A stretch of 64,000 nucleotides of DNA from an uncultured Gemmatimonadales bacterium. Its GTDB lineage: Bacteria; Gemmatimonadota; Gemmatimonadetes; JACCXV01; JAHWKZ01. The notes under the pieces are model-generated. The model ran no database searches. It had not been told where the DNA came from and saw only the letters and a list, made by a program, of their open reading frames with translations. The stretch covers positions 7,448 to 71,447 of the forward strand of contig CAMYLR010000012.1 in NCBI GenBank assembly GCA_947259315.1, written 5' to 3'. Each line of letters opens with the position of its first letter. The first letter of the stretch is position 1. Position numbers and translations under genes: made by a program. Shown piece after piece: positions 1 to 64,000 of this stretch.

Positions 1-471
1 ATCGAACGAATCAAGAACGGCCACAACCTCGTCGTCCTGAGGACGTTCTCGAAGGCACACGGTCTGGCCGGGTTGCGGATCGGTTACGCGATCGCGCGGC
101 CCGAAACGGCGCGCGCGATGAATCGCGTCCGAGAGGCGTTCAACGCCGGTGTATATGCCCAGGCGGGCGCGTTGGCAGCGATCGATGATGATGACCACGT
201 GCGTGACGTGATCGCGCTCGTGTCTACCGAGCGCGACTGGTTGGCCGGCGAGCTGGCACGGCTCGGATTCTCGACCATCCCCTCAGAGACGAACTTCTTG
301 TTCACACAGCTGGGCCCGCGCGCCGGGGAGCTCAACCAGGGGCTCCTCGAGCGTGGAATCATCGTCCGACCGATGGTCGCGCCGGGCATCGAGACGTGGG
401 CCCGAATCTCGATTCCCGATCGGGTTGGTGGGCAACGTTTGATCACCGCGCTCGAAGAGCTGGTCGCATGA
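1..471 (+). CDS. hisC: Histidinol-phosphate aminotransferase, C-terminal part (5' truncated by window)
   Basis: The frame is open from base 1, so only the last 156 residues are present. It is a fold-type I PLP aminotransferase: the Schiff-base lysine lies at residue 18 of the fragment in TFSKAHGLAGLRIGYA. Downstream come the family's SETNFLF segment and the GIIVRPM...RISIP end typical of HisC, which transaminates imidazole-acetol phosphate in histidine synthesis. The stop overlaps the next start as ATGA, so it is probably translated together with the following leuB-like gene. A different class I aminotransferase is possible because the N-terminus is missing. Confidence 0.85.
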   Translation: MERIKNGHNLVVLRTFSKAHGLAGLRIGYAIARPETARAMNRVREAFNAGVYAQAGALAAIDDDDHVRDVIALVSTERDWLAGELARLGFSTIPSETNFLFTQLGPRAGELNQGLLERGIIVRPMVAPGIETWARISIPDRVGGQRLITALEELVA

Positions 472-1532
472 CGCGTGTCGCCCTGATTGGCGGCGACGGC
501 GTCGGCCCGGAAGTCGTCGATGTCGCGCGCCGCGCGCTGGAGGCGGCTGGCGAGCGGGCGGGGGTCGAGTACGCGTTCGAGTCGTTTCCGTTTGGCGCCG
601 ATCACTATCTGGAGACCGGGGAAACACTACCCGACGACGCGTTTAAGCGGCTAAAGAGCGACTTCGACGCGATCCTGCTGGGTGCCGTCGGCGATCCCCG
701 GGTCGAGGACGCAACCCACGCGCGCGGCATCCTGCTGGAACTGCGTTTCAAACTCGATCTCTACATCAATCTGCGTCCAGCGCGCCTTCTGCATCCGGAT
801 CTGTGTCCGCTTCGACCGCGGCGGGACGGCACAGAACGCTCGATCGATGTGGTGGTCCTCCGCGAAAACACCGAAGGCCCCTATGTCGGCATGGGTGGGA
901 GTTTCAAGCCGGATACGCGTGACGAGGTGTCGATCAACGAGGACGTTAATACGTACCGAGGTGTCAAACGGATCGTTCAGGCGGCCTTCGATTTCACTGT
1001 CGAGCGTGGCTACAAACGGGTGACGATGTGTGACAAAGCCAACGCCATGCCGCATGCACACAGCCTTTGGCGTCGCGTGTTCGCCGAAGTCGCGACTGAT
1101 TTTCCGTTTGTCGACACGGAGGCCGAGTACATCGACGCGTTGATGATGAAGTTGGTTCAGAATCCCGATCGGTACAGCGTTATCGTGACGAGCAACTTGC
1201 TCGGCGACATCGTCTCCGATCTGACGGCGGCGCTGGTCGGCGGACTCGGTATGGCGGCGTCAGCCAACCTCCACCCCGGAAGGGTCGGTGTGTTTGAGCC
1301 GGTCCACGGCTCGGCGCCGGACCTGGCGGGTACCGGAACGGCCAACCCGATGGCGACGATCCTCGCCGCCGCGTTGCTGGCTGAGCACACCGGTGCGCCG
1401 GCGGTGGCCCAAGCGCTCGACTCGGCGGTCGTGGCTGCGATCGCCGAAGGGATAAGGACCCCCGACCTGGGTGGCATCGGATCGACCGCATCGGTCGGCG
1501 ATTGGATCTGCGACCGGGTGCGCGGGGGGTAG
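468..1532 (+). CDS. leuB: 3-isopropylmalate dehydrogenase (LeuB type 2-like)
   Basis: A 354-residue member of the isocitrate/isopropylmalate dehydrogenase family, which oxidatively decarboxylates 3-isopropylmalate with NAD in leucine synthesis. It begins with the GDGVGPEVV loop, has [16 protein letters not shown] with the substrate-binding arginines, then [12 protein letters not shown], a conserved [12 protein letters not shown] lysine region, and [13 protein letters not shown] in the nucleotide-binding part. The LRPARL and EGPYxGxGG signatures match the actinobacterial-type LeuB better than the classical TGGIYFG type. The start was chosen as the ATG overlapping the hisC stop, because upstream codons would run into hisC. 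Tartrate or another 3-hydroxyacid dehydrogenase is the main alternative. Confidence 0.78.
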
Positions 1533-1571
1533 TGATTGTGGGTCGGCTCAACGGGATCGGGCGCCCCCGGT

Positions 1572-1651
1572 GAGGCCGTTTCGTGGAGCGAGCAGAGACC
1601 CCGCATGGGCGAAGCCCAGAGGAGGCTCTGCGACGCGGAGCGCCGGCCGAG
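1572..1651 (+). repeat. Dispersed intergenic repeat, copy A
   Basis: About 80 bp between leuB and the next gene closely matches, in inverted orientation, the segment at 36120-36193. Shared blocks in order are GAGGCCGTTTCG, GGAGCGAG, GAGACCCCGCA, GAGGAGGCTC and GGAGCGCCGGCCGAG. Copy A carries about six extra bases in the middle. It is non-coding and ends about 34 bp before the next start codon. Confidence 0.8.
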
Positions 1652-1685
1652 TTGGGGGTTACCCGATCACGTGACAGAGGACCCA

Positions 1686-2237
1686 ATGGCCACCGATTCT
1701 TTGCCGCATCCACTCGAGTGGGCCGGTTGGGGGCTGCTCGCGCTCCTGACGGCGACGATCCTGGCGCTGGCGATCTTTCGGCCCACCGACCCCGGCACGA
1801 TCGTCAACGAGATCCGGCTGCGGGCCGGGTTCGATCGGTATCAAGCCGCGATGAACGAGGGTGATCGGCTCTACAGCCACGCCACGGCAGACGGCCGAAT
1901 GTCCGTTCGCACCGACGACGACCGATCGACCGAGTACGCCATGCTGGCCGAGGCCGAGCAGCGCTTTCTGACCGCACGGCGCGAGGCCGAGGGGTTCGGC
2001 GAGGACCAGCGGGCCCAGATCCGGTTGCTCGATGTCTACTACGCGTGGGCTCAAGCGCTCTACCTGGATGGCACCGGGGAGTGGTACCGCCGGAACGACC
2101 GCATCGTATTGGAGCGCGCGCGAGAGCTCGCCGAGCGAGGGCTGGCGCTCCCCAACATCACCGGCGGCCAGCGCGGGCGCATGATGGAGCTCAAGACGCG
2201 GATCGACCGCGCGATTACGCCTTGGCCGATCCTGTGA
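1686..2237 (+). CDS. Membrane-anchored hypothetical protein
   Basis: A 183-residue protein with one N-terminal membrane segment (about residues 13-31, WAGWGLLALLTATILALAIF) followed by a soluble helical region rich in Ala, Glu and Arg. The helices resemble TPR-type repeats (ERARELAERGLALPNIT), but no family is recognised. The start is the ATG at 1686 because it has AGAGGA seven bases upstream. Longer readings from a TTG at 1536 would translate through the dispersed repeat. Its end overlaps the next gene by GTGA, so the two probably form a small membrane unit of unknown role. Confidence 0.6.
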   Translation: MATDSLPHPLEWAGWGLLALLTATILALAIFRPTDPGTIVNEIRLRAGFDRYQAAMNEGDRLYSHATADGRMSVRTDDDRSTEYAMLAEAEQRFLTARREAEGFGEDQRAQIRLLDVYYAWAQALYLDGTGEWYRRNDRIVLERARELAERGLALPNITGGQRGRMMELKTRIDRAITPWPIL

Positions 2238-2857
2238 CGACACTCACCCTAGCGCGACGAACCGTCCTCGGCGTGTGCCTTCTGTTGGCGTCGGCGACCC
2301 TGCTTGGCGGTCTCGATTTGCCGGCCCACGGGTACGAGGCGTTTCAATTCGCGCCGTTCGGTCTGGTAGCAGGTCTGCTCGGAATCGTCTACGTCTTTGC
2401 GCTCTCCAATCGGCAGTTGATCCGGTTCGCGGCCGGGTGGCATCGGGGGTTGTTGATCGTGTACTGGGTCGCCGGCACCGCGACCGCGTTTCGGATTCTC
2501 TTGCCTCCGCCCGGGCTGGTTCAGGTGGGCCTGGCAGTGAGCACGGCGCTGGCCGCAGCGGTCATCGTCAGCCGCCCGAACCGCGAAAGCGCGGTCGTAT
2601 GGTTGGGGGTCGTGGCGGTAACGCTGGCGGTCATGAAGTTTGCGCTGGTGCCGTTGTTCGAAGCGCGATCCGGACTCCCCGATTGGGGCCCGTTCCAACT
2701 CGGACAGACCGCTGATGCGTTGCGCGATCTCTTCGTCGCCTACACCCCGCAGCGACCGGTGGCGCAAGCGATTCACTTCGGCGCGCTAGGGTGCTACGCG
2801 GTGGCCCTCTGGATCCAGTGGAAACCCCCATCGTCTGTTGACGGTACCGCCCGGTAG
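2234..2857 (+). CDS. Multi-pass membrane protein, unknown function
   Basis: A 207-residue hydrophobic protein with about six predicted membrane segments, for example TVLGVCLLLASATLLGGL, FGLVAGLLGIVYVFAL, LLIVYWVAGTATAFRILL and VWLGVVAVTLAVMKFALV. It starts at a GTG that overlaps the preceding stop (GTGA), which indicates translational coupling with the membrane-anchored protein upstream. No catalytic motif or family signature is visible. It ends about 58 bp before the thiolase start. Confidence 0.6.
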   Translation: MTTLTLARRTVLGVCLLLASATLLGGLDLPAHGYEAFQFAPFGLVAGLLGIVYVFALSNRQLIRFAAGWHRGLLIVYWVAGTATAFRILLPPPGLVQVGLAVSTALAAAVIVSRPNRESAVVWLGVVAVTLAVMKFALVPLFEARSGLPDWGPFQLGQTADALRDLFVAYTPQRPVAQAIHFGALGCYAVALWIQWKPPSSVDGTAR

Positions 2858-2915
2858 GCTCACCTTCTGCGTCGAACGTGCACGCCAGGACAGCCATTCA
2901 ATAGGAGAGATCAAA

Positions 2916-4106
2916 ATGAAACTCGATCGCGAAGACATCGTCCTCGCTGCCGGGGTCCGAACCGCGTTTGGCACCTTTGGCGGGGCGCTCAAGGGAATCT
3001 CAGCCAACGATCTCGGGGTCGAGGTGGCGAAAGCGGCGATCGACCGCTCGGGGTTTGAGGCCGACGACATCGATCACGTCATCTTTGGCAACGCATTGCA
3101 GACATCGGGCGACGCGATCTACTGCGCGCGTCACGTGGGGCTGAAGGCAGGCTTGCCGGAAACCACCCCCGCGGTGACCGTCAACCGACTGTGTGGCTCG
3201 GGGTTCGAATCGATCATTCAGGCCGCCCGACAGGTGGCAACGGGTGAGAGCGAGGTCGTGCTGGCCGGCGGTACCGAGAACATGAGCCAAGCGCCGCACA
3301 CGGTTCGTGGCGCTCGTTGGGGGATCCCGCTCGGAAAGTCGAAGCTGGGCGACTACCTCTGGGAATCGCTCTACGATCCAGTGGCCGGCTACTCGATGGC
3401 CGAAACGGCGGAGAACCTGGCGGAGAAGTACGGCCTCAGCCGCGAAGAGGTCGACGATTTTGCGTACCAAAGCCAGATCCGAACAAAGGAAGCTCAGACC
3501 GCCGGACGTTTGGCCGACGAGATCGTGCCGATCGAGATCATGCGAAAGCGGGAGCCCGTCGCGTTTGATACCGACGAACACCCGAGGCCAAACACGACCC
3601 TCGACATTCTCGCTACGCTCGCACCGTACTTCAAGAAGGACGGTTTGGTGACCGCCGGCAACGCGTCCGGGATCGTCGACGGCGCGGCAGCGGTGATCGT
3701 CACTACCGAAGAGCGGGCAGAGCGTGCCGGTGCGCCGGTGCTTGGCAGGTTGTTGGGGTGGGGCATCGCGGGTTGCGACCCCAAGATCATGGGGATCGGC
3801 CCGGCTCCGTCGACGCGGCAGGCGCTCGGAGACGTCGGGTTGACGCTCGACGACATGGATCTGTACGAGGTAAACGAGGCGTTCGCGCCGCAAACGGTTT
3901 CGGTCATGAAGGAGCTGGGGCTCGATCACGACAAATTGAACGTCAACGGTGGGGCGATCGCGATCGGCCATCCGCTGGCGGCGACGGGTACCCGCTGCAC
4001 GATCACGTTGCTCTATGAGCTCAAGCGGCGGGGTGGGAAGTACGGTTTTGCATCGGCATGCATCGGCGGTGGCCAAGGTGCGACCGTCGTCGTCGAGGCG
4101 CGCTGA
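2916..4106 (+). CDS. Acetyl-CoA acetyltransferase / 3-ketoacyl-CoA thiolase
   Basis: A 396-residue thiolase that cleaves 3-ketoacyl-CoA, or condenses two acetyl-CoA. The nucleophilic cysteine is Cys93 in NRLCGSGF. The catalytic histidine is in GGAIAIGHPLAATGTR and the second cysteine in ASACIGGGQG. The start at ATG 2916 has AGGAGAG at 2903-2909. It heads a group with a DUF2867-like gene and a 3-hydroxyacyl-CoA dehydrogenase, so a catabolic or acetoacetyl-CoA role is likely. Sequence alone does not separate degradative from biosynthetic thiolase. Confidence 0.93.
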   Translation: MKLDREDIVLAAGVRTAFGTFGGALKGISANDLGVEVAKAAIDRSGFEADDIDHVIFGNALQTSGDAIYCARHVGLKAGLPETTPAVTVNRLCGSGFESIIQAARQVATGESEVVLAGGTENMSQAPHTVRGARWGIPLGKSKLGDYLWESLYDPVAGYSMAETAENLAEKYGLSREEVDDFAYQSQIRTKEAQTAGRLADEIVPIEIMRKREPVAFDTDEHPRPNTTLDILATLAPYFKKDGLVTAGNASGIVDGAAAVIVTTEERAERAGAPVLGRLLGWGIAGCDPKIMGIGPAPSTRQALGDVGLTLDDMDLYEVNEAFAPQTVSVMKELGLDHDKLNVNGGAIAIGHPLAATGTRCTITLLYELKRRGGKYGFASACIGGGQGATVVVEAR

Positions 4107-4119
4107 GCGGGAACCAGCG

Positions 4120-4587
4120 ATGACGCAGGTCGAGGATTTCGGGCCGGTTGAAGGTCTCCGTAGGGTCGATACGCATGGGTTTCGGACCCTGGCTCGCCCC
4201 GAAACGGTGATGGCGAAGCTGGGAGCGATCCTGCAGGTAGCTTTTGGCAGTCGCCGGGCACGGCTGTTGGCGCGAGTGCTGCGCTGTCAGAACCGCGCAC
4301 CGACCCGACCCTTCGTCCTCGAACCGGGCGCCGAGTTGGCCGGTTTCAGGGTCGTGAGGGCAGACGCGGAAGAGGTCGTGCTCGCGGGACAACATCGATT
4401 CTCCCGCTACGGGCTGATCTTCCGGGCTGGCCGGATGGCAGAGGGGGCATCGGTAAGCGCCGAGACGAGAGCCGAGTTCCCCGGCATTCTTGGGAAAATT
4501 TATCGTGTTTTCGTCATCAGTAGTGGCGCCCACGACCGGGTGATGCGTCGACTGATGGGGAAACTCAAACGGAGGGTGGAGGAGTGA
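4120..4587 (+). CDS. DUF2867-like protein
   Basis: A 155-residue soluble protein. The central LAGQHRFSRYGLIFR stretch and the following AETRAEFPGILGKIYR are typical of DUF2867-type proteins, often found as stand-alone small proteins or fused to SDR domains; the biochemical role is unknown. The start at ATG 4120 is 13 bases after the thiolase stop. The end overlaps the dehydrogenase start as GTGA. Its position inside a thiolase-dehydrogenase operon suggests a part in acyl-CoA metabolism, which is inference only. Confidence 0.6.
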   Translation: MTQVEDFGPVEGLRRVDTHGFRTLARPETVMAKLGAILQVAFGSRRARLLARVLRCQNRAPTRPFVLEPGAELAGFRVVRADAEEVVLAGQHRFSRYGLIFRAGRMAEGASVSAETRAEFPGILGKIYRVFVISSGAHDRVMRRLMGKLKRRVEE

Positions 4588-5477
4588 GCGCTAATAAGAT
4601 CGAGAAGGTGGGCGTTCTCGGTACCGGCCTCATGGGAAGCGGGATCGTTCAGATCTGCGCCCAGGCTGGGTACACGGTGATCGCCCGCGAGATCGAAGAA
4701 GCCTATTGGAAGAAAGCGTTCGAGAAGGTCGGCGGCTACCTACAGAAGGCGGTCGACAAGGAAAAGATCTCGGCCGACGATCGCCAGGCGGCGCTCGATC
4801 GGATGACCGGCACGACCCAGCTCGATGATCTTCGCGACTGCGATTTGATTATCGAAGCGGTGGTCGAGGATATCGAAATCAAGAACCGCATGTTCGTAGA
4901 GCTGGACGAGATCTGCCCCGAGCACACGATCTTCGCATCCAATACGTCGTCGCTGACGGTGGTCGAGATGGCGGCCGCGACGAGCCGACCCGACCGAGTC
5001 GTTGGGCTGCACTTTTTCAACCCCGTGCCGATCATGAAACTGGTCGAGGTCGTGCGCGCGATCACCACCAGCAACGAGACGTTCGACACCGCGTGGGAGT
5101 TCGCGCAATCGGTGGGCAAGACGCCGATCGCTGCCAAGGACAACTCGGGGTTTGTCGTCAACTTGTTGCTCGTGCCTTACCTGCTCGGGGCCGTCCGGGC
5201 GTTGGAGCACGGCGTCGCGTCGATCGGGGACATCGACAAGGGGATGATGTTCGGGTGCGGTCACCCGATGGGTCCGTTGACGCTGCTCGACTTCGTTGGG
5301 ATCGATACCACCTACCGCATCGCCGAGATCATGTTCGACGAGTACAAGCAGGAGGTGTACGCCGCTCCGCCGCTGCTGAGAAAAATGCATCTAGCGGGGT
5401 ATCACGGTCGCAAGGTGGGTCGCGGATTCTACGACTACTCGGGCGAGAAGCCGGTGCCGATGGATCTGAACCTTTGA
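4584..5477 (+). CDS. hbd: 3-hydroxyacyl-CoA (3-hydroxybutyryl-CoA) dehydrogenase
   Basis: A 297-residue single-function enzyme that oxidises 3-hydroxyacyl-CoA to 3-ketoacyl-CoA with NAD. The Rossmann loop is GTGLMGSGIVQICAQAGY. The catalytic His-Glu pair lies in GLHFFNPVPIMKLVEVV, and the C-terminal domain has GHPMGPLTLLDFVGIDT and GRGFYDY. It uses GTG at 4584, coupled to the preceding stop, with GGAGGG just upstream. With the thiolase two genes earlier it forms the last two steps of a beta-oxidation spiral. Confidence 0.93.
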   Translation: MSANKIEKVGVLGTGLMGSGIVQICAQAGYTVIAREIEEAYWKKAFEKVGGYLQKAVDKEKISADDRQAALDRMTGTTQLDDLRDCDLIIEAVVEDIEIKNRMFVELDEICPEHTIFASNTSSLTVVEMAAATSRPDRVVGLHFFNPVPIMKLVEVVRAITTSNETFDTAWEFAQSVGKTPIAAKDNSGFVVNLLLVPYLLGAVRALEHGVASIGDIDKGMMFGCGHPMGPLTLLDFVGIDTTYRIAEIMFDEYKQEVYAAPPLLRKMHLAGYHGRKVGRGFYDYSGEKPVPMDLNL

Positions 5478-5497
5478 GCGCGTCTCCCCGCGCAACC

Positions 5498-6574
5498 GTG
5501 TCGACTCGAACGCTCGTGGTTGCGCTCGCGGTCCTGGGCGCAGCGGTGGGCCTCGGCCGTCCGGCCTGGGCGCAAGACGCCGACCCGGCGACCGGGTGGA
5601 GGATCGCGAGCGCACCGCACATCGATCTCTGGTACCACGGGCTAGCCGTCGTCGAGTTCCGTGGCTTCGGGCCACTGGCGCTCTACGACGAGTTTTACCC
5701 GGCCGAGATCCGACGCGAAAAAGGTGGCCGGGCGGCTCCCGCGAGCGAGCTCGACCAGCAAGCGAACCGGTTTCGCGAAGCGTTCTCGGGCGACAGCACG
5801 TTCGAGTTTCTCCATTTCTTGCCGCTCTATTTCGCGGCCGCTGACCGCGAGTCGATGCTCGGTGCGCTGCGCGCGTTGGCCGAGAACGTGGCCCGCCCGG
5901 CGATCCCGAGTGCGGCCGCCCAGTTTGGCGCCAACGCGACCTCGATCGTGATCAGCGAGCTTGAAAAACGGCAGCTCGTGGCGCAGTTCGCCAACGCTCT
6001 CGATGACGAGTGGCGTCTGTTTTACGCGGCCGACCGGGATCGACGACGGGCGGCACGCGAAGCGCGCCTGGCAGCGCTTCAGGAACGATGGGATCGCGTC
6101 TTCGAGCCGGCCCTGACTCCCTACCTGCGGTCGGCTCGGCTCGACCGGGGCGTGATCCTCGTCTCGCCCGCGCTCGGTCAGGAGGGGCGGATCTTCCGGG
6201 GCGACCTCGAGAATCGTACCGACAACCTCGTCGCGGTCGGGTTGCGTCCTGCTGGATCGCGCCCCGATGCCGAGCTCCACGCGGCGGTCCGCGAGCTCTG
6301 CTTCCCGCTCGTACGCCAGGCGATCGATGCGTCGGGCATCGAGTTCGCCGATCGCTTCGAGGGTGAGCGGGTCAGCAGTCAGGCGGCGGTCGTGTGCGGG
6401 GCCACGCTTCTCGACCGGTTCGCGCCCAGTGTCGCCCTCGATTACCGGCGCAACTACGTGATCGGCGGGGATGAAGCCGATCCTGGGACCGTCACCGAGG
6501 CTTTCGCGGCTGCTCACGGTCTCGACTCCCGGCTCGACACCGCTCTCCGCTCGGTCGTCGATTCGATCGAGTAA
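5498..6574 (+). CDS. Secreted hypothetical protein
   Basis: A 358-residue protein with a clear Sec signal peptide (TLVVALAVLGAAVGLGRPAWA, cleavage near AWA-QDAD). The mature part is mainly helical and charged, with WYHGLAVVEFRGFGPLALYDEFY near its start and no recognised family. It may be periplasmic. GTG 5498 gives a normal signal peptide. A TTG at 5474 overlapping the upstream stop would add eight residues and cannot be excluded. It is followed by a T6 run without a convincing hairpin and then a promoter-rich gap. Confidence 0.65.
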   Translation: MSTRTLVVALAVLGAAVGLGRPAWAQDADPATGWRIASAPHIDLWYHGLAVVEFRGFGPLALYDEFYPAEIRREKGGRAAPASELDQQANRFREAFSGDSTFEFLHFLPLYFAAADRESMLGALRALAENVARPAIPSAAAQFGANATSIVISELEKRQLVAQFANALDDEWRLFYAADRDRRRAAREARLAALQERWDRVFEPALTPYLRSARLDRGVILVSPALGQEGRIFRGDLENRTDNLVAVGLRPAGSRPDAELHAAVRELCFPLVRQAIDASGIEFADRFEGERVSSQAAVVCGATLLDRFAPSVALDYRRNYVIGGDEADPGTVTEAFAAAHGLDSRLDTALRSVVDSIE

Positions 6575-6625
6575 GGGTTTTTTCGGCCTCCCTGTATCCT
6601 GATCAGGTAGGGATTTCGACCACTC

Positions 6626-6649
6626 CGAGTAGGGATTAATCCTTACTCG
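6626..6649. promoter_or_regulatory. Near-perfect 24-bp palindrome, candidate operator
   Basis: CGAGTA and TACTCG arms flank a GGATTAATCC core with only one mismatched pair. A second GTAGGGATT unit lies 22 bp upstream at 6607, and a separate perfect CCTGATCAGG palindrome is at 6598-6607. The size and symmetry are those of a TetR- or GntR-type operator. It lies about 120 bp before the FAD/Fe-S oxidoreductase start. Confidence 0.6.
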
Positions 6650-6654
6650 CTTGT

Positions 6655-6680
6655 CGGCTTGTGAATTACATCACAAGCCG
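6655..6680. promoter_or_regulatory. CRP-like site: perfect 10-bp inverted repeat
   Basis: CGGCTTGTGA, six bases (ATTACA), then TCACAAGCCG. The core TGTGA-N6-TCACA is exactly the consensus half-site arrangement of the cAMP receptor protein (CRP/FNR superfamily). It lies 85-110 bp upstream of the oxidoreductase start. A CRP-family regulator is not encoded in this window. Confidence 0.6.
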
Positions 6681-6717
6681 GTCCTCCCCGACTGACCGCA
6701 CGGTTCAGATCCCATAG

Positions 6718-6737
6718 AGTAGGTGCGATCACCTACT
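6718..6737. promoter_or_regulatory. Perfect 8-bp inverted repeat (AGTAGGTG / CACCTACT)
   Basis: Arms AGTAGGTG and CACCTACT are separated by CGAT, 28 bp before the ATG at 6765. This is close enough to overlap the transcription start or 5' leader, so it could be an operator for a repressor or a small RNA hairpin. It is the last of four dyads in the 190-bp gap. Confidence 0.55.
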
Positions 6738-6764
6738 GTGGAAACAGTGCTTGGGAGGACCCCC

Positions 6765-9700
6765 ATGGTACGCTTTTCTGAACGCCACCGCGCGCAACTC
6801 CATGACTTATTCGGGAGTCGGGTTTCGTTCAACCCGACCGAACGAAAACTGTACGGCCACGACATCGCCGCTATCCCGAAGCTCGTGAGACCGTTGGTCG
6901 GGGACACGACGCCAAAGGGCGTCGTGCAGCCAGAAACGGAAGCGGAACTCGTCGAGTTGGTGCGCTGGGCGGTCGAGAATCGTGTCCCCCTGACCCCAAG
7001 AGGAAAGGCGACCTCGGGGTACGGCGGCGCCATCCCGGTGGGGCGCGGGGTGGTCGTCGATTTCTATCACATGAAGCGTGTTCTCAAGATTGACCCAGAC
7101 GCTCTTACGGTCACGGTCCAGGCGGGGATCGTGTGGGAGAAGCTCGACGTCGAGCTGGCGAAGCACGGCTTGACGTTGCTCTCCTACCCGACCAGCTACC
7201 CGTCATCGACCGTGGGCGGATGGCTTGCGCAGGGCGGCGTGGGGATTGGGTCCTACCAAGCTGGGTGGTTCCGCGACAGCGTTGTCGCGGCCCGCGTCGT
7301 CCTGCCAACCGGTGAGATTCGCGAGCTCTCTGGAGACGAGATCGAGCTCATAGCGGACGCCGAAGGAATCACGGGCTTTATCACCGAGCTCACCTTCCGG
7401 GTCCAGCCGCTCGAAGAGATGGACGTCGTGAGCATCGCCTGTCCGGATCCGATGAAGCTCCAGCAGGCGATCGGAAGGTTCATCGAGGAAGATCTTCCGA
7501 TCTGGTCGTTCGTGTTTATCAACCCGCGCATGGCGGAGCTCAAGAACCGTGCGCCGCTGATGGAGCATAACGGCCATCCGATCGAAGAGCGAGTGATCCT
7601 GCCGGCGGCGTACATCTCGACGCTCGCGTTTCGCCAGAGTGACAGCCGTACCGTTCGCGCACGAATCGAAGAGCTGCTGCACGATTGCGAGGCCGAGCTG
7701 CTCAGCGATCGGATCGCGCAACACGAGTGGTCACACCGGTTCAAGCTCATGGTCGTCAAGCGGCTGGGCCCGTCCCTCGTGCCGGCCGAGGTGATCGTCC
7801 CGCTCGACGCTCTCGGTGACGTACTGACCGAGATCGAGCGTAAGGTCGATCAGCCGGTCGTCAAGGAGGGGGTCATCCTCCGGACCGGCCCGAACGGCAA
7901 GCCAGAGGTCGTCATCCTGGGGCTCATCCCAGCCGACCAACGGCACTTCAGCTACAACTTCGTGTTTGGTCTCGCGCTCACGGTGATGAAGATCGCCGAG
8001 CGGCACGGCGGACGTCCGTACAGCACCGGTCTCTACTTCGCGAAGAAAGCGACCGAGGTCATCGGTCCGGATCGAGTCGATCGCCTGAAGGCGTTCAAGA
8101 AGCAGGTCGACCCGAAAGGGATCATGAACCCCCGCAAGGTGCTGGGCAATGGATGGCTGGGTCGAGCGCTGTCGCTGGCGTCGACCTTCGAGCCACTCGT
8201 GCGCCCGCTCGGGAACCAAGTGATCACGCTGGTCGGAGAGCGACCCACCGAGCCGGTGCGTGGCATACCCGAAGATGTCGCGTGGTACGCCTACGCTTGC
8301 TCCCAGTGCGGCTATTGCATCGACGAATGTGATCAGTTCTACGGTCGTGGCTGGGAGAGCCAGTCGCCGCGCGGAAAGTGGTTCTGGCTTAGAGAGTTCA
8401 TGGAGGGCCGCGAAGACCTGGACCAGTTCATGGTCGATTCGTTCCTGTCGTGCACGACTTGTGAGCTGTGCAACCTGCGTTGTTCGGCGGCACTGCCGAT
8501 CGAGCCATCGTGGATGAAGCTGCGCGGCAAGATGATCGAAGACGACAAGAAGATGACGTTCCCGCCGTTCGAGATGATGCGCGCAGCGTTGGTCGCTGAA
8601 GGCGACATCTGGGCCGGCTATCGGGAGAACCGCGACGATTGGTTCCCGGAGGATCTGCGTGCGAAGCACGGGCCCGATCACAAGTCAAAGAACGTCTACT
8701 TCGCGGGCTGCACAGCGAGCTACGTGGAGAAGGACATCGGAATGGCAAGCGTGCGGCTGCTCGACGAAGCGGACGTCGACTTCACCTATCTCGGCAAGAA
8801 GGAGAACTGTTGTGCGACGCCGATGCTCGTCGCCGGCAAGTGGGAGGTCTTCGCCGACACGATGAAGAAGAACATCGAGGCGGTGAAGGAAGCCGGTGCC
8901 GACACCGTGATCAGCTCGTGCCCGGCTTGCGACATGATGTGGCGAAACGTCTACCCGGAGTGGGCCGAGAAGCTCGGCATCGAGTACGACATCACCGCCA
9001 AGCACTACACCGAGCTCGTGTCAGACAAGATCGCCAACGGCGAGTTCGCGTTCCCCGAGTCGGGTAACGGCGAGGAGAAAACGAAGGTCACGTGGCACGA
9101 CTCGTGTCACATCGGCCGCGCATCCGGTGTGTACGACCCGCCGCGCGACGTGATCAAGGCGATCCCCGATGTCGAGTTCGTCGAGATGAGCCACAACCGA
9201 GAGAACGCACATTGCTGCGGCTCAGTGCTGACCCTCATCAAGGAACCGGAAACCGCCGCCGACGTCGGTAAGATGCGGCTCGACGAGGCGGTCGAGGCGG
9301 GCGCTGAGAAAGTGCTGGCGCTCTGCCCCTGCTGCGAGTTCCAGCTTCGAGTCTCGGCCGAGGCGCGGGACGTGCCGGTCGAGGTCGTCGACCTGGCGCA
9401 CTTTGCCGCCGAGCGGCTCGGGTACGAGCTGCCCGATCCGCATCCGGAGGTCAAGGCCCAGTGGGCGGTGTTCGAGAACATGATCGCATTGATGACGCCA
9501 CAAGGGTTCGCGGATCTCATGGGGACGATGTGGCCCGAGCTCGTCGACGCGATGCCGTTCGGGATGGGGAAGATGATGCGCGTCGCTGGCAAGATCCCCG
9601 GCGCGTTGCCGGCGATGAAACCGCTGTTCCCGGTCCTGTTCCCGCGGCTGCTACCGCTAATGATGCCCAAGGTCATGGGGACGATGCTCGAACGCGTCGG

Positions 9701-9866
9701 GGAGCGGATCCCGATGCCGGATTACATGGCCGAACAGATGCCAGACCTCATGCCACAAGTGATGGATAACCTGATGCCCCACATGATCGGCGATGTCGTG
9801 CCGCTCGTAACCGAACCGCTCATCGATTACCTGAGCGGCCGGTCAGCGGAAGACGCTGCCGCGTGA
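6765..9866 (+). CDS. FAD-binding and Fe-S oxidoreductase (GlcD-GlcF / YdiJ-like fusion)
   Basis: A 1,033-residue fusion. An N-terminal FAD_binding_4 domain (about 40-220) has TPRGKATSGYGGA and SYPTSYPSSTVGGWLAQGG. It is followed by an FAD-oxidase C domain (to about 450). A two-cluster ferredoxin-like part has CSQCGYCIDECDQF (about 511) and CTTCELCNLRCS (about 562). Two cysteine-rich CCG modules (about 648-720 and 776-858) have CCATP, CPACD, HDSCH, CCGS and CPCCE. Such enzymes oxidise 2-hydroxyacids (lactate, glycolate, D-2-hydroxyglutarate) and pass electrons to quinone or ETF. The last ~125 residues are an unusual Met/Pro-rich tail. ATG 6765 has GGGAGGA just upstream. FadL follows 21 bp after the stop. 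Confidence 0.85.
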   Translation: MVRFSERHRAQLHDLFGSRVSFNPTERKLYGHDIAAIPKLVRPLVGDTTPKGVVQPETEAELVELVRWAVENRVPLTPRGKATSGYGGAIPVGRGVVVDFYHMKRVLKIDPDALTVTVQAGIVWEKLDVELAKHGLTLLSYPTSYPSSTVGGWLAQGGVGIGSYQAGWFRDSVVAARVVLPTGEIRELSGDEIELIADAEGITGFITELTFRVQPLEEMDVVSIACPDPMKLQQAIGRFIEEDLPIWSFVFINPRMAELKNRAPLMEHNGHPIEERVILPAAYISTLAFRQSDSRTVRARIEELLHDCEAELLSDRIAQHEWSHRFKLMVVKRLGPSLVPAEVIVPLDALGDVLTEIERKVDQPVVKEGVILRTGPNGKPEVVILGLIPADQRHFSYNFVFGLALTVMKIAERHGGRPYSTGLYFAKKATEVIGPDRVDRLKAFKKQVDPKGIMNPRKVLGNGWLGRALSLASTFEPLVRPLGNQVITLVGERPTEPVRGIPEDVAWYAYACSQCGYCIDECDQFYGRGWESQSPRGKWFWLREFMEGREDLDQFMVDSFLSCTTCELCNLRCSAALPIEPSWMKLRGKMIEDDKKMTFPPFEMMRAALVAEGDIWAGYRENRDDWFPEDLRAKHGPDHKSKNVYFAGCTASYVEKDIGMASVRLLDEADVDFTYLGKKENCCATPMLVAGKWEVFADTMKKNIEAVKEAGADTVISSCPACDMMWRNVYPEWAEKLGIEYDITAKHYTELVSDKIANGEFAFPESGNGEEKTKVTWHDSCHIGRASGVYDPPRDVIKAIPDVEFVEMSHNRENAHCCGSVLTLIKEPETAADVGKMRLDEAVEAGAEKVLALCPCCEFQLRVSAEARDVPVEVVDLAHFAAERLGYELPDPHPEVKAQWAVFENMIALMTPQGFADLMGTMWPELVDAMPFGMGKMMRVAGKIPGALPAMKPLFPVLFPRLLPLMMPKVMGTMLERVGERIPMPDYMAEQMPDLMPQVMDNLMPHMIGDVVPLVTEPLIDYLSGRSAEDAAA

Positions 9867-9887
9867 GGGCAAGAGGAGGTGTTGAGA

Positions 9888-11210
9888 ATGAAGAGATCGT
9901 TGTGCGGGCTGCTCGTCGCCAGTGCGCTAGCACTGGCGCCAGCGACTAACGCCTACGCCACCGACGGCCACTTCCTGCACGGAGTGGGCGCGATCAACTC
10001 GGCGATGGGTGGCGCTGGCGTAGCGATGCCCAGCAGCCTGCTCGGGACCTTTTACCTCAACCCGGCCGGTCTCACGGCGTTCGAGGGGACGCGGATCGAG
10101 TTCGGCTTCGAGTTGTTCAAGCCTGACCGCACCGTGTCGAGCAGTGCCGGGATCGAGGGGTCGACGACGAGCAAGAGCGACTTCATTCCGATCCCGGCGA
10201 TGGCGTTTACGACCCAGCTCAACGAGCGCGTCACGATCGGGCTCGGTGGACTCGGTATCGGCGGGTTTGGCGTCGATTACCCGGCCGACGAGACGAACCC
10301 GATCCTCGGACCACGTCCTAATGGGTTCGGCGAGGTATTCAGCAACTACTCGTACCTGAAGTTCACGCCCACCGTGGCGTACACTGCGACCGACAAGCTG
10401 TCGCTCGGCTTCTCGGTCAACGTCGACTGGGCATCACTGCAGGTCGATCCGATACCGGTCGCGGCTCCGGCGGTCGATCCCGGGCCGGACGGTCAACCGG
10501 GAACGGCCGATGATCGGGCGTTCTACTCGCGGGGCACGGCGACCGACGGAGCGTTTGGCGCTGGCTTCCACGTCGGTATGCTGTACGACGTCAACGAGAA
10601 GTTCGCGTTTGGCGCATCGTACTCGAGCCCCCAGTGGTTCGAGGACTTCACGTTCAACTCGGTGTGGGAGAACCCGAACCTCGACAACTTCGGGATGGCT
10701 CGCGAGATCGAGTTCGGGCTCGACATCCCGGCGTTCGCAACCGCGGGTATCGGTTACAAGCCGACCAAGAACGTCGCTCTCGCGGCTGATGTCCGATACA
10801 TCTTCTACGAGAACACCGACGGCTTCGAGATGGACAGCCAGCCGTTCACCGAGGACGGCGCGGTCACCGGCTTCGGGTGGAACAACATCTGGGTCGTCGC
10901 CCTGGGCGGAGAGTACCAGTTCAAGCCCGGCTTCCATCTCCGCGGCGGGTATAACTACTCACAGCACCCGATCGACGACGAGCTGTCGTTCTTCAACGTT
11001 CCAGCTCCGGCGATCGTGCAACACCACCTGACGGCGGGCGTTGGGATCCCGCTGACGCCGATGATCCAGATGGATCTCGGGTACTACCACGCGTTCAACC
11101 ACGACTGCGAAGGCCCCTTTTACAACCTGCAGGGGCCGATCCCTGGGACGAGCGTAAAGAGCGAGATGGATGAGAACTCGTTCTTGATGCAGTTCTCGTT
11201 CACGCCGTAA
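9888..11210 (+). CDS. fadL: Outer-membrane long-chain fatty acid / hydrocarbon porin, FadL family
   Basis: A 440-residue OMPP1/FadL/TodX-family beta-barrel. A signal peptide (SLCGLLVASALALAPATNAYA) is followed by the family's N-terminal hatch region, TDGHFLHGVGAINSAMGGAGVA and LGTFYLNPAG. The barrel ends in an aromatic-containing strand (FLMQFSFTP). FadL porins carry hydrophobic compounds such as long-chain fatty acids or aromatics across the outer membrane, so the cell is diderm. ATG 9888 is preferred because AAGAGGAGG lies eight bases upstream; a GTG at 9879 is in frame. It is probably co-transcribed with the FAD/Fe-S oxidoreductase and is followed by a terminator hairpin. Confidence 0.92.
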   Translation: MKRSLCGLLVASALALAPATNAYATDGHFLHGVGAINSAMGGAGVAMPSSLLGTFYLNPAGLTAFEGTRIEFGFELFKPDRTVSSSAGIEGSTTSKSDFIPIPAMAFTTQLNERVTIGLGGLGIGGFGVDYPADETNPILGPRPNGFGEVFSNYSYLKFTPTVAYTATDKLSLGFSVNVDWASLQVDPIPVAAPAVDPGPDGQPGTADDRAFYSRGTATDGAFGAGFHVGMLYDVNEKFAFGASYSSPQWFEDFTFNSVWENPNLDNFGMAREIEFGLDIPAFATAGIGYKPTKNVALAADVRYIFYENTDGFEMDSQPFTEDGAVTGFGWNNIWVVALGGEYQFKPGFHLRGGYNYSQHPIDDELSFFNVPAPAIVQHHLTAGVGIPLTPMIQMDLGYYHAFNHDCEGPFYNLQGPIPGTSVKSEMDENSFLMQFSFTP

Positions 11211-11230
11211 CTCGACAGATCGAGTCCGCA

Positions 11231-11275
11231 AGAAGGCCGCGTCCGTAGCTAATCTGCAAACGGGCGCGGCCTTCT
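11231..11275 (+). terminator. Rho-independent-like terminator after fadL
   Basis: AGAAGGCCGCG pairs perfectly with CGCGGCCTTCT (11 bp) across a 23-base loop, starting 20 bp after the fadL stop. The T-tract is short (CCTT), so termination may be partial. Confidence 0.6.
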
Positions 11276-11602
11276 CCTTGGTAGTAGGTGCCGACTAGTT
11301 AGTTTGTTTTGACAAATGGATTAGTCGGTGCGAGCTGCGATCGCTGCGCCACGATTCGGTAGGGGAGGTAGCCGGCAACGGTGCCCGGGGAAAGGACCGT
11401 CATCGCTACGCTCCTCACGCCGAGCCAGAGCTTTCCGAACATCTTTCAAGGCACCTTCACGGTACGGGTCCGTGCTGCTAGCAACCTAACATTTCGCCAG
11501 TTGCCGCCTATCTCGGTCCGTTGCTACCATCCAATACATCCCGTCATCCTGTGATGCACCGACCCTTGGGTCGCTCCCCGATACCTCCAGAATGGAGATC
11601 CC
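11276..11602. other. Non-coding gap with an inverted repeat and a possible promoter
   Basis: This stretch of about 330 bases has no credible gene. CCGACTA at 11291-11297 and TAGTCGG at 11322-11328 form a 7-bp inverted repeat. Between them lies TTGACA (11309-11314), the best -35 candidate, without an obvious -10 at normal spacing. This could be a repressor-controlled promoter for the enoyl-CoA hydratase. Nothing else is seen up to the start at 11603. Confidence 0.4.
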
Positions 11603-12391
11603 ATGAATGATGCATACGACAACCTGATCGTCGATGTCGCGGATCGTATCGCGACGGTGGCGATCAACCGACCCGACAAGCTGAACGCCCTCAACTCGGC
11701 GACCGAGCGTGAGTTGCAGGACGTGTTTCCACGCCTTGCAGCTAACCCGGACGTTGGTGGCATCATCGTCACCGGTGCGGGTGAGAAGGCGTTTGTGGCC
11801 GGCGCCGATATCGGCGAGCTCGCCGGCCTCGGCGCCACCGAAGGGAAGGAGTTCGCGTTCCAGGGCCAGACAACGTTTACCCGCATCGCGCAATGCCCCA
11901 AACCAGTCGTCGCGGCCGTCAACGGCTACGCGCTTGGCGGCGGCTGCGAGCTGGCGATCGCGTGCCACTTGCGGGTGGCGAGCACGCGGGCCCGCTTCGG
12001 CTTGCCCGAGGTAACGCTGGGGCTAATCCCGGGTCACGGCGGGACGCAACGACTGGCGCGAATTATCGGCACCGGGCGCGCGCTCGAGATGGTGTTGACC
12101 GGCCGCATGGTCGACGCCGAGGAGGCACACTCTTGGGGGTTGGCCAACGCGGTTTGCGAACCAGACCAGGTGATCGACACCGCGCGCAGTCTGCTGGCTC
12201 AGGTTCTCGACAAAGCACCGCTCGCGGTCCAGTACGCACTCGAGACGACACTTCGGGGCGAAGACATGGGGTTGGACGACGGCCTGTACATGGAGGCCAC
12301 CCTTTTCGGGATGGCGTGCGGGACTGACGACATGCGCGAAGGCACGGCGGCGTTTCTCGAGAAGCGCAAACCCGAGTTCAAAGCCCGGTGA
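11603..12391 (+). CDS. Enoyl-CoA hydratase/isomerase family protein
   Basis: A 262-residue crotonase-fold enzyme that hydrates 2-enoyl-CoA to 3-hydroxyacyl-CoA. The oxyanion-hole segment is AFVAGADIGEL. Both catalytic glutamates are present, in YALGGGCELAIAC and GLPEVTLGLIPGHGGTQRL. The C-terminal FLEKRKPEFKAR is typical. The start ATG 11603 is ten bases after GGAGAT. The stop overlaps the next gene as GTGA. It is the first of four crotonase paralogues in this window. Confidence 0.92.
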   Translation: MNDAYDNLIVDVADRIATVAINRPDKLNALNSATERELQDVFPRLAANPDVGGIIVTGAGEKAFVAGADIGELAGLGATEGKEFAFQGQTTFTRIAQCPKPVVAAVNGYALGGGCELAIACHLRVASTRARFGLPEVTLGLIPGHGGTQRLARIIGTGRALEMVLTGRMVDAEEAHSWGLANAVCEPDQVIDTARSLLAQVLDKAPLAVQYALETTLRGEDMGLDDGLYMEATLFGMACGTDDMREGTAAFLEKRKPEFKAR

Positions 12392-12867
12392 TCCGTTCTT
12401 ACATAGCGTTCTTGAGTCTGACGTTGCTGTGGCTTGGCGCGGCTGTCGCGATCTACGGCAACGCAAACGTCTACACGCTCACGTGGGCGATCGTCTGGTG
12501 GGCGCTGTTGATCATGCTCATCGCCACTGCGTATTACGTCATTCAGGATGCCCCGGCAGCGCGTGTGATCGATTGGCTGCGTCGTGATCTGATCGTCAAC
12601 GCGGTGATCTTTCTGGTGTTGTTGTTCGCGATCCTGGACGCGACGGCCGGGTTTCGTGTCATCAACGTGCGAATCGCTGGTTGGATCGGTTTTGGAGCCG
12701 CAGCGCTCCACCCGGTCGTCGTCGATTGGCCGCATCGCAAACAGCACCGGAACAGCCTCGCCGGCTCGCCCGTCCCCAAGTACGTCCCCGACGCATGCCT
12801 GGCGATCGACTGGACGCTGGCGGGCCTGGTTTTGGCGGCGTTGCTGCTCCTCTACTCCCCGCTGTAA
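12388..12867 (+). CDS. Small multi-pass membrane protein, unknown function
   Basis: A 159-residue protein with four to five membrane segments (IAFLSLTLLWLGAAVAIYG, WAIVWWALLIMLIATAYYVI, LIVNAVIFLVLLFAILDA, GWIGFGAAALHPVVV, TLAGLVLAALLLLYSPL). A polar loop with DWPHRKQHRNS lies between the last two. It begins at a GTG coupled to the enoyl-CoA hydratase stop. No family signature is recognised. Co-translation with a hydratase suggests a link to lipid metabolism, but this is inference. Confidence 0.6.
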   Translation: MIRSYIAFLSLTLLWLGAAVAIYGNANVYTLTWAIVWWALLIMLIATAYYVIQDAPAARVIDWLRRDLIVNAVIFLVLLFAILDATAGFRVINVRIAGWIGFGAAALHPVVVDWPHRKQHRNSLAGSPVPKYVPDACLAIDWTLAGLVLAALLLLYSPL

Positions 12868-12915
12868 AAAGGGGTCGCCCTACCCTCGGGGTCTCGTTGT
12901 ACCTAACATTTAAGG

Positions 12916-14133
12916 ATGGCCAAATCGCCGAACCCATCGGCAACGCCCGAGCTCCAGGTCGTTGGTCCTAGACCGATTTCAGACGCCTTGTTCGATCGGC
13001 TGGTCGCGCTCAGACGCGACCTCCATCGGCACCCCGAGCTGGGGTGGCACGAGACGCGAACAGCGTCACGGATCGAAGCCGAGCTGGATCGTCTGGGGAT
13101 CGCTCACCGTCGCATAGCGGAGACCGGCATCCTGGCTGACCTGCCAGGCCCTGACGGCGTGCCGGCAGTAGCGTTGCGCGCCGATATGGACGGCTTGCCG
13201 ATCCCCGAGGAGACAGGGTTACCGTACGCGTCCGAAGAGCCCGGCTTGATGCACGCCTGCGCTCACGACGGACATATCGCGATGTTGCTCGGCGCCGCCG
13301 AGATCTTGGTCGCCGACGAAGACCGCCCGGCGCCGGTTCGGTTGGTCTTCCAGCCGGCGGAGGAGTTGGGTGACGGCGCAAAACGAATGATCGAAGCCGG
13401 TGCGCTCGAAGGCGTGGGGATGATCTTCGGCGGGCACCTGGACCGCCACTACGGACCCGGCACGGTCATCGTCTCTGATGGACCGGTGAACGCTTCAGCC
13501 GATGCGTTCCGGGTCCAGATTGGCGGCCGCGAGGGACACGCCGGTCGCCCTCACGAAGCGGTCGATGCGATCGTCGTCGGCAGTCTCATGGTCATGGCGA
13601 TCCAAACGATCGTCTCACGCGAGATCAATCCGGATCACCCCTCGGTCGTCTCGATCGGGATGTTTCGCGCCGGCAACGTTTCCAACGCCATCGCCGGTCA
13701 GGCCGAGCTGCAGGGAACGATCCGCGCCCAGGACCTGGACGTGCGTCAACATCTCAAGGCCTCCGTGCAGCGGATTGCGGAGACGACGGCTCTGCTCCAC
13801 GGCGCAGAGCTGGAGTTCGAGTTCACCGAGAGCACGCCGATCCTGTACAATCGAGCACCGGCTACCGACTACGCGCGTGAGGCGGCGCGGAAAGTCGTGC
13901 CCGATGACAAGGTGATCGAGCTCGAGCACGCGAACATGGGTGGCGAAGATTTCAGCCGTTATCTGGACATCGTGCCTGGGTGCTACGTTCGCTACGGTGC
14001 CAAAGTGAAAGGCCGCGAGGGATTCCCGAGCCACTCGAGCAAGTTCGAGTTCGACGAGGAAGCGCTGGCGATCGGTGCCGCGTGGTTGGCCGAGATCGCC
14101 ATTGTGGCAGGCCGCGAGATCTTGAAGGAATAG
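12916..14133 (+). CDS. M20 family amidohydrolase / carboxypeptidase
   Basis: A 405-residue M20D-type metallo-amidohydrolase that removes acyl or aminoacyl groups from amino-acid conjugates (hippuricase, IAA-amino-acid hydrolase type). Visible features are RRDLHRHPELGWHE, ALRADMDGLPIPEETGLPY, the metal-binding MHACAHDGHIAMLLGAAE, FQPAEE, the dimerisation-domain GREGHAGRPHEAVDAI and the last metal-ligand region GGEDFSRY. The start ATG 12916 lies 48 bp after the preceding gene, with AAGGA two bases upstream. The GNAT-cyclic-nucleotide gene follows 25 bp downstream. Confidence 0.87.
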   Translation: MAKSPNPSATPELQVVGPRPISDALFDRLVALRRDLHRHPELGWHETRTASRIEAELDRLGIAHRRIAETGILADLPGPDGVPAVALRADMDGLPIPEETGLPYASEEPGLMHACAHDGHIAMLLGAAEILVADEDRPAPVRLVFQPAEELGDGAKRMIEAGALEGVGMIFGGHLDRHYGPGTVIVSDGPVNASADAFRVQIGGREGHAGRPHEAVDAIVVGSLMVMAIQTIVSREINPDHPSVVSIGMFRAGNVSNAIAGQAELQGTIRAQDLDVRQHLKASVQRIAETTALLHGAELEFEFTESTPILYNRAPATDYAREAARKVVPDDKVIELEHANMGGEDFSRYLDIVPGCYVRYGAKVKGREGFPSHSSKFEFDEEALAIGAAWLAEIAIVAGREILKE

Positions 14134-14158
14134 AACGATAGCCGACGGCAACAGCCCA

Positions 14159-15760
14159 GTGGTGGTCCGCGAAGCGGACGAAGCAGACGCCACGCACATC
14201 AGCGCGATCTTCCGCGCGACCTACGGCGATGACTACGCCTACCCCGAGTTCTACGACGAGAAGCTGCTCAAGAAGATGATCTTTAGCGACGACACGATCG
14301 TGCTCGTCGCCGAGAGAACCGAGGACGGTCTGATCCTCGGAACCGCTTCGGTCGTGATGGACGTCGGTGCGTTCAGCGACCTTCTGGGCGAGTTCGGTCG
14401 GTTGGCGGTGCACCCCGAGGCGCGTGGTCACGGCGTCGGCAAGCTGCTGATGGAGGGCCGCCTCGACCGCATCCGGGACCGCCTCCACATCGGGATCACA
14501 GAAGCGCGGGTCGTCCACCCGTTCTCCCAGAGAATCGCCGAGAAGTACGGCTTCGCCGCGGTCGGGTTTCTACCGATGAAGGTCCAGATAGCGAATCGCC
14601 GTGAGCACGTCGCCGTGATGTACCGGCATTTCGGACCGTCGATCGAGCTTCGTCGCAACAACCCGCGCATTGTCCCCGAGGTGTACCGGCTCGGGGTCAT
14701 GGCGATGAGTCACGTCGGCCTCCCCAACGACCTCATCGTGGACGAAGCGTCGGCGCCGTATCCGTACGGAGAAGATTATGAGATCGTGGAGATGACCGCC
14801 GATGGGTACTCGGATCTGCTGCGGATCGAGCGCGGTCGGGTGCGAAATCGAGAGGTGTTTGGACCGCTCCAGCTTCACTACGGCGTCTTCATGCTTCAGG
14901 CCAAACAGTCGAACTATCTGGTTGCGCGCGACAATGGACGGATCGTGGGAGCGATCGGGTTTACGCTCGACAAGTTCGACCGTGACATCCGGGTCTTTGA
15001 GTTGATCACGTTGGATGACCACGTGGTGCGGTTCCTGTTCGAGGAGCTGGTGCGCTACGGTCGCGACGAGCACGGCATCGTGATCATCGAGGTCGACGCC
15101 GCAGCGGACGCGACGCGGATGCAACGGACCTTGATGGAGCTGGGCTTCGTGCCGTGTGCGTACGTGCCGGCGATGGCGTTCCAGCGGACCGAGCGCCGTG
15201 ATGTCGTAAAGTTCGTCCGGCTGCTGGAACCCCTCGTGATCGGCGAGGTGGCGTTGATCGACACGACGCAGGAAATCGCCGACGCCGTGCTGGCAGCGTT
15301 CTCGCAACGCCAGGTGATACCACGGATCAGCGAGGTGGTCGATCGGGTCGCGCTCTTTGACGGCCTGAACGAGGAGCAGGTACAGCGGGTGGCGGGGTAC
15401 GCCAGGTACCAGAACTACGAGGCGGGCGAGAATATCCTCGAGGAGGGCACGCGGGGTGAGGAGATGTACCTGATCCTGAGCGGCGAGGTCGACATCGTAA
15501 TGTCCGGCTCTGACGCGCCGATCGGGCGCGTCGGACCCGGCGAGTGCCTTGGGGAGGTCGCGATGCTGACGCGTGCGGATCACATGGCGAAGGGCATCGC
15601 CCGGACACCCGTCGAGGCCGGCGTGCTGACGGGCGAGCGTATCGGAAAGCTGGTCCGTCTCAGGCCCGACATCGGCGTGGTGCTCTACCGCAACGTCGCG
15701 CGCGGGCTCGGTGACAAGTTGCGACGCGCGGACTTCGAGATCATCGAGGAGGCCAAGTAG
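14159..15760 (+). CDS. GNAT acetyltransferase with C-terminal cyclic-nucleotide-binding-like domain
   Basis: A 533-residue fusion. The first GNAT domain (about 1-165) has the acetyl-CoA motif GRLAVHPEARGHGVGKLL. A second GNAT-like region (about 200-360) lacks a clear motif A but has ARDNGRIVGAIGF and the GNAT-like end QRTLMELGFVPCAYVP. The C-terminal domain (about 395-520) has the cNMP-binding beta-roll YEAGENILEEGTRGEEMYLILSGEV and the cassette start GECLGEVAML. The cassette arginine that contacts the cyclic phosphate is not seen (DHMAKGIA where PRSATVR is usual), so ligand binding is uncertain. The mycobacterial lysine acetyltransferase Pat combines these modules in the opposite order. The start is GTG; no ATG is available in frame. 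Confidence 0.75.
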   Translation: MVVREADEADATHISAIFRATYGDDYAYPEFYDEKLLKKMIFSDDTIVLVAERTEDGLILGTASVVMDVGAFSDLLGEFGRLAVHPEARGHGVGKLLMEGRLDRIRDRLHIGITEARVVHPFSQRIAEKYGFAAVGFLPMKVQIANRREHVAVMYRHFGPSIELRRNNPRIVPEVYRLGVMAMSHVGLPNDLIVDEASAPYPYGEDYEIVEMTADGYSDLLRIERGRVRNREVFGPLQLHYGVFMLQAKQSNYLVARDNGRIVGAIGFTLDKFDRDIRVFELITLDDHVVRFLFEELVRYGRDEHGIVIIEVDAAADATRMQRTLMELGFVPCAYVPAMAFQRTERRDVVKFVRLLEPLVIGEVALIDTTQEIADAVLAAFSQRQVIPRISEVVDRVALFDGLNEEQVQRVAGYARYQNYEAGENILEEGTRGEEMYLILSGEVDIVMSGSDAPIGRVGPGECLGEVAMLTRADHMAKGIARTPVEAGVLTGERIGKLVRLRPDIGVVLYRNVARGLGDKLRRADFEIIEEAK

Positions 15761-16652
15761 CGGCCCGCACGCGCGAGAAGTAAACCAACAGCAGTCCGGC
15801 CAGAATCGTCACTCCACCCAACACCAGCCGCCACGTAAGCGTCTCGTCGAGGACCCACCACCCGAGGATGATCGCGACGACCGGATTCACGTACGTGTAC
15901 GTGCCGACCTTGCTGCTCGACATGTGGGCGGTGATAAACGCGAACGCGGAGAATCCGATCAGCGAGCCAACGAGCGCGAGATACACGATCGAGACCCACG
16001 CTTGCTGGTTCCACACCGCTGGTTGACCGCGCTCGAGAACGAGGTGAACCCCGAACATCAACGGACCGGCGGTACCGTTCGCGATCGCGCTCGCGAGGAG
16101 CGAGTCGATATGCGCCAACCGTCGCCGCGCGTGCACCGTCCCGAGTGACCACGTGAATGCGGCCAGCAAGACGACGATCACGCCGAACCAAGACGACTCG
16201 ATCGACTCGAACGGCTTGACGAGAATCGCGACACCAGCCAGCCCTACGACGAGGCCAACCCAACCGATCGGCGCCAGCCGCTCGTGCTGGCGCCCGAGCA
16301 TCGCGATCAGCGTGTTCCACATCGGCACCGTCGTGAGCAGCAGCGCAGCCAAACCGGTTGAGAGGTGCTGCTGAGCGGTATTCAGAAAGCCGTTGCCGAG
16401 CACCAGCAACAAGATCCCGACCAGGATGGCGTGGGCGATCACGGCCCGATCCCGCGGGATGCGCCGGCCCGTCGCCATGGCGACCGCCAGCATCACCGCG
16501 CCGGCGATCGTGAAGCGGGCGGCTCCCAGCAGGTACGGTGGAAGCACCGCGACGCCGAGCTTGATGAACAGGTAGGTCGAGCCCCAAACAACGCAGACCG
16601 CGGCGTAGGCGACGGCTACGGCAACCGGGTTGGCTGGGGTCACGGTGCGCAT
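15741..16652 (-). CDS. EamA/DMT-family transporter
   Basis: A 303-residue inner-membrane exporter of the drug/metabolite transporter superfamily with ten predicted membrane helices in two EamA repeats. Typical elements are AVCVVWGSTYLFIKLGV near the N-terminus, LLGAARFTIAGAVMLAV, and in the second repeat YLALVGSLIGFSAFAFI and YTYVNPVVAIILGWWVLDE. The substrate is unknown (RhaT/PecM-like metabolites). The gene is convergent with the GNAT-cNMP gene and the two coding regions overlap by 20 bp at their 3' ends. A charged tail, FSRVRAATWPPR, follows the last helix. Confidence 0.88.
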   Translation of the reverse strand: MRTVTPANPVAVAVAYAAVCVVWGSTYLFIKLGVAVLPPYLLGAARFTIAGAVMLAVAMATGRRIPRDRAVIAHAILVGILLLVLGNGFLNTAQQHLSTGLAALLLTTVPMWNTLIAMLGRQHERLAPIGWVGLVVGLAGVAILVKPFESIESSWFGVIVVLLAAFTWSLGTVHARRRLAHIDSLLASAIANGTAGPLMFGVHLVLERGQPAVWNQQAWVSIVYLALVGSLIGFSAFAFITAHMSSSKVGTYTYVNPVVAIILGWWVLDETLTWRLVLGGVTILAGLLLVYFSRVRAATWPPR

Positions 16653-16713
16653 CGGCGGAAGGTAGCGCCGGCTCGGATGGCGACTAGGTAGCCGACGACG
16701 ATAGGTTGACGCC

Positions 16714-17964
16714 GTGTCCGACCTAGAAATCTCGGAGCTGATCTACGATTGGAACCGCGAGGCCGGCGACCTGGTTCGGCCTACCCAGCCGGTCGAGTTC
16801 GACGACGAAACCTTACGCGATGGGTTGCAGTCGCCATCCGTCGTCGACCCACCGATCGACACCAAGATCGAGATCCTCCACTTGATGGATCAACTCGGCA
16901 TCCACACCGCGAACATCGGTCTGCCCGGAGCCGGCCCGCGCGCCGTTGCCGACGTCACCCGACTGGCGCAGGAGATCGTTGACGCCAAGCTGTCGATCGG
17001 CGCCAACTGCGCCGCCCGCACGCTTCAGCCGGATATCGATCCGGTCGCCGAGATTTCACAGCGAACCGGCTTATCGATCGAGTGTTGCACGTTTATCGGC
17101 TCATCGCCGATCCGACAGTACGCCGAGGGGTGGGAGCTTGATTGGGTGCTGAAGACGAGCCAAAAGGCGGTCGATTACGCGGTCAAGCAAGGTCTCCAGG
17201 TGATGTACGTGACCGAGGATACGACCCGCGCCCGCCCCGAAGCTTTGGAGAAACTTTACACGACCGCCATCGAGGCCGGTGCGAGCCGGATTTGTTTGGC
17301 CGACACGGTCGGTCACGCGACTCCCGATGGTGCTCGCAATCTCGTGCAGTGGGCCAAACAACTGGTTGCAAGGACGGGTGCCGACGTCAAAGTCGATTGG
17401 CACGGCCACCGCGATCGCGGGTTCGGGCTCGCCAACGCGCTGTCGGCGATGGTGGCCGGCGTCGATCGGGTGCACGGAACGGGGCTCGGAATCGGCGAAC
17501 GGGTAGGCAACACCGAGATGGATCTCCTGCTCGTCAACCTCAATCTGCTGGGGTGGATCGAAACCGATCTCAGCCCGTTGCCCGAGTACTGTCAGCGCAT
17601 CGCGGAATCGACCGGCGTGCCGTTGCCGGTCAACTACCCGGTCGTCGGGGCGGATGCCTTCCGGACCGGCACTGGAGTCCACGCGGCGGCGGTCATCAAA
17701 GCCGAGAAGAAGGGCGAAGAGTGGCTCGCCGACCGCGTCTACTCGGGTGTCCCGGCGGGGATGGTCGGGCGCCACCAGCGGATCGAGATCGGCCACATGT
17801 CGGGCCGCTCCAACGTCGAGTACTGGCTCAGATCGCGAGGACACGATTCCTGCCCAGAACTGGTCGATAAGATCTTTGAGCTGGCAAAAAGCTCCGATCA
17901 CACCCTCACCGATCAGGAGATCGAAGCCGTGATCGAGGGCGCCGGCGCTGGCCGCGCCGGCTAG
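16714..17964 (+). CDS. Isopropylmalate/homocitrate synthase-like enzyme (DRE-TIM metallolyase)
   Basis: A 416-residue HMGL-like enzyme. The family's first motif appears as DDETLRDGLQSP, with the catalytic Arg and metal Asp. The metal-binding HxH is in KVDWHGHRDRGFGLANAL, and GTGLGIGERVGNTEM is the glycine-rich signature near the active site. These enzymes condense acetyl-CoA with a 2-ketoacid. At 416 residues it lacks the C-terminal regulatory domain of ordinary LeuA (about 520), so it may be feedback-insensitive, or a homocitrate or citramalate synthase. The start is GTG. It is divergent from the DMT transporter, 61 bp apart. Confidence 0.75.
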   Translation: MSDLEISELIYDWNREAGDLVRPTQPVEFDDETLRDGLQSPSVVDPPIDTKIEILHLMDQLGIHTANIGLPGAGPRAVADVTRLAQEIVDAKLSIGANCAARTLQPDIDPVAEISQRTGLSIECCTFIGSSPIRQYAEGWELDWVLKTSQKAVDYAVKQGLQVMYVTEDTTRARPEALEKLYTTAIEAGASRICLADTVGHATPDGARNLVQWAKQLVARTGADVKVDWHGHRDRGFGLANALSAMVAGVDRVHGTGLGIGERVGNTEMDLLLVNLNLLGWIETDLSPLPEYCQRIAESTGVPLPVNYPVVGADAFRTGTGVHAAAVIKAEKKGEEWLADRVYSGVPAGMVGRHQRIEIGHMSGRSNVEYWLRSRGHDSCPELVDKIFELAKSSDHTLTDQEIEAVIEGAGAGRAG

Positions 17965-18025
17965 AGAACACCCCAGAAAAGCCCCCATCGAACAATTGGC
18001 CCGCAGGTTGCGTATTAGCTGACAC

Positions 18026-19444
18026 ATGAGTCGGTTGGGCCACTATACGCTGCTGGCGGCCGTGATCGTCAGCTTGGTGACCACCCTGCCGGGCGAAGTG
18101 CCGTGCTGCGAGCTCAATTACGAGGTGCGGCCCGATCCAACGGCCGGGGTCGTCGACGTGTCGCTGGCGGTGTACGGATTCGACGGCGACTCGCTGGTCC
18201 TGGTTCGTCCGAGCGCCCGTCCGTTGGTCGGGCTGCTGGCCCAAGATCCCGAGGTCAAGGGCGCCCGCAGCGGTCGCTGGGACGTGGTCGACGGCGCGCC
18301 GCGGTGGACGTTCGCGCAACCCGATCGCGGTTGGAGCGACCCGATTCGGATCCATTACCGACTGGCGATCACCGCTGAGGAGCCGGTCAACGCGTGGAGC
18401 GTTGGTCTCGGCCCTGATCTTCTGTATGCCCCAGCCGAAGCGTTGTTCTTGACTCCGGAGATGCCGACCCAGGCGGCGATGCACGCCCGGGTCAAGATCC
18501 GCTGGCGGTTGCCGCGGGATTGGGAGGTTGTCGCCGGCTGGGACGAGTACGCGTTTCATGGCGTGCGATCGTTGTTACGGACCAACGTGTTGGCTGGTTC
18601 CATCGAGCAGCATCAGCGGGAAGCGTGCGGGATGACCGTCGAGTTCGCGGCGCAGGGAGAGTGGACGTTCGACCGGCGCGAGCTAGCGGATGATATGGTG
18701 GCGTTGACTTGCGCAGCGCGTCACCGATTGGGGGATCCCGGCATCGACCGGTTGTCGATCACGCTGGTGCCAGCGCGATTCCCCATGACAAGCGGGAACC
18801 GTAACGGCCCGCACGCGATCGGGTTGGTGCATCGGTTGCCCGACGGCTCGCGTCCCAGCGTTCGTTTGCTGGCTCACGAGCTGGTGCATCTGTGGCAACA
18901 ATACGACGCGCCGCTTTGGTTTCAGGAGGGGGTGAACGACTACCTGGCGCTGCGGATCGCGCACGAGGCTGAGTTGTTGGATGGCGACGAATATGTCGAC
19001 CATCTGGCGGCGATCGATGCTACGTACCGCGCCAATCCGCACCGCCAACGGTGGTCGTTCGACGACGAGGCGCGTGCGGTGCCGGCATACGGTCCCAGTG
19101 ACGAGTACCTAGCGTACCGCAAGGGGGCGATCGTGGGATTGGCGCTCGACCGCGAGCTCCGGTTGCGGACCGACGGCGAGATCGACTTGGCCGTGTTGTG
19201 GCGAGAGATGAACGACCTGGCGGCTTGGGGCCACGTGCGGTGGACAGCGAACGAGATCTCCGATCGCGCCGCGGCGCTTATCGATGGCAACGTCAACCCA
19301 TTCTTCGGTCGGTTCGTGCACGGAACCGCTGATCTTCCACGGCCCAGAACGCTCCTCGCCGACCTTCCGCCGCTGCCCGAACCGCGGGCTGAGCGCGGTG
19401 GTCTCGGACGCGTAGCGGCGTTCATCCAGGCGACGCTGGACTAA
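18026..19444 (+). CDS. Secreted zinc metallopeptidase, M61-like
   Basis: A 472-residue exported protein with an N-terminal signal (YTLLAAVIVSLVTTLPGEVPC). A beta-rich domain occupies the first ~240 residues. A gluzincin active site follows: HELVHLWQQ gives the HExxH zinc motif (about residue 285), and FQEGVNDYLAL supplies the third-ligand glutamate, as in M1/M61 aminopeptidases. M61 enzymes (glycyl aminopeptidase) have this architecture, but the PDZ domain usual for M61 is absent. The protein is probably periplasmic. It is followed by a 70-bp gap before the isocitrate dehydrogenase. Confidence 0.7.
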   Translation: MSRLGHYTLLAAVIVSLVTTLPGEVPCCELNYEVRPDPTAGVVDVSLAVYGFDGDSLVLVRPSARPLVGLLAQDPEVKGARSGRWDVVDGAPRWTFAQPDRGWSDPIRIHYRLAITAEEPVNAWSVGLGPDLLYAPAEALFLTPEMPTQAAMHARVKIRWRLPRDWEVVAGWDEYAFHGVRSLLRTNVLAGSIEQHQREACGMTVEFAAQGEWTFDRRELADDMVALTCAARHRLGDPGIDRLSITLVPARFPMTSGNRNGPHAIGLVHRLPDGSRPSVRLLAHELVHLWQQYDAPLWFQEGVNDYLALRIAHEAELLDGDEYVDHLAAIDATYRANPHRQRWSFDDEARAVPAYGPSDEYLAYRKGAIVGLALDRELRLRTDGEIDLAVLWREMNDLAAWGHVRWTANEISDRAAALIDGNVNPFFGRFVHGTADLPRPRTLLADLPPLPEPRAERGGLGRVAAFIQATLD

Positions 19445-19514
19445 GCGACAGAATTCGTTCCGGATAGTGGGCTTCTGCGATGACGGTCGCACCGACCGGG
19501 CGTAGATTGCTGTG

Positions 19515-20543
19515 ATGCCCACAGTCACTCTCATCAAAGGCGACGGCATCGGGCCCGAAGTCGTCGATGCGGCGATCCGCGTCATCGAGGCGGCCGGAGC
19601 GACGATCGAATGGGATGAGCAAGTCGCCGGTGTGACCGCGGTCGAGCGGGGTTTGGAGACCCTGCCGCCGGTTACGCTCGACTCTTTCCGTGACAGCAGG
19701 GTATGCCTCAAGGGGCCCCTCACGACCCCCATCGGTTCCGGGTTTCGAAGCGTCAACGTAGCGCTCCGTAAGGAGTTCGACCTCTACGCCAACGTGCGGC
19801 CGTCAAAATCACTGGTACCAGGCGGGCGCTACGATGACGTCGACCTGGTGGTCATCCGCGAGAACACCGAAGGTCTCTACGCCGGCATCGAGCACTACAT
19901 CGATACCAAGCGCAGCGCCGCCGAGTCGATCACGATCGTCACTCAGGACGCCTCGCGGAGGGTCATCAAGTTCGCGTTCGATTACGTCGCCGGGCGTCCG
20001 AAACAGCATCTCACATTGGTTCACAAGGCCAACATCCTGAAGTACACGAGTGGTCTGTTCCTCGAAGTCGGCAAAGAGCTTGCGGACGACCACCCGGAGA
20101 TCGAGTTCAACGATCGGATCATAGACAACATGGCGATGCAGCTGGTGCTCGATCCTCATCAGTTCGACACGATCGTGACGACGAACATGTTCGGTGACAT
20201 CCTGTCGGACTTGTGCGCGGGTCTCGTCGGCGGGTTGGGCATGGCCCCAGCCGCAAACGTGGGCGAAGAAATGGCGATGTTCGAAGCGGTGCATGGATCG
20301 GCGCCGGATATCGCCGGCAAGCAGATCGCGAATCCGACCGCCCTGATCCTGGCGGCGGCGATGCTGTGCGAGCACATCGATCAAGCCGAGGCCGGTGATC
20401 GTTCGCGCGCCGCGGTCGAGCGGGTGCTGCTCGAGGGCCAGGTTCGAACCCCAGATCTCGGCGGCTCGGCGACCACCGTTGAATTCTGCGATGAGGTCGT
20501 CAGAGCGCTCGAGCGAATCCCGACCGCGGAGGCAGTGCGCTAA
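19515..20543 (+). CDS. Isocitrate dehydrogenase, NAD-type
   Basis: A 342-residue beta-decarboxylating dehydrogenase that converts isocitrate to 2-oxoglutarate. It has GDGIGPEVV, the isocitrate-binding GSGFRSVNVALRKEFDLYANVRP with the serine typical of [54 protein letters not shown] and FEAVHGSAPDIAGK. It resembles the short NAD-dependent (IDH3-like) form more than the long NADP enzyme; homoisocitrate dehydrogenase is a weaker alternative. ATG 19515 was taken over the adjacent GTG at 19512. The stop overlaps the glutaryl-CoA dehydrogenase start (TAATG). Confidence 0.88.
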   Translation: MPTVTLIKGDGIGPEVVDAAIRVIEAAGATIEWDEQVAGVTAVERGLETLPPVTLDSFRDSRVCLKGPLTTPIGSGFRSVNVALRKEFDLYANVRPSKSLVPGGRYDDVDLVVIRENTEGLYAGIEHYIDTKRSAAESITIVTQDASRRVIKFAFDYVAGRPKQHLTLVHKANILKYTSGLFLEVGKELADDHPEIEFNDRIIDNMAMQLVLDPHQFDTIVTTNMFGDILSDLCAGLVGGLGMAPAANVGEEMAMFEAVHGSAPDIAGKQIANPTALILAAAMLCEHIDQAEAGDRSRAAVERVLLEGQVRTPDLGGSATTVEFCDEVVRALERIPTAEAVR

Positions 20544-21709
20544 TGGCTTTCAAAGGCGTTGACTATCTAGATCTCGATTCCGAGCTGACATCCGAGGAAC
20601 GAATGACCCGCGACACGGTGCGTCGCTTTGTCGACGAGCAGGTCATGGAGATCATCGAGGAGGCGTACCTCGAAGGGCGCTTTCCGGTGGAGTTGATCCC
20701 AGGTTTAGGGGAGCTGGGCGTCCTCGGCGCCAATCTGCCCGAGGAGTATGGCTGTGCAGGCATGAACAACGTCGCCTACGGGTTGATCATGCAGGAGCTC
20801 GAGCGCGGCGACAGCGGTTTACGCTCCTTCGTCTCGGTTCAGGGCGCGCTGGTCATGTACCCGATCTTCACTTTTGGTTCGGAGGAGCAGAAGCGGCGCT
20901 GGCTACCGGCGATGGCGAGCGGCGAGGCGATCGGCTGTTTCGGCCTGACCGAGGCCGACTTCGGGTCGAATCCGGGCGGGATGGCGACACGCGCCGAACG
21001 CGACGGCGACGGGTGGGTACTAAACGGCTCCAAGATGTGGATCACCAACGGTTCGATGGCGCACGTGGCGGTCGTCTGGGCCCAAACGCCGGACGGGATT
21101 CGGGGATTTCTGGTCGAGCGCGGGACCGACGGGTTCGACACCGTGGAGATGCACGGCAAGCACTCGCTTCGCGCGTCGGATACGTCGGAGCTGGTGTTCA
21201 ACGATGTGCGGCTGCCCGGCGACGCGATTCTGCCTGGCTCCGACGGCCTGAAGAGCCCGCTCATGTGTTTGACGCAAGCTCGCTACGGGATCGCCTGGGG
21301 TGCCGTCGGTTCGGCGATGGCGTGCTACGAGGAAGCGCTGCGGTACACCACCGAACGGGTGCAGTTCGACCGTCCGATCGCCGGTTTTCAGCTCATGCAG
21401 CAGAAGCTCGTCGAGATACTCGACCGGGTGACGCTCGGTCAGCTGCTGGCGTACCGTGTGGGCCGGCTAAAGGACGCCGGCAAACTCAAGCACACACACG
21501 TATCGTTGGCGAAGCGACACAACGTCATGATGGCGCGCGAGGTGGCTAGCACCGCCCGTTGGGCGCTGGGCGCCAATGGCATACACTCGGAGTACCAGGT
21601 CATGCGGCACATGTGCAACCTCGAGACGGTGTTCACATACGAGGGGACGCACGACATTCATACGTTGATCATCGGTAACGATATTACCGGCCTGAACGCT
21701 TTTACTTGA
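20543..21709 (+). CDS. gcdH: Glutaryl-CoA dehydrogenase (acyl-CoA dehydrogenase family)
   Basis: A 388-residue FAD enzyme that oxidises and decarboxylates glutaryl-CoA to crotonyl-CoA in lysine, tryptophan and benzoate breakdown. It matches GcdH rather than a generic acyl-CoA dehydrogenase through SGLRSFVSVQGALVMYPI with the substrate-binding arginine, CFGLTEADFGSNPGGM, and the catalytic-glutamate segment TVFTYEGTHDIHTLIIG. Electrons go to ETF, encoded at 38.5-40.3 kb. The start ATG overlaps the preceding stop, and an enoyl-CoA hydratase follows at once, which would take the crotonyl-CoA product. Confidence 0.9.
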   Translation: MAFKGVDYLDLDSELTSEERMTRDTVRRFVDEQVMEIIEEAYLEGRFPVELIPGLGELGVLGANLPEEYGCAGMNNVAYGLIMQELERGDSGLRSFVSVQGALVMYPIFTFGSEEQKRRWLPAMASGEAIGCFGLTEADFGSNPGGMATRAERDGDGWVLNGSKMWITNGSMAHVAVVWAQTPDGIRGFLVERGTDGFDTVEMHGKHSLRASDTSELVFNDVRLPGDAILPGSDGLKSPLMCLTQARYGIAWGAVGSAMACYEEALRYTTERVQFDRPIAGFQLMQQKLVEILDRVTLGQLLAYRVGRLKDAGKLKHTHVSLAKRHNVMMAREVASTARWALGANGIHSEYQVMRHMCNLETVFTYEGTHDIHTLIIGNDITGLNAFT

Positions 21710-21741
21710 TCGAACCGTGCTGTACCCAAATGGAGGATTCG

Positions 21742-22542
21742 ATGGCTGAAAAGAAGCTCATTAGCGTCGAGAAGGAGAACGGAATCGCGATCTTCACCCT
21801 CGACGACCCGCCCGCGAACACCTACACCCACGAGATGATGAAGCAGCTCGACGCGGCCATCATCGATGCTCGCTTCGACACCGACGTGCACGTGATCGTG
21901 TTGACTGGGTCGGGCGAGAAGTTCTTCTGTGCGGGCGCCAACATCGACATGCTGTCCCAGTCTGACCCGACGTGGAAGTACTTCTTCTGCCTGCACGCCA
22001 ACGAGACGCTGTCACGGCTCGAGCACACGCCGAAGCTGGTTATCGCCGCGCTCAACGGGCATACCGTGGGCGGGGGCCTCGAGGTGGCGATGGCGGCCGA
22101 CCTGCGGTTCGCTCGCAGTGGCGCGGGCAAGATCGGTCTGCCCGAGGTGACGCTGGGGGTGCTCCCTGGCACCGGGGGCACGCAGCGGCTGACGCGGTTG
22201 GTAGGCAAGTCAAAAGCGATCGAGCTGATGGCGACGGGGCGCAACTTCGAGATGGAAGAAGCCGCCGAGCTGGGGATCATCAACGCCGCCTGGGAAGCGG
22301 AGTCGAACGACGCGTTCATCGACAAGGTGAAAGAGTACGCGATGCAGTTCACGACCCCCGCCAAGGCGTCGATGGCGGTCGGGCACATCAAGCGCGCCTG
22401 TCAATCGGGTGGTGAGCTGCCGATGGAGCAAGGGTTGGCGATCGAGCGCGAGCTGCAGGCCAAGCTGTTCGCGTCCGATGACGCCAAGGAAGGGCTAAAC
22501 GCGTTTGTCGAAAAGCGGAAGCCCGAGTTCGCGGGGCGCTAG
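21742..22542 (+). CDS. Enoyl-CoA hydratase
   Basis: A 266-residue crotonase-family enzyme. The oxyanion segment is FFCAGANIDML. Both catalytic glutamates are intact, in HTVGGGLEVAMAADLRF and GLPEVTLGVLPGTGGTQRL. The C-terminal FVEKRKPEFAGR is typical. ATG 21742 has TGGAGGA at 21731-21737; a longer reading from 21706 would overlap gcdH and lacks support. The stop TAG directly abuts the ATG of the aldehyde dehydrogenase. It probably hydrates crotonyl-CoA from GcdH. Confidence 0.92.
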   Translation: MAEKKLISVEKENGIAIFTLDDPPANTYTHEMMKQLDAAIIDARFDTDVHVIVLTGSGEKFFCAGANIDMLSQSDPTWKYFFCLHANETLSRLEHTPKLVIAALNGHTVGGGLEVAMAADLRFARSGAGKIGLPEVTLGVLPGTGGTQRLTRLVGKSKAIELMATGRNFEMEEAAELGIINAAWEAESNDAFIDKVKEYAMQFTTPAKASMAVGHIKRACQSGGELPMEQGLAIERELQAKLFASDDAKEGLNAFVEKRKPEFAGR

Positions 22543-24018
22543 ATGACGACCGCAACGGCGCCCGCGCTGCCCGACGTGCTGCTCCCGGGTCGGCTGTTCA
22601 TCGACGGTGAGTGGCAGGACGCCGAGAGCACCGAAACGTTCGAGGTAATCAATCCCGCGTTGGCAGAGCCGTGCACAGAGGTCGCGGAGGCCGACAGCGC
22701 GGACGTCGATCGAGCCGTCCGTGCTGCGCGAGCGGCGTTCGAGTCCGGCCCCTGGCCCGACATGACGCCGCGCAATCGAGGTCGCCTGTTGTGGGCGCTC
22801 GCGAAGCGGCTCGAGGAGCGGAAGAAAGAGGTCGCGCTGGTCGAGACGCTCAACAACGGCAAGCCGCTGTTCGAGAGCGGGATCGACGTCAACATGACGA
22901 TCGAGACGTTCGAGTACTACGCCGGTTGGACGACCAAGATCGAAGGCGCCACGATTCCAGTTTCGGTGCCCGGTCAGTTCGCCTACACCCGCCACGAACC
23001 GGTCGGTGTGGTGGGCGCGATCGTCCCCTGGAACTTCCCGCTCAACTTGGCGTCGTGGAAGGTGGCTCCGGCGCTGGCGGCGGGGTGCACGGTGGTTCTA
23101 AAACCGGCCAGCGAGACTCCGCTCACCGCGCTCCTATTGGCTGATGTCGCTCGAGAGGTCGGCGTCCCCGATGGCGTGCTGAACGTCGTTCCGGGCGGCG
23201 GGTCGACCGCCGGCGAGGCGCTCGTCAAACATCCGGGCGTAGACAAGATCGCGTTCACGGGATCGACCGCGGTTGGCGTCCGGATCGCCAAGACGGCAGC
23301 CGATACGGTCAAGCGGGTGTCGCTCGAGCTGGGAGGCAAGAGCCCCAACATCGTCTTCGCCGACGCCGACCTGCCGGCGGCGGTCAAGGGGGCGATCGGT
23401 GGGATCTTCTACGGCAAAGGTGAGGTGTGCGCGGCCGGCAGCCGGCTGTTTGTCGAGAGCAGTGCGCACGATCAAGTTGTCGACGGCGTCGCGGCCGGCA
23501 CCGCCAAGCTCACGGTCGGCGACCCGCTCGAGAAGTCGACCCGCATCGGCGCGATCGTTTCGGAGAAGCAGATGGAGACCGTGCTGGGCTATATCGAGCG
23601 CGGCAAAGAGGAGGGCGCAACGGTCGTCGCCGGAGGCGGCCGGGCCGACATCGAGCCCGGGTACTTCGTAGAGCCGACGGTGTTTGACGGGGTGACCAAC
23701 GACATGACGATCGCCCAGGAGGAGATCTTCGGGCCCGTGCTGGCGACGATCACGTTCGACGACGTCGACGAAGCGATCGAACAAGCCAACGCGTCGCCGT
23801 ACGGTCTGGCGGCCGCGGTTTGGACGAGCGACGTCAAGAAAGCGCACTACGTAGCCCACCGCCTAAAGGCGGGCACCGTGTGGATCAACACCTACAATCT
23901 GTACGACGCGGCGAACCCGTTTGGCGGCTACAAACAGAGCGGCTACGGGCGCGATCTGGGGAAGTACGCGCTCGAGCAATACACTGAGACGAAGTCGGTT
24001 TGGGTAAACCTGAGGTGA
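22543..24018 (+). CDS. Aldehyde dehydrogenase (NAD(P)-dependent)
   Basis: A 491-residue enzyme of the classical ALDH superfamily that oxidises an aldehyde to its acid. The NAD-binding region has PWNFPLNLASWKVAPALAAG and FTGSTAVG. The general-base glutamate lies in LELGGKSPNIVF. The nucleophilic cysteine is in GEVCAAGSRLF, about 34 residues later as usual. The C-terminal NPFGGYKQSGYGRDLG is typical of betaine/aliphatic aldehyde dehydrogenases. It starts at the base after the hydratase stop. The substrate is not predictable, but the operon points to a fatty or aromatic semialdehyde. Confidence 0.92.
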   Translation: MTTATAPALPDVLLPGRLFIDGEWQDAESTETFEVINPALAEPCTEVAEADSADVDRAVRAARAAFESGPWPDMTPRNRGRLLWALAKRLEERKKEVALVETLNNGKPLFESGIDVNMTIETFEYYAGWTTKIEGATIPVSVPGQFAYTRHEPVGVVGAIVPWNFPLNLASWKVAPALAAGCTVVLKPASETPLTALLLADVAREVGVPDGVLNVVPGGGSTAGEALVKHPGVDKIAFTGSTAVGVRIAKTAADTVKRVSLELGGKSPNIVFADADLPAAVKGAIGGIFYGKGEVCAAGSRLFVESSAHDQVVDGVAAGTAKLTVGDPLEKSTRIGAIVSEKQMETVLGYIERGKEEGATVVAGGGRADIEPGYFVEPTVFDGVTNDMTIAQEEIFGPVLATITFDDVDEAIEQANASPYGLAAAVWTSDVKKAHYVAHRLKAGTVWINTYNLYDAANPFGGYKQSGYGRDLGKYALEQYTETKSVWVNLR

Positions 24019-24031
24019 CAGGCAGCTCCGC

Positions 24032-25342
24032 GTGAGCAAGCGCTTCCTACTCGACACCAACGTTTTGCTGCACGACCCGAAGGCGTTGCTCGCGTTCGAG
24101 GACAACGCGGTGCTCTTGCCGATCTACGTCATCGAGGAGATCGACCGCTTCAAGCGTCAGCTGACCGGGCTGGGCGAAAACGCGCGCTGGATCAGCCGTT
24201 TCCTGGATCGTCTGCGCCGCCAAGGTCGGCTATCGGAGGGCGTCCCGCTCGAAACCGGGGGGTCGCTGAAGGTCGTCTTCGACCCCGACAACCCACAGCA
24301 GCCGATCACACACGGCAACGGCACGGTCGACAACGAGATCCTCAAGATCGCGCGGCACATTCGCGATGAGGATCCCGACGTTCCGCTGATCCTGGTGACC
24401 AAAGACGTAAACCTCAGAATCAAGGCTGACGCGCTCGGGCTGGCGGCCGAGGATTACGAAACCGACCGCGTTCGGCTCGACGACCTCTACTCGGGACAGA
24501 CCGAGCTGGAGCTGGGGGCGGAGGAGCTCGATCGGTTCCGCGAGGCGGGTGAGCTACCGTTGGTCGAGGGCGAGTTCTTCCCCAACGAGTACACGCTCCT
24601 GCGCGACCCCGAGGACGAGTCAAACACCGCGCTGGCTCGGATCGACGTTTTCGGCGGCCGGCTGTTGGCGTTGACCTCGAGCAGCGAAGGCGTGCAAGGC
24701 ATCCGGCCGCGCAACAAGGAGCAGTACTTCGCGCTCGACGCGCTGCTCGACCCCTCGATCGTATTGGTCACCCTGATGGGCAAGGCGGGCACCGGGAAGA
24801 CGTTGCTGGCGCTGGCGGCGGGCCTCGAACAAGTGCTTTCGGACGGTCCCTATCGTCACCTGCTCGTCTCGCGACCGACGTTCCCGATGGGCAAAGACAT
24901 CGGTTACCTGCCGGGCAACGTGGCCGAGAAGCTGAACCCCTGGATGCAACCGATCTTCGACAATCTTGCGCTGCTGTTGGAGGGCCGGCGCAGCCGCAAC
25001 GGCGATCGATCGGTGAGCGAGCTCATCCGGAGTGGAACGGTCGCCGTCGAGCCGCTGACCCACATCCGGGGCCGGTCGATCCCGCAGCAGTTCATGCTCG
25101 TCGACGAAGCACAGAACCTGACCCCGCTCGAGGTGAAGACGATCCTGACCCGCGTCGGCGACCACACCAAGCTCGTCCTGACCGGCGACCCGTGGCAGAT
25201 CGACACCCCGTACATCGACTCATCGACCAACGGCTTCAACCACGTCGTCCAGCACTTCCGCGATGTCCCGCTAGCGGCCCACATCGAGCTCCGCAAGGGC
25301 GAGCGGTCAAAGCTCGCCGAATACGCCGCCAACCTGCTGTAG
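24032..25342 (+). CDS. PhoH family protein with N-terminal PIN domain (PhoH2-type)
   Basis: A 436-residue PIN-PhoH fusion. The PIN nuclease-like domain (about 1-130) starts with FLLDTNVLLHDPKALLAFEDN and carries the acidic residues of the family (VIEEIDRF, DNEILKIA). The PhoH ATPase (about 225-436) has Walker A GKAGTGKTLLAL at about 250 and Walker B FMLVDEAQNLTP. PhoH2 proteins are described as RNA helicase/RNase couples in toxin-antitoxin-like settings. No separate antitoxin gene is seen upstream. It starts at GTG 4 codons after the aldehyde dehydrogenase, so it may sit in the same transcript. Confidence 0.9.
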   Translation: MSKRFLLDTNVLLHDPKALLAFEDNAVLLPIYVIEEIDRFKRQLTGLGENARWISRFLDRLRRQGRLSEGVPLETGGSLKVVFDPDNPQQPITHGNGTVDNEILKIARHIRDEDPDVPLILVTKDVNLRIKADALGLAAEDYETDRVRLDDLYSGQTELELGAEELDRFREAGELPLVEGEFFPNEYTLLRDPEDESNTALARIDVFGGRLLALTSSSEGVQGIRPRNKEQYFALDALLDPSIVLVTLMGKAGTGKTLLALAAGLEQVLSDGPYRHLLVSRPTFPMGKDIGYLPGNVAEKLNPWMQPIFDNLALLLEGRRSRNGDRSVSELIRSGTVAVEPLTHIRGRSIPQQFMLVDEAQNLTPLEVKTILTRVGDHTKLVLTGDPWQIDTPYIDSSTNGFNHVVQHFRDVPLAAHIELRKGERSKLAEYAANLL

Positions 25343-25440
25343 CCAAGCCGGCCACGAGCCACCACCGATTTTGGAAGCGAGGGGGTCAAAGATCGGGATG
25401 GGACAGGTGCGCCCTGTCCACTATTTGTAGAACAAAACTC

Positions 25441-25467
25441 TTGACAAGTATTATACATACATATAGG
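25441..25467 (+). promoter_or_regulatory. Candidate promoter of the fasciclin lipoprotein gene
   Basis: TTGACA at 25441-25446 is followed by an AT-rich ATACATATAGG segment. The best -10 is TATAGG at 25462-25467 (spacer 15, shorter than ideal). It lies in a 210-bp gap of lower GC content than its surroundings and about 85 bp before the start codon. Confidence 0.45.
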
Positions 25468-25552
25468 GTCCAGGGGTCAACCTAAACACCGGGTCCCATC
25501 AATCCAGCGTGGGATTCGGTCGACCTCCGAGTCCAAGAACAGGGAGCCCAGC

Positions 25553-26128
25553 ATGAGGTTTTTGAAAACGACCGGTCTGGCACTGGCCAGCGCATTGGTT
25601 CTGGCCGCATGCCAGGACTCCGCCGCTCCAACCGGGGCCGATCTCGCACTCAACGGCGGCGAGGCACAAGTAGCGATGAAGGGGCGCGCCGACCTGCCAA
25701 GCATCGCCGAGCTCGCCCAGGGCACGACTCTCGAGGTGGCCCTCGACGCGGCGATGATAAAAGACGTGTTCGACGGCAAGCGGCACTACACGGTATTCGC
25801 GCCTACCGACGCGGCGTTCGATGCCACATTCGACTTTCTGCAGAACAGCTGCGGGATTACCCCCGGAGACCTGCTGGCCAATAAGGACTTGCTGACCCAG
25901 ATCCTGCTGTTCCACGTGGCTCGGGGAGACCGGACATCAACGGCGCTGCTCGCCTCGGGACAGGTGCGCATGCTGGACGGGAACCGGGCCACGATCGAGA
26001 ACGGAATGATCGAGGGTGCGACGCTCGGCCCGGTCGACATCCGAGCCCGCAATGGTATCGTTCATTTCATCGATGGCGTACTGATTCCGCCGGCGGTCGC
26101 GGATATTCTCGCCGACATCTGCTCTTAG
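25553..26128 (+). CDS. Fasciclin-domain lipoprotein
   Basis: A 191-residue protein with a lipoprotein signal peptide (TGLALASALVLAAC, lipid-modified Cys near residue 20). A single FAS1 domain follows (about 55-188), recognised by YTVFAPTDAAFDATF, LLTQILLFHVARG and GIVHFIDGVLIPP. FAS1 domains mediate adhesion or matrix contacts. The protein is probably attached to the outer membrane. AGGGAGC lies just before the ATG. A strong terminator follows, so this is a single-gene unit. Confidence 0.88.
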   Translation: MRFLKTTGLALASALVLAACQDSAAPTGADLALNGGEAQVAMKGRADLPSIAELAQGTTLEVALDAAMIKDVFDGKRHYTVFAPTDAAFDATFDFLQNSCGITPGDLLANKDLLTQILLFHVARGDRTSTALLASGQVRMLDGNRATIENGMIEGATLGPVDIRARNGIVHFIDGVLIPPAVADILADICS

Positions 26129-26137
26129 TTCGTCCAC

Positions 26138-26179
26138 AACGGCCCTGGGGTCCGAGATGCCCCGGGGCCGTTCTTTCTG
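26138..26179 (+). terminator. Rho-independent terminator after fasciclin gene
   Basis: AACGGCCCTGGGGT and ATGCCCCGGGGCCGTT form a GC-rich hairpin with one G-T pair around a short loop. TTCTTTCT follows. It starts ten bases after the stop codon. Confidence 0.8.
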
Positions 26180-26388
26180 TGAATAACGCGTGGATAAGTG
26201 GTGGAGAAAGAGACGCCACTTGTGGACACTCTGTGAAACCCTTGTACAGATCGTGCGAACCGATTCGACGCCTTTGGCTTACCGTTGTGATGTAGGAAAT
26301 AGCTTGACATGAGGATCGCCAACTACCCGTTTGGGAAGCACTTGTCCGACCCCCGCAGCGACCTTGTAACTCTTTATAGCGCAATAAG
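26180..26388. other. Non-coding, relatively AT-rich spacer upstream of the large RNA
   Basis: About 210 bases with no credible gene on either strand. AAGTGG and CCACTT near 26195-26220 form a short inverted repeat. GTGGATAAG and TGTGGACAC resemble weak DnaA boxes but are too few and too poor to suggest an origin. A TTGACA near 26303 has no matching -10. Confidence 0.5.
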
Positions 26389-26418
26389 TTGACACACTTC
26401 GAGGCGTCTTCATATAAT
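26389..26418 (+). promoter_or_regulatory. Consensus sigma-70 promoter of the large RNA
   Basis: TTGACA at 26389-26394 and TATAAT at 26413-26418 are both perfect consensus hexamers with an 18-bp spacer. It is the strongest promoter seen in the window. The expected transcription start, six to eight bases past the -10, falls at about 26425, exactly where the closing helix of the downstream RNA begins. Confidence 0.85.
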
Positions 26419-26425
26419 GATCTGC

Positions 26426-27463
26426 GAGGGTCGGATAGCGACCTGAAGCCTGGCACCGACACTCACTCCATGGGCCCTCAGGGAGGGCCGTGGACGTTCC
26501 ATAGGCGAGTCACCGGAGCAGCGATGCCACCGGGGTCGTCAGCGCAAGCTCGGAACGACGCGGCTTAAAGCTCACGGAGCAGAGACGAGGTGCAAGAAGC
26601 GCATAAGGGTTGTGGTTCCCGACGGGGGGCCGACCACGTTGCGGATCGAAACCCTGAGAGGCCGGCGCGACGCCGCTTGGCGTCGCATGCTAAGCCTGCG
26701 AGGGGAGCACGCGGGACGCTGCGCGCAACGCAACAGCGGAATGCCCTAGAGCGCGGAAACCCCAAGGGAGTAACGAGTGGGCGCACGGCTAACCCCCGTT
26801 CGCCTGCGACGGATTCTCGCGGGGAGCGAGGCCCTGAAGTCGGGCCGGTGATGATTTGGGATGTGGCTCCTGCGGGCTGCACCTGCTTTCAGAGACCGGT
26901 AAACGGCAAGAGGGCACAGGGCGCCGAGAGGCGTTACGGCTCCGCGGGAGGGGAAAGCTCCGAAGGGGAAAACCCCATGAGCGTTACCGGCCTGAAAAGG
27001 CTGGCAGGACGCGGGAGACGAAACGCGGCAAGAGGGTGGGAAACCCTGTAGTCGCACCGAAACCGGGACGAGGCAACTCCCGGGTGAGTGGGTTCCCGTA
27101 TCCGGATGCGTTGAAGGGGGAGAAACTCTATGGGAGGCGCTGGCTTTCGAGAGGAAGTCGGCAGGCCGCCCCGGTAACACTCTGCAGGGGAGTCAACCCT
27201 CAGAGAGGCGGTGTGCGGACGTCTTTGACTTTCGCATGCCATCGGTGAGCCAGGAAAACCCCAAGGTCGGGGCGCAAGCTAACGACGAAGGGGGAGCGCG
27301 AAACCAATGCCCGCGCTACTTGCTCACCGGGATGACCTCTGAAAGGGAGGCGAAACCCAGGAGAGGAGGCGCTGGCCGCGAGACCTTGGTCGAGCGGCGG
27401 AGCGCAGCTGGGAACGGCTCGGACTCCGGAGGAGGAAACAGGCCTCAGGCTTTTCCGGCCCTC
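26426..27463 (+). ncRNA. Large structured non-coding RNA, about 1,040 nt, family not recognised
   Basis: No ORF here is a credible gene, yet the segment has a consensus promoter and a T7 run directly after it (27466-27472). The ends pair: GAGGGTCGG (26426-26434) with CCGGCCCTC (27455-27463), nine pairs including one G-U. Internal helices include GCGACGCC/GGCGTCGC (26667-26686), CTCGC/GCGAG (26816-26830), GGGG-AAAA-CCCC (26965-26976) and GCCT-GAAA-AGGC (26990-27001). A long-range CGGTGAGC/GCTCACCG helix (27243-27250 with 27322-27329) encloses AGCGCG/CGCGCT (27295-27317). GAAA, GCAA and GTAA loop-like tetranucleotides recur throughout. The length exceeds RNase P RNA, and I see no group II intron 5' end or domain V. 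It resembles the large ornate RNA classes (OLE, GOLLD, ROOL) in style, not in any motif I can match. Confidence 0.8.
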
Positions 27464-27495
27464 ACTTTTTTTGCTGTCTCGTGCAGCGCGTCGAG

Positions 27496-27527
27496 AGCCG
27501 CCCGGTGTATGCCGGGCGGCTTTTTTT
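27496..27527 (+). terminator. Strong Rho-independent terminator downstream of the large RNA
   Basis: AGCCGCCCGG (27496-27505) pairs perfectly with CCGGGCGGCT (27512-27521) across a six-base loop. T7 follows at 27521-27527. It insulates the RNA from the thiolase operon. Confidence 0.92.
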
Positions 27528-27535
27528 GTGGCTGA

Positions 27536-27565
27536 TTGACACGCTCCGGCGCGGGGTGATATTCG
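27536..27565 (+). promoter_or_regulatory. Promoter of the second acyl-CoA operon, possibly leaderless
   Basis: TTGACA at 27536-27541, an 18-bp spacer, then TATTCG at 27560-27565. The ATG at 27571 lies only six bases past the -10. The expected transcription start is therefore at or next to the start codon, which would give a leaderless mRNA. Confidence 0.6.
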
Positions 27566-27570
27566 ACTCA

Positions 27571-28758
27571 ATGAAGTTTCGCTACGATCGTCCCGCGTTC
27601 TTGTGCGCCCCGGTGCGGACGCCGATCGGCAAGTTCGGCGGCGCACTGGCCGATAAGACCGCCCCCGACCTCGGTACTCACGCCGCCCGCGCGTGTCTCG
27701 ATCGAGCCGACGTAGACCCGGAAGCGATCGGACTCACGATCTTCGGCAACGCGCGCCAGGCGGGCGTGGGGCCCAACTCGGCCCGTCAGATCGCCTACCG
27801 CGCCGGTATACCCGAGAGTGCGCCGGCCTACACCATCAACCAGGCGTGTGCTTCGAGCTTGATCGGCATCATCCAGGCGTGGCAATCGATCGCTCTGGGC
27901 GACACCGATTTGGTGCTCGCCGGTGGGACCGAGGCGATGTCGCAAACGCCTTACATGCTCCCCCGCGCGCGATGGGGGTACCGGCTTGGCCACGGCGAGC
28001 TGGTTGACGGCATGTACCGGGACGGGTTCTTGTGCCCGTTGTGCGGCGATTTGATGGGCGAGACGGCGGAGACACTGGCCGATCGGTACGAGATCTCGCG
28101 CGAAGAGCAGGACCGTTACGCCATGGAGAGCCAGCACCGGTGCCAGGCGGCCCGGGAGGCCAGCCGGTGGGCGAGCGAGATCGCGCCCTTCCCGGATGGT
28201 CTCGATCACGACGAGCACCCGCGTGACGAGGTGACGCTCGACAAGCTCGCCAAGCTGCCGCCAGTATTCCGCGAGGCGGGCACGGTTCACGCCGGCAACG
28301 CGTCGGGGATCACCGACGCCGCTGCCGCGGTGCTGGTAGCCGCCGAGGATGCGGTTGAAAAGCACGGGCTCGAGCCGATGGCGCGGCTGGTCGACTGGAC
28401 CAACGTTGGCGTCGACCCGGCGGTGATGGGGATCGGCCCCGTGCCCGCGGTCCTCGAGCTGCTTCAGCGCCAGGACATGACGATCGACGACATCGACTTG
28501 ATCGAGCTAAACGAGGCGTTCGCGGTGCAGGTCCTGGCGGTGGCTCAAGACCTCGATCTCGACCTGAGCCGCGTCAACGTCAACGGCGGGGCGATCGCTC
28601 TGGGCCATCCGATCGGTTGCACCGGCGCGCGGATCGTGGTTTCGCTGCTTCACGAGATGGCGCGCCGCGAGAGCAGGCTCGGGATCGCGACGCTGTGCGT
28701 CAGCGGCGGCATGGGAACTTCGTTGCTCGTCGAGCGCGGCAGCGATGGGGGGAGCTGA
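27571..28758 (+). CDS. Acetyl-CoA acyltransferase (thiolase)
   Basis: A 395-residue thiolase, paralogue of the one at 2916. The nucleophilic cysteine is in TINQACASSLIG, the catalytic histidine in NGGAIALGHPIGCTGARI, and the second cysteine in ATLCVSGGMGTSLL. The NEAFAVQVLA segment is typical. ATG 27571 is the only sensible start: an earlier in-frame codon at 27481 would translate through the terminator hairpin. No Shine-Dalgarno is present, in line with a leaderless transcript. It heads an operon with a PaaG-like isomerase, PLP enzyme, dehydrogenase and hydratase. Confidence 0.92.
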   Translation: MKFRYDRPAFLCAPVRTPIGKFGGALADKTAPDLGTHAARACLDRADVDPEAIGLTIFGNARQAGVGPNSARQIAYRAGIPESAPAYTINQACASSLIGIIQAWQSIALGDTDLVLAGGTEAMSQTPYMLPRARWGYRLGHGELVDGMYRDGFLCPLCGDLMGETAETLADRYEISREEQDRYAMESQHRCQAAREASRWASEIAPFPDGLDHDEHPRDEVTLDKLAKLPPVFREAGTVHAGNASGITDAAAAVLVAAEDAVEKHGLEPMARLVDWTNVGVDPAVMGIGPVPAVLELLQRQDMTIDDIDLIELNEAFAVQVLAVAQDLDLDLSRVNVNGGAIALGHPIGCTGARIVVSLLHEMARRESRLGIATLCVSGGMGTSLLVERGSDGGS

Positions 28759-28762
28759 GCCG

Positions 28763-29560
28763 GTGACCGCGAGCGAGCCCGTGGTTCTCGTCGAACGCGA
28801 CGACGCGGTCGGCATCGTGCGCCTCAACCGCCCCGAGAAGCTGAACGCCTTCGCCGGTGATATGCGTGACTTGGTTGGCGAGGCGATCACCGAGCTGGGC
28901 AACGATCCGGCGGTCCGCGCCATCGTCGTGACTGGCGCCGGCCGCGGATTCTGTGCCGGCGCCGACGTCGACTACCTACGCGAGCTGATCGAAACCCAGA
29001 ACAGCGCCGACTTCGAAAAGCTGCTCCGCGCGGGTGAGCACGTGGTGACGGCGATCCACGCGCTCGACCAGCCGGTTCTGGCGGCGATCAACGGCCCCGC
29101 GGCTGGCGGCGGAGCGAACCTGGCGCTGGCGTGCGACATCAGGATCATGGCCGACACCGCCTCGATCGGACAGACGTTCTCGCGCATCGGGCTCCACCCC
29201 GACTGGGGCGGGACGTTCCTGCTGCCGCGGTTGGTCGGTGCAGCGCGGTCGCTCGAGCTCATGTGGTCGGGCCGGATGGTCGGCGCCGAAGAGGCGTTGG
29301 CGATGGGGATGGTCAACCGGGTCGTGCCGGTAGACGCATTGTGGGACGAGGCGCTCGCCTGGGCCAAGCGGCTCGCTGCCGCCCCGCCGATCGCGGTCGC
29401 ACGGATCAAACACGCTATCTACCGGAGCGAAGTCGAGAGTCTGGAAACGATGCTCGCGCTCGAGCTCGAGAACCAGCTGGCGTGCTTCGGGTCGAACGAC
29501 GCCACCCGTGGGCTGGCCGCTTTTCGAGCCAAGGAAACGCCCCGCTTCGAGGGCGACTGA
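28763..29560 (+). CDS. Enoyl-CoA hydratase/isomerase, PaaG-like
   Basis: A crotonase-fold protein of 265 residues from GTG 28763 (271 if the ATG at 28745, which overlaps the thiolase stop, is used). GGGGGAG before the GTG favours the shorter form. The first catalytic glutamate of hydratases is replaced: GPAAGGGANLALACDI has Asn. The second position is Asp, in FSRIGLHPDWGGTFLLPRLVG. This Asn/Asp pattern and the FLPRLVG context are those of PaaG-type isomerases (ring-1,2-epoxyphenylacetyl-CoA isomerase or 2,3-to-3,4 enoyl-CoA isomerase), so a simple hydratase role is unlikely. Confidence 0.82.
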   Translation: MTASEPVVLVERDDAVGIVRLNRPEKLNAFAGDMRDLVGEAITELGNDPAVRAIVVTGAGRGFCAGADVDYLRELIETQNSADFEKLLRAGEHVVTAIHALDQPVLAAINGPAAGGGANLALACDIRIMADTASIGQTFSRIGLHPDWGGTFLLPRLVGAARSLELMWSGRMVGAEEALAMGMVNRVVPVDALWDEALAWAKRLAAAPPIAVARIKHAIYRSEVESLETMLALELENQLACFGSNDATRGLAAFRAKETPRFEGD

Positions 29561-29567
29561 AGACATC

Positions 29568-30746
29568 ATGTCGGATCCGCTCCTAGCCTGGCGTAACCAA
29601 TTCCCGATCGTCGATCGGACCACGTATCTGATCTCGAACTCGTTGGGCGCCATGCCGGAAGGCGCCTCCGAAGCGCTTGCCGAGTACGCCGAGATGTGGG
29701 ACACGAGTGGAATCAAGGCCTGGGAGAAGGGGTGGTGGGACATCGTGACCGAGATCGGCGATTTGGCGGCGCCGCTGCTCGGTGCGCCGCCCGGCACAGT
29801 CGTCATGCAGCCCAGCGTCACCGTGGCGTCGGCGATCGTACGGTCGTGCTTCGACTGGGCTGGACACCGCAATCGCATCGTCCACACCGAGCTCGAGTTC
29901 CCCTCCGTCATGTATCTCTACGCCGGCGCCCAGGCCGAGGGCGCCGAGGTGGTCGTCGTCCCGACTCGCGGTGACGGGATCACCGTCGATCTCGACCAAT
30001 TGCTCGATGCGATCGACGAGCGAACCGCGCTCGTGCCGATCAGCCACGTCGCGTTCAAGAGCGCGTTCATCCAGGACGCTGCGGCGATCTGTGAGAAAGC
30101 CCATCGCGTCGGGGCGCGAGTCTGTCTCGACGTCTACCAGTCAGCTGGGGTGATGCCGATCGAGGTCGAGGCGTGGAACGCGGATTTCGCGGTCGGCGGT
30201 TGCCTCAAGTGGCTGTGCGGCGGGCCCGGCAACGCGTTCCTGTACGCGCGTCGCGACCTTCAGGAGCGGTTGGAGCCCCAGGTGACGGGCTGGATGGCGG
30301 CCGATGAGCCGTTCGCTTTCGAGCCCGAGCTGACACGCGCCGATTCGGTCCACCGCTTCCTGACCGGAACGCCGGCGGTACCGGCGCACATGGTGGCCCG
30401 GCCAGGACTCGAAATCGTGAATCGGATCGGGCCCGCGGCGATTCGCGAAAAGTCGGTTGCGCTGACCGAGCGGATTATCGAGCGTGCCGACCGTTATGGG
30501 ATCGATGTCGCCACGCCGCGCGAGGCGGAACGCCGTGGCGGAACGGTGACGTTGGCCCCGCCGGACTCCGAGTCGATCGCACGTCAGCTGCTCGACGAGG
30601 ACATCTTGATCGATCATCGGCCCGGCGCGGGGATCCGGCTGGCGCCGCACTTCTACAACTCCCTTGATGAGTGCGATCGAGCGGTCGACCGGATCGCGGA
30701 GCTGGCGCCCGCGCCGGTCGGGGTCTCACCCGGGGGCGACGCATGA
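29568..30746 (+). CDS. Kynureninase-like fold-type I PLP enzyme
   Basis: A 392-residue aminotransferase class V-type enzyme. The N-terminal YLISNSLGAMPEGASEAL and GIKAWEKGWWD resemble kynureninase, which hydrolyses kynurenine to anthranilate and alanine. The PLP lysine is in VGGCLKWLCGGPGNAFLYAR. The kynureninase LDxAHAxGN segment is altered to LDVYQSAGVMPIEV, with Gln in place of His, so the substrate may differ (cysteine desulfurase-like or another C-C or C-S lyase). The start ATG 29568 follows the PaaG-like stop by seven bases, and the end overlaps the dehydrogenase (ATGA). Its presence inside a beta-oxidation operon is unusual. Confidence 0.7.
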   Translation: MSDPLLAWRNQFPIVDRTTYLISNSLGAMPEGASEALAEYAEMWDTSGIKAWEKGWWDIVTEIGDLAAPLLGAPPGTVVMQPSVTVASAIVRSCFDWAGHRNRIVHTELEFPSVMYLYAGAQAEGAEVVVVPTRGDGITVDLDQLLDAIDERTALVPISHVAFKSAFIQDAAAICEKAHRVGARVCLDVYQSAGVMPIEVEAWNADFAVGGCLKWLCGGPGNAFLYARRDLQERLEPQVTGWMAADEPFAFEPELTRADSVHRFLTGTPAVPAHMVARPGLEIVNRIGPAAIREKSVALTERIIERADRYGIDVATPREAERRGGTVTLAPPDSESIARQLLDEDILIDHRPGAGIRLAPHFYNSLDECDRAVDRIAELAPAPVGVSPGGDA

Positions 30747-31651
30747 GCGCGACCGTGCCCAGGCCGCACGGGTTCGAGACGGTGGCCGTCATCGGGGCCG
30801 GCACGATGGGTCGCGGTATCGCGCAGGTGGCCGCCCAGGCGGGGTACGCGGTGCGGCTCTACGACGCCGATGACGCGGCTCTCGCCCGCGCGTTTGATGC
30901 GATCGACGCGACGCTCGCCAAGGGCGTCAAGCTGGGCAAGGTGACGGCCAACGAAAAAGGCGCCGCGTTGGAGCGAATCGAGCGGGTGACCGATGTCGTC
31001 GCCGCCGCCGAGCGTGCCGAAATCGTCATCGAGGCGATCCCCGAAGATCTGGATGCTAAGCGCGACATCTTTGGTTTGCTCGACCGGCGGTGTGGCGAGG
31101 AAACGGTGCTCGCCAGCAACACTTCGTCGCTATCGATCGGCGCGTTGGCGTCGGCGACCGGCAGACCCGAGCGCGTGATCGGGATCCACTTCTTCAACCC
31201 CGTCCACATCATGCGCTTGGTCGAGGTGGTGGTGACGCCCGAGACGGATCCCGGGGTGCGGGAACAAGTCGTCAATGTCGTGCGCTCGCTCGGCAAGGAG
31301 CCGATCGTCGTGCGTGACGTCCCGGGGTTTGCGTCGAGCCGGCTCGGTATCGTGCTGGGGCTCGAGGCGATGCGAATGTTCGAGGACGGCGTGGCTTCAG
31401 CGCGTGATATCGACGCGGCGATGGAGCTCGGCTACAACCATCCGATGGGTCCACTCAAGCTGACCGACCTCGTCGGGCTCGACGTACGGCTGGCGATCGC
31501 TGAGCACCTGGCGCGCACGATCGACGAGCAGCGGTTCGCGGTGCCGGCGATCCTGCGCGAGCTAGTGGCCGCCGGCAAGCTGGGTCGCAAGACCGGCGAG
31601 GGGTTCTACGTATGGAAGGACGGCGAACCGATACCGAAGGAGGCACCATGA
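30743..31651 (+). CDS. 3-hydroxyacyl-CoA dehydrogenase
   Basis: A 302-residue NAD-dependent dehydrogenase, second paralogue of the 4584 gene. It has the Rossmann loop VIGAGTMGRGIAQVAAQAGY, the catalytic segment GIHFFNPVHIMRLVEVV, VPGFASSRLGIVLGLEAMR, and the C-terminal YNHPMGPLKLTDLVGLDV and GEGFYVW. The start ATG overlaps the preceding stop, and the end overlaps the next hydratase as ATGA, so the three genes are tightly coupled. It oxidises 3-hydroxyacyl-CoA intermediates. Confidence 0.93.
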   Translation: MSATVPRPHGFETVAVIGAGTMGRGIAQVAAQAGYAVRLYDADDAALARAFDAIDATLAKGVKLGKVTANEKGAALERIERVTDVVAAAERAEIVIEAIPEDLDAKRDIFGLLDRRCGEETVLASNTSSLSIGALASATGRPERVIGIHFFNPVHIMRLVEVVVTPETDPGVREQVVNVVRSLGKEPIVVRDVPGFASSRLGIVLGLEAMRMFEDGVASARDIDAAMELGYNHPMGPLKLTDLVGLDVRLAIAEHLARTIDEQRFAVPAILRELVAAGKLGRKTGEGFYVWKDGEPIPKEAP

Positions 31652-32436
31652 GCAGCGCCCCACCTGTCGTGCGGGTCGAAAACATGGACCGGGGAGTCCG
31701 ACTTGTCACGATCGACCGGCCGCAGAAGATGAATGCACTCAATGCGGCCGTGCGCGATGCGCTGACCGATGTGGCCGCCGAAGCGGCGGACGACGCGGAC
31801 GTCCGGGTGCTCGTTATTACAGGTGCCGGCGAGAAAGCGTTTATCGCCGGCGCGGACATCGGCGAGTTCGCCGATCGCACACCGCTCGAGCAACGCGAAG
31901 CGATGGCGACGCCGACGATATTCGATCGCATCTGGGACTTCCCGTTGCCCACGATCGCGATGATCAATGGGTTCTGCCTGGGCGGTGGTTGCGAGCTGGC
32001 GCTGGCGTGCGACGTTCGGATCGGAGCCGACACCGCGCGCATCGGGCAACCCGAAGTCAACTTGGGGATCATCCCCGGTGGTGGAGGGACCCAACGTTTG
32101 ACGCGGCTGGTCGGTTATGGGAAGGCGCATCAACTGATCCTGACCGGTGAGATCATCGACGCGGTCAAGGCGTACGAGATCGGGTTGCTGGACGAGATCG
32201 TGCCCGCCAATGAGCTCAAAGAGAAGACGCTCGATGTGGCGCGAGCGATGGCCAGCAAGAGTCCGGTCACGCTAAAGCTCGCCAAACGCGCTCTGCGGGC
32301 CGCCTACGAGATGGAGCTGTCAGCCGGCCTCGAGCAGGAGCGCGATCTCTTCGCGCTGGCGTTCTCTACCGACGACAAGGTCGAGGGCGTCAAGGCGTTT
32401 CTCGAAAAACGGAAGCCCGAATGGAAAGGGCGCTAA
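31648..32436 (+). CDS. Enoyl-CoA hydratase
   Basis: A 262-residue crotonase-family hydratase with both catalytic glutamates (FCLGGGCELALACDVRI and GQPEVNLGIIPGGGGTQRL), oxyanion segment AFIAGADIGEF and the standard C-terminal FLEKRKPEWKGR. ATG 31648 overlaps the upstream stop and has GAAGGAGG six bases before it, a strong Shine-Dalgarno. The 3' end overlaps the following membrane-protein gene by 16 bp. It is the regular hydratase of this operon, in contrast to the PaaG-like paralogue. Confidence 0.93.
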   Translation: MSSAPPVVRVENMDRGVRLVTIDRPQKMNALNAAVRDALTDVAAEAADDADVRVLVITGAGEKAFIAGADIGEFADRTPLEQREAMATPTIFDRIWDFPLPTIAMINGFCLGGGCELALACDVRIGADTARIGQPEVNLGIIPGGGGTQRLTRLVGYGKAHQLILTGEIIDAVKAYEIGLLDEIVPANELKEKTLDVARAMASKSPVTLKLAKRALRAAYEMELSAGLEQERDLFALAFSTDDKVEGVKAFLEKRKPEWKGR

Positions 32437-33116
32437 ACCGCTCGATCGCGGACAACTTCCGCGACATCGTGTTCGCGCCGCACGCTACGTTCGAAGATGT
32501 CGCCGAGCGGCCACGCTGGGTCATACCGTTGGTCATTCTGGCGGCGATCTTGCTCGTCATGACGTTCTTCAACCTGCCGATGGTCGAAGAGCTGCAGCGG
32601 ATCGCGATCGCAGAGGACGCGCGCTTGAGCGAGAGCCAACGCGAGCAAGCGTATGGGCAACTCGCGATGTGGAAGTGGATCGGCGTGGTGGCGGCGCCGA
32701 TCGTGTACGCCATCGTGACCGCCTTCATGGGGCTCTTGCTCTGGGGTTGGTCGGCGATCTCGGGAGCCAAGAACGCCGAGTACCCGATCGCGTTTACGGC
32801 GTTGGTGTACGCCAGCGCGGTAACGGTCCTGCAGGTCGTTCTGCAGGGTTTTGTCATCGCCATCAAGGGCGCGGAAACGGTCGCCCGGGAGGGTGGGCCG
32901 CCGTTGTTCGGGTTGTCGCTGTTCCTCGATCGCGGTGACATGCCCGCCCTGCTCTGGGGCCAAATCGCGAACATCAACTTCTTCTCGATCTGGTACTCGG
33001 TGCTGGTGGCGCTGGCCGCGGTCCACGCGTTGAAGGCGTCGAGGGGGGCCGCGTACGCGCTCGGCGTCGCGGTCTTCGTGATCAGCGGTTTCTTGACCGC
33101 GCTTGGACCCAGCTAG
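32421..33116 (+). CDS. Yip1-domain-like membrane protein
   Basis: A 231-residue inner-membrane protein with a cytoplasmic N-terminus (IADNFRDIVFAPHATFEDVAERPRW, the typical start of bacterial Yip1-domain proteins) and five predicted membrane helices (WVIPLVILAAILLVMTFF, WIGVVAAPIVYAIVTAFMGLLL, ALVYASAVTVLQVVLQGFV, FFSIWYSVLVALAAVHAL, ALGVAVFVISGFLTAL). The function of bacterial members is unknown. It overlaps the hydratase gene by 16 bp, so it belongs to the acyl-CoA operon. Confidence 0.72.
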   Translation: MERALNRSIADNFRDIVFAPHATFEDVAERPRWVIPLVILAAILLVMTFFNLPMVEELQRIAIAEDARLSESQREQAYGQLAMWKWIGVVAAPIVYAIVTAFMGLLLWGWSAISGAKNAEYPIAFTALVYASAVTVLQVVLQGFVIAIKGAETVAREGGPPLFGLSLFLDRGDMPALLWGQIANINFFSIWYSVLVALAAVHALKASRGAAYALGVAVFVISGFLTALGPS

Positions 33117-33125
33117 GGAGACGCG

Positions 33126-33986
33126 GTGAACCTGCGGATCACTGACGCCCACATCCATATCCAACCGTGGCACGAGCTCAAGCCCGGCGCCCGCGCGACG
33201 ATGGCCAAGGGCCGCCAGGAATTCGATGCGCTCGAGCGGATGATGAACGATCCCGAGCTCGTGCTGCGCGCGATGGATGCGGCCGGGATCGCGCGTATCG
33301 GGGTCATCAACTATGTCAGTCCGACGCTGATGGGCTTTACCGAGAACGTGAACCCGTGGGTCGCCGAGCTCGCGCGTAACGCGCCGGAGCGCATGATTCC
33401 GTTTGGGGGCGTCGATCCAAACGGTGCCGGGGATCAGGTCGATCGGTTGGTCGACCTGGGCGTTCGCGCGATCAAGCTCCACCCGCCGCACCAGGAAGTC
33501 GCCGCCAACGCCTATCGCGACGGCGCGACGCGGCTGGACGAGATCTACGCGCGCGCCGAAGAGCTCGGCGTCGTGATCATGGTGCACACCGGAACGTCGG
33601 TCTTCCCCGGTGCGCGTAACGTATACGCCGACCCGATCGTGCTCGACGACGTCGGCGTCGACTTTCCCGAGCTGCAGATCATCATGGCCCATCTTGGACG
33701 CCCGCTGTGGGCCGACACGTCGTTCTTTCTGTTACGCCGGCATCCGAACTTCTGGGGCGATGTATCGGGGATCCCACCAAAAGGATTGCTCAAGTACTTC
33801 CCACGTCTGGCCGCTGTCGCCGACAAGCTCCTGTGGGGCACCGATTGGCCGGGACCGATGGTGCCGGGCATGAAAGAGAACCTCGACGCTTTCCTCGCGC
33901 TCGACCTACCACCCGACGTGCAGACCAAGCTGCTGCAAGACAATGCCGACCGGTTGTTCGGTCCGGCGCCGCCGCTCGGCTCGTAG
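33126..33986 (+). CDS. Amidohydrolase-2 family metal-dependent hydrolase
   Basis: A 286-residue TIM-barrel hydrolase of the ACMSD-like amidohydrolase group. Metal-binding features in order are DAHIHIQPW, IKLHPPHQE, VIMVHTGTS, IIMAHLGRP and LLWGTDWPGP, the last giving the conserved aspartate. Family members decarboxylate or hydrolyse aromatic or carboxylated substrates. It starts at GTG 33126 with GGGAG nine bases upstream, ten bases after the Yip1-like gene. A role in breaking down a ring-derived intermediate alongside the kynureninase-like enzyme is possible but unproven. Confidence 0.8.
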   Translation: MNLRITDAHIHIQPWHELKPGARATMAKGRQEFDALERMMNDPELVLRAMDAAGIARIGVINYVSPTLMGFTENVNPWVAELARNAPERMIPFGGVDPNGAGDQVDRLVDLGVRAIKLHPPHQEVAANAYRDGATRLDEIYARAEELGVVIMVHTGTSVFPGARNVYADPIVLDDVGVDFPELQIIMAHLGRPLWADTSFFLLRRHPNFWGDVSGIPPKGLLKYFPRLAAVADKLLWGTDWPGPMVPGMKENLDAFLALDLPPDVQTKLLQDNADRLFGPAPPLGS

Positions 33987-34013
33987 AACCCACGTCCCCG
34001 CCGGGGGTATTAA

Positions 34014-34661
34014 ATGATTATGATTGCGAGTTTCGATCGTGCACTCTTCGCGCTGGCGCTGGTCGCGCTGTCGTTGACGACCCCAGCCGTGGCCCAGACG
34101 CCGCTCAAGTCGCACCATTTGGCGGCTTGGATGGGGCTCGAAGTCGGCGATGAGATGGCGTACGAAACATCGTACGGCGATACCCTGCGCGTGCAGGTCG
34201 GTTCGATGCGCACGATCGGTGCGCGATCGTTCGCCACGCTGCAGGGGTTGTCGTGGCCGGGCCTGGCCTCTGACAGTCAGATCCTGATTCCGCTCGACGG
34301 AGCGATCGAGATCGATGTCATTCGCACGCCGGGACCACGTCCCAACGTCGCGCCACTTTACGGCCCGGATGAGAACGGGTTCGAGTTTCTAGTCGATACG
34401 ACTCCCAAGATGCTGCTCGGCGGGCCGATCCGCGACGGGTGGTATGCGTTTGGCGGTTCGGCCGATGACCCGGACACGATTCTCCACGTTTGGTGTAGCG
34501 TCTGTTTCGATGCCGGGACGGTCGTGCGGTTCGAGCGCGGTCGTGGGATCGTTCGGGTCGACAACATCACGATCGCCGGTCCGCAATGGATCAGGCGGGT
34601 GGCTACACGCTGCCGCGACGGCGACGGGAAGTCGACCGGGAAACAACGCTGTCGTTCGTAG
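34014..34661 (+). CDS. Secreted hypothetical protein
   Basis: A 215-residue protein with a Sec signal peptide (ALFALALVALSLTTPAVA, cleavage near AVA-QTP). The mature part has GLEVGDEMAYETSYGDTLRVQVG, likely beta-rich, and two cysteines in HVWCSVCFDAGTVVRF that could bind metal or form a disulfide. No family is recognised. The last 59 bp overlap the 3' end of queC on the other strand, and the C-terminal tail rich in Arg/Lys lies entirely in this overlap. Confidence 0.6.
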   Translation: MIMIASFDRALFALALVALSLTTPAVAQTPLKSHHLAAWMGLEVGDEMAYETSYGDTLRVQVGSMRTIGARSFATLQGLSWPGLASDSQILIPLDGAIEIDVIRTPGPRPNVAPLYGPDENGFEFLVDTTPKMLLGGPIRDGWYAFGGSADDPDTILHVWCSVCFDAGTVVRFERGRGIVRVDNITIAGPQWIRRVATRCRDGDGKSTGKQRCRS

Positions 34662-35322
34662 CGTACGACGTTGGGTCGTCGATCCCGGCGTCACGAAACC
34701 CCTGCTGTCGCTCCGCGCACTTATTGCAAGCGCCGCAATGTTGGTGCTCTGGTTTCGGATCCAGACAAGAGAACGTGAGGTCGAGCCGGTACTCCGCCCC
34801 GCGGCGCACGACCTCCGGCTTCGTGAGACCGACCAGCGGGGTTTCGATCTTCAGCCGATCATCCAGACCCATGCCATGACCGAGGGCCGTCGCCATCGCC
34901 TCAAAGAATGTCGGCGTGGCATCGGGAAACGGGTTCGTTGCCAACGGGCCGAGAACGATCGCTCGACAGCCGTTGGCGGCTGCGAAGACACCCGCTTTGG
35001 CGAGCAGCAAGATGTTCCTGCCCGGCAAGTACGTCGCGTCGTCGGCCGAGCGATCGTCAGGTGGATCGAGGCCGGTTACACTCCAGTGTTCGCCGTACAG
35101 ATCGGTAACGGGCAGATCCAGAATCTCGAGCCGCGCCACGTCGCGGTCGCCGACCGTTTGCAGCCACCGTTCGAGCCAATAGATTTCCGCCCGCTCCCAG
35201 ACGAGTCCCGACCGGACGTAGATCGGAATCACGGACTCAGCGCCCTGGGCGGCCTCGGCCAGCGCCACCGCGCTGTCGATACCCCCGGACGCGAGCACAC
35301 ACAGGCTCCCCGGCTTCATCAT
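34603..35322 (-). CDS. queC: 7-cyano-7-deazaguanine synthase
   Basis: A 239-residue ATP-dependent enzyme that converts 7-carboxy-7-deazaguanine to preQ0 for queuosine or other deazapurines. The PP-loop is LASGGIDSAVAL. NILLLAKAGVFAAANG and the zinc-binding CLDPKPEHQHCGACNKCAERQQGF are diagnostic of QueC. ATG 35322 was taken; a GTG at 35328 adds two residues. It is divergent from a pteridine-reductase-like gene only about 23 bp away, with queD just beyond. Its C-terminus has an extra basic tail (STSRRRRGSV) in the overlap with the secreted-protein gene. Confidence 0.88.
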   Translation of the reverse strand: MMKPGSLCVLASGGIDSAVALAEAAQGAESVIPIYVRSGLVWERAEIYWLERWLQTVGDRDVARLEILDLPVTDLYGEHWSVTGLDPPDDRSADDATYLPGRNILLLAKAGVFAAANGCRAIVLGPLATNPFPDATPTFFEAMATALGHGMGLDDRLKIETPLVGLTKPEVVRRGAEYRLDLTFSCLDPKPEHQHCGACNKCAERQQGFRDAGIDDPTSYATNDSVVSRSTSRRRRGSV

Positions 35323-35345
35323 GCGCACAACCTAGTGAGGGGTTG

Positions 35346-36083
35346 ATGGACACAACAGGAAAAGTGGCGCTGGTGACGGGCGCCGCGTTGCGAGTCGGCC
35401 GCGAGATCGCGGTTGCGTTGGCAGAGTGCGGGATGCACATCGCCGTCCATTACCGATCGAGCGCCGGCCCAGCGCTCGATACCGTCGATCGCATCCGGAA
35501 GTTGGGGGTCGAAGCGGAATCGATTCAAGCCGACCTCGACGAGTTGCGCCACGTCGAGCAACTGATCGAGAGCGTGCGCGAACGGTGGGGCCGGCTCGAC
35601 GTGCTCGTCAACAGCGCGGCGATCTTCCCGCGCACGCCGTGGGACGAGATCGACGAGACGGTTTGGGAGCAGACGCTTCGCACGAACCTCAAGGCGCCCT
35701 TCTTCACCGCCTGGCACGGCGCGTCCCTGATGCGCGAGAACGGTGGCGGCAAGATCATCTTTATCGCCGATTGGGCTGGCTTCCGGCCGTACAAGAACTA
35801 CCTGCCGTACGTCATTTCCAAGGGCGGCGTGATCACGATGACGAAGGCGATGGCCAAGGAGCTCGCGCCCGACATCGCGGTCAACGCGATCGCGCCTGGA
35901 CCGGTCATGTTGCCGTCCGACTTCAGCGACGAAGACGCCAACAAGATCGTCGACGAGACGTTGCTCAAACGGCTCGGCAGCCCGCAAGACATCGCGCAGA
36001 GCGTGGTATACTTGGTTGCGATGACCGACTTCGTGACCGGCCACGTCATGGTTGTCGACGGCGGCCGATTGATCGGCAAGTAA
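35346..36083 (+). CDS. SDR oxidoreductase, pteridine reductase-like (PTR1/FolM type)
   Basis: A 245-residue short-chain dehydrogenase. The cofactor loop is ALVTGAALRVGREIAVAL, where the AxRxG form with arginine suits NADPH, and the NSAAIFPRTPW segment is typical. The catalytic Tyr-Lys pair is in PYVISKGG. Thirteen residues before the tyrosine the usual serine is replaced by aspartate (IFIADWAGF), which matches the Asp-Tyr-Lys arrangement of pteridine reductase PTR1. It lies between queC and queD, so a pterin substrate is plausible. The start is ATG 35346 after GAGGGG; a TTG at 35343 is adjacent. Confidence 0.75.
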   Translation: MDTTGKVALVTGAALRVGREIAVALAECGMHIAVHYRSSAGPALDTVDRIRKLGVEAESIQADLDELRHVEQLIESVRERWGRLDVLVNSAAIFPRTPWDEIDETVWEQTLRTNLKAPFFTAWHGASLMRENGGGKIIFIADWAGFRPYKNYLPYVISKGGVITMTKAMAKELAPDIAVNAIAPGPVMLPSDFSDEDANKIVDETLLKRLGSPQDIAQSVVYLVAMTDFVTGHVMVVDGGRLIGK

Positions 36084-36119
36084 GGGTGCTACTCAATACC
36101 AGGCCGCGGAGTTGTCCCT

Positions 36120-36193
36120 CTCGGCCGGCGCTCCACTTCGCCGAGCCTCCTCAGTTCCTTGCGGGGTCTCGACTCGCTCCGCGAAACGGCCTC
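36120..36193 (-). repeat. Dispersed intergenic repeat, copy B (inverted)
   Basis: The reverse complement of this 74-bp stretch matches 1572-1651 almost throughout, with a gap of about six bases in the middle. Shared blocks are GAGGCCGTTTCG, GGAGCGAG, GAGACCCCGCA, GAGGAGGCTC and GGAGCGCCGGCCGAG. It sits between the pteridine-reductase-like gene and queD, 38 bp before the queD start. Confidence 0.8.
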
Positions 36194-36231
36194 GGCGCGA
36201 CAATTCCGCAGCCCATCAACGGAGCGACACA

Positions 36232-36639
36232 ATGACATACCGCGTCACCGTCGAGATCCATTTTTGTTACGGCCACCGGTTGCTCGACTACGAGGGTCCG
36301 TGCGCGCACCCGCACGGGCACAACGGCTTGGTCGAGATCGAGTTGGAGCATCAAGAGCTCGACCATCGTGGGATGGTGGTCGACTTTGGCGATGTGAAGC
36401 GAGACGTCAAAACGTGGATCGACGAGAAGATGGATCATCAGATGATCCTTCGCGACGACGACCCGATGGTGGAGTGGTTACGCGAGCAGGGGGAGCCGAT
36501 GTATCTGATGAGCGGCAACCCGACCGCGGAGAACATCGCCCACGAGATCTTCGAGCACGCGCACGGGCGCGGGTATCCGGTGACTGAGGTTCGACTGTGG
36601 GAGACAGCGACCTCGTTCGCGACCTACCGTAAGCCGTAG
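36232..36639 (+). CDS. queD: 6-carboxytetrahydropterin synthase
   Basis: A 135-residue member of the 6-pyruvoyl-tetrahydropterin synthase family that converts dihydroneopterin triphosphate to 6-carboxytetrahydropterin, the first committed step to preQ0. The zinc histidines are in HFCYGHRLL and CAHPHGHN, the catalytic cysteine is in GPCAHPHGHN, and the C-terminal glutamate is in LWETATSFATY. ATG 36232 has GGAG nine bases upstream; longer readings would translate the dispersed repeat. Together with queC it gives two steps of the preQ0 pathway. queE is not in the window. Confidence 0.9.
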   Translation: MTYRVTVEIHFCYGHRLLDYEGPCAHPHGHNGLVEIELEHQELDHRGMVVDFGDVKRDVKTWIDEKMDHQMILRDDDPMVEWLREQGEPMYLMSGNPTAENIAHEIFEHAHGRGYPVTEVRLWETATSFATYRKP

Positions 36640-36660
36640 AAGCTCAATCGCTCGTCGCTT

Positions 36661-36936
36661 CTAGGCCGCGAAGTGGGATCGAATCGCCGCTTCGGCCGCC
36701 GGGGCGATTGCGTCCCAGTCCCCGTCGTTCGATTTGCTCACGGTGACCGAGTTCGGCATGAAGAACACCGACTCGACGTTCGCGATCCCGAACAGCGCCT
36801 GCGCCAGCGGTGCGCCTTCGGCTTCCTCCCGGGAGTTGTATTGCCGCATCCGCTCTTCGGTGACTGTCTGATCAACTTGGAACAGAATGCTGTTCGGGTT
36901 TGGGGTCTGCTGAACCCGTACCATGACGTCACTCAT
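36661..36936 (-). CDS. Nfu N-terminal-domain protein
   Basis: A 91-residue stand-alone Nfu_N domain, with VQQTPNPNSILFQVDQTV at the N-terminus and PLAQALFGIANVESVFFMPNSVTVSKS as the signature. In Nfu iron-sulfur carriers this domain precedes the CxxC cluster-binding domain, which is absent here, so it may be an accessory of Fe-S assembly. The start at 36936 is chosen because AAGGAG lies six bases upstream; a methionine five residues earlier has no such site. It overlaps the preceding lipoprotein gene by 8 bp and lies downstream of nadA, whose product is a 4Fe-4S enzyme. Confidence 0.8.
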   Translation of the reverse strand: MSDVMVRVQQTPNPNSILFQVDQTVTEERMRQYNSREEAEGAPLAQALFGIANVESVFFMPNSVTVSKSNDGDWDAIAPAAEAAIRSHFAA

Positions 36937-37330
36937 CCGTATCTCCTTCATCGCAAAGTCCTCGGTGGGCGCGCCCCGACAAGACTTGATCGTGATCGAC
37001 GTCCCACAATAGCGGTTGATCGGGCGGCAGCATCATAGTGGCAGCTCTCACGAGCCGTTCGCCGTCGGTGACCCGCGCTTCGACCCGCAGGGTTCCCGTG
37101 GGGGTGTTCTGAAAACACGTGAACTCGCCCGGCTGAGCGATGCCGAGGACGTTCTCGTTGGCCACGATCTCGAGTGGTTCCGATTCGTTGTGGCGCACCA
37201 ACAGAACCCCCTCGTCGACGTTACCAAAGCCGAGGATCTGTCTCCCGCATCCGCCGGCGATCGCAACCGTTAGCAGGAAAAACGTGGCGATCCTCGCCGC
37301 GGCGCTGGCGTGACCGCCGGGTCGCCTCAC
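36929..37330 (-). CDS. Putative lipoprotein, unknown function
   Basis: A 133-residue protein with an N-terminal hydrophobic stretch (IATFFLLTVAIAGGC) ending in a weak lipobox cysteine. The mature part is beta-rich (EGVLLVRHNESEPLEIVANENVLGIAQPGEFTCF) with no recognised family. It starts at GTG 37330, 16 bases after the nadA stop; an ATG at 37378 would overlap nadA. It is probably in the etfB-etfA-nadA transcript. Confidence 0.55.
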   Translation of the reverse strand: MRRPGGHASAAARIATFFLLTVAIAGGCGRQILGFGNVDEGVLLVRHNESEPLEIVANENVLGIAQPGEFTCFQNTPTGTLRVEARVTDGERLVRAATMMLPPDQPLLWDVDHDQVLSGRAHRGLCDEGDTDE

Positions 37331-37346
37331 TTTCGAGCGTGCGACC

Positions 37347-38549
37347 TCATCGCACCGCCAGCATCCGATCGAGCGCAACCCGAGCCCACTCGGCGGTATC
37401 GTGGTCGACCGAGATCTGGTTGACGACGTGACCGCCGACGAGGTTGTCGAGCACCCACGCCAAATGCGGCAAGTCGATCCGGTACATGGTGGCGCACATG
37501 CACACGGTCGGACTCAAGAAGTAGACCCCGCGGTCGGGGTACTGCTCCTTGAGCCGGTTCACGAGGTGGATCTCGGTGCCGATCGCCCACTCGGTGCCCG
37601 GCGGGGACTCGCGCACCGTTTTCACGATCAACTCGGTCGAACCGACCTCGTCCGCTTTGTCGACGACCTCCATCCGGCACTCCGGATGGACCAGGATCTT
37701 GACGTTTGGCTTGGCCTCGCGGATTCGATCGACGTGCTCGGCCCGGAAGATGTTGTGAACCGAACAATGGCCCAGCCAGAGGATGATCCTGGCGCGCTCC
37801 AGCGCGTCCGGCTCGACGCCACCGTTTGACAGCCGCGGGTTCCACACCACCATCTCCTCGAGCGGAATCCCCATCGCCTTGGCGGTGTTGCGGCCCAGAT
37901 GCTGGTCCGGGAAGAAGAGCACCTGGCGGCGTTGCTCGTACGCCCACTTGAGCACCGCTCGGGCATTGGTCGACGTGCAGACGATGCCGCCACGCTCCCC
38001 GCAGAAAGCCTTCAGCGCCGCGCTCGAGTTCATGTACGTAACCGGCATCACCCTTTCAACCGCATCGACGTGCATCACGTTGGTCAAGGTCTCCCAGCAC
38101 TCTTCGACCTGAGCGATGTCGGCCATGTCGGCCATCGAACACCCGGCGGAGAGATCCGGCAGGATCACCGTTTGGTCCGAACGCGACAGGATGTCAGCGG
38201 ACTCGGCCATGAAGTGGACGCCACAGAAGACGATCGTCGACGCGCTCGAGTCGGCTGCCTGTTGGCTCAGCTTGAACGAGTCACCGGTCAGGTCGGCGAA
38301 CTGGTAGATGTCGTCGCGTTGGTAGTGGTGAACGAGGACCACCAGTTGATCGGCGAGAGTCGCCTTTGCTGCCGCGACGCGTTCGGCCGAGACGGTTGCA
38401 TCGAGTTGGCGGTAACCGTCAAACGGCATCGGCGCCTCTGCCGCATCGAGCAACCCAATCGTGCCGTGAGAGTGGCCCCCCTGGTACTCCATCGTGCCCT
38501 TCTCGTCACATTCGACCGAGACTTCTTCGAATATCTTCAGGTCTTCCAT
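37347..38549 (-). CDS. nadA: Quinolinate synthase A
   Basis: A 400-residue 4Fe-4S enzyme that condenses iminoaspartate with dihydroxyacetone phosphate to quinolinate in NAD synthesis. The conserved LVVLVHHYQRDDIYQFADLTGDS begins the family core. The three cluster cysteines fit SAGCSMADM, LGHCSVH and PTVCMCATMYRI. An extra ~70 residues at the N-terminus place it among the longer NadA type. Its start overlaps the last base of etfA, so it is translated from the etfBA transcript. nadB and nadC are not in the window. Confidence 0.93.
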   Translation of the reverse strand: MEDLKIFEEVSVECDEKGTMEYQGGHSHGTIGLLDAAEAPMPFDGYRQLDATVSAERVAAAKATLADQLVVLVHHYQRDDIYQFADLTGDSFKLSQQAADSSASTIVFCGVHFMAESADILSRSDQTVILPDLSAGCSMADMADIAQVEECWETLTNVMHVDAVERVMPVTYMNSSAALKAFCGERGGIVCTSTNARAVLKWAYEQRRQVLFFPDQHLGRNTAKAMGIPLEEMVVWNPRLSNGGVEPDALERARIILWLGHCSVHNIFRAEHVDRIREAKPNVKILVHPECRMEVVDKADEVGSTELIVKTVRESPPGTEWAIGTEIHLVNRLKEQYPDRGVYFLSPTVCMCATMYRIDLPHLAWVLDNLVGGHVVNQISVDHDTAEWARVALDRMLAVR

Positions 38550-39544
38550 TAGCCGGTTCCTTTGGCCTCACGGATCTGGTTCGTCAGCTCGGGCACGATC
38601 TCGAACAGATCTCCCACGATGCCATAGCTCGAGACAGAGAAAACGGGCGCATTGGGGTCTTTGTTTATCGCTACGATCGTGCCCGAGTTCTTCATACCCA
38701 CCAGGTGCTGAATCGCTCCGGAGATACCGACCGCGACGTACAGCTTGGGGGTCACCGTCTGACCCGATGACCCGATCTGGCGATCCATCGGCAGCCATTC
38801 GTTATCGCACACCGGCCGGCTGGCCGCGAGCTGTGCACCGAGGGCCTCACTCAACTCCTCGACGATCGGGATCTGTTCCTGTTTGCCAATGCCGCGACCT
38901 ACGGCGACGATCACGTCGGCGCGCGATAGGTCGACCCGGTCGGCGACTTCCTGGAACGTCTCAAGCACTTCGGTGCGGCTCGCCGCGCCGTCGAGATCGA
39001 CCGGTTGCTTCACGATCTCGGCCGAGCCGTCGCCCGCGGCTGCGTCGTCGGCCAGATACGCGCCTAACTGTAGGCTCACGATGTTTGGCCCGTCCCCGGC
39101 GAACACACAATCGGAGTTGAGCTTCCCCTGATAAGGTTGGCGCACGAACACGGTTTCATCGCCGTCGACGCGATGCGCGATGACATCAGAGATAAACCCG
39201 GCATCGACTTCGGCCGCCAGCCGCGGCACCCAGTCGCGTGCCTGATATGTGTGTGGAAACAAGACCAAGCTCGGCGAGTCGGCCTCGATCGCTTGCGCGA
39301 GCGCAGCGGTGTAGGCGTCGGGTGTGTATGGGGCCAGCGCCGCGTCCTCGATGACGCGCACCGCATCGACCCGTTTGGCCCCCAAAGCCTCAGCGGCGGC
39401 CGATCCGTCGGCCGCCATCACGACCGCCTCGAGCGAGCTCCCTAGCGCCTCGGCCAACGCCTGCCCACACGCGATCACCTCGAACGAGATCGACTTGAGC
39501 CCGTCGTCGCCGGATTCCGTTATCGCCCAAATGGCGCCCGCCAT
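38549..39544 (-). CDS. etfA: Electron transfer flavoprotein, alpha subunit
   Basis: A 331-residue EtfA (FixB family). The FAD-binding signature reads GSSGQTVTPKLYVAVGISGA followed by HLVGMKNSGTIVAINKDPNAPVF. The N-terminal part has VLFPHTYQARDWVPRLAAEV. With EtfB it takes electrons from acyl-CoA dehydrogenases such as GcdH and passes them to a quinone reductase. ATG 39544 lies just after the etfB stop. Longer readings extend into etfB and are excluded. Confidence 0.95.
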   Translation of the reverse strand: MAGAIWAITESGDDGLKSISFEVIACGQALAEALGSSLEAVVMAADGSAAAEALGAKRVDAVRVIEDAALAPYTPDAYTAALAQAIEADSPSLVLFPHTYQARDWVPRLAAEVDAGFISDVIAHRVDGDETVFVRQPYQGKLNSDCVFAGDGPNIVSLQLGAYLADDAAAGDGSAEIVKQPVDLDGAASRTEVLETFQEVADRVDLSRADVIVAVGRGIGKQEQIPIVEELSEALGAQLAASRPVCDNEWLPMDRQIGSSGQTVTPKLYVAVGISGAIQHLVGMKNSGTIVAINKDPNAPVFSVSSYGIVGDLFEIVPELTNQIREAKGTG

Positions 39545-39545
39545 C

Positions 39546-40334
39546 TTATAGCACCTTCGCTTCCTTCTGGAGTTTTTCGACCAACGTGGCGACGGCAGTC
39601 GCCGTATCGCCTTCAATGATCTCCGCGCCGGTGGTCTTCTCAGGCACGTAAAGGCGCGTCGTCCGCGTCTTGCGCCCGGCGCCACCGACTTCGTCTGGCG
39701 CCAGCCCGATATCGGCCGGTGTCACTTTGGCGATCTCCTTCTTTTTCGCGCCCATGATCCCTTTGAGTGTCGCGTAGCGCACGGTGCTGATCCCGGACTG
39801 GATCGTGAGCAGCGCCGGCAACGGCAAGCGAACCCACTGGAACCATCCCGCTTCGAGTTCACGCTTGACCTTGATCGTGTCTCCCTCGGGTTCGATCTCC
39901 ATGATCAACGTTGCGCTCGGCCACCCGAGTCGAGCCGCCAGGATCGGGCCGGTCTGAGCCCAGCCAGCGTCGTCGGACTGAAGCCCGGTCAATACGAGAT
40001 CGACATTCTCGCGCTCGATGGCCGCGGCCAGCGCGCGTGCGGTAGCTGCCGCATCACCGCCCTGGAACGCCGGGTCGTTCAAATGGATCGCCCGCCCGGC
40101 GCCCATCGCCAGCGCGCGCCGGATCGCTTCCTCGGCGCGGTCTGGACCCAGGCAGACGACGACCACCTCACCGCCCTGACTCTCGGCCAGCCGGAGTCCG
40201 GACTCGAGCGCATACTGATCGCTCTCGTTGATTTCGGTAGCCAGATCGGCATCAGCGATCGAAATGCCGTCGGCGTCGATCACGAGGCGGGCGTCCCCTT
40301 CGGGCACCTGTTTGATGCATACCGCGATCTTCAA
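39546..40334 (-). CDS. etfB: Electron transfer flavoprotein, beta subunit
   Basis: A 262-residue EtfB (FixA family): KIAVCIKQVPEGDARL at the N-terminus, VLTGLQSDDAGWAQTGPILAARLGWP for nucleotide binding, and KRELEAGWFQWVRLPLPALLTIQSG. It forms the FAD/AMP-binding heterodimer with EtfA. The start is TTG 40334, with AGGAG six bases upstream and no ATG in a sensible position. It is the first gene of an etfB-etfA-nadA-lipoprotein-nfu run, with a promoter at 40405-40433. Confidence 0.94.
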   Translation of the reverse strand: MKIAVCIKQVPEGDARLVIDADGISIADADLATEINESDQYALESGLRLAESQGGEVVVVCLGPDRAEEAIRRALAMGAGRAIHLNDPAFQGGDAAATARALAAAIERENVDLVLTGLQSDDAGWAQTGPILAARLGWPSATLIMEIEPEGDTIKVKRELEAGWFQWVRLPLPALLTIQSGISTVRYATLKGIMGAKKKEIAKVTPADIGLAPDEVGGAGRKTRTTRLYVPEKTTGAEIIEGDTATAVATLVEKLQKEAKVL

Positions 40335-40404
40335 AGTTGTCTCCTGGTGAGTATGGAATTCGGCTCCTCGAGCGGTTGCTCGAATCCGCCTAAACGAGTG
40401 TGAT

Positions 40405-40433
40405 AAAATAGGTTTGGGTGTGTCCCCCGACAA
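40405..40433 (-). promoter_or_regulatory. Candidate promoter of the etfBA operon
   Basis: On the minus strand, TTGTCG (40433-40428), a 17-bp spacer, then TATTTT (40410-40405). The leader to the TTG start is about 65 nt and contains a CGAGC-loop-GCTCG hairpin (40369-40382). Confidence 0.5.
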
Positions 40434-40473
40434 CCGCGAAGCCGCGTGCTTCGACAGCCGGTAGATTATCGCG

Positions 40474-41493
40474 ATGCCGCGACTCATCATCGCCCGCGAA
40501 GACGAATTGTTGGTCGCCAAAGCGACCGATCCGGAAGGTGAGTGGGAAACCGCATCGCACCTGGAGATGACGCTCCCGGTCTGCGTCGCGATCGACCCCA
40601 GTCGCCCGGCGAACGTCTACTGTGGCACGTTTGGCGCCGGTCTGTGGCGCAGCGACGACGGCGGCGATCGGTGGGAGTGGGCGGGTGAAGGGTTTCCGGA
40701 GGCGCGGATCACCGCGATCGCCGTCAGCGCGCTCGAAGATTCGGCCGCCGGTGGCGTGGTGTACGCCGGCACCGATCCGAGCGCCGTCTATCGCTCCGAG
40801 GACGGTGGGAGCTCGTGGCGCGAGCGGACTGGGCTCGACGAGTTACCGTCGGCCCCCGAATGGGCCTTCCCGCCGCGTCCCACTACCCATCACGTGCGCT
40901 GGATCGAGTGCGATCCCAATCGCGAAGGGTGGATCTACGTCAGCATCGAGGCCGGCGCGACGATCCGCAGCCGAAATGGCGGTGCGTCGTGGGAGGATCG
41001 CGTCGAAGGGAGTCCGCGTGACGTGCACGTGATGGCTACTCATCCCCGGGCAGCGGGGAAGTTGTGGGCCGCGGCCGGCGACGGATACTTCGAGAGCCGC
41101 GATCACGGCAACAATTGGACCCAGCCCGCCGCCGGGCTCGAGACGCAGTACGTGTGGGGGCTCGCACTCGATTCGCGCGACCCCGCGATCGCCGTCGCTT
41201 CGGCCGCCGCGGGCCCGGTCCAGGCGCACAACCCGAACGCGGCTTACGCCCGGATGTACCGTCGAGTGGGTGATGGTCGATGGTTCCAGCTCGGCGTCGG
41301 CCTACCGGATCCGGAGCGCACCACCGCGCACGTTTTGGCGGCCAACCCGTTCGAGCCCGGCATCTTTTACGCGGTCTGCAATCGCGGCGCGTTTCGTTCC
41401 TCTGACGGTGGGATCAACTGGACCCAGTTGTCGATCCCGTGGACCGAAGAAGACGCGCGCCGCCGCGTCCGAGCGATCGCCGTCGTCCCCTAG
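40474..41493 (+). CDS. BNR/sialidase-type beta-propeller protein
   Basis: A 339-residue protein made of repeated propeller blades. The Asp-box motif SxDxGxxW recurs as SDDGGDRW, SEDGGSSW, SRNGGASW, SRDHGNNW and SSDGGINW, about 50-90 residues apart. There is no signal peptide, so it is probably cytoplasmic, unlike the exported propeller at 59518. It resembles the exo-alpha-sialidase/YCF48-like group without the sialidase arginine triad, so an enzymatic role is not supported. It is divergent from etfB, with about 140 bp between the starts. Confidence 0.8.
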   Translation: MPRLIIAREDELLVAKATDPEGEWETASHLEMTLPVCVAIDPSRPANVYCGTFGAGLWRSDDGGDRWEWAGEGFPEARITAIAVSALEDSAAGGVVYAGTDPSAVYRSEDGGSSWRERTGLDELPSAPEWAFPPRPTTHHVRWIECDPNREGWIYVSIEAGATIRSRNGGASWEDRVEGSPRDVHVMATHPRAAGKLWAAAGDGYFESRDHGNNWTQPAAGLETQYVWGLALDSRDPAIAVASAAAGPVQAHNPNAAYARMYRRVGDGRWFQLGVGLPDPERTTAHVLAANPFEPGIFYAVCNRGAFRSSDGGINWTQLSIPWTEEDARRRVRAIAVVP

Positions 41494-41504
41494 CCGCTCT
41501 GCGC

Positions 41505-42257
41505 TCAACCCGTTTCGCCGAACTTGCGGCGGTAGTGTCGTTGCCAGATGCCGGTTGCGATCGTGCCGACGATGCCCGGCGTGATCCACGGTAAGATTCC
41601 GACAAACCCTTCCAGGCTGTACTCGACAAAGCGCTGAATGCCGAACACCGCGAACGCGGTGTGGAATGCGATGCCACCGCCGAGCATCGCCCCGATGTGC
41701 TCGTACCAGTGGGCCATCGGGGTCGTCTTGGGTCGGCGCGCGTAGCGCAGCGCGTTCTGTCCGATGAGGATGCCGATCGGTGACAGCGCGACAAAGACCC
41801 AGCGCGCGCTGTGCTGAGTCGTCAAGCCGATCAACAGCATCGCGATTCCGGCCACGATCGCGGCTGCGCTGATGAACGTGTGAAACGGCGTCTTGAGGAG
41901 CGATGGATCGCGCCGGGTTTGCATCGACCGCACGCCGTGGTGTACGGACGCCACCGTGATGATCGCCAGGTAAGCCAAGAAGGCTTCGAGCACCCGAATC
42001 TCGGTGACCGTTGCGGCGATGTCCGCCGGATCGCTGGGTAACGCCTCGGGGTGGGTGCCGAACGGGCTCACGATCGACATCGTCGCGATCGTGAACGCGC
42101 TCGCGCCCACGAAGTAGGCCGCGTAGAGGAACACCTTGCCGGCGCGGACATGAACCCGCTCGCCTTTACGCGCGAAGATCGGGATCCAGAACACCACCAG
42201 GCCGAAAAACGCGACAACGATGTGTGCAAACAAGATCGTTTTGAAGAGCGTGTGCAC
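41505..42257 (-). CDS. Multi-pass membrane protein, unknown function
   Basis: A 250-residue inner-membrane protein with seven predicted helices. The first has histidine in the membrane (TILFAHIVVAFFGLVVFWIPIFA). Later HHGVRSMQTRR, FHTFISAAAIVAGIAMLLIGL and HWYEHIGAMLGGGIAFHTAFA supply further histidines, a pattern seen in DUF2306/heme-binding-like membrane proteins; this is only a suggestion. GTG 42257 has GGAGG six bases upstream. It is convergent with the propeller gene, 11 bp apart. Confidence 0.6.
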   Translation of the reverse strand: MHTLFKTILFAHIVVAFFGLVVFWIPIFARKGERVHVRAGKVFLYAAYFVGASAFTIATMSIVSPFGTHPEALPSDPADIAATVTEIRVLEAFLAYLAIITVASVHHGVRSMQTRRDPSLLKTPFHTFISAAAIVAGIAMLLIGLTTQHSARWVFVALSPIGILIGQNALRYARRPKTTPMAHWYEHIGAMLGGGIAFHTAFAVFGIQRFVEYSLEGFVGILPWITPGIVGTIATGIWQRHYRRKFGETG

Positions 42258-42303
42258 GTCACGCCTCCTTTGCGGCGCTCACGGTTTTGCGTACGATAAT
42301 GGC

Positions 42304-42804
42304 ATGCAGCTCGAAAGTCGGCCCGCGCACCTGCTCATGCGTCGCATCGTCGTTGCGGCGGCTCTCCTCGTGGCCGCGTGTCAGCAGCTCGCCCCGGAGT
42401 CGAGCTCGACCGCAGCCGATAACCAGCACGTCGTCGCCATCGTGGATTCTCTGACCCGCGCCTTTGAGCAGGCGGAGCGGGATCTGCAGCCAGGGCGTGT
42501 CCGTTCCCTTCTCTCACCAGACTTCTACATGTACGCGGACGGAGTGCGGGCGAACTACGGAGAGGTCGTGACCGGCATCGACGAGATCTCGACCTTTCAG
42601 CATTTCGAGCCCGGTTGGGACAACCTCGAGGTGCGAGCGCTCGGTCCCGACGCCGCTATGGTGAGCTTCACATTTCGGGATTCAATCGTCACCGGTTCGG
42701 GAGATGTCTTGCTAGCGGGTGGCGCCACGACGCTCGTGTGGGAACGCCGTGACGGCGAATGGCGAGTCATCTACGCGGACGCGGATCACTACCCCGTTGA
42801 ATGA
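42304..42804 (+). CDS. Lipoprotein with SnoaL/DUF4440-like (NTF2 fold) domain
   Basis: A 166-residue protein with a lipoprotein signal (RRIVVAAALLVAAC). The mature part VAIVDSLTRAFEQAERDLQPGRVRSLLSPDFYMYADGV and TTLVWERRDGEWRVIYADADHYPVE has the helix and final beta-hairpin of NTF2-like/DUF4440 proteins. The role is unknown. The start ATG 42304 could instead be the methionine at 42337, which gives a shorter signal peptide. It is divergent from the membrane protein, with 46 bp between the starts. Confidence 0.72.
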   Translation: MQLESRPAHLLMRRIVVAAALLVAACQQLAPESSSTAADNQHVVAIVDSLTRAFEQAERDLQPGRVRSLLSPDFYMYADGVRANYGEVVTGIDEISTFQHFEPGWDNLEVRALGPDAAMVSFTFRDSIVTGSGDVLLAGGATTLVWERRDGEWRVIYADADHYPVE

Positions 42805-42817
42805 TTGGCGGTAACGC

Positions 42818-43561
42818 TTAGGGCGCTGGTACGAGACCGAAGACGAGCGCCGTCATCCCGAGCAACTGAACGACGATCATCCCGACGTGGATGAACACCC
42901 CGATCTTGACCGATCGACGCCACCACACCAAGTACGCCCACGGCAGGGTCATGATGAAGAACCCTAGCCAGCTCCACGGGGCGATCAGATGGAAGATCGC
43001 GAATAGCAGAGCGTTGAACGCTGGGGCCCAGCTGCCCCAATGAGCGGTGCGGGGCAAGAGGAACCCGCGCGCGTAGAGCTCCTGCGTGGGAGCGACCAAA
43101 ACGAAGCTGACGAGACCGAGGGCCCAGATCTTGAGGACCAATCCTCGCGAGAGCTCGGTGAACATGGCGGGATCCGACCTGAGCACGAACCAATCCGGCA
43201 CCCACGCGAACGGCCCCGCTAGCAGCAGTCGCTCGATGATCGGGTTCAGACCCCCGACAATCGCTGCGCTGACCAGGATCAGCGGCACCCCGATGATCGC
43301 GTACTGCCACCAAGGCACCTTGGCGTGCCACGGAAACGCGACCCGCAAGTTGAAGCTCCCACCATTCTCGCGACGAACTCGGTGCATCATGATCGCCCAG
43401 CTGACGGGTAGCTCGGCTACCAGGACCGCCAGCATGAGTGCCACCAGATTGGGGATGCCACGGCTGCTGACGAATGCAGCGAGCGGCAGATAGACCAGTA
43501 GCGTTGCCACCCCCGGAGCGAGCTGCAGGACCGTGGCCTGCCGAAGGCTGATGGTGGACAT
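42818..43561 (-). CDS. CPBP-family intramembrane protease-like protein
   Basis: A 247-residue membrane protein with about seven helices. The CPBP (CAAX protease / bacteriocin-processing) core is recognised from APTQELYARGFLLPR, which corresponds to the EExxxR motif but with Gln for the first Glu, and from the second motif FNALLFAIFHL with the catalytic histidine. Family members are glutamic proteases of bacteriocin immunity or prenyl-protein processing. Loss of one Glu makes activity uncertain. It is transcribed divergently from the marR gene through a 257-bp region that contains candidate operator sites. Confidence 0.75.
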   Translation of the reverse strand: MSTISLRQATVLQLAPGVATLLVYLPLAAFVSSRGIPNLVALMLAVLVAELPVSWAIMMHRVRRENGGSFNLRVAFPWHAKVPWWQYAIIGVPLILVSAAIVGGLNPIIERLLLAGPFAWVPDWFVLRSDPAMFTELSRGLVLKIWALGLVSFVLVAPTQELYARGFLLPRTAHWGSWAPAFNALLFAIFHLIAPWSWLGFFIMTLPWAYLVWWRRSVKIGVFIHVGMIVVQLLGMTALVFGLVPAP

Positions 43562-43602
43562 GTGAGTACCCTCCTCGAGCCGGGCGACTGCCCGCGTTGT
43601 AG

Positions 43603-43633
43603 ATAGTTTACGGGTGAACGATCAGTAGTTTAC
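43603..43633. promoter_or_regulatory. Direct TAGTTTAC repeats in the CPBP-marR divergent region
   Basis: TAGTTTAC occurs twice (about 43603 and 43626). GTTAACTA-like units follow in reverse orientation at 43651-43660 (TCAACTATA) and 43796-43805 (GTTAACTATA). These TAGTT...AACTA half-sites resemble MarR-family operators, which would allow the regulator to control both divergent genes. Confidence 0.45.
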
Positions 43634-43745
43634 TGGCATATCATTCGCTTGTCAACTATATATGAGAGTAGCGATGGGGAGGGAGCCGAAAAGATCCGAT
43701 GCTAGCATGGGTAAGCTTCTTCCACAGAAGCACTTACATCGGCGG
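43634..43745 (+). repeat. Degenerate duplicate of the marR promoter and 5' coding region
   Basis: About 110 bp here align with 43780-43888 at an offset of 144-145 bp. Matching pieces are AACTATAT, a start-like ATG (43674 against 43819), GATGCTAGC, TGGGTAAG, TCCAC and ACTTACAT. The upstream copy has a stop after 24 codons and a one-base frame shift, so it is not functional as coding sequence. It may duplicate the operator. Confidence 0.7.
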
Positions 43746-43818
43746 TAGATGTAGACCCGTCAACGAAATGCAGTTCATTGGCGTACCGTTCTCTCGTTAA
43801 CTATATCTTGGAGCAGCC

Positions 43819-44424
43819 ATGGAAGTGACCCGACACGATTGGATGCTAGCGTGGGTAAGTTTCGTCCACGCAAGTACTTACATGATCTCGCAGCTGGACC
43901 GGCACTTGCGGGACGAAGTGGGCGTCTCACTTGCCGAACACGACTTGCTGAGTCAGCTGGACAAGGTGGGTGGCGAAGTGATGCTCTCCGAGCTCGCCCG
44001 GCGGGTCTATCTCTCCAAGGCCGGCATGACGAAGATGGTCGACCGGCTTGAAGGGGCGGGACAGGTCGAGCGGGTGCGGCCAGGTCCTGACCGCCGGGTC
44101 ACCAGCGCCAGGCTGACCGCCATTGGGCGCGCGACCCTCGACCGCTCACGACCGACGTTGGTGGCGTGGGTCGACGCCAATCTCCGGAGCCATTTGTCGG
44201 ACGAGCAGGTGATCTCGCTGCGAGACTCACTTCGGGCGTTGCTCGAGGGTCATGGACGCTGGGAGGGGCAAATGCGGCACCTGCTCGGTGAGCCCGATGA
44301 CGAAGTCGGAGGCGAGAAAGAGAAAGAGAAGAAGAAAGCGAAAAACAAGAAAAGCAAGAAAAGAAAAAAGAAGAAAGGGAAAAGAAAGAAAGAGAAGACT
44401 AAACCGGTTCCTAACGCTTCTTGA
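43819..44424 (+). CDS. MarR-family transcriptional regulator with lysine-rich C-terminal tail
   Basis: A 201-residue winged-helix regulator. The MarR core (about 1-150) has VSLAEHDLLSQLDKVGGEVMLSELARRVYLSKAGMTKMVDRLEGAGQVERV and the wing DRRVTSARLTAIG. After GEPDDEVGGE the last ~35 residues are almost only Lys, Glu, Arg, Asn and Ser (KKKAKNKKSKKRKKKKGKR), a disordered polybasic tail not usual for MarR. The tail is encoded by an A-rich purine tract unlike the surrounding GC-rich DNA. The final bases overlap the polX gene on the other strand. It probably controls itself and the divergent CPBP gene. Confidence 0.85.
   Translation: MEVTRHDWMLAWVSFVHASTYMISQLDRHLRDEVGVSLAEHDLLSQLDKVGGEVMLSELARRVYLSKAGMTKMVDRLEGAGQVERVRPGPDRRVTSARLTAIGRATLDRSRPTLVAWVDANLRSHLSDEQVISLRDSLRALLEGHGRWEGQMRHLLGEPDDEVGGEKEKEKKKAKNKKSKKRKKKKGKRKKEKTKPVPNAS
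44313..44399 (+). repeat. Low-complexity polypurine tract encoding the lysine-rich tail
   Basis: About 87 bp almost entirely of A and G (units such as GAAAGA, AAGAAG, AAAAGA) with only a few C or T. GC content is far below that of the neighbouring sequence. It encodes the polylysine tail of the MarR protein and could form a triplex or be prone to slippage. Confidence 0.85.
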
Positions 44425-46117
44425 AAGCGGCTCGAAAAGCCTCGACCGGCAGAGTGTTGAGGATATCGTTCCCGGTCAAACCGCCTTTTCGGGCCATCGC
44501 GATTCCGTGTACCAGATAGTCGATCGTCTCGGGCCCGTGCGCATCGGGCGCGATCACGAACTTGACGCCGCGCTCGAGCGCCGGGCGGTGCCACCGCCAG
44601 CCGAGATCGAGCCGCTTGGGTTGTCCGTTGATCTCGATCGCAACTTTGTGTTCCACCACGGCGTCGAGCACCCGTGCCATGTCGATGTCGACCGGCGACC
44701 GAGCCAGAAGCTGTCGCCCGGTCGGATGGCCCAGGATGTCGACGTGTGGGTTGGCAATGGCTCGACAGTAGCGTTCCGTCTGCTCGTCGCGTGAGAGGCC
44801 GAAGTGGCTGTGGACCGCCGCCACCACGCAATCGAGCTCGGCCAGGGCGGCGTCCGGCAAGTCGAGCCGCCCGTCCTTCAAGATGTCGACCTCGATGCCA
44901 GCCAGAACGTTGAAGTCGACGACCGCCCGGTCGACCTCCTCGATCTCCTCGCGCTGCTCCAACAGCTCGTCACCGTTTGGCCCGCCCGAGCTCGGCCCGT
45001 GATCGCAGATCACCATGTACTTGTAGCCGCGCTCGATCGCCGCTCGGGCCATCGCGTCGACCGACGCCCGCCCATCGCTCCACGTCGTGTGGCAATGCAC
45101 GACGCCCTTGATGTCGCCCAGCCGGACGAGCTCGGGCAGCGTGCCGGTGACCGCGGCGTCGACCTCGCCGCGACCCTCGCGCGCCTCGGGTGGCACCCAC
45201 GACAGACCCAGCGCGCTGTACACCGCCGGCTCGTCGCCGCAGTCGATCGATGTCCCGTTGGCGTCGACGATCCCCTGGCTCGTCAGTACCTGGCCTTGTG
45301 AGTCGGCGACCGCTTGGAGCGCTGTCCAATGGGTGGTGTTGCCGGTCTGTTCCAGCAGCGTGAACGGGAACGCGCGCTCGGTTACGGCGTGAAGCTCGGC
45401 TCCCAGGCCACCCGTCAGCTGCACGCGAGCCCAACCGGCGTTGCGTTCGACGACCTGGTGCACAGCGGCCAACCCGACAAATGCGTCGACGATCGCGGCC
45501 GGCTGCTTGCCGGCGGCGACCAGCACGATCCGCCGCACCGTTTCCGCTCTGCGCCGGGCACCGCCGGCGGCGACCACCGTGCTCGCAGCGTCTGTTTCCT
45601 GGAGTCGGGCTGTCAGCAGCTCGGCCACTTCGCGCGCCTCGACCCCTAGGAACTGACCCGCGTACGCCTTGACCCGATCGACGTTGGCGAGCACCGTCGT
45701 CGACATCTTGTCGCCAAATCCCGCCACTCGCGCCAAGCTGCCGTCGGCGGCGGCTTCCTTGAGCGCGTCCAGCGAGTCGATCCCGAGCGTGTCATAGGCC
45801 GCGCGCGCACGCTTGGGCCCGAGCCCCGGCACGCGGAGCAAGTCGACCACGCCGATCGGCGTCTCCGAGATCAACCGCTCGTACAGCGGCACGCACCCGG
45901 TCGTCGCCAGGTCGATAATCTTTTGCGCGATCGCGGTGCCGATCCCGGGCAGATCCTCGAGACGGTCCTCGGCTATCAACGCGTCGATCGGCTCGTCCAG
46001 CTCGCGCAGCGTGCGGGCCGCGTTGTCGTAGGCGCGTATCTTGAAGGGGTTCTCGCCGCGGAACTCGAGCAACCGCGCGATATCGTCGAACATCTGGGCG
46101 GCGTCTTCAGCGTGCAT
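44411..46117 (-). CDS. PolX/PHP-domain protein with degenerate polymerase site
   Basis: A 568-residue protein of the bacterial DNA polymerase X family. N-terminal helix-hairpin-helix units (LEDLPGIGTAIAQKIIDLA, LLRVPGLGPKRARAAYDTLG) bind DNA. The nucleotidyl-transfer region has GGARRRAETVRRIVLVAAG, where an active PolX has GSxRR...GDID, and VQLTGG where the third aspartate is expected, so the catalytic carboxylates are missing. The C-terminal PHP nuclease is intact: HCHTTWSDG, ICDHGPSS, IEVDIL, VHSHFG, GHPTGR and PDAHG. It is probably a 3'-5' exonuclease or AP-endonuclease in base-excision repair rather than a polymerase. It overlaps marR by 14 bp. Confidence 0.85.
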   Translation of the reverse strand: MHAEDAAQMFDDIARLLEFRGENPFKIRAYDNAARTLRELDEPIDALIAEDRLEDLPGIGTAIAQKIIDLATTGCVPLYERLISETPIGVVDLLRVPGLGPKRARAAYDTLGIDSLDALKEAAADGSLARVAGFGDKMSTTVLANVDRVKAYAGQFLGVEAREVAELLTARLQETDAASTVVAAGGARRRAETVRRIVLVAAGKQPAAIVDAFVGLAAVHQVVERNAGWARVQLTGGLGAELHAVTERAFPFTLLEQTGNTTHWTALQAVADSQGQVLTSQGIVDANGTSIDCGDEPAVYSALGLSWVPPEAREGRGEVDAAVTGTLPELVRLGDIKGVVHCHTTWSDGRASVDAMARAAIERGYKYMVICDHGPSSGGPNGDELLEQREEIEEVDRAVVDFNVLAGIEVDILKDGRLDLPDAALAELDCVVAAVHSHFGLSRDEQTERYCRAIANPHVDILGHPTGRQLLARSPVDIDMARVLDAVVEHKVAIEINGQPKRLDLGWRWHRPALERGVKFVIAPDAHGPETIDYLVHGIAMARKGGLTGNDILNTLPVEAFRAAFKKR

Positions 46118-46129
46118 CGTCGGATTAGG

Positions 46130-46459
46130 TTAACGCACTCGACGGTATTCCGTGCTGCCTTCCCGTTCGATGTCCTGGAGTACGAGCACGTCCGGGGTCA
46201 GCTTGACGATGCGTTTTCTCTGCACGCCCAATGACACCGATCGAAAATCGATCACCAGCGTGTCGCCTTCTACTGTGTAAGGGTGCTCTTGCATATCGAA
46301 CTCGTACAGAATCGTCGACTCACGGATGTCGAAATCGAAGCTTGGGCCCGCGGACGTCCACGCGCCCAAGAGGCCGCTCGGGTCTATCGCGTCAGTTGTG
46401 GAAACGCACGCCGCAAGAACCCACGCTATGCCTAAAGCGACAATCTTCACTAGCTGCAT
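46130..46459 (-). CDS. Small lipoprotein, unknown function
   Basis: A 109-residue protein with a lipoprotein signal peptide (KIVALGIAWVLAAC). The mature part (GLLGAWTSAGPSFDFDIRESTILYEFDMQEHPYTVEGDTLVIDF) reads as a small beta-barrel such as those of lipocalin-like or META-like lipoproteins. No definite family is seen. Its start codon lies only 12 bp from the start of the divergent phosphatase gene. It is 12 bp upstream of polX on the same strand, so it may be co-transcribed with it. Confidence 0.65.
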   Translation of the reverse strand: MQLVKIVALGIAWVLAACVSTTDAIDPSGLLGAWTSAGPSFDFDIRESTILYEFDMQEHPYTVEGDTLVIDFRSVSLGVQRKRIVKLTPDVLVLQDIEREGSTEYRRVR

Positions 46460-46471
46460 TCAGGGAAGTTA

Positions 46472-47230
46472 ATGTCTGAGTATCTCGACTTCGCTGCCGA
46501 AACCGCCGTTCGGGCTGGCCAGTTCGCGCTTTCCCATTTTCAACGCCCGATCGAAATCATCGAAAAAGACGATCTATCACCGGTTACGGCGGCGGATCGG
46601 GGGGCCGAGGCTCTCATCCGAGAGTTGATCGAAACCGCATACCCGCAGCACGGAATTCTCGGCGAAGAGATGGGCGAGAAGGAGGCCAAAGAAGGCCACC
46701 GCTGGATTGTCGATCCGATCGACGGAACGCGTTCCTTTATTCACGGGGTTCCACTCTGGGGTGTGCTGATTGGTCTCGAGATCGACGGTGAGATGGCGGT
46801 CGGAGTCTGCTACCTACCCGCACTCGACGAGATGTTCGCGGCCGCTGTCGGTGAGGGGTGTCGTTGGAACGGGCGCCCATGTCACGTCAGCCGGACACCG
46901 ACGTTGTCTCGAGCGATGGTCTGCACGACGGACGCTTCGGATCTGGAACGCAGGCACCCCAGATTCTGGTCGCGATTGCGCACCGAGGCGGGCATACTGA
47001 GGGGCTTTGGGGACTGCTACGGGCATTGCCTCGTTGCGTCTGGCCGCGCAGATGCGATGCTCGACCCCATCATGAGCGTTTGGGACAACGCCGCGCTCAG
47101 ACCGATCGTCGAGGAGGCCGGGGGCTCTTTCACCGACTGGAGCGGTCAGGCGACGATCCACGGCGGCTCGGCGATTAGCACCAACGGTCAACTGCTGGCT
47201 GAGCTCCAAGGGCTGATGAACCAGAGCTAG
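46472..47230 (+). CDS. Inositol-monophosphatase family phosphatase, HisN-like
   Basis: A 252-residue lithium-sensitive-type phosphatase. The metal-binding motifs are ILGEEMG, WIVDPIDGTRSFIHGVPLWG and SVWDNAALRPIVEEAGGSFTDW. The SFIHG form of the second motif is typical of histidinol-phosphatase (HisN), which completes histidine synthesis, so a link to hisC at the window start is plausible. Inositol or fructose bisphosphate as substrate cannot be excluded. The start ATG 46472 gives the family's normal N-terminus. Confidence 0.82.
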   Translation: MSEYLDFAAETAVRAGQFALSHFQRPIEIIEKDDLSPVTAADRGAEALIRELIETAYPQHGILGEEMGEKEAKEGHRWIVDPIDGTRSFIHGVPLWGVLIGLEIDGEMAVGVCYLPALDEMFAAAVGEGCRWNGRPCHVSRTPTLSRAMVCTTDASDLERRHPRFWSRLRTEAGILRGFGDCYGHCLVASGRADAMLDPIMSVWDNAALRPIVEEAGGSFTDWSGQATIHGGSAISTNGQLLAELQGLMNQS

Positions 47231-47413
47231 CGAGCGCGTCTTGTAAGGTGTCTGAAAGCGCACGGTTTTTGACTACATCGCGGCGGGTATCTCCCCACAG
47301 ACGACCATTGCCGATCAAGGTTACGGTTTAAGCATGGCACGCCTCGGTTAGGCCGTTGGTTGTGTTATGACGGCATCGGTGCCGCAACCTCTCGGGAGCT
47401 CAGGGCAAGAGGG

Positions 47414-48346
47414 ATGATCTCCGCGTGGGCATGCGTTCAGACGGTGCGCTGCGCGACCGGCGCGGCGTTACTCGGCGTTTCATTGAGCGGGTGCGGCATC
47501 ATGAGCAGGTTAGCTGCCAACAGCATGACGGGTGTCATGGAGGCGACCAGCGAGGTCTGGGCATCGGACAACGACCCAGAGTTCGTGTGTCAGTCGATCC
47601 CCTTCGCACTCTCGACGGTCGAGGGGTTGTTAAGGAAACAGCCGAAGAGCCAGCGGCTGTTGCTGACCGCGACACAGGGCTTCACGCAGTACGCCTATGT
47701 TTGCGTCGAGACCAACGGGATCCTCCTCGAAAGAGAGAATTACGAGCGTTCCAAGCTGCAGCTGCAGCGCGCTCTTCATCTGTTCTTGCGTGCGAAGCGG
47801 TACGGCATTCGTGGTCTCGAGCTGAGGCATCCTGGGTTTGAGCAGCGGCTGCTGATCGATCCCGACAAAGCTGTAGTCAGCACCACCCAGGAGGACGTTC
47901 CGCTGCTGTATTGGACCGCGGTGTCTTGGGGAGCGGCGATCTCTCGTGGCAAAGACCGGCCTGACCTCATCGCGGATCTTCCGTCCGTGATCGCGATGAT
48001 GGAGCGAATCCTGGAGCTCGACGAGGCGTTTGGAGATGGCACGATCCACGACGTGTTCGTCATGCTGCGCGGTCTCCCCTCAAGCATGGGTGGATCTACG
48101 GAAGAAGCGCGCGCGCATTTCGAGCGCGCACTTGAGCTCAACGGCGGTGGGCTCGCCGGTACCTACGCCACGTACGCGGCCAGCGTGATGCTACCTCAAC
48201 AGCGAAGGGAGGATTTCGAGCGGTTGATGTCGGAGGCGCTGGTTTTGGACCCGGATGCCAATCCGAGCCACCGACTCCAGAACCTCACCGCGCAGAAGCG
48301 CGCTCAGTATATGCTCGATCACGTGGATGACTACTTCATAGAGTAG
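47414..48346 (+). CDS. tatT: TRAP transporter-associated lipoprotein TatT
   Basis: A 310-residue lipoprotein (signal ATGAALLGVSLSGC) of the TatT family, alpha-helical TPR-like proteins that partner the TRAP substrate-binding protein (Tp0956 of Treponema pallidum is the known example). Visible features are SMTGVMEATSEVWASDNDPEFVCQSIPFALSTVEGLL, LLLTATQGFTQYAYVCVE and the later TPR-like EEARAHFERALELNGG. ATG 47414 after AAGAGGG was chosen because it gives a proper lipoprotein signal. It is first in the tatT-dctP-dctQM operon, 17 bp before dctP. Confidence 0.85.
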   Translation: MISAWACVQTVRCATGAALLGVSLSGCGIMSRLAANSMTGVMEATSEVWASDNDPEFVCQSIPFALSTVEGLLRKQPKSQRLLLTATQGFTQYAYVCVETNGILLERENYERSKLQLQRALHLFLRAKRYGIRGLELRHPGFEQRLLIDPDKAVVSTTQEDVPLLYWTAVSWGAAISRGKDRPDLIADLPSVIAMMERILELDEAFGDGTIHDVFVMLRGLPSSMGGSTEEARAHFERALELNGGGLAGTYATYAASVMLPQQRREDFERLMSEALVLDPDANPSHRLQNLTAQKRAQYMLDHVDDYFIE

Positions 48347-48363
48347 GGCCTGGCGAAGGGATC

Positions 48364-49419
48364 ATGGCAAGAGGCAGCTGCCGGATGTTCTTAACGACGA
48401 CGCTCGTGGCCACTTGCGTGGCCGTAATCGCTCCTGCAGATGCTGTTTCGCAACAGAGGGTCCGTGTCAAGCTGGCCACGCTCGCGCCCGACGGCTCACC
48501 GTGGCACGTCATACTCGAGGACATGGGACACGAATGGCAGAAGGCCACGGACGACAGGGTTCGGCTTGTCATCTACCCCGGCGGCGTCGCGGGCGACGAC
48601 AGGGCCACTCTGCGGAAGATTCGGCACGGGCAGCTTCAGGCCGGCGCGCTGACGGTCATCGGTCTCGTCGAGCTGGACGACGCGTTCAATGTGTTTCAGA
48701 TCCCCTTATTCTTCGAGTCGACTGACGAGTTCTTTTACGTTCTCGATCGCCTCTCGCCGGTTCTGAGCCAACGATTGGAGGAGCGAGGGCTTGTAGTCGT
48801 GCATTGGGGTTATGGCGGGTGGGTGTACTTCTTCTCCAAGGCTCCGACGCCGACGGTCTCGGATCTCAAGCGACTGAAGATGTACACGAGCGCGGGCGAC
48901 GACCGGATGGTGCGTATCTGGCGGCGGAACGGATACAATCCGGTGGTTCTCTCTGCGACCGACATCATGGTGGGGCTGCAGAGCGGAATGATCGATGGCT
49001 TGCCAGCCCCTCCGTTGGGGGCCTTGGCCTTTCAGTGGTACAGACAAACACCGTACATGCTGAGCCAGGGTCTCGCGCCGCTCGTCGGAGCTACGGTCAT
49101 CGACAAGCGTACATGGGCGAAAATGTCGAAGGAAGATCAAGCGGCGCTGCTCGAATCCGCTCGTCGAGCAGCCAGCCGGCTCACCTCAGAGATCCCTCAG
49201 AAGGACGAACAGGCACTGGCAGAGATGATCATGCGCGGTCTTCAAGTGATCCCGGTTGACCTCGATGACGAGGCGGGTTCATGGCGAGCCGCGGCGGAGT
49301 CCTTCGCAGAGAGTTTCCGCGCGACGATGGTTCCGCAGGAAGTGTTTACTCTGGCTCTTCAGTATCGCGCTGAGTATCGCCGGCGTAACCCAGGGGTGGC
49401 TGCAGGTCCGAGTCCGTGA
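48364..49419 (+). CDS. dctP: TRAP transporter periplasmic substrate-binding protein (DctP type)
   Basis: A 351-residue DctP/SBP-like protein with a signal peptide (TTTLVATCVAVIAPADAVS). The binding-protein core has VKLATLAPDGSPWHVILEDMGHEWQKAT, then LSDLKRLKMYT-like SDLKRLKMYTSAGDDRMVRIW with the ligand-anchoring arginine, and GLQSGMIDGLPAPPLGALAFQWY. The ligand is unknown; TatT-linked TRAP systems are thought to carry hydrophobic or unusual substrates. It lies between tatT and the fused membrane subunit. Confidence 0.9.
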   Translation: MARGSCRMFLTTTLVATCVAVIAPADAVSQQRVRVKLATLAPDGSPWHVILEDMGHEWQKATDDRVRLVIYPGGVAGDDRATLRKIRHGQLQAGALTVIGLVELDDAFNVFQIPLFFESTDEFFYVLDRLSPVLSQRLEERGLVVVHWGYGGWVYFFSKAPTPTVSDLKRLKMYTSAGDDRMVRIWRRNGYNPVVLSATDIMVGLQSGMIDGLPAPPLGALAFQWYRQTPYMLSQGLAPLVGATVIDKRTWAKMSKEDQAALLESARRAASRLTSEIPQKDEQALAEMIMRGLQVIPVDLDDEAGSWRAAAESFAESFRATMVPQEVFTLALQYRAEYRRRNPGVAAGPSP

Positions 49420-49440
49420 CTCAAACGATGAGCGGCGCTC

Positions 49441-51234
49441 TTGAAAACCCTCCGTAAGATCGAAGAGGCCACAGCGAGTCTAGCGCTGGCGGCGATGGTC
49501 GTGCTGCCCCTCATCGAGATTCCCCTCAGAAGCTTCGGCACGGGCATACCCGGCGGGATCTCCGTCGAGCGTCATCTGACCCTGTGGGTTGCGTTCCTGG
49601 GTGCCTCGTTGGCTGCTCGCGAAGGGCGCCTACTCTCGCTCGCCACAGGAGACCTACTTCCGGAGGGCAAGCTGCGAGCGGTGGGGGGACGTCTCGCTTC
49701 AGCGGTCGCTGCCGCGGTCTGCGCGCTCTTCTTCCGGGCTGGAATCGACCTCGTTCTTGAAGAACGGGCGGCTGCTACCATGATCACCCAGACCCTGCCC
49801 GTCTGGGTCGCTCAGGTCGTCATGCCGGTTGGCTTCTTCCTGATCGGTCTACGACTGATCTGGCGATCGGCTGACAGCTGGAGGGGACGGTCGGCGTCGA
49901 TCCTGGGTGCCCTTATAGGCCTCTTGCTGGCTCAGTTTCCCGGATTCCTCGCAGCGTGGCCGAGTTGGCCGGGCGTGTTCGTCGCGGTGGCGGCGACCCT
50001 GCTGGGCGGGCCAATCTTCGCCGGCCTCGGTGGCATCGCAGCCCTGCTATTCATGGCGGAAGGGGTTCCCCCCGTAGCCGTGCTGATCGAGACGTACGGT
50101 CTCTCTGTCAACCCGACACTAGCGGCGATTCCGCTCTTTACTCTAGTCGGCTTCTTCCTCGCGGAAGGACAGGCATCCTCGCGGTTGTTGAGGCTGTTTC
50201 ACGCCATCGTCGGCTGGGCACCGGGCGGGACGGCGGTTGTCTGTGCCTGCGTCTGCGCCTTCTTCACCCTGTTCACCGGTGGTTCCGGGGTCACGATACT
50301 CGCCCTGGGGGCGCTCCTGTTTCACGTTCTCCAGGAGGACCGTTACCCCGAGCGTTTCTCCCTCGGTCTGCTTACCGCGTCAGGCTCTCTTGGCCTCCTC
50401 CTACCACCAGCCCTGCCACTCATCCTGTACGGAATCGTTGCCAGCGTGCCGATCGAGGATCTGTTCATCGGGGGCATCATTCCGGGCGTCCTCCTCGTAT
50501 CGCTGGTCGCGGCGTGGGGTGTTCGCGCGGGCATTAAATCGGGTGTCGAGCGCAGGCCGTTCGACCCTCGCGAAGCGACGCGGGCACTCTGGGCGGCAAA
50601 GTGGGAACTGTTCCTGCCGGTCCTCGTGCTCTTCGTGATCTTCCAGGGGATCGCCACCCTGGTGGAGGCGGCCGCTCTCGCCGCGCTCTACGCCTTCGTC
50701 ATCCAGTGCTTGGTGCACCGGGATCTGTCGCTGGGTAGCGATGTCGCGCGCGTGCTCCGCCAGTGTCTTGTACTCATCGGCGGCGTGCTACTTATCCTCG
50801 GGATGGCGATAGGGTTCAGCAGCTACATGGTGGACGCGATGATTCCCACGCGTGCTCTCGAATGGGTTCAGAGTCACATCGATTCGCGGATCGTCTTTCT
50901 GCTCTGCCTGAACGTATTCCTCCTCCTCGTGGGCGCCGTGATGGACATTTTCGCTGCGACAGTGGTGATCGTTCCTCTCATCGTGCCGCTGGGCATGGCG
51001 TTCGGGGTTCATCCGGTCCACCTCGGGATCATCTTCGTGGCTAACCTCGAGCTCGGGTACCTGACCCCTCCGGTCGGCCTGAACCTCTTCCTGGCTTCTT
51101 ACCGCTTCGATCGACCGATACTCGATCTCTACCGCGCTGCGGTGCCGTTCCTCCTGATCCTGGGCTTGGGAGTCCTTCTCATCACGTACATTCCACTACT
51201 CACGACGGGTATGCTGACGCTCTTCGGGCGGTAG
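49441..51234 (+). CDS. TRAP transporter fused membrane protein (DctQ-DctM)
   Basis: A 597-residue inner-membrane protein that joins the small DctQ subunit (about 1-165, four helices: LALAAMVVLPLIEIPLRSFG, HLTLWVAFLGASLAAREGRLLS) to the large DctM transporter (about 165-597, including IFAGLGGIAALLFM, FTLFTGGSGVTILALGALLFH, GSLGLLLPPALPLILYGI and LTPPVGLNLFLAS). It couples Na+ or H+ to uptake of the DctP ligand. An in-frame TGA four codons upstream forces the TTG start. It ends the operon. Confidence 0.92.
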   Translation: MKTLRKIEEATASLALAAMVVLPLIEIPLRSFGTGIPGGISVERHLTLWVAFLGASLAAREGRLLSLATGDLLPEGKLRAVGGRLASAVAAAVCALFFRAGIDLVLEERAAATMITQTLPVWVAQVVMPVGFFLIGLRLIWRSADSWRGRSASILGALIGLLLAQFPGFLAAWPSWPGVFVAVAATLLGGPIFAGLGGIAALLFMAEGVPPVAVLIETYGLSVNPTLAAIPLFTLVGFFLAEGQASSRLLRLFHAIVGWAPGGTAVVCACVCAFFTLFTGGSGVTILALGALLFHVLQEDRYPERFSLGLLTASGSLGLLLPPALPLILYGIVASVPIEDLFIGGIIPGVLLVSLVAAWGVRAGIKSGVERRPFDPREATRALWAAKWELFLPVLVLFVIFQGIATLVEAAALAALYAFVIQCLVHRDLSLGSDVARVLRQCLVLIGGVLLILGMAIGFSSYMVDAMIPTRALEWVQSHIDSRIVFLLCLNVFLLLVGAVMDIFAATVVIVPLIVPLGMAFGVHPVHLGIIFVANLELGYLTPPVGLNLFLASYRFDRPILDLYRAAVPFLLILGLGVLLITYIPLLTTGMLTLFGR

Positions 51235-51342
51235 GATTGGGTGTGGTTGGGACGGGTCGTGCGGTTTCGGGCTCGCCCGGCAGCCCCACGATCCTCCAAG
51301 ACTAGCGCCTGCCCCTTGTGGTTCCGACCCGAACGAGAGAGA

Positions 51343-51371
51343 CTTTTGGCGGCATAACCAGCCGCCGAAAG
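51343..51371 (+). promoter_or_regulatory. 11-bp hairpin directly before a ribosome binding site
   Basis: CTTTTGGCGGC (51343-51353) pairs with GCCGCCGAAAG (51361-51371), with one G-U pair and a seven-base ATAACCA loop. The Shine-Dalgarno GGGGAGAG begins at its 3' edge, nine bases before the ATG at 51380. It may tune translation or stability of the lipoprotein mRNA. Confidence 0.5.
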
Positions 51372-51379
51372 GGGAGAGC

Positions 51380-51931
51380 ATGACTGGATTGCGGGTGCAG
51401 ACCGCGGCTGCTCTGGTGATCTCCACGCTGGCGCTAGCGTGCGGGGGCGGAGAAGAGCCACCAAGGACCGCTATATCGACGACTAATTCGAGCAACGGGG
51501 CCAACCGGGCCAGCGAGGCGATCGCTCCGTGCGACCTGCTCACGACTGAACAGATAGCCACCGTGCTTACCGGCTCGGACGAGGGCATGGCGGTGACAAC
51601 CGGGGGGTCGATGATCGAAGGCGTTGACGCATACCAGTGCTCGTACTCGAATACCGACCTCGATCTGTTGACGGTCACCGTCCATGTCGCCACCGATAAC
51701 ACGTTGGTCTCGGAAATCGAGCCCCGGCGACCGATGTCGGAGCTTTACGACGAGATCCGCGAGATCGAAGTCGGCGACGGCGGTTGGTTGTACGGCGACT
51801 CGGCCGAGATGAAGCTGACCGCGAGCCAGGGTGACGCTGTGATCGAACTAGAACTCATGACGGCTGACGCTGGCGAAAGCAGCGACGCGCTCGTCGCGCT
51901 CGGTGATGCCGTCGCATCGCAGATTGATTAA
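51380..51931 (+). CDS. Lipoprotein, DUF3558-like
   Basis: A 183-residue protein with a lipoprotein signal (AAALVISTLALAC) and a short Gly/Ser/Asn-rich linker. The globular part ACPDLLT-like APCDLLTTEQIATVLTG, YQCSYSNTDLDLLTVTVHVA and VGDGGWLYGDSAEMKLTASQGDAVIEL recalls DUF3558-type lipoproteins with a conserved cysteine pair. The function is unknown. GGGGAGAG lies just before the ATG, and a hairpin precedes it. A beta-barrel-like protein follows 15 bp downstream. Confidence 0.65.
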   Translation: MTGLRVQTAAALVISTLALACGGGEEPPRTAISTTNSSNGANRASEAIAPCDLLTTEQIATVLTGSDEGMAVTTGGSMIEGVDAYQCSYSNTDLDLLTVTVHVATDNTLVSEIEPRRPMSELYDEIREIEVGDGGWLYGDSAEMKLTASQGDAVIELELMTADAGESSDALVALGDAVASQID

Positions 51932-51946
51932 ACCGGAGCCGATTGA

Positions 51947-52573
51947 ATGAGGATTGCAGGCCTTGTACTCACGTTTGCGGTTACGATCCTGTTCATGTCG
52001 ACGACCAGCGCGCGCGCGCAGAATCCTGGAAGCATCGTCATCAACCCCTACGCGGGGGCGATCGTCTTTGATGACGGCGCGGTCAACGATCTCGGATTGG
52101 AGGTCGATGTCGGGGCGATCTTTGGTGGTCGATTGATCGTCTCGTTGCCGGGGAACTTTCGCCTCTTCGGCGCCTACGGCTACGCGCCACTCTCCATGGA
52201 GGCGTCCGAGTTCGTGGGCGAGCCCTTAGCCATCACCGATCTCGACGCCAACAGCCATGTTTACTACGGCGGTTTCGAGTACAACCTCTATTCACGCGTC
52301 TCGCCGACGACGCTGTTGCTTTCAGCTGGTATTGGTGGAATGACGGTCGATCTGGAAGGCGTTGATGATCAGACCGACTTCTTGGCCAGCCTCGGAGTCG
52401 GTTTCACACATCGGGCGAGCGACCGTATCACGTTTCGCGCCGAGGTGCGCGATCACATCATGTTCTGTTCCTCCGACGCCGGTGGCGTAGTGGAAGAGAT
52501 CGCCGCCTGCTTCAACGATGAGATTTTGAATCACTTCGAAATCTCGGGCGGACTCGAGGTTTGGCTCTACTAG
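51947..52573 (+). CDS. Outer-membrane beta-barrel-like protein
   Basis: A 208-residue exported protein (signal LVLTFAVTILFMSTTSARA). The mature part is a series of amphipathic strands: GRLIVSLPGNFRLFGAYGYA, HVYYGGFEYNLYSRVS, TTLLLSAGIGGMTVDL, FLASLGVGFTHRASDRITFRAEVRDHI and the C-terminal EISGGLEVWLY, which ends in an aromatic residue as OMPs do. An eight-strand OmpA/OmpW-like barrel is likely. No substrate can be named. fadD starts one base after the stop. Confidence 0.7.
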   Translation: MRIAGLVLTFAVTILFMSTTSARAQNPGSIVINPYAGAIVFDDGAVNDLGLEVDVGAIFGGRLIVSLPGNFRLFGAYGYAPLSMEASEFVGEPLAITDLDANSHVYYGGFEYNLYSRVSPTTLLLSAGIGGMTVDLEGVDDQTDFLASLGVGFTHRASDRITFRAEVRDHIMFCSSDAGGVVEEIAACFNDEILNHFEISGGLEVWLY

Positions 52574-52574
52574 C

Positions 52575-54416
52575 GTGACGCATCCCCAGCCGCGCACGAT
52601 CCCCGAGCTCTTCCTGCAAGCCGTCGAGCGCCACGACAATCCGGCGTTCATGCGCTACAAGGCGGGCGGCGAGTTCGCGTCGATCCCGGCGCGCGAGTTC
52701 CGCAAGGAAGTCGAGCTGGCGGCGTTCGGGCTGATCGAGCTCGGGGTCCAGCACGGCGATCGGGTGGCGCTGCTGTCGGAGAACCGGCCCGGGTGGGCGT
52801 TCGCCGACCTGGCGACGCTGTCGGTCGGCGCGTGGTCAGTGCCGATCTACACCTCGCTCATGCCGGATGAGATCGCGTACATCCTGAACGATTGCGGCGC
52901 AGTGGCGTGCTTCGTGTCGACCGCCGAGCAGCTGGCCAAGCTCGACGCCATACGTGCGCGCTGCCCGGCGCTTAAGCATGTCATCACGCTCGAGCCGATC
53001 GAATCGTCCGATCCGTCGACGATGACTGCGCGGTCGCTACTCGAACAAGGTCAGGCATTCCGCTCGAAGTCGCCCGGTTTGGTGGAGCAGCGGCTGGCGG
53101 CGATCGAGCCGGAGCACACGGCGTCGATCCTCTACACCTCGGGCACGACCGGTGAGCCCAAGGGCGTCATGCTGTCGCACAACAACTTCATCACCAACGT
53201 GATCGACGGGCTCAAGTCGCTGGTCATCTTGACGACCGACACCAACCTGTCGTTCCTGCCGTTGTCACACAGCTTTGAGCGCACCGCCGGCTACTACATC
53301 ATGATGCACGCCGGATCGTCGATCGCGTACGCCGAGTCGGTTGATACTGTGGTCGACAACATGGCCGAGGTTCAGCCGACCGTTATGACCAGCGTACCGC
53401 GACTCTACGAGAAGCTCTACGCGGGCGTGCTGCAGAAAGCGACCGAGGCTGGTGGTCTCAAGAAGCAGCTCGTCTTCTGGGCCCGCCGGATCGGGATCGA
53501 CTACGCCGAGAAACGCGTTGCCGGGGAACGGATCCCCGCCCACCTGGCACTCCAGTACCGGATCGCCGATCGGCTCGTGTTCTCCAAAATCCGTCAGTTG
53601 GTCGGCGGGCGGATGCGCTTCTTCGTCTCGGGTGGCGCCCCGCTGGCTCCGGTGATCGCCAAGTTCTTTTACGCCGCCGGGATACCGATCCTCGAGGGGT
53701 ATGGCCTGACCGCGACGAGCCCGGTGATCTCGGTCAACACGTTTGGCGCGATCCGCTTTGGCACGGTCGGCAAAGTGATCGAGAACGTCGAAGTGAAGAT
53801 CGAGCCCGACCCCGATCGGCCGGGCGGCGAGGGCGAGATCCTGGTGCGCGGCCCCAACGTCATGCAAGGTTACTACAACCTGCCAGAGAAGACGGCCGAA
53901 GTGCTCTCCCCCGATGGCTGGTTCCGGACCGGCGACATCGGGTTCATCGACGACGACGGTTTTATCGCCATCACCGATCGCAAGAAGGACTTGATCAAGA
54001 CGTCGGGCGGCAAGTTCATCGCACCGCAACCACTCGAGAACGACCTCAAGACATCGCGCTACGTTTCGCAAGCGGTCGTCGTTGGCAACCGTCGCAAGTA
54101 CGCCAGCGTGTTGATCGTGCCCAACATGGACACCGTCGTTCGCTACTGTCGCGAACATGATGTCGCGACCGACGACACCGGTACGATGCTCGAGTCGCGA
54201 GAGGTGCAAGCGCTGTTCGACGAGCTGCTCGAAAAGATCAACCGCGACGCCCCGTCGTATCAGACGCTCAAGAAGTTCTGTTTGGTGCGTGAAGACTTCA
54301 CCATCGCGGCCGGCGAGCTGACGCCGACGCTCAAGGTCAAGCGGCGCGTTATCGAGGAGAAATACGGACACCTTATCGACACGATGTACGAGCAGGATGT
54401 GGCGCTGACGGAGTAA
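52575..54416 (+). CDS. fadD: Long-chain acyl-CoA synthetase (AMP-binding)
   Basis: A 613-residue ANL-superfamily ligase that activates fatty acids to acyl-CoA via an acyl-AMP. The P-loop is SILYTSGTTGEPKGVMLSHNN. The fatty-acid-binding tunnel region is typical of FadD15/FACS types. The adenylate motif is EGYGLTATSPVI, the hinge GWFRTGDIG is intact and the C-terminal lysine region is DRKKDLIKTSGGKFIAPQPLE. It starts at GTG 52575, two bases after the barrel gene. It supplies substrates to the beta-oxidation genes. A terminator follows. Confidence 0.93.
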   Translation: MTHPQPRTIPELFLQAVERHDNPAFMRYKAGGEFASIPAREFRKEVELAAFGLIELGVQHGDRVALLSENRPGWAFADLATLSVGAWSVPIYTSLMPDEIAYILNDCGAVACFVSTAEQLAKLDAIRARCPALKHVITLEPIESSDPSTMTARSLLEQGQAFRSKSPGLVEQRLAAIEPEHTASILYTSGTTGEPKGVMLSHNNFITNVIDGLKSLVILTTDTNLSFLPLSHSFERTAGYYIMMHAGSSIAYAESVDTVVDNMAEVQPTVMTSVPRLYEKLYAGVLQKATEAGGLKKQLVFWARRIGIDYAEKRVAGERIPAHLALQYRIADRLVFSKIRQLVGGRMRFFVSGGAPLAPVIAKFFYAAGIPILEGYGLTATSPVISVNTFGAIRFGTVGKVIENVEVKIEPDPDRPGGEGEILVRGPNVMQGYYNLPEKTAEVLSPDGWFRTGDIGFIDDDGFIAITDRKKDLIKTSGGKFIAPQPLENDLKTSRYVSQAVVVGNRRKYASVLIVPNMDTVVRYCREHDVATDDTGTMLESREVQALFDELLEKINRDAPSYQTLKKFCLVREDFTIAAGELTPTLKVKRRVIEEKYGHLIDTMYEQDVALTE

Positions 54417-54454
54417 CCGAGCGTGTCCGGAAACGAGGACACACTGACCTCTGG

Positions 54455-54490
54455 ACTGGCCTCTGAAAACCCCTACCAGGCCAGTTTTTT
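54455..54490 (+). terminator. Rho-independent terminator after fadD
   Basis: ACTGGCCT pairs with AGGCCAGT (8 bp) across a 15-base loop, followed by T6. It lies 38 bp after the fadD stop. Confidence 0.8.
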
Positions 54491-54539
54491 GACCACATAA
54501 AAGAGTTTGTGAACAGGAATCCGGGCCCTGTTTTTGTCG

Positions 54540-54555
54540 TGGCACGCGGCCTGCT
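54540..54555 (+). promoter_or_regulatory. Sigma-54-like -24/-12 promoter before the sigma factor gene
   Basis: TGGCACG, four bases (CGGC), then CTGCT. This matches the sigma-54 consensus TGGCACG-N4-TTGCW in all but one position, including the essential GG and GC. The predicted start is about 65 bp before the ATG at 54633. Confidence 0.5.
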
Positions 54556-54632
54556 TTTAAGGAGTCCGCAGAGCAGCGACATAACGAGCAGGCGACAGCG
54601 CTCGTTTGACAATGGCGAGAGGACGAACCCCG

Positions 54633-55259
54633 ATGAAGGCAACCCGCGAACGCGCCGACCGCAGCTCGACAAGAGCGGCGCCTCAGCCCCTCAACGACAA
54701 CCAGCTGGTCGAGCGTTATCTGGCCGGCGAAGAGGAGCAGTTCCGGGAGCTCGTCGGACGCTACGAAGGACGGATCGTAAACTTCATCCAGCGTTCGATC
54801 GGTGATCGCGAGCGGGCCCACGATCTGGCCCAGGAGACGTTCATTCGGGTGTACCGCCACCTCGACCGGTTTGACCAAACCAAGAAGTTCTCGACCTGGA
54901 TCTACACCATCGCCTCGAACCTGGCGAAGAACGAGTTGAGAAACCGGTCCCGCAATCCAGTCGTCCTGTATCAGACGCTGACCGCGACCTGGGAAGACGA
55001 CCACCGTCCGCTCCAGTTCGAAGACTCGTCGATGAAGCCCGACGACATGTTCCGCAAGCGCCACCTGGCAGAGTTGGTCGAGCGCGCCGCGGCCGAGCTG
55101 CCCGATCATCATCGCGAGGTGTTCATCCTGCGCGAGATCGAGGGCAAGTCGTACGAGGAGATCGCCGAGATCACCGACACCCAGCTGGGAACCGTGAAGT
55201 CGCGCCTCAACCGGGCCCGCAACCGGTTCGCGCAGATCATCGGCCCCTGGTTGGAGTAG
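54633..55259 (+). CDS. RNA polymerase sigma factor, ECF (RpoE/SigW-like) family
   Basis: A 208-residue sigma-70 family member. Region 2 (about 35-105) has AHDLAQETFIRVYRHLDRFDQTKKFSTWIYTIASNLAKNELR. Region 4 (about 145-200) has ELPDHHREVFILREIEGKSYEEIAEITDTQLGTVKSRLNRARNRF. Regions 1.2 and 3 are absent, as expected for ECF. ATG 54633 has AGAGGA nine bases upstream; the earlier ATG at 54612 lacks such a site. No anti-sigma gene is adjacent; a zf-HC2 protein lies 5.9 kb downstream. Confidence 0.92.
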   Translation: MKATRERADRSSTRAAPQPLNDNQLVERYLAGEEEQFRELVGRYEGRIVNFIQRSIGDRERAHDLAQETFIRVYRHLDRFDQTKKFSTWIYTIASNLAKNELRNRSRNPVVLYQTLTATWEDDHRPLQFEDSSMKPDDMFRKRHLAELVERAAAELPDHHREVFILREIEGKSYEEIAEITDTQLGTVKSRLNRARNRFAQIIGPWLE

Positions 55260-55392
55260 CCGGCAAAACCGCAAAAAGCCGAACCCATCGTTAATCGGTC
55301 GATGTTTGGTGGCCGTTTCTGGCGCGCGTAGTTTTCGCGCCCAGAATGGTCGTCTTCGACGTCGCGGAGGTCGGCCCTATCGTTCCGGGTCC

Positions 55393-56394
55393 ATGAGCGT
55401 CTATCTGTCGAATCCCGACGCGCCGCCCGACTCCGCCTTCGAGCTGGGGGCGCTGCATCACGTCGTCGTCGGCAACACCGGCCGGCTGCTGGATACGCGA
55501 CGCACGCCCGTGTCGGTAGTGGACATCCGCGTCGACACCGGCCAGTTCGTCGTGCGGATTGACGACTTCGAGGATCGCGGCGCCGAATGGGTCATCCCGT
55601 TTGAAAGCGTCTCGCGCTACCAGTTCGCGGCGGGTGCGCGGCGGGCGCCCGCAATCGACGTCCGCCGGTTCGAGGAAGCGATCCACCGTTTCGACCGCCC
55701 GCTCCGGGTCCCACGTGACGAGACGGCCCTTCTTGCGACTGATCGCCGCCTCGAGGAAGCGCGGGCTGCGGCGGATACGTGGCTAGCCGCCCACTCGCAG
55801 TTCTTCGCCGCCGCCGGCACGCTGCCGGACCCCGCGACGCGTACCGGTGACACGCGGCTCCAGGCCGACCTGCGCGCCTACCTGGAGCGGCACAGTCTTG
55901 CGGACATGGAGGAACCGTTCGCCCGGCGGTACGTAAGCAACCCGCACTCGGGCGAGATGGTGAAGGGCCATTGCATCGTGATCGCCGGGCTGGGTCTAGC
56001 GTCTTATTCGGGAACGGTCGTCCGCGACCCGGCCCTCTTCGGGGGCGACTGGAGCCGGGCGCGTCGTGCCGACCACGTGATCCAGAGAATGGCGTTCGTC
56101 TCCGCGCTGCTCGCGCGCTGTGGTCAGCGTCGTGTCGTCCTCTATCGCGGGATGTCCACGGAAGGACCGCTGGAGAGTCGCGATCGGCCGACCCTCGTCT
56201 CCGCCACGTTCGATCGTGGCGTGGCCGAGAGCCACTTCGAGTGTGGCACCCCGGAGGCGACCCGCGTGCTCCAGGCGCAGGCCGTGCCCATCGGGCGGAT
56301 CTTCATGACGTACCTCGAGACGGCGGCGATGAACGCGCCTTTCAAGGAGGCCGAGGCGGTTCTACTGCCTGGCCCGGACGACGCACCATTCTGA
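55393..56394 (+). CDS. Putative mono-ADP-ribosyltransferase (ART fold, R-S-ExE motif)
   Basis: A 333-residue soluble protein. The C-terminal third shows the ordered motifs of R-S-E class ADP-ribosyltransferases: an NAD-binding arginine (Arg252) in RVVLYRGMS, a Ser-x-Thr (Ser270-Thr272) in LVSATFDRGVAESHF, and a bi-glutamate E319-A-E321 in FKEAEAVLLPG close to the C-terminus. The ExE form is typical of arginine-modifying enzymes. The N-terminal ~200 residues have no recognised domain. There is no signal peptide or secretion tag, and no antitoxin or immunity gene is obvious next to it. The start ATG 55393 has no clear Shine-Dalgarno. Motif assignment is by eye. Confidence 0.6.
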   Translation: MSVYLSNPDAPPDSAFELGALHHVVVGNTGRLLDTRRTPVSVVDIRVDTGQFVVRIDDFEDRGAEWVIPFESVSRYQFAAGARRAPAIDVRRFEEAIHRFDRPLRVPRDETALLATDRRLEEARAAADTWLAAHSQFFAAAGTLPDPATRTGDTRLQADLRAYLERHSLADMEEPFARRYVSNPHSGEMVKGHCIVIAGLGLASYSGTVVRDPALFGGDWSRARRADHVIQRMAFVSALLARCGQRRVVLYRGMSTEGPLESRDRPTLVSATFDRGVAESHFECGTPEATRVLQAQAVPIGRIFMTYLETAAMNAPFKEAEAVLLPGPDDAPF

Positions 56395-56434
56395 GGAGCG
56401 GTTGCTCGCAGGCGGGCATAGTTTCGAGTCGACC

Positions 56435-57466
56435 ATGAAAGCGATCGTCCGACACGAGTACGGCGGCCCCGAGGTTCTAAAACTCGAAGAGATCGAAAAG
56501 CCTACGCCTCGGGACGACGAGGTGTTGGTCAAAGTACATGCGGCGTCCGCGAACCTGGGTGATTGGGAGATCCTGAGAGCGGACCCGTTCTTTATCGCCG
56601 TCATGGCCAAGATCTTCGGTCCAAGACCGCGTCACCCAGTCCCACCGAGCGACACCGCGCCTCCGCCGCGACGGAAAAGACTCTTGAGGCCCAAATACAA
56701 AATCCTCGGAGCTGACCTGGCCGGGCGGATTGAAGCTGTTGGCAAAGACGTACCCCAGCATAAGCCGGGCGACGAGGTGTTCGGGATGTGTTTCTTCGGC
56801 GCTTTCGCCGAGTACGTCTGCGTCCCCAACCGCGCGCCGCTGGTGCCAAAGCCGGCCAGCATGACGTTCGAGGAAGCGGCGTCGTTGCCGCAGGCGACGT
56901 TTATCGCCGTGCAGGGCATCCGCGACAAAGGTCACGTTGAAGCTGGGCAGAAGGTCTTGATTAACGGCGCCGGTGGTGGTGCCGGGACGCTCGCGCTGCA
57001 GCTCGCGAAATCGATCGGGGCCGAAGTGACCGCGGTGGACAACGCGGAGAAGCAAGACATGATGCGTTCGCTCGGCGCCGACCGCGTCATCGATTACGAA
57101 CGGGAGGACTACACGCGCGATGAGCAGCGCTACGACCTCATCCTCGACCTTGCGGCGCATCGGTCGGTCTTTGAGTGCAAACGCGCGTTACGTCCCGGAG
57201 GGAGGTACGTCTCGGCCGGGGGTGCCACCGGTCCGGTTCTTCAATCGATGTTGCTTGGACCGTTGATCTCAATGGTGAGAAGCGAGAAAGTGATTTTCCT
57301 GATGGCGCAGGATCGTACGGAGGATTTGGCTCTCATGACCGAGCTCGTCGCGGCGGGCAAAGTCACGCCGATCATAGATAAGCGTTACCCGTTGAGCGAA
57401 GTTCCCGAAGCTCTCGAGTACATGGGCGAAGGTCACGCCCTCGGTAAAGTCGTCATCACCGTGTGA
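56435..57466 (+). CDS. MDR-family zinc-independent quinone oxidoreductase / alcohol dehydrogenase-like
   Basis: A 343-residue medium-chain dehydrogenase. The N-terminal KAIVRHEYGGPEVLKLEEI is the quinone-oxidoreductase form. The cofactor site is VLINGAGGGAGTLALQLAKSIGAEV, with the substrate-side PKPASMTFEEAASLPQATFIAVQGI. Zinc-binding cysteines are absent. It probably reduces an enone or quinone with NADPH. A proline-rich insertion (PRPRHPVPPSDTAPPPRRKR, about residues 64-83) is unusual. It is convergent with the SDR-ankyrin gene, four bases apart. Confidence 0.88.
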   Translation: MKAIVRHEYGGPEVLKLEEIEKPTPRDDEVLVKVHAASANLGDWEILRADPFFIAVMAKIFGPRPRHPVPPSDTAPPPRRKRLLRPKYKILGADLAGRIEAVGKDVPQHKPGDEVFGMCFFGAFAEYVCVPNRAPLVPKPASMTFEEAASLPQATFIAVQGIRDKGHVEAGQKVLINGAGGGAGTLALQLAKSIGAEVTAVDNAEKQDMMRSLGADRVIDYEREDYTRDEQRYDLILDLAAHRSVFECKRALRPGGRYVSAGGATGPVLQSMLLGPLISMVRSEKVIFLMAQDRTEDLALMTELVAAGKVTPIIDKRYPLSEVPEALEYMGEGHALGKVVITV

Positions 57467-57470
57467 AGTA

Positions 57471-58913
57471 CTACCGCAGCATTTCCGCAATCCTGGGGCG
57501 AGTCATCTCGATCCGTTCGTAGTCCAGCTCCAATCCATACGGTCCAAGGACCGCTGCAACGAAGTCGTAGATTCCTCTAATCTCGTCGAAGGGAACGGTT
57601 ACCACGTCGAGGGCGGTGGATCCCGTGATACTCTTGATACTCTTGTCGGCGCCGGCAGCCAACAGTGCCTCCACGATCTCGGTACGGCAGAAGAAGGCGG
57701 CGGCGATGAGCGGGGTGGATCCGTCGTTGTTCCGTTGGTCCAGGTCGGCCCCCGCTTCGATCAACATCTTCGCGGCCTCCGTTTGACCGAACGTCGCGGC
57801 GGTAATCAGCGGACTCGATCCTCCCATTGGCTCTCGCACGTTTAGGTCCGCTCCGGCTTCGATTTGCGCTTGGATAGCCTGGAGATCCCCTTGCCCGACT
57901 GCCTCGTGCAGGTCGACGTCGGCGGACGGGCCTGCTGATTCGCGCTGCTCTGCGCCCAGGGCTTCGTCCAGCATTTGCACCAGCTCGTCACGGGTATACG
58001 AGTACTGGTGCCCTTCGTTCAGCTGTGCCAACTCCCGCAAGGCTTGCCGGACGGTGAACTCCGCCTCGGCCTGGTTTGGGACCACCATGTATCGGCGCCG
58101 CGGCGAATCGCTGGTGAGGAAATCGAGGGCCGCCAGGGCCACATCATCCGGTTCCTCGTACTGAGAGCGATCGAGGGGCCCGGTGATCAGGTTGAGCATC
58201 GAACCGTATCTCGAGCCTTCCGCCGAATACCCGGCCTCCTCCATGCGCTTGACCATTGAGGCCGTGATCTGGGACTTGTAGTTCCCGGGCTCAACAGCGG
58301 CGACCGCCACATTGAATCGATCCAGCTCTACGGCCAACGCATCCGTATAGGCCTCCACGCCGTGCTTGGTCATGCTGTACGCGCCAATGAAGGGACCAGA
58401 CAGGATCCCGGCTAGGGAGCTAACGGTCATGACGCGACCCTCGCTCTCGATGAGCAGGTCCGCGAACGCCTTCGTCACCCGGTATGGCCCTAGGAGGTTG
58501 ACATCGAGTATGAAATCCAGTTCCACCTCCGGCTGCTCGATGAGCGGTCCCATCACCAACACGCCCGCGTTGTTGATCAACCCGTAGAGGCCGCGTCCTT
58601 CGGCCCGCACCATTTCCACCGCCGCATCGATCTCGCTCTGGATCGTCACATCGAGGCGGACCGATTTCACATTCTCCATCGCGTCCAGGCGCTCCAGGTC
58701 CGCCGGTTTGCGAGCCCCTGCGTAGACGAAGAAGCCGTTCTGCGAAAGGACCTCCGTCATGCGCAGTCCGATCCCGGTGCTGGTCCCCGTAATGAGCACG
58801 GCTCGCAGGTCTTCCGGCTCCTGAGCAGTAACCGGCGACAGCGAGAGCCACGCGATCCCGATAAGCGCAGCGAGAGATCGGCGAGTGGCGAATGCCAGGA
58901 TTCGGAATAGCAC
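57471..58913 (-). CDS. Exported SDR oxidoreductase fused to ankyrin repeats
   Basis: A 480-residue fusion. A hydrophobic N-terminal signal (RRSLAALIGIAWLSLSPVTA) precedes an SDR domain (about 35-330) with VLITGTSTGIGLRM, LINNAGVLVMGP and a complete Ser/Tyr/Lys site in VSSLAGILSGPFIGAYSMTKHG. Three to four ankyrin repeats follow (about 345-450): DLHEAVGQGDLQAIQAQIEAGADLN, SPLITAATFGQTEAAKMLIEAGADLD and TPLIAAAFFCRTEIVEALLAAGAD. NAD(P) is scarce in the periplasm, so the signal may be a membrane anchor. The start is GTG. Confidence 0.8.
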   Translation of the reverse strand: MLFRILAFATRRSLAALIGIAWLSLSPVTAQEPEDLRAVLITGTSTGIGLRMTEVLSQNGFFVYAGARKPADLERLDAMENVKSVRLDVTIQSEIDAAVEMVRAEGRGLYGLINNAGVLVMGPLIEQPEVELDFILDVNLLGPYRVTKAFADLLIESEGRVMTVSSLAGILSGPFIGAYSMTKHGVEAYTDALAVELDRFNVAVAAVEPGNYKSQITASMVKRMEEAGYSAEGSRYGSMLNLITGPLDRSQYEEPDDVALAALDFLTSDSPRRRYMVVPNQAEAEFTVRQALRELAQLNEGHQYSYTRDELVQMLDEALGAEQRESAGPSADVDLHEAVGQGDLQAIQAQIEAGADLNVREPMGGSSPLITAATFGQTEAAKMLIEAGADLDQRNNDGSTPLIAAAFFCRTEIVEALLAAGADKSIKSITGSTALDVVTVPFDEIRGIYDFVAAVLGPYGLELDYERIEMTRPRIAEMLR

Positions 58914-59062
58914 GGGGCCCCCTTGGTTCCGGGTGAACAGGTGAGTGGGAACAGCGCCGATTGTAGTCGAATCCCGAGGTGATTGCGATGCATCGCTAGG
59001 CGCACATACCTTCCGGCTCGTCTTTGTAACGGGTCCTTCTTGAACTTTTTCCAGGAGAATCG

Positions 59063-59506
59063 GTGCGTTCTGAAGCCACCACCGTAGACGAGTATCTAGA
59101 GGAGCTACCCGCCGAGCGGCGGGAAGCGATCTCGACCGTCCGCGATACGATCCTCGACAACCTCCCCGACGGGTTCGAGGAGGTCATGAACTGGGGGATG
59201 ATCGCCTACCAGGTGCCGCTGTCCGTCTATCCCGATACGTACAACAAGAAGCCCCAGATGTACGCCGCGCTAGCCTCGCAGAAAAACCACATGGCGGTGT
59301 ACCTGACCGGGGTCTACATGGACAACGCCTATCGAGAAACGTTCGAGGCGGCTTACAGGGAGACTGGAAAACGGCTCGACGTCGGCCGGTCGTGCGTCCG
59401 CTTCCGCAAGCTCGACGACCTCCCGCTCGAGCTGATCGGCGAGACGATCGGGCGGCTCGACCTGGAGACGTTCGTCGAGCGGGTAAAGCAGGTAAGGGCG
59501 GGCTAG
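59063..59506 (+). CDS. DUF1801 family protein
   Basis: A 147-residue protein with the DUF1801 features TVDEYLEELPAERREAISTVRDTIL, FEEVMNWGMIAYQVP and VGRSCVRFRKLDDLPLELIGETI. The fold is related to the frataxin-like YdhG/DUF1801 proteins; the role is unknown. It starts at GTG 59063 with AGGAG six bases upstream. The propeller-peptidase gene follows, its Shine-Dalgarno starting at the first base after this stop. Confidence 0.87.
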   Translation: MRSEATTVDEYLEELPAERREAISTVRDTILDNLPDGFEEVMNWGMIAYQVPLSVYPDTYNKKPQMYAALASQKNHMAVYLTGVYMDNAYRETFEAAYRETGKRLDVGRSCVRFRKLDDLPLELIGETIGRLDLETFVERVKQVRAG

Positions 59507-59517
59507 AAGGAGGATTT

Positions 59518-61026
59518 CTGAGACTTCGTGCGATTGCAGCAGCGGCCGCCACCTGGATTGGGGCTTCCCTGATTTCGGCTACGCCGACTGACGCCCAGGA
59601 CGGCGTTCTGCCTGACGATTCGGGCTGGGGCATCCACGTCCTCGCGGTCGAGACCGCGCCCGACGGGGCCGTCTGGGTGGGGACCTACGGTCAGGGGATC
59701 TTCGTTAGCCGTGACGGCAGCGGAGACGAGTGGGAGCACATTACGAGCGAAGCCGACGATGGCATCTCTTGGGATTTCGTTCACGCCTTCGCGTTCGCGC
59801 CGGGACAAGTGTGGTACGGCACGATCGGCAACGGCTGGGGTCTTTCCACCGACAACGGCCGCAGCTGGCGCAACTGGACGTTCGACGAGCTGGGTCCGCG
59901 CTGGCAATACGTGGCCCCCGACGGCATCGCCACCCTGGGCGGCACGACGTTCATAGCCACGGCCGACGGCTTGCGAATCACCACCGACAGCGGCCAGAGC
60001 TACCGCGAGATCACGGACCAGAACGGCTTGCCGAACAAGTATCTGCTCTCGCTGGCGGTCGAGCCCGCTAGCGACGGCGAGCCGACGATCTACGTCGAGC
60101 ACCTCCACGGTATCTCGAAGAGCCACGACGGGGGCCAGACATGGATCGACGCCGCGGCGATGCCAGACCCGCGTTCCGACCCGTCGCCGCTCGAGGCCCG
60201 CGTCCACGCTGCCCAGGCTCAGTTTCGTGCGTTTCCGTCCCCCGGCGGAGCCCCGGTCGAAGCCGGCGAAATCGACGCGTTCTGGTTCCGACGTCCGATC
60301 GATCCCGGGGACAATGCCTACATCGACCAGACGTACACCTACGGCTCGACGATGGGTGGCAACTTCCAGCAGCATCAGGGGATCGAGTTCAACGATCCCG
60401 AGGGCACACCGGTCTACGCCATCGGGGCCGGGGTCGTCGCACTCGCCGAGAAGGCCGAGGCCGGCAGCAACACCGTCGCGATTCTCCACGATCGGCGGCT
60501 CGACGACGCGTACGTGTGGTCGAGCTACTACCACAACGTCGACCTCACGGTCGAGGCTGGGGATCGAGTCGAAGCCGGCGACCTGATCGCACACGCGGGA
60601 AACACCGGCCGTGCGACCAACGACCACCTGCACCTCGAGGTTCACACCACCCCGACCGACGACGTATCGCTGGTGGTCAACGCCGAGGAGCGTTACCCGC
60701 GGTACACACGCAACCCGCAGCTGTGGATCGAACCCCTCCCGGGCACGGGCGTCATCGCGGGCCGGGTCTTCGACGGCAACGGTCAGCCGGTGCCGGGCGC
60801 GCGCGTCTACGGAATCATGAAAGAGCGACCGCGCGAGACCCCGTTCTCCTTCGCCGAGACGTACGAAGACAAAGCGCACAGCGATCCGCGTTTCGGCGAG
60901 CATTTCGTGATTGGCGATGTCCCGGCCGGGACGCATGTGATCGGGGTCGAGATCGACGGCGCCAGGGTCTACCGAGCGGTCGAAGTCGTCGCCGGGAAGG
61001 TGACTCTGGTCGAGTTACGCCCCTAG
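59518..61026 (+). CDS. Exported beta-propeller plus M23 metallopeptidase
   Basis: A 502-residue multidomain protein. A signal peptide (IAAAAATWIGASLISATPTDA) leads to Asp-box propeller blades (SRDGSGDEW, STDNGRSW, TTDSGQSY, SHDGGQTW; about 30-220). An M23/LytM-type domain follows with HQGIEFNDPEGTPVYAIGAGVV and the zinc HLH in GRATNDHLHLEVH (about 275-390). A carboxypeptidase-regulatory-like beta-sandwich ends it (GVIAGRVFDGNGQPVPGARVYG). M23 enzymes cut peptidoglycan cross-links. No ATG, GTG or TTG lies in frame near the AAGGAGGA at 59507-59514; CTG 59518 is the only suitable codon, an unusual start. A start farther upstream inside DUF1801 is unlikely. Confidence 0.8.
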   Translation: MRLRAIAAAAATWIGASLISATPTDAQDGVLPDDSGWGIHVLAVETAPDGAVWVGTYGQGIFVSRDGSGDEWEHITSEADDGISWDFVHAFAFAPGQVWYGTIGNGWGLSTDNGRSWRNWTFDELGPRWQYVAPDGIATLGGTTFIATADGLRITTDSGQSYREITDQNGLPNKYLLSLAVEPASDGEPTIYVEHLHGISKSHDGGQTWIDAAAMPDPRSDPSPLEARVHAAQAQFRAFPSPGGAPVEAGEIDAFWFRRPIDPGDNAYIDQTYTYGSTMGGNFQQHQGIEFNDPEGTPVYAIGAGVVALAEKAEAGSNTVAILHDRRLDDAYVWSSYYHNVDLTVEAGDRVEAGDLIAHAGNTGRATNDHLHLEVHTTPTDDVSLVVNAEERYPRYTRNPQLWIEPLPGTGVIAGRVFDGNGQPVPGARVYGIMKERPRETPFSFAETYEDKAHSDPRFGEHFVIGDVPAGTHVIGVEIDGARVYRAVEVVAGKVTLVELRP

Positions 61027-61142
61027 CTCGAAAGCGCCGCCTGGGGGCCTCCCGCCCCCGTGGAACCATTCCTCAGCTGGGGCGTATTCCATGCAGCCCC
61101 CGACCGCGCTAGCTGCTCGAACTGGATACGATTGGAAACACC

Positions 61143-61784
61143 ATGCACGACCCATACCCCATCCCCTGCAATCGCTTCTTGGCCGCTTTTTCGGACTTCG
61201 TGGACCGTGAGTTGAGCGGCCCCCAGCAGGCTGAGTTCATGGCTCACCTGGACGATTGTGAGCCGTGTTTGCGTCACCTGCGAGCCTACCGGACGGGCAT
61301 CGCCGCCTACCGGAGCCTCGAGTCGGAAGACGTTCCCTGCGATTTTTTTGAGATGATCCAGTCGCGGCTGGTGGAAACGGGCGGCAATCTGCCGGTGGCG
61401 GTGCCAGTGGCACATCCGCGGGACGCCGATCCCAGACGGACCCAGCGGCTGGCGGGGTTCGCGATGGCGGTCGCGGCGATGTTCGTGATCGTGCTCTCGT
61501 ACGGCACCGGCCCCGACATGCTCGACGAGGGGCAGCCACTGATGTCGATCGCCAGCGTGATCCCGACGATCACTCAGCCGAGTCTGGTGCCAGATGAGCG
61601 GAATCGCGCGCCACGCGTTCGGCGCGAGCAACCGCGCGCGGTCGACACCGAAGTCGACAGCTGGGCCATCGCCGAGGTCGAGCCCACGTTCGTGAGCGCC
61701 AAGGGGCGCGTGCAGAACCGGTTGAACCGGCTACCGATCACGCGCGAGCCGGTCGTCTTCCGGGCTTCGATCAACATCCCGTAA
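61143..61784 (+). CDS. Anti-sigma-factor-like protein with zf-HC2 zinc finger
   Basis: A 213-residue single-pass membrane protein. The N-terminal zinc finger is HLDDCEPCLRHL (HxxxCxxC), preceded by FVDRELSGPQQAEFM as in zf-HC2 anti-sigma factors. One transmembrane segment follows (LAGFAMAVAAMFVIVLSYG, about 102-120). The periplasmic part is proline- and arginine-rich without a known domain. It would bind an ECF sigma factor through the cytoplasmic zinc finger. The nearest sigma gene is at 54633, not adjacent, so the pairing is unknown. Confidence 0.75.
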   Translation: MHDPYPIPCNRFLAAFSDFVDRELSGPQQAEFMAHLDDCEPCLRHLRAYRTGIAAYRSLESEDVPCDFFEMIQSRLVETGGNLPVAVPVAHPRDADPRRTQRLAGFAMAVAAMFVIVLSYGTGPDMLDEGQPLMSIASVIPTITQPSLVPDERNRAPRVRREQPRAVDTEVDSWAIAEVEPTFVSAKGRVQNRLNRLPITREPVVFRASINIP

Positions 61785-61839
61785 TCCCGTTCCCATCGCG
61801 TTGACCGGTTTGGGTAGCGCGAATACCTTCGAACACCAG

Positions 61840-62871
61840 ATGCCCCGAACCACAGCGGATTCTTTTCTTTCCGACGCACCTCAGGAAATCGCGCAGGCGC
61901 CGGCGATCTTATTGGCCGGCGACGAGCCGTACCTGATCGACAAGGTGTTGCGTGTGGTGCTGGAGGCGGTGATCACCGTCCCCGGAGCCGAGGCGTTTGA
62001 CATCGAGACGCGTGATAGCGACGAACTGACCGCTGCCGACTACGAACAGCTCGTCTCGGCGCTGCCGCTGATGAACGATCGGCGCGTCGTCGTCATCAAG
62101 AACGTGACCGCGGTATCGGCCGATGTCCGCGACCGGATCAAGGAGACGCTGGCCCAAGCGGCGCCGACCCTGTGTCTGATCGGAACCGGTGGGCCGACGA
62201 TGCGCGGCAACCTGTACAAGCTGTGGGAGGAGCAGGGCGCCCGAATCGCTTGCGAGCTGCCGCGTAAATCGCCGCGCTCCAAGCAGGTAGACTTCGACTT
62301 CTCGCGGTGGCTCAGGGCCCGGGCCAAGGCCGATTTCGAGATCGGGATGGATCGCGACGCGGCCGAGGCGCTGGCCGAGACCGGCAGCGACCTGCAAACG
62401 CTTTATGTCGAGCTCGAGAAGGCCGCGATGCACGCCGGCGATCAGGAATCGATCACCCGGGCCGACGTCGAAGCGGTCTGCACGGGCAGCATATCGGGTA
62501 CCGTATGGGAGTGGTGCGACGCCGTCGGTTCGCGCGACCCGGATCGATCGCTGCACCTGGTAAAACAGTTGTTGGACTCCGGCGAGAGCGCCTACCGGCT
62601 GGTGCCGCTCCTGGCGACCCATTTCTGCCGCTTGGGATTGGTCGTCGAGCTCGGGACGAGCGATCCAAAGGAGATCATGGCCGCCTTGCCGGGACGATCG
62701 TGGTACGCGATGGCCAAAGGGTTGGCGACCCAGGCCAAAGATCACACGCCGGAGACGGTGGCCAGAGCGCTCGACCTCTTGGCCGCCGCCGACTTGATGC
62801 TCAAATCGACCGCTCACCGTGAGGAGTTCGTGATGGACCGTGTGGTAATGGAGATCCTCGATGCGGCGTAG
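61840..62871 (+). CDS. holA: DNA polymerase III delta subunit
   Basis: A 343-residue clamp-loader subunit that opens the beta sliding clamp. The N-terminal AILLAGDEPYLIDKVLRVVLEA, the ALPLMNDRRVVVIKNV segment and the TLCLIGTGG strand are typical of HolA. The C-terminal helical domain has YRLVPLLATHFCRLGLV and DLLAAADLMLKS. ATG 61840 was chosen; a TTG at 61801 would add 13 residues of unlike composition. The following TPR gene starts inside its last codons. Confidence 0.87.
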   Translation: MPRTTADSFLSDAPQEIAQAPAILLAGDEPYLIDKVLRVVLEAVITVPGAEAFDIETRDSDELTAADYEQLVSALPLMNDRRVVVIKNVTAVSADVRDRIKETLAQAAPTLCLIGTGGPTMRGNLYKLWEEQGARIACELPRKSPRSKQVDFDFSRWLRARAKADFEIGMDRDAAEALAETGSDLQTLYVELEKAAMHAGDQESITRADVEAVCTGSISGTVWEWCDAVGSRDPDRSLHLVKQLLDSGESAYRLVPLLATHFCRLGLVVELGTSDPKEIMAALPGRSWYAMAKGLATQAKDHTPETVARALDLLAAADLMLKSTAHREEFVMDRVVMEILDAA

Positions 62872-64000
62872 CGCGCGCATCGCGATAATGGCTGCGACGA
62901 TCGCGATCGTCGCGACGACCGGAGAAGCGCGCGGCCAGGACGAGTTGTTGGCCGAAGGCCGGCGCGCGTACGAGCGCGGGGAGTACACGCTGGCCCGCGA
63001 AACGTTGTGGAAGTACCTCGACGCGACCGCGAACCTGACGGGTGCGCAGCGGATGCCGCAAGCCGAAGCGCTCTACTACATCGCGGTGATGGAGCCCGAT
63101 GCCAACGTCGCCAACCGCCACTACGAGATCATCGTCGACGAGTTCCCGGCGGCTACGGTCGCCGATCAGGCGCTCTACAGATTGGGGTTGTTCGAGCTGT
63201 CGACCGGCCGGCCAGCGGATGGCCGCGGCCGGTTCGAGCGGCTCCAGCGCGAGTACCCGTTCAGCCGCGCGCAGCCCGAGCTGCCGCTGTTGATCGGCCG
63301 AACGCACATGGCCGAAGGGAACCCGACCGACGCGATCGCGAGCTTCGAAGACGGGTTCCGCCGTATCAAGGCCCAGGATCTGCCACGCGAGATGCCGCGC
63401 GGCCAACGCGAGGCGATGGAGGCCGAGTACGCGCACTGGCTCGCCAACGCGCACATGGATGCCGGCGACGAGCGGGCCGCGATTCAGTACTACTCGTTGT
63501 TGACGCTCGACTACCCGGCGTCGCCGCAGGCGTCGGAGGCGCGCGCGACGTTGGCGTCGTTGCAGGGTGGTGGCGAGGGAGAAGAAGGCGTGCCGCGCGA
63601 GGGCGTGATCGGTGACGTCGCGGTGGCCGACCCGGCCGAGGATGCGCCGGTGGGAGGTCCCGAGGAGGAGGTGGAAGTGCCGGCTCGGGTCGAGCCCGAG
63701 CCGGAGCCCGAAGTGCCCGCGGCTCAAGCCCCTGACATCCCCGAGATCCCCGCCCCGATCCCAGAGGACCCGGGGCAAGCCGCACCCGATCGGCCCGCGG
63801 CCGAGGAGGAGCTCGAGCAGCAACCCCCGGTCGAAGAACCACCGGCGCGCGAAGAGCCCGAACCGGAGCCTCCGGCGGAAGAGCCCGCCGCGGAGGAGCC
63901 ACCACAACAAATCGAGCCCGATCGCGAGCCCGACCCAACGCCGCCCCGACGCGCCGAGCCACCGGCCCCCGAAGAACCCGAAGCCGCCGAACCCGCATTC
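62861..64000 (+). CDS. Exported TPR protein with Pro/Glu-rich C-terminal region (3' truncated by window)
   Basis: Open to the window end: 380 codons, of which all are coding. The N-terminus is a signal peptide (IAIMAATIAIVATTGEARG). Tetratricopeptide-like helices follow (about 25-230: LLAEGRRAYERGEYTLARETLWKYLD, ADQALYRLGLFELSTGRPADG, ERAAIQYYSLLTLDYPASPQASEARATLASL), close to the YbgF/BamD pattern. From about residue 250 it is a Pro-Glu-Ala linker (VEPEPEPEVPA, EEPEPEPPAEEPA) of the kind that spans the periplasm before a SPOR or TonB-like domain, which would lie beyond the window. It overlaps holA by 11 bp. Confidence 0.75.
   Translation, partial: MRRSARIAIMAATIAIVATTGEARGQDELLAEGRRAYERGEYTLARETLWKYLDATANLTGAQRMPQAEALYYIAVMEPDANVANRHYEIIVDEFPAATVADQALYRLGLFELSTGRPADGRGRFERLQREYPFSRAQPELPLLIGRTHMAEGNPTDAIASFEDGFRRIKAQDLPREMPRGQREAMEAEYAHWLANAHMDAGDERAAIQYYSLLTLDYPASPQASEARATLASLQGGGEGEEGVPREGVIGDVAVADPAEDAPVGGPEEEVEVPARVEPEPEPEVPAAQAPDIPEIPAPIPEDPGQAAPDRPAAEEELEQQPPVEEPPAREEPEPEPPAEEPAAEEPPQQIEPDREPDPTPPRRAEPPAPEEPEAAEPAF

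Follow-up and report, generated by a model that had tools for sequence, protein, structure and literature searches.

Introduction

Very few bacterial RNAs longer than ~500 nt are known to have an elaborate fold that is conserved, and their function is mostly unknown. ROOL and GOLLD are large ornate RNAs of bacteria and phages (PMC12286853), and OLE RNA, of ~600 nt, is found in Gram-positive extremophiles and has membrane-linked protein partners (PMC9723947, PMC10898510). The structured bacterial RNA raiA/ModT has a gene of its own (PMC11706538).

We have analyzed a locus in an uncultured Gemmatimonadales bacterium. The window (the whole 64,000-nucleotide stretch of DNA examined here) is part of a 2.4-Mb assembly (G000, contig C12), and its region 26425-27527 (+ strand), which adjoins a metabolic operon, is almost certainly an independent gene for a large structured non-coding RNA, the transcription of which is inferred from a conserved promoter and terminator only. 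The RNA resembles ROOL and GOLLD in its size class, its many conserved helices and junctions, its own transcription unit and its lack of an ORF. It differs from them in matching no Rfam family at E ≤ 10, in occupying a vertically kept chromosomal locus of one family, and in having no match in the phage, viral and plasmid collections searched. Like OLE, it is large, conserved in structure and has a possible neighboring protein partner, but there is no sequence or structure match between the two, and the Gemmatimonadota RNA is 1.1 kb long and lies beside a PIN-PhoH gene. The raiA/ModT RNA is likewise structured and encoded by its own gene, but it belongs to other phyla and is far smaller, and the RNA studied here gave no cmscan match to it. 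As in known PhoH2 modules, the neighboring gene encodes a full-length PIN_4 + PhoH protein; the difference is that a relative from Geoalkalibacter has no RNA partner gene. In PhoH2 proteins, a PIN ribonuclease is joined to a PhoH RNA helicase, which makes an RNA partner or substrate plausible. We know of no RNA partner gene for PhoH2 elsewhere. A literature search restricted to open-licence papers found no description of this RNA.

Results

Promoter, terminators and extent of the RNA gene

The locus comprises the following features.

24032-25342, + strand: PIN-PhoH gene (RNase/helicase of the PhoH2 type), the product of which is a candidate partner of the RNA
25553-26128: lipoprotein gene with a fasciclin domain, lying between PhoH2 and the RNA
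26138-26172, + strand: terminator behind the fasciclin gene, which sets that upstream gene apart from the RNA
26178-26225, - strand: DnaA-box-like array, motif GTGGATAA, with ~11-bp spacing at the array start
26389-26394, + strand: -35 element TTGACA, same letters in 4/4 genomes
26413-26418, + strand: -10 element TATAAT, read as TATGAT, TATACT and TACGCT in the homologues
26425-27527, + strand: predicted primary transcript of the large structured non-coding RNA gene, ~1.1 kb, based on four-genome homology and covariation
27496-27527, + strand: intrinsic terminator of the RNA, with a 14-bp stem in the fold
27571-28758, + strand: thiolase gene, conserved downstream neighbor, preceded by a promoter-like site of its own (27536)

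The original prediction had described a perfect TTGACA/TATAAT promoter, and both direct reading and a promoter scan confirmed it. With an 18-nt spacer, this was the sole site in the region with 12/12 consensus matches, and 0.3 promoter-like sites would be expected in shuffles of the region. The -10 element ends 7 nt before GAGGGTCGG at 26426, and the 5' end of the RNA at 26425 was inferred from the promoter position. The promoter is retained across the homologues, with divergence in its spacer sequence. The proposed pairing of the RNA ends was also borne out and proved longer than thought, since the core of ~1.04 kb is joined at its ends by a helix of 12 consensus pairs (26426-26437/27452-27463), the outer part of which is nearly invariant.

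Two terminators had been proposed, and only one of them held. The hairpin at 27496-27527 was recovered with a stem of 14 bp instead of 10 bp, and the fold of 27452-27530, which includes it, had a z-score of -4.0. The T7 run at 27466-27472 is preceded by a long-range helix and not by a local hairpin, and therefore it is not an intrinsic terminator. As the conserved unit continues via a near-invariant tail to the hairpin terminator, the primary transcript more likely spans 26425-27527 (~1.1 kb), with the core accounting for ~1.04 kb. The terminators at 26138-26172 and 27496-27527 thus isolate the RNA segment as its own unit.

Homologues are found in a single family

BLASTN searches of 61 relatives and 394 genomes of the class, which the original prediction had proposed in more general form, returned full-length homologues only in three genomes (G002, G003 and G004), all of the same family and at the same locus (JAHWKZ010000073, JAICNR010000193 and JAICQP010000090). 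Their identity to the window was 72.6-76.1%, with G002 and G004 being 89% identical to each other. The G002 homologue lies on two contigs that overlap by 134 bases, and that of G003 has its 3' end cut by the contig end. The whole locus is missing from the assembly of the remaining family member (G001, 79% complete). The breaks of the G002 and G003 assemblies fall within the RNA (L003/L007, L004/L008 and L005/L009), as if strain variation or strong structure made the locus difficult to assemble.

Covariance models were built for two separate domains, R1 (147 positions) and R2 (152 positions). Searches of 394 class, 395 phylum and 276 class genomes gave significant E-values for R1 and R2 only in the four known genomes. 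Weak R2 matches in two genomes (G073 and G141, 23 bits) had E-values of ~0.07 per genome over 276 genomes, as expected by chance, and both lay in long-ORF stretches. Weak BLASTN matches in 62 further class genomes (E from 6e-5 to 0.01) were likewise rejected, with profile nhmmer scores below 7 bits on the loci that were fetched; those not fetched were not checked individually. The RNA had no blastn match in phages and plasmids, and three exact conserved patterns had none in viral contigs. A pattern scan of the genomes of 84,980 species retrieved the three known relatives plus three matches to the 18-base pattern that were attributed to chance (in Mycolicibacterium, a Verrucomicrobia and a Gammaproteobacteria MAG).

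The RNA is structured, non-coding and without a catalogued relative

The kilobase had been said to hold no plausible gene, and the homologue alignment agreed, with no conserved reading frame or third-position bias found in the RNA region. Indels that are not multiples of three made up 16-18 of the 18-19 per pair across the RNA, and substitutions were spread over the three phases (0.22-0.28 each). The adjacent PhoH2 gene, at similar identity, gave phases of 0.16/0.11/0.43, a clear third-position signal.

We have then derived a consensus structure of 319 pairs from the four-sequence alignment (window and three homologues). Standard pairs were found in 97.5% of its 1,259 cells, a value that fell to 39-43% when partners were slid by 1-3 columns. 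Two-sided compensatory changes occurred in 51 pairs versus 19.7 ± 3.3 in shuffles, none of 500 of which reached as high. RNAalifold on the four sequences gave -746 against -553 ± 11 for 60 column shuffles that preserve conservation (z -17.6), and the two-sided compensatory pairs numbered 52 versus 21 ± 4 (maximum 31). The 991-nt body of the window alone folded 4.3 sd below shuffles (20 shuffles). The reverse strand scored -674 and had 72 broken cells versus 32 on the + strand, together with fewer one-sided (G-U-type) changes. The weaker score and the broken cells of the reverse strand indicated that the transcript is the + strand, and this preference, the frame-breaking indels and the lack of codon periodicity supported that the region is a non-coding RNA.

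These figures have limits. The structure was tested on the same four sequences from which it was derived, which inflates especially the proportion of paired cells, and because the sequences are kin, the shuffle counts cannot be read as probabilities. The alignment holds only four sequences, including a close pair, so that covariation could not be resolved for every helix, and helices that never vary carry no test. If homologues with compensatory changes beyond those of shuffles define a conserved structured non-coding RNA, the locus qualifies; such changes had been named beforehand as support, and three further genomes carry them.

As the original prediction had it, the RNA matched no known family. 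The cmscan of the window against Rfam 15 gave no match at the gathering score, and permissive E-values for the region and its homologues gave only chance-level, unrelated sub-threshold matches, most of them located on the terminator, plus miRNA families. OLE, GOLLD, ROOL, raiA, HEARO, introns, RNase P and tmRNA were absent even at E ≤ 10, and the 6S and rRNA families likewise gave no match at the gathering score and nothing beyond chance level at permissive E-values. For group I and group II introns (group I core or domain V/VI), the Rfam models found nothing in the window at E ≤ 10 and nothing in the homologues at E ≤ 1. RNase P RNA could be rejected as an identity, since the genome carries an ordinary copy (RF00010, 228 bits) on another contig. 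The RNA family has no relative among the catalogued families and is thus new at the family level. The view of the locus as a large structured RNA gene outside known families was therefore upheld by full-length homologues, compensatory changes, strand preference, absence of coding constraint, the conserved promoter and tail, and lack of Rfam matches for the window or its homologues.

Domain architecture and a recurrent internal loop

The consensus fold is organized as follows.

26426-26437, + strand: 5' strand of closing helix P1, GAGGGTCGGAUA, pairing with 27452-27463 (97.8% of cells paired)
26450-26596, + strand: domain I, branched helix system (helices 3-10), with compensatory changes in helices 4, 5, 7, 8, 9 and 10
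26599-26754, + strand: domain II, multi-branch, with a GAG/GNG 3x3 loop (helices 11-20)
26760-26968, + strand: domain III, base CCCC-ARG-GGAGY / RCUYC-GAA-GGGG (helices 21-31)
26973-27119, + strand: domain IV, base CCCC-AUG-AGCGU / ACGCU-GAA-GGGG (helices 32-38)
27126-27368, + strand: domain V, 3-way junction (helices 39-51); model R2 covers 27197-27347
27369-27434, + strand: domain VI and two short hairpins (helices 52-54)
27452-27463, + strand: 3' strand of closing helix P1 (consensus helix 1)
27473-27520, + strand: near-invariant tail identified by homologue comparison, the part with hairpin GCUG/CAGC being 27473-27497

Domain II contains a variable hairpin (26669-26684) with four two-sided changes. 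Domain IV is the best conserved block and corresponds to covariance model R1; it has a base in common with domain III (CCCC-ANG-helix ... helix-GAA-GGGG). Domain V has two alternative closures, as RNAalifold under other settings paired 27126-27136 with 27424-27434.

A 3x3 internal loop with 5'-ANG-3' opposite 5'-GNA-3' recurs between helices of 4-5 bp and fits seven of the nine 3x3 loops. GAA nearly always forms one strand, with CCC(C/U)-ANG on the opposite one. The seven loops are the following.

26764-26766, + strand: ANG, opposite GAA at 26962-26964
26836-26838, + strand: GAA, opposite ARG at 26908-26910
26977-26979, + strand: AUG, opposite GAA at 27113-27115; drawn with a forced middle A-U pair
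27030-27032, + strand: ARG, opposite GNA at 27048-27050
27184-27186, + strand: GNA (GCA in the window, GAA in the homologues), opposite ANG at 27359-27361; forced middle pair
27201-27203, + strand: CAG (CGG/AGG in the homologues), opposite GAA at 27341-27343
27263-27265, + strand: ANG, opposite GNA at 27287-27289

With random base composition, each loop would fit with a chance of ~0.0125, and seven of nine with ~2e-12. This figure is rough because the motif was defined after the loops had been seen. RNAalifold placed a middle pair in two of the seven, and the loop at 27201-27203, for which the window has CAG and two homologues have CGG, fits the strict motif in one genome only.

The tail GCUGUCUCGUGCAGCGCGUCGAGAGCC is identical between the window and G004 and has one insertion in G002, far above the 76% identity of the body. 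Its hairpin loop UCUCG can pair with a downstream CGAGA, so that an H-type pseudoknot before the terminator, inferred from this complementarity, is possible. The tail was rejected as a repeated genomic element, being single copy in the genome. An origin of the RNA from sequence repeats was rejected as well, with only short two- or three-copy families found.

Gene neighborhood and the PhoH2 link

The order PhoH2-RNA-thiolase is conserved among the homologous loci. Only the window genome carries a fasciclin gene between PhoH2 and the RNA; the three relatives lack it at that position. Upstream of the RNA, between it and PhoH2, the DnaA-box-like array is conserved in 4/4 genomes, with the motifs TGTGAATAA, CGTGGATAA and GGTGGAGAA ~11 bp apart (window 26178-26225; L006 260-310) and an exact TGTGGATAA in G002 and G004. 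A replication origin at the array was rejected, with dnaA lying on another contig and the GC skew showing no sign switch at 26 kb.

The PIN-PhoH protein matches both the PIN_4 and PhoH domains over nearly the full profiles. At E ≤ 1e-50, among the 61 relatives and 394 class genomes, it was found only in the RNA-bearing family (in G004 it is present but truncated by the contig end). The gene and the RNA have therefore the same distribution and co-occur, albeit through one shared event only. At the corresponding site of a sister-family genome (G005; L059, G005:C47, 1490-1580), an aldehyde dehydrogenase gene is followed after ~35 bp by the thiolase gene, without PhoH2 and without the RNA. Together with the shared distribution, this site makes PhoH2 and the RNA appear as one inserted cassette. 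The data are suggestive of a joint gain in a single evolutionary event, the gain being inferred because PIN-PhoH is missing from every other class genome sampled, without formal polarity reconstruction of the empty site.

PIN-PhoH proteins are frequent both in other phyla and among viral contigs. No adjacent large RNA was annotated or evident as a gap beside the closest plasmid relative, on a Geoalkalibacter plasmid, and most PhoH2 genes on viral contigs had no large neighboring RNA. Two non-coding stretches beside PIN-PhoH genes on viral contigs of IMG/VR (L072 6297-6909 and L073 1-865) folded 3.6-4.0 sd below shuffles (20 shuffles); that of L073 also holds a tRNA and that of L072 probably holds a small gene. 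They could hide other PhoH2-linked RNAs, the relation of which to the window RNA is not established.

Discussion

Our tentative proposal is that the RNA gene was gained with PhoH2 and that its product is the scaffold of a ribonucleoprotein with PhoH2. Taken as a whole, this statement is somewhat more likely to be wrong than right, and transcription, particle formation, PhoH2 binding and the role are all inferred. An RNA gene with a P1-closed multi-domain fold would most likely have been acquired by the ancestor of one Gemmatimonadota family along with the PIN-PhoH gene next to it, and the RNA would act as the scaffold of a stable particle. The rods of 4-5-bp helices alternating with ANG/GNA 3x3 loops may be repeated docking or stacking elements. 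The PhoH2 helicase/PIN ribonuclease would reside in the particle and trim, remodel or use it, possibly for RNA turnover in times of stress. Against this, the link rests on adjacency and one shared gain, a single phylogenetic event, and PhoH2 and the RNA belong to separate operons. There are no transcription or binding data, and the known homologues number only four, including a pair with 89% identity.

The main rival, which remains a real possibility and which we rank second, is an ornate RNA acting independently of PhoH2, whether alone, as a homo-oligomer like those of ROOL and GOLLD, or with a protein encoded elsewhere, PhoH2 being a mere neighbor. The size, the multi-domain fold and the repeated loop modules suit an architectural RNA, the gene has its own promoter and terminator, and PhoH2 genes elsewhere lack such an RNA. 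What this reading leaves unexplained is that PhoH2 has the same distribution and the same insertion site.

That the ribonuclease gene and the structured RNA adjoin and are co-distributed would also be compatible with a toxin partner, in which the RNA restrains the PIN-PhoH ribonuclease, or is its designated substrate, as a type III-like antitoxin or decoy. We consider this unlikely. The known type III antitoxins consist of short repeats that precede the toxin gene within one operon, whereas this RNA is 1 kb long, lies downstream, has its own promoter and is not made up of sequence repeats.

More improbable still is that the RNA is a giant leader regulating the thiolase gene in cis, in which the terminator would serve as attenuator. 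The thiolase gene is on the same strand and directly follows the terminator in the genomes where this is visible, and the tail is near-invariant. However, the promoter-like site of the thiolase gene lies past the terminator, the thiolase gene of the sister family has no leader, and no clear antiterminator overlaps the terminator stem. The RNA is also far larger than any riboswitch known to us. Finally, a catalytic RNA or mobile-intron remnant (group I, group II or circularly permuted group II) has the least credit, for despite the size, the domains laid out around a central junction and the empty site of the sister family, there is no group I/II match in Rfam at the thresholds given above, the RNA is equipped with a promoter and terminator of its own, PhoH2 lies in the inserted segment as well, and the single-copy element has no splice context within a gene, lying between two intact genes, which argues against an interrupted host gene.

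Returning to the PhoH2 scaffold, we offer with added reserve the broader reading of a new class of RNA of >1 kb that forms a two-gene module with a PIN-PhoH machine, as its scaffold or dedicated substrate, was acquired as such by one Gemmatimonadota family and is built on a repeated ANG/GNA block. In kind, the RNA would join OLE, ROOL and GOLLD among the large ornate RNAs. With clear covariation, sharp borders, a defined taxonomic range and a candidate RNase/helicase partner of known biochemistry, it is a concrete test case for the function of such RNAs, both parts of which are amenable to laboratory work, and it means that narrow lineages of under-sampled phyla still harbor giant RNAs missing from Rfam.
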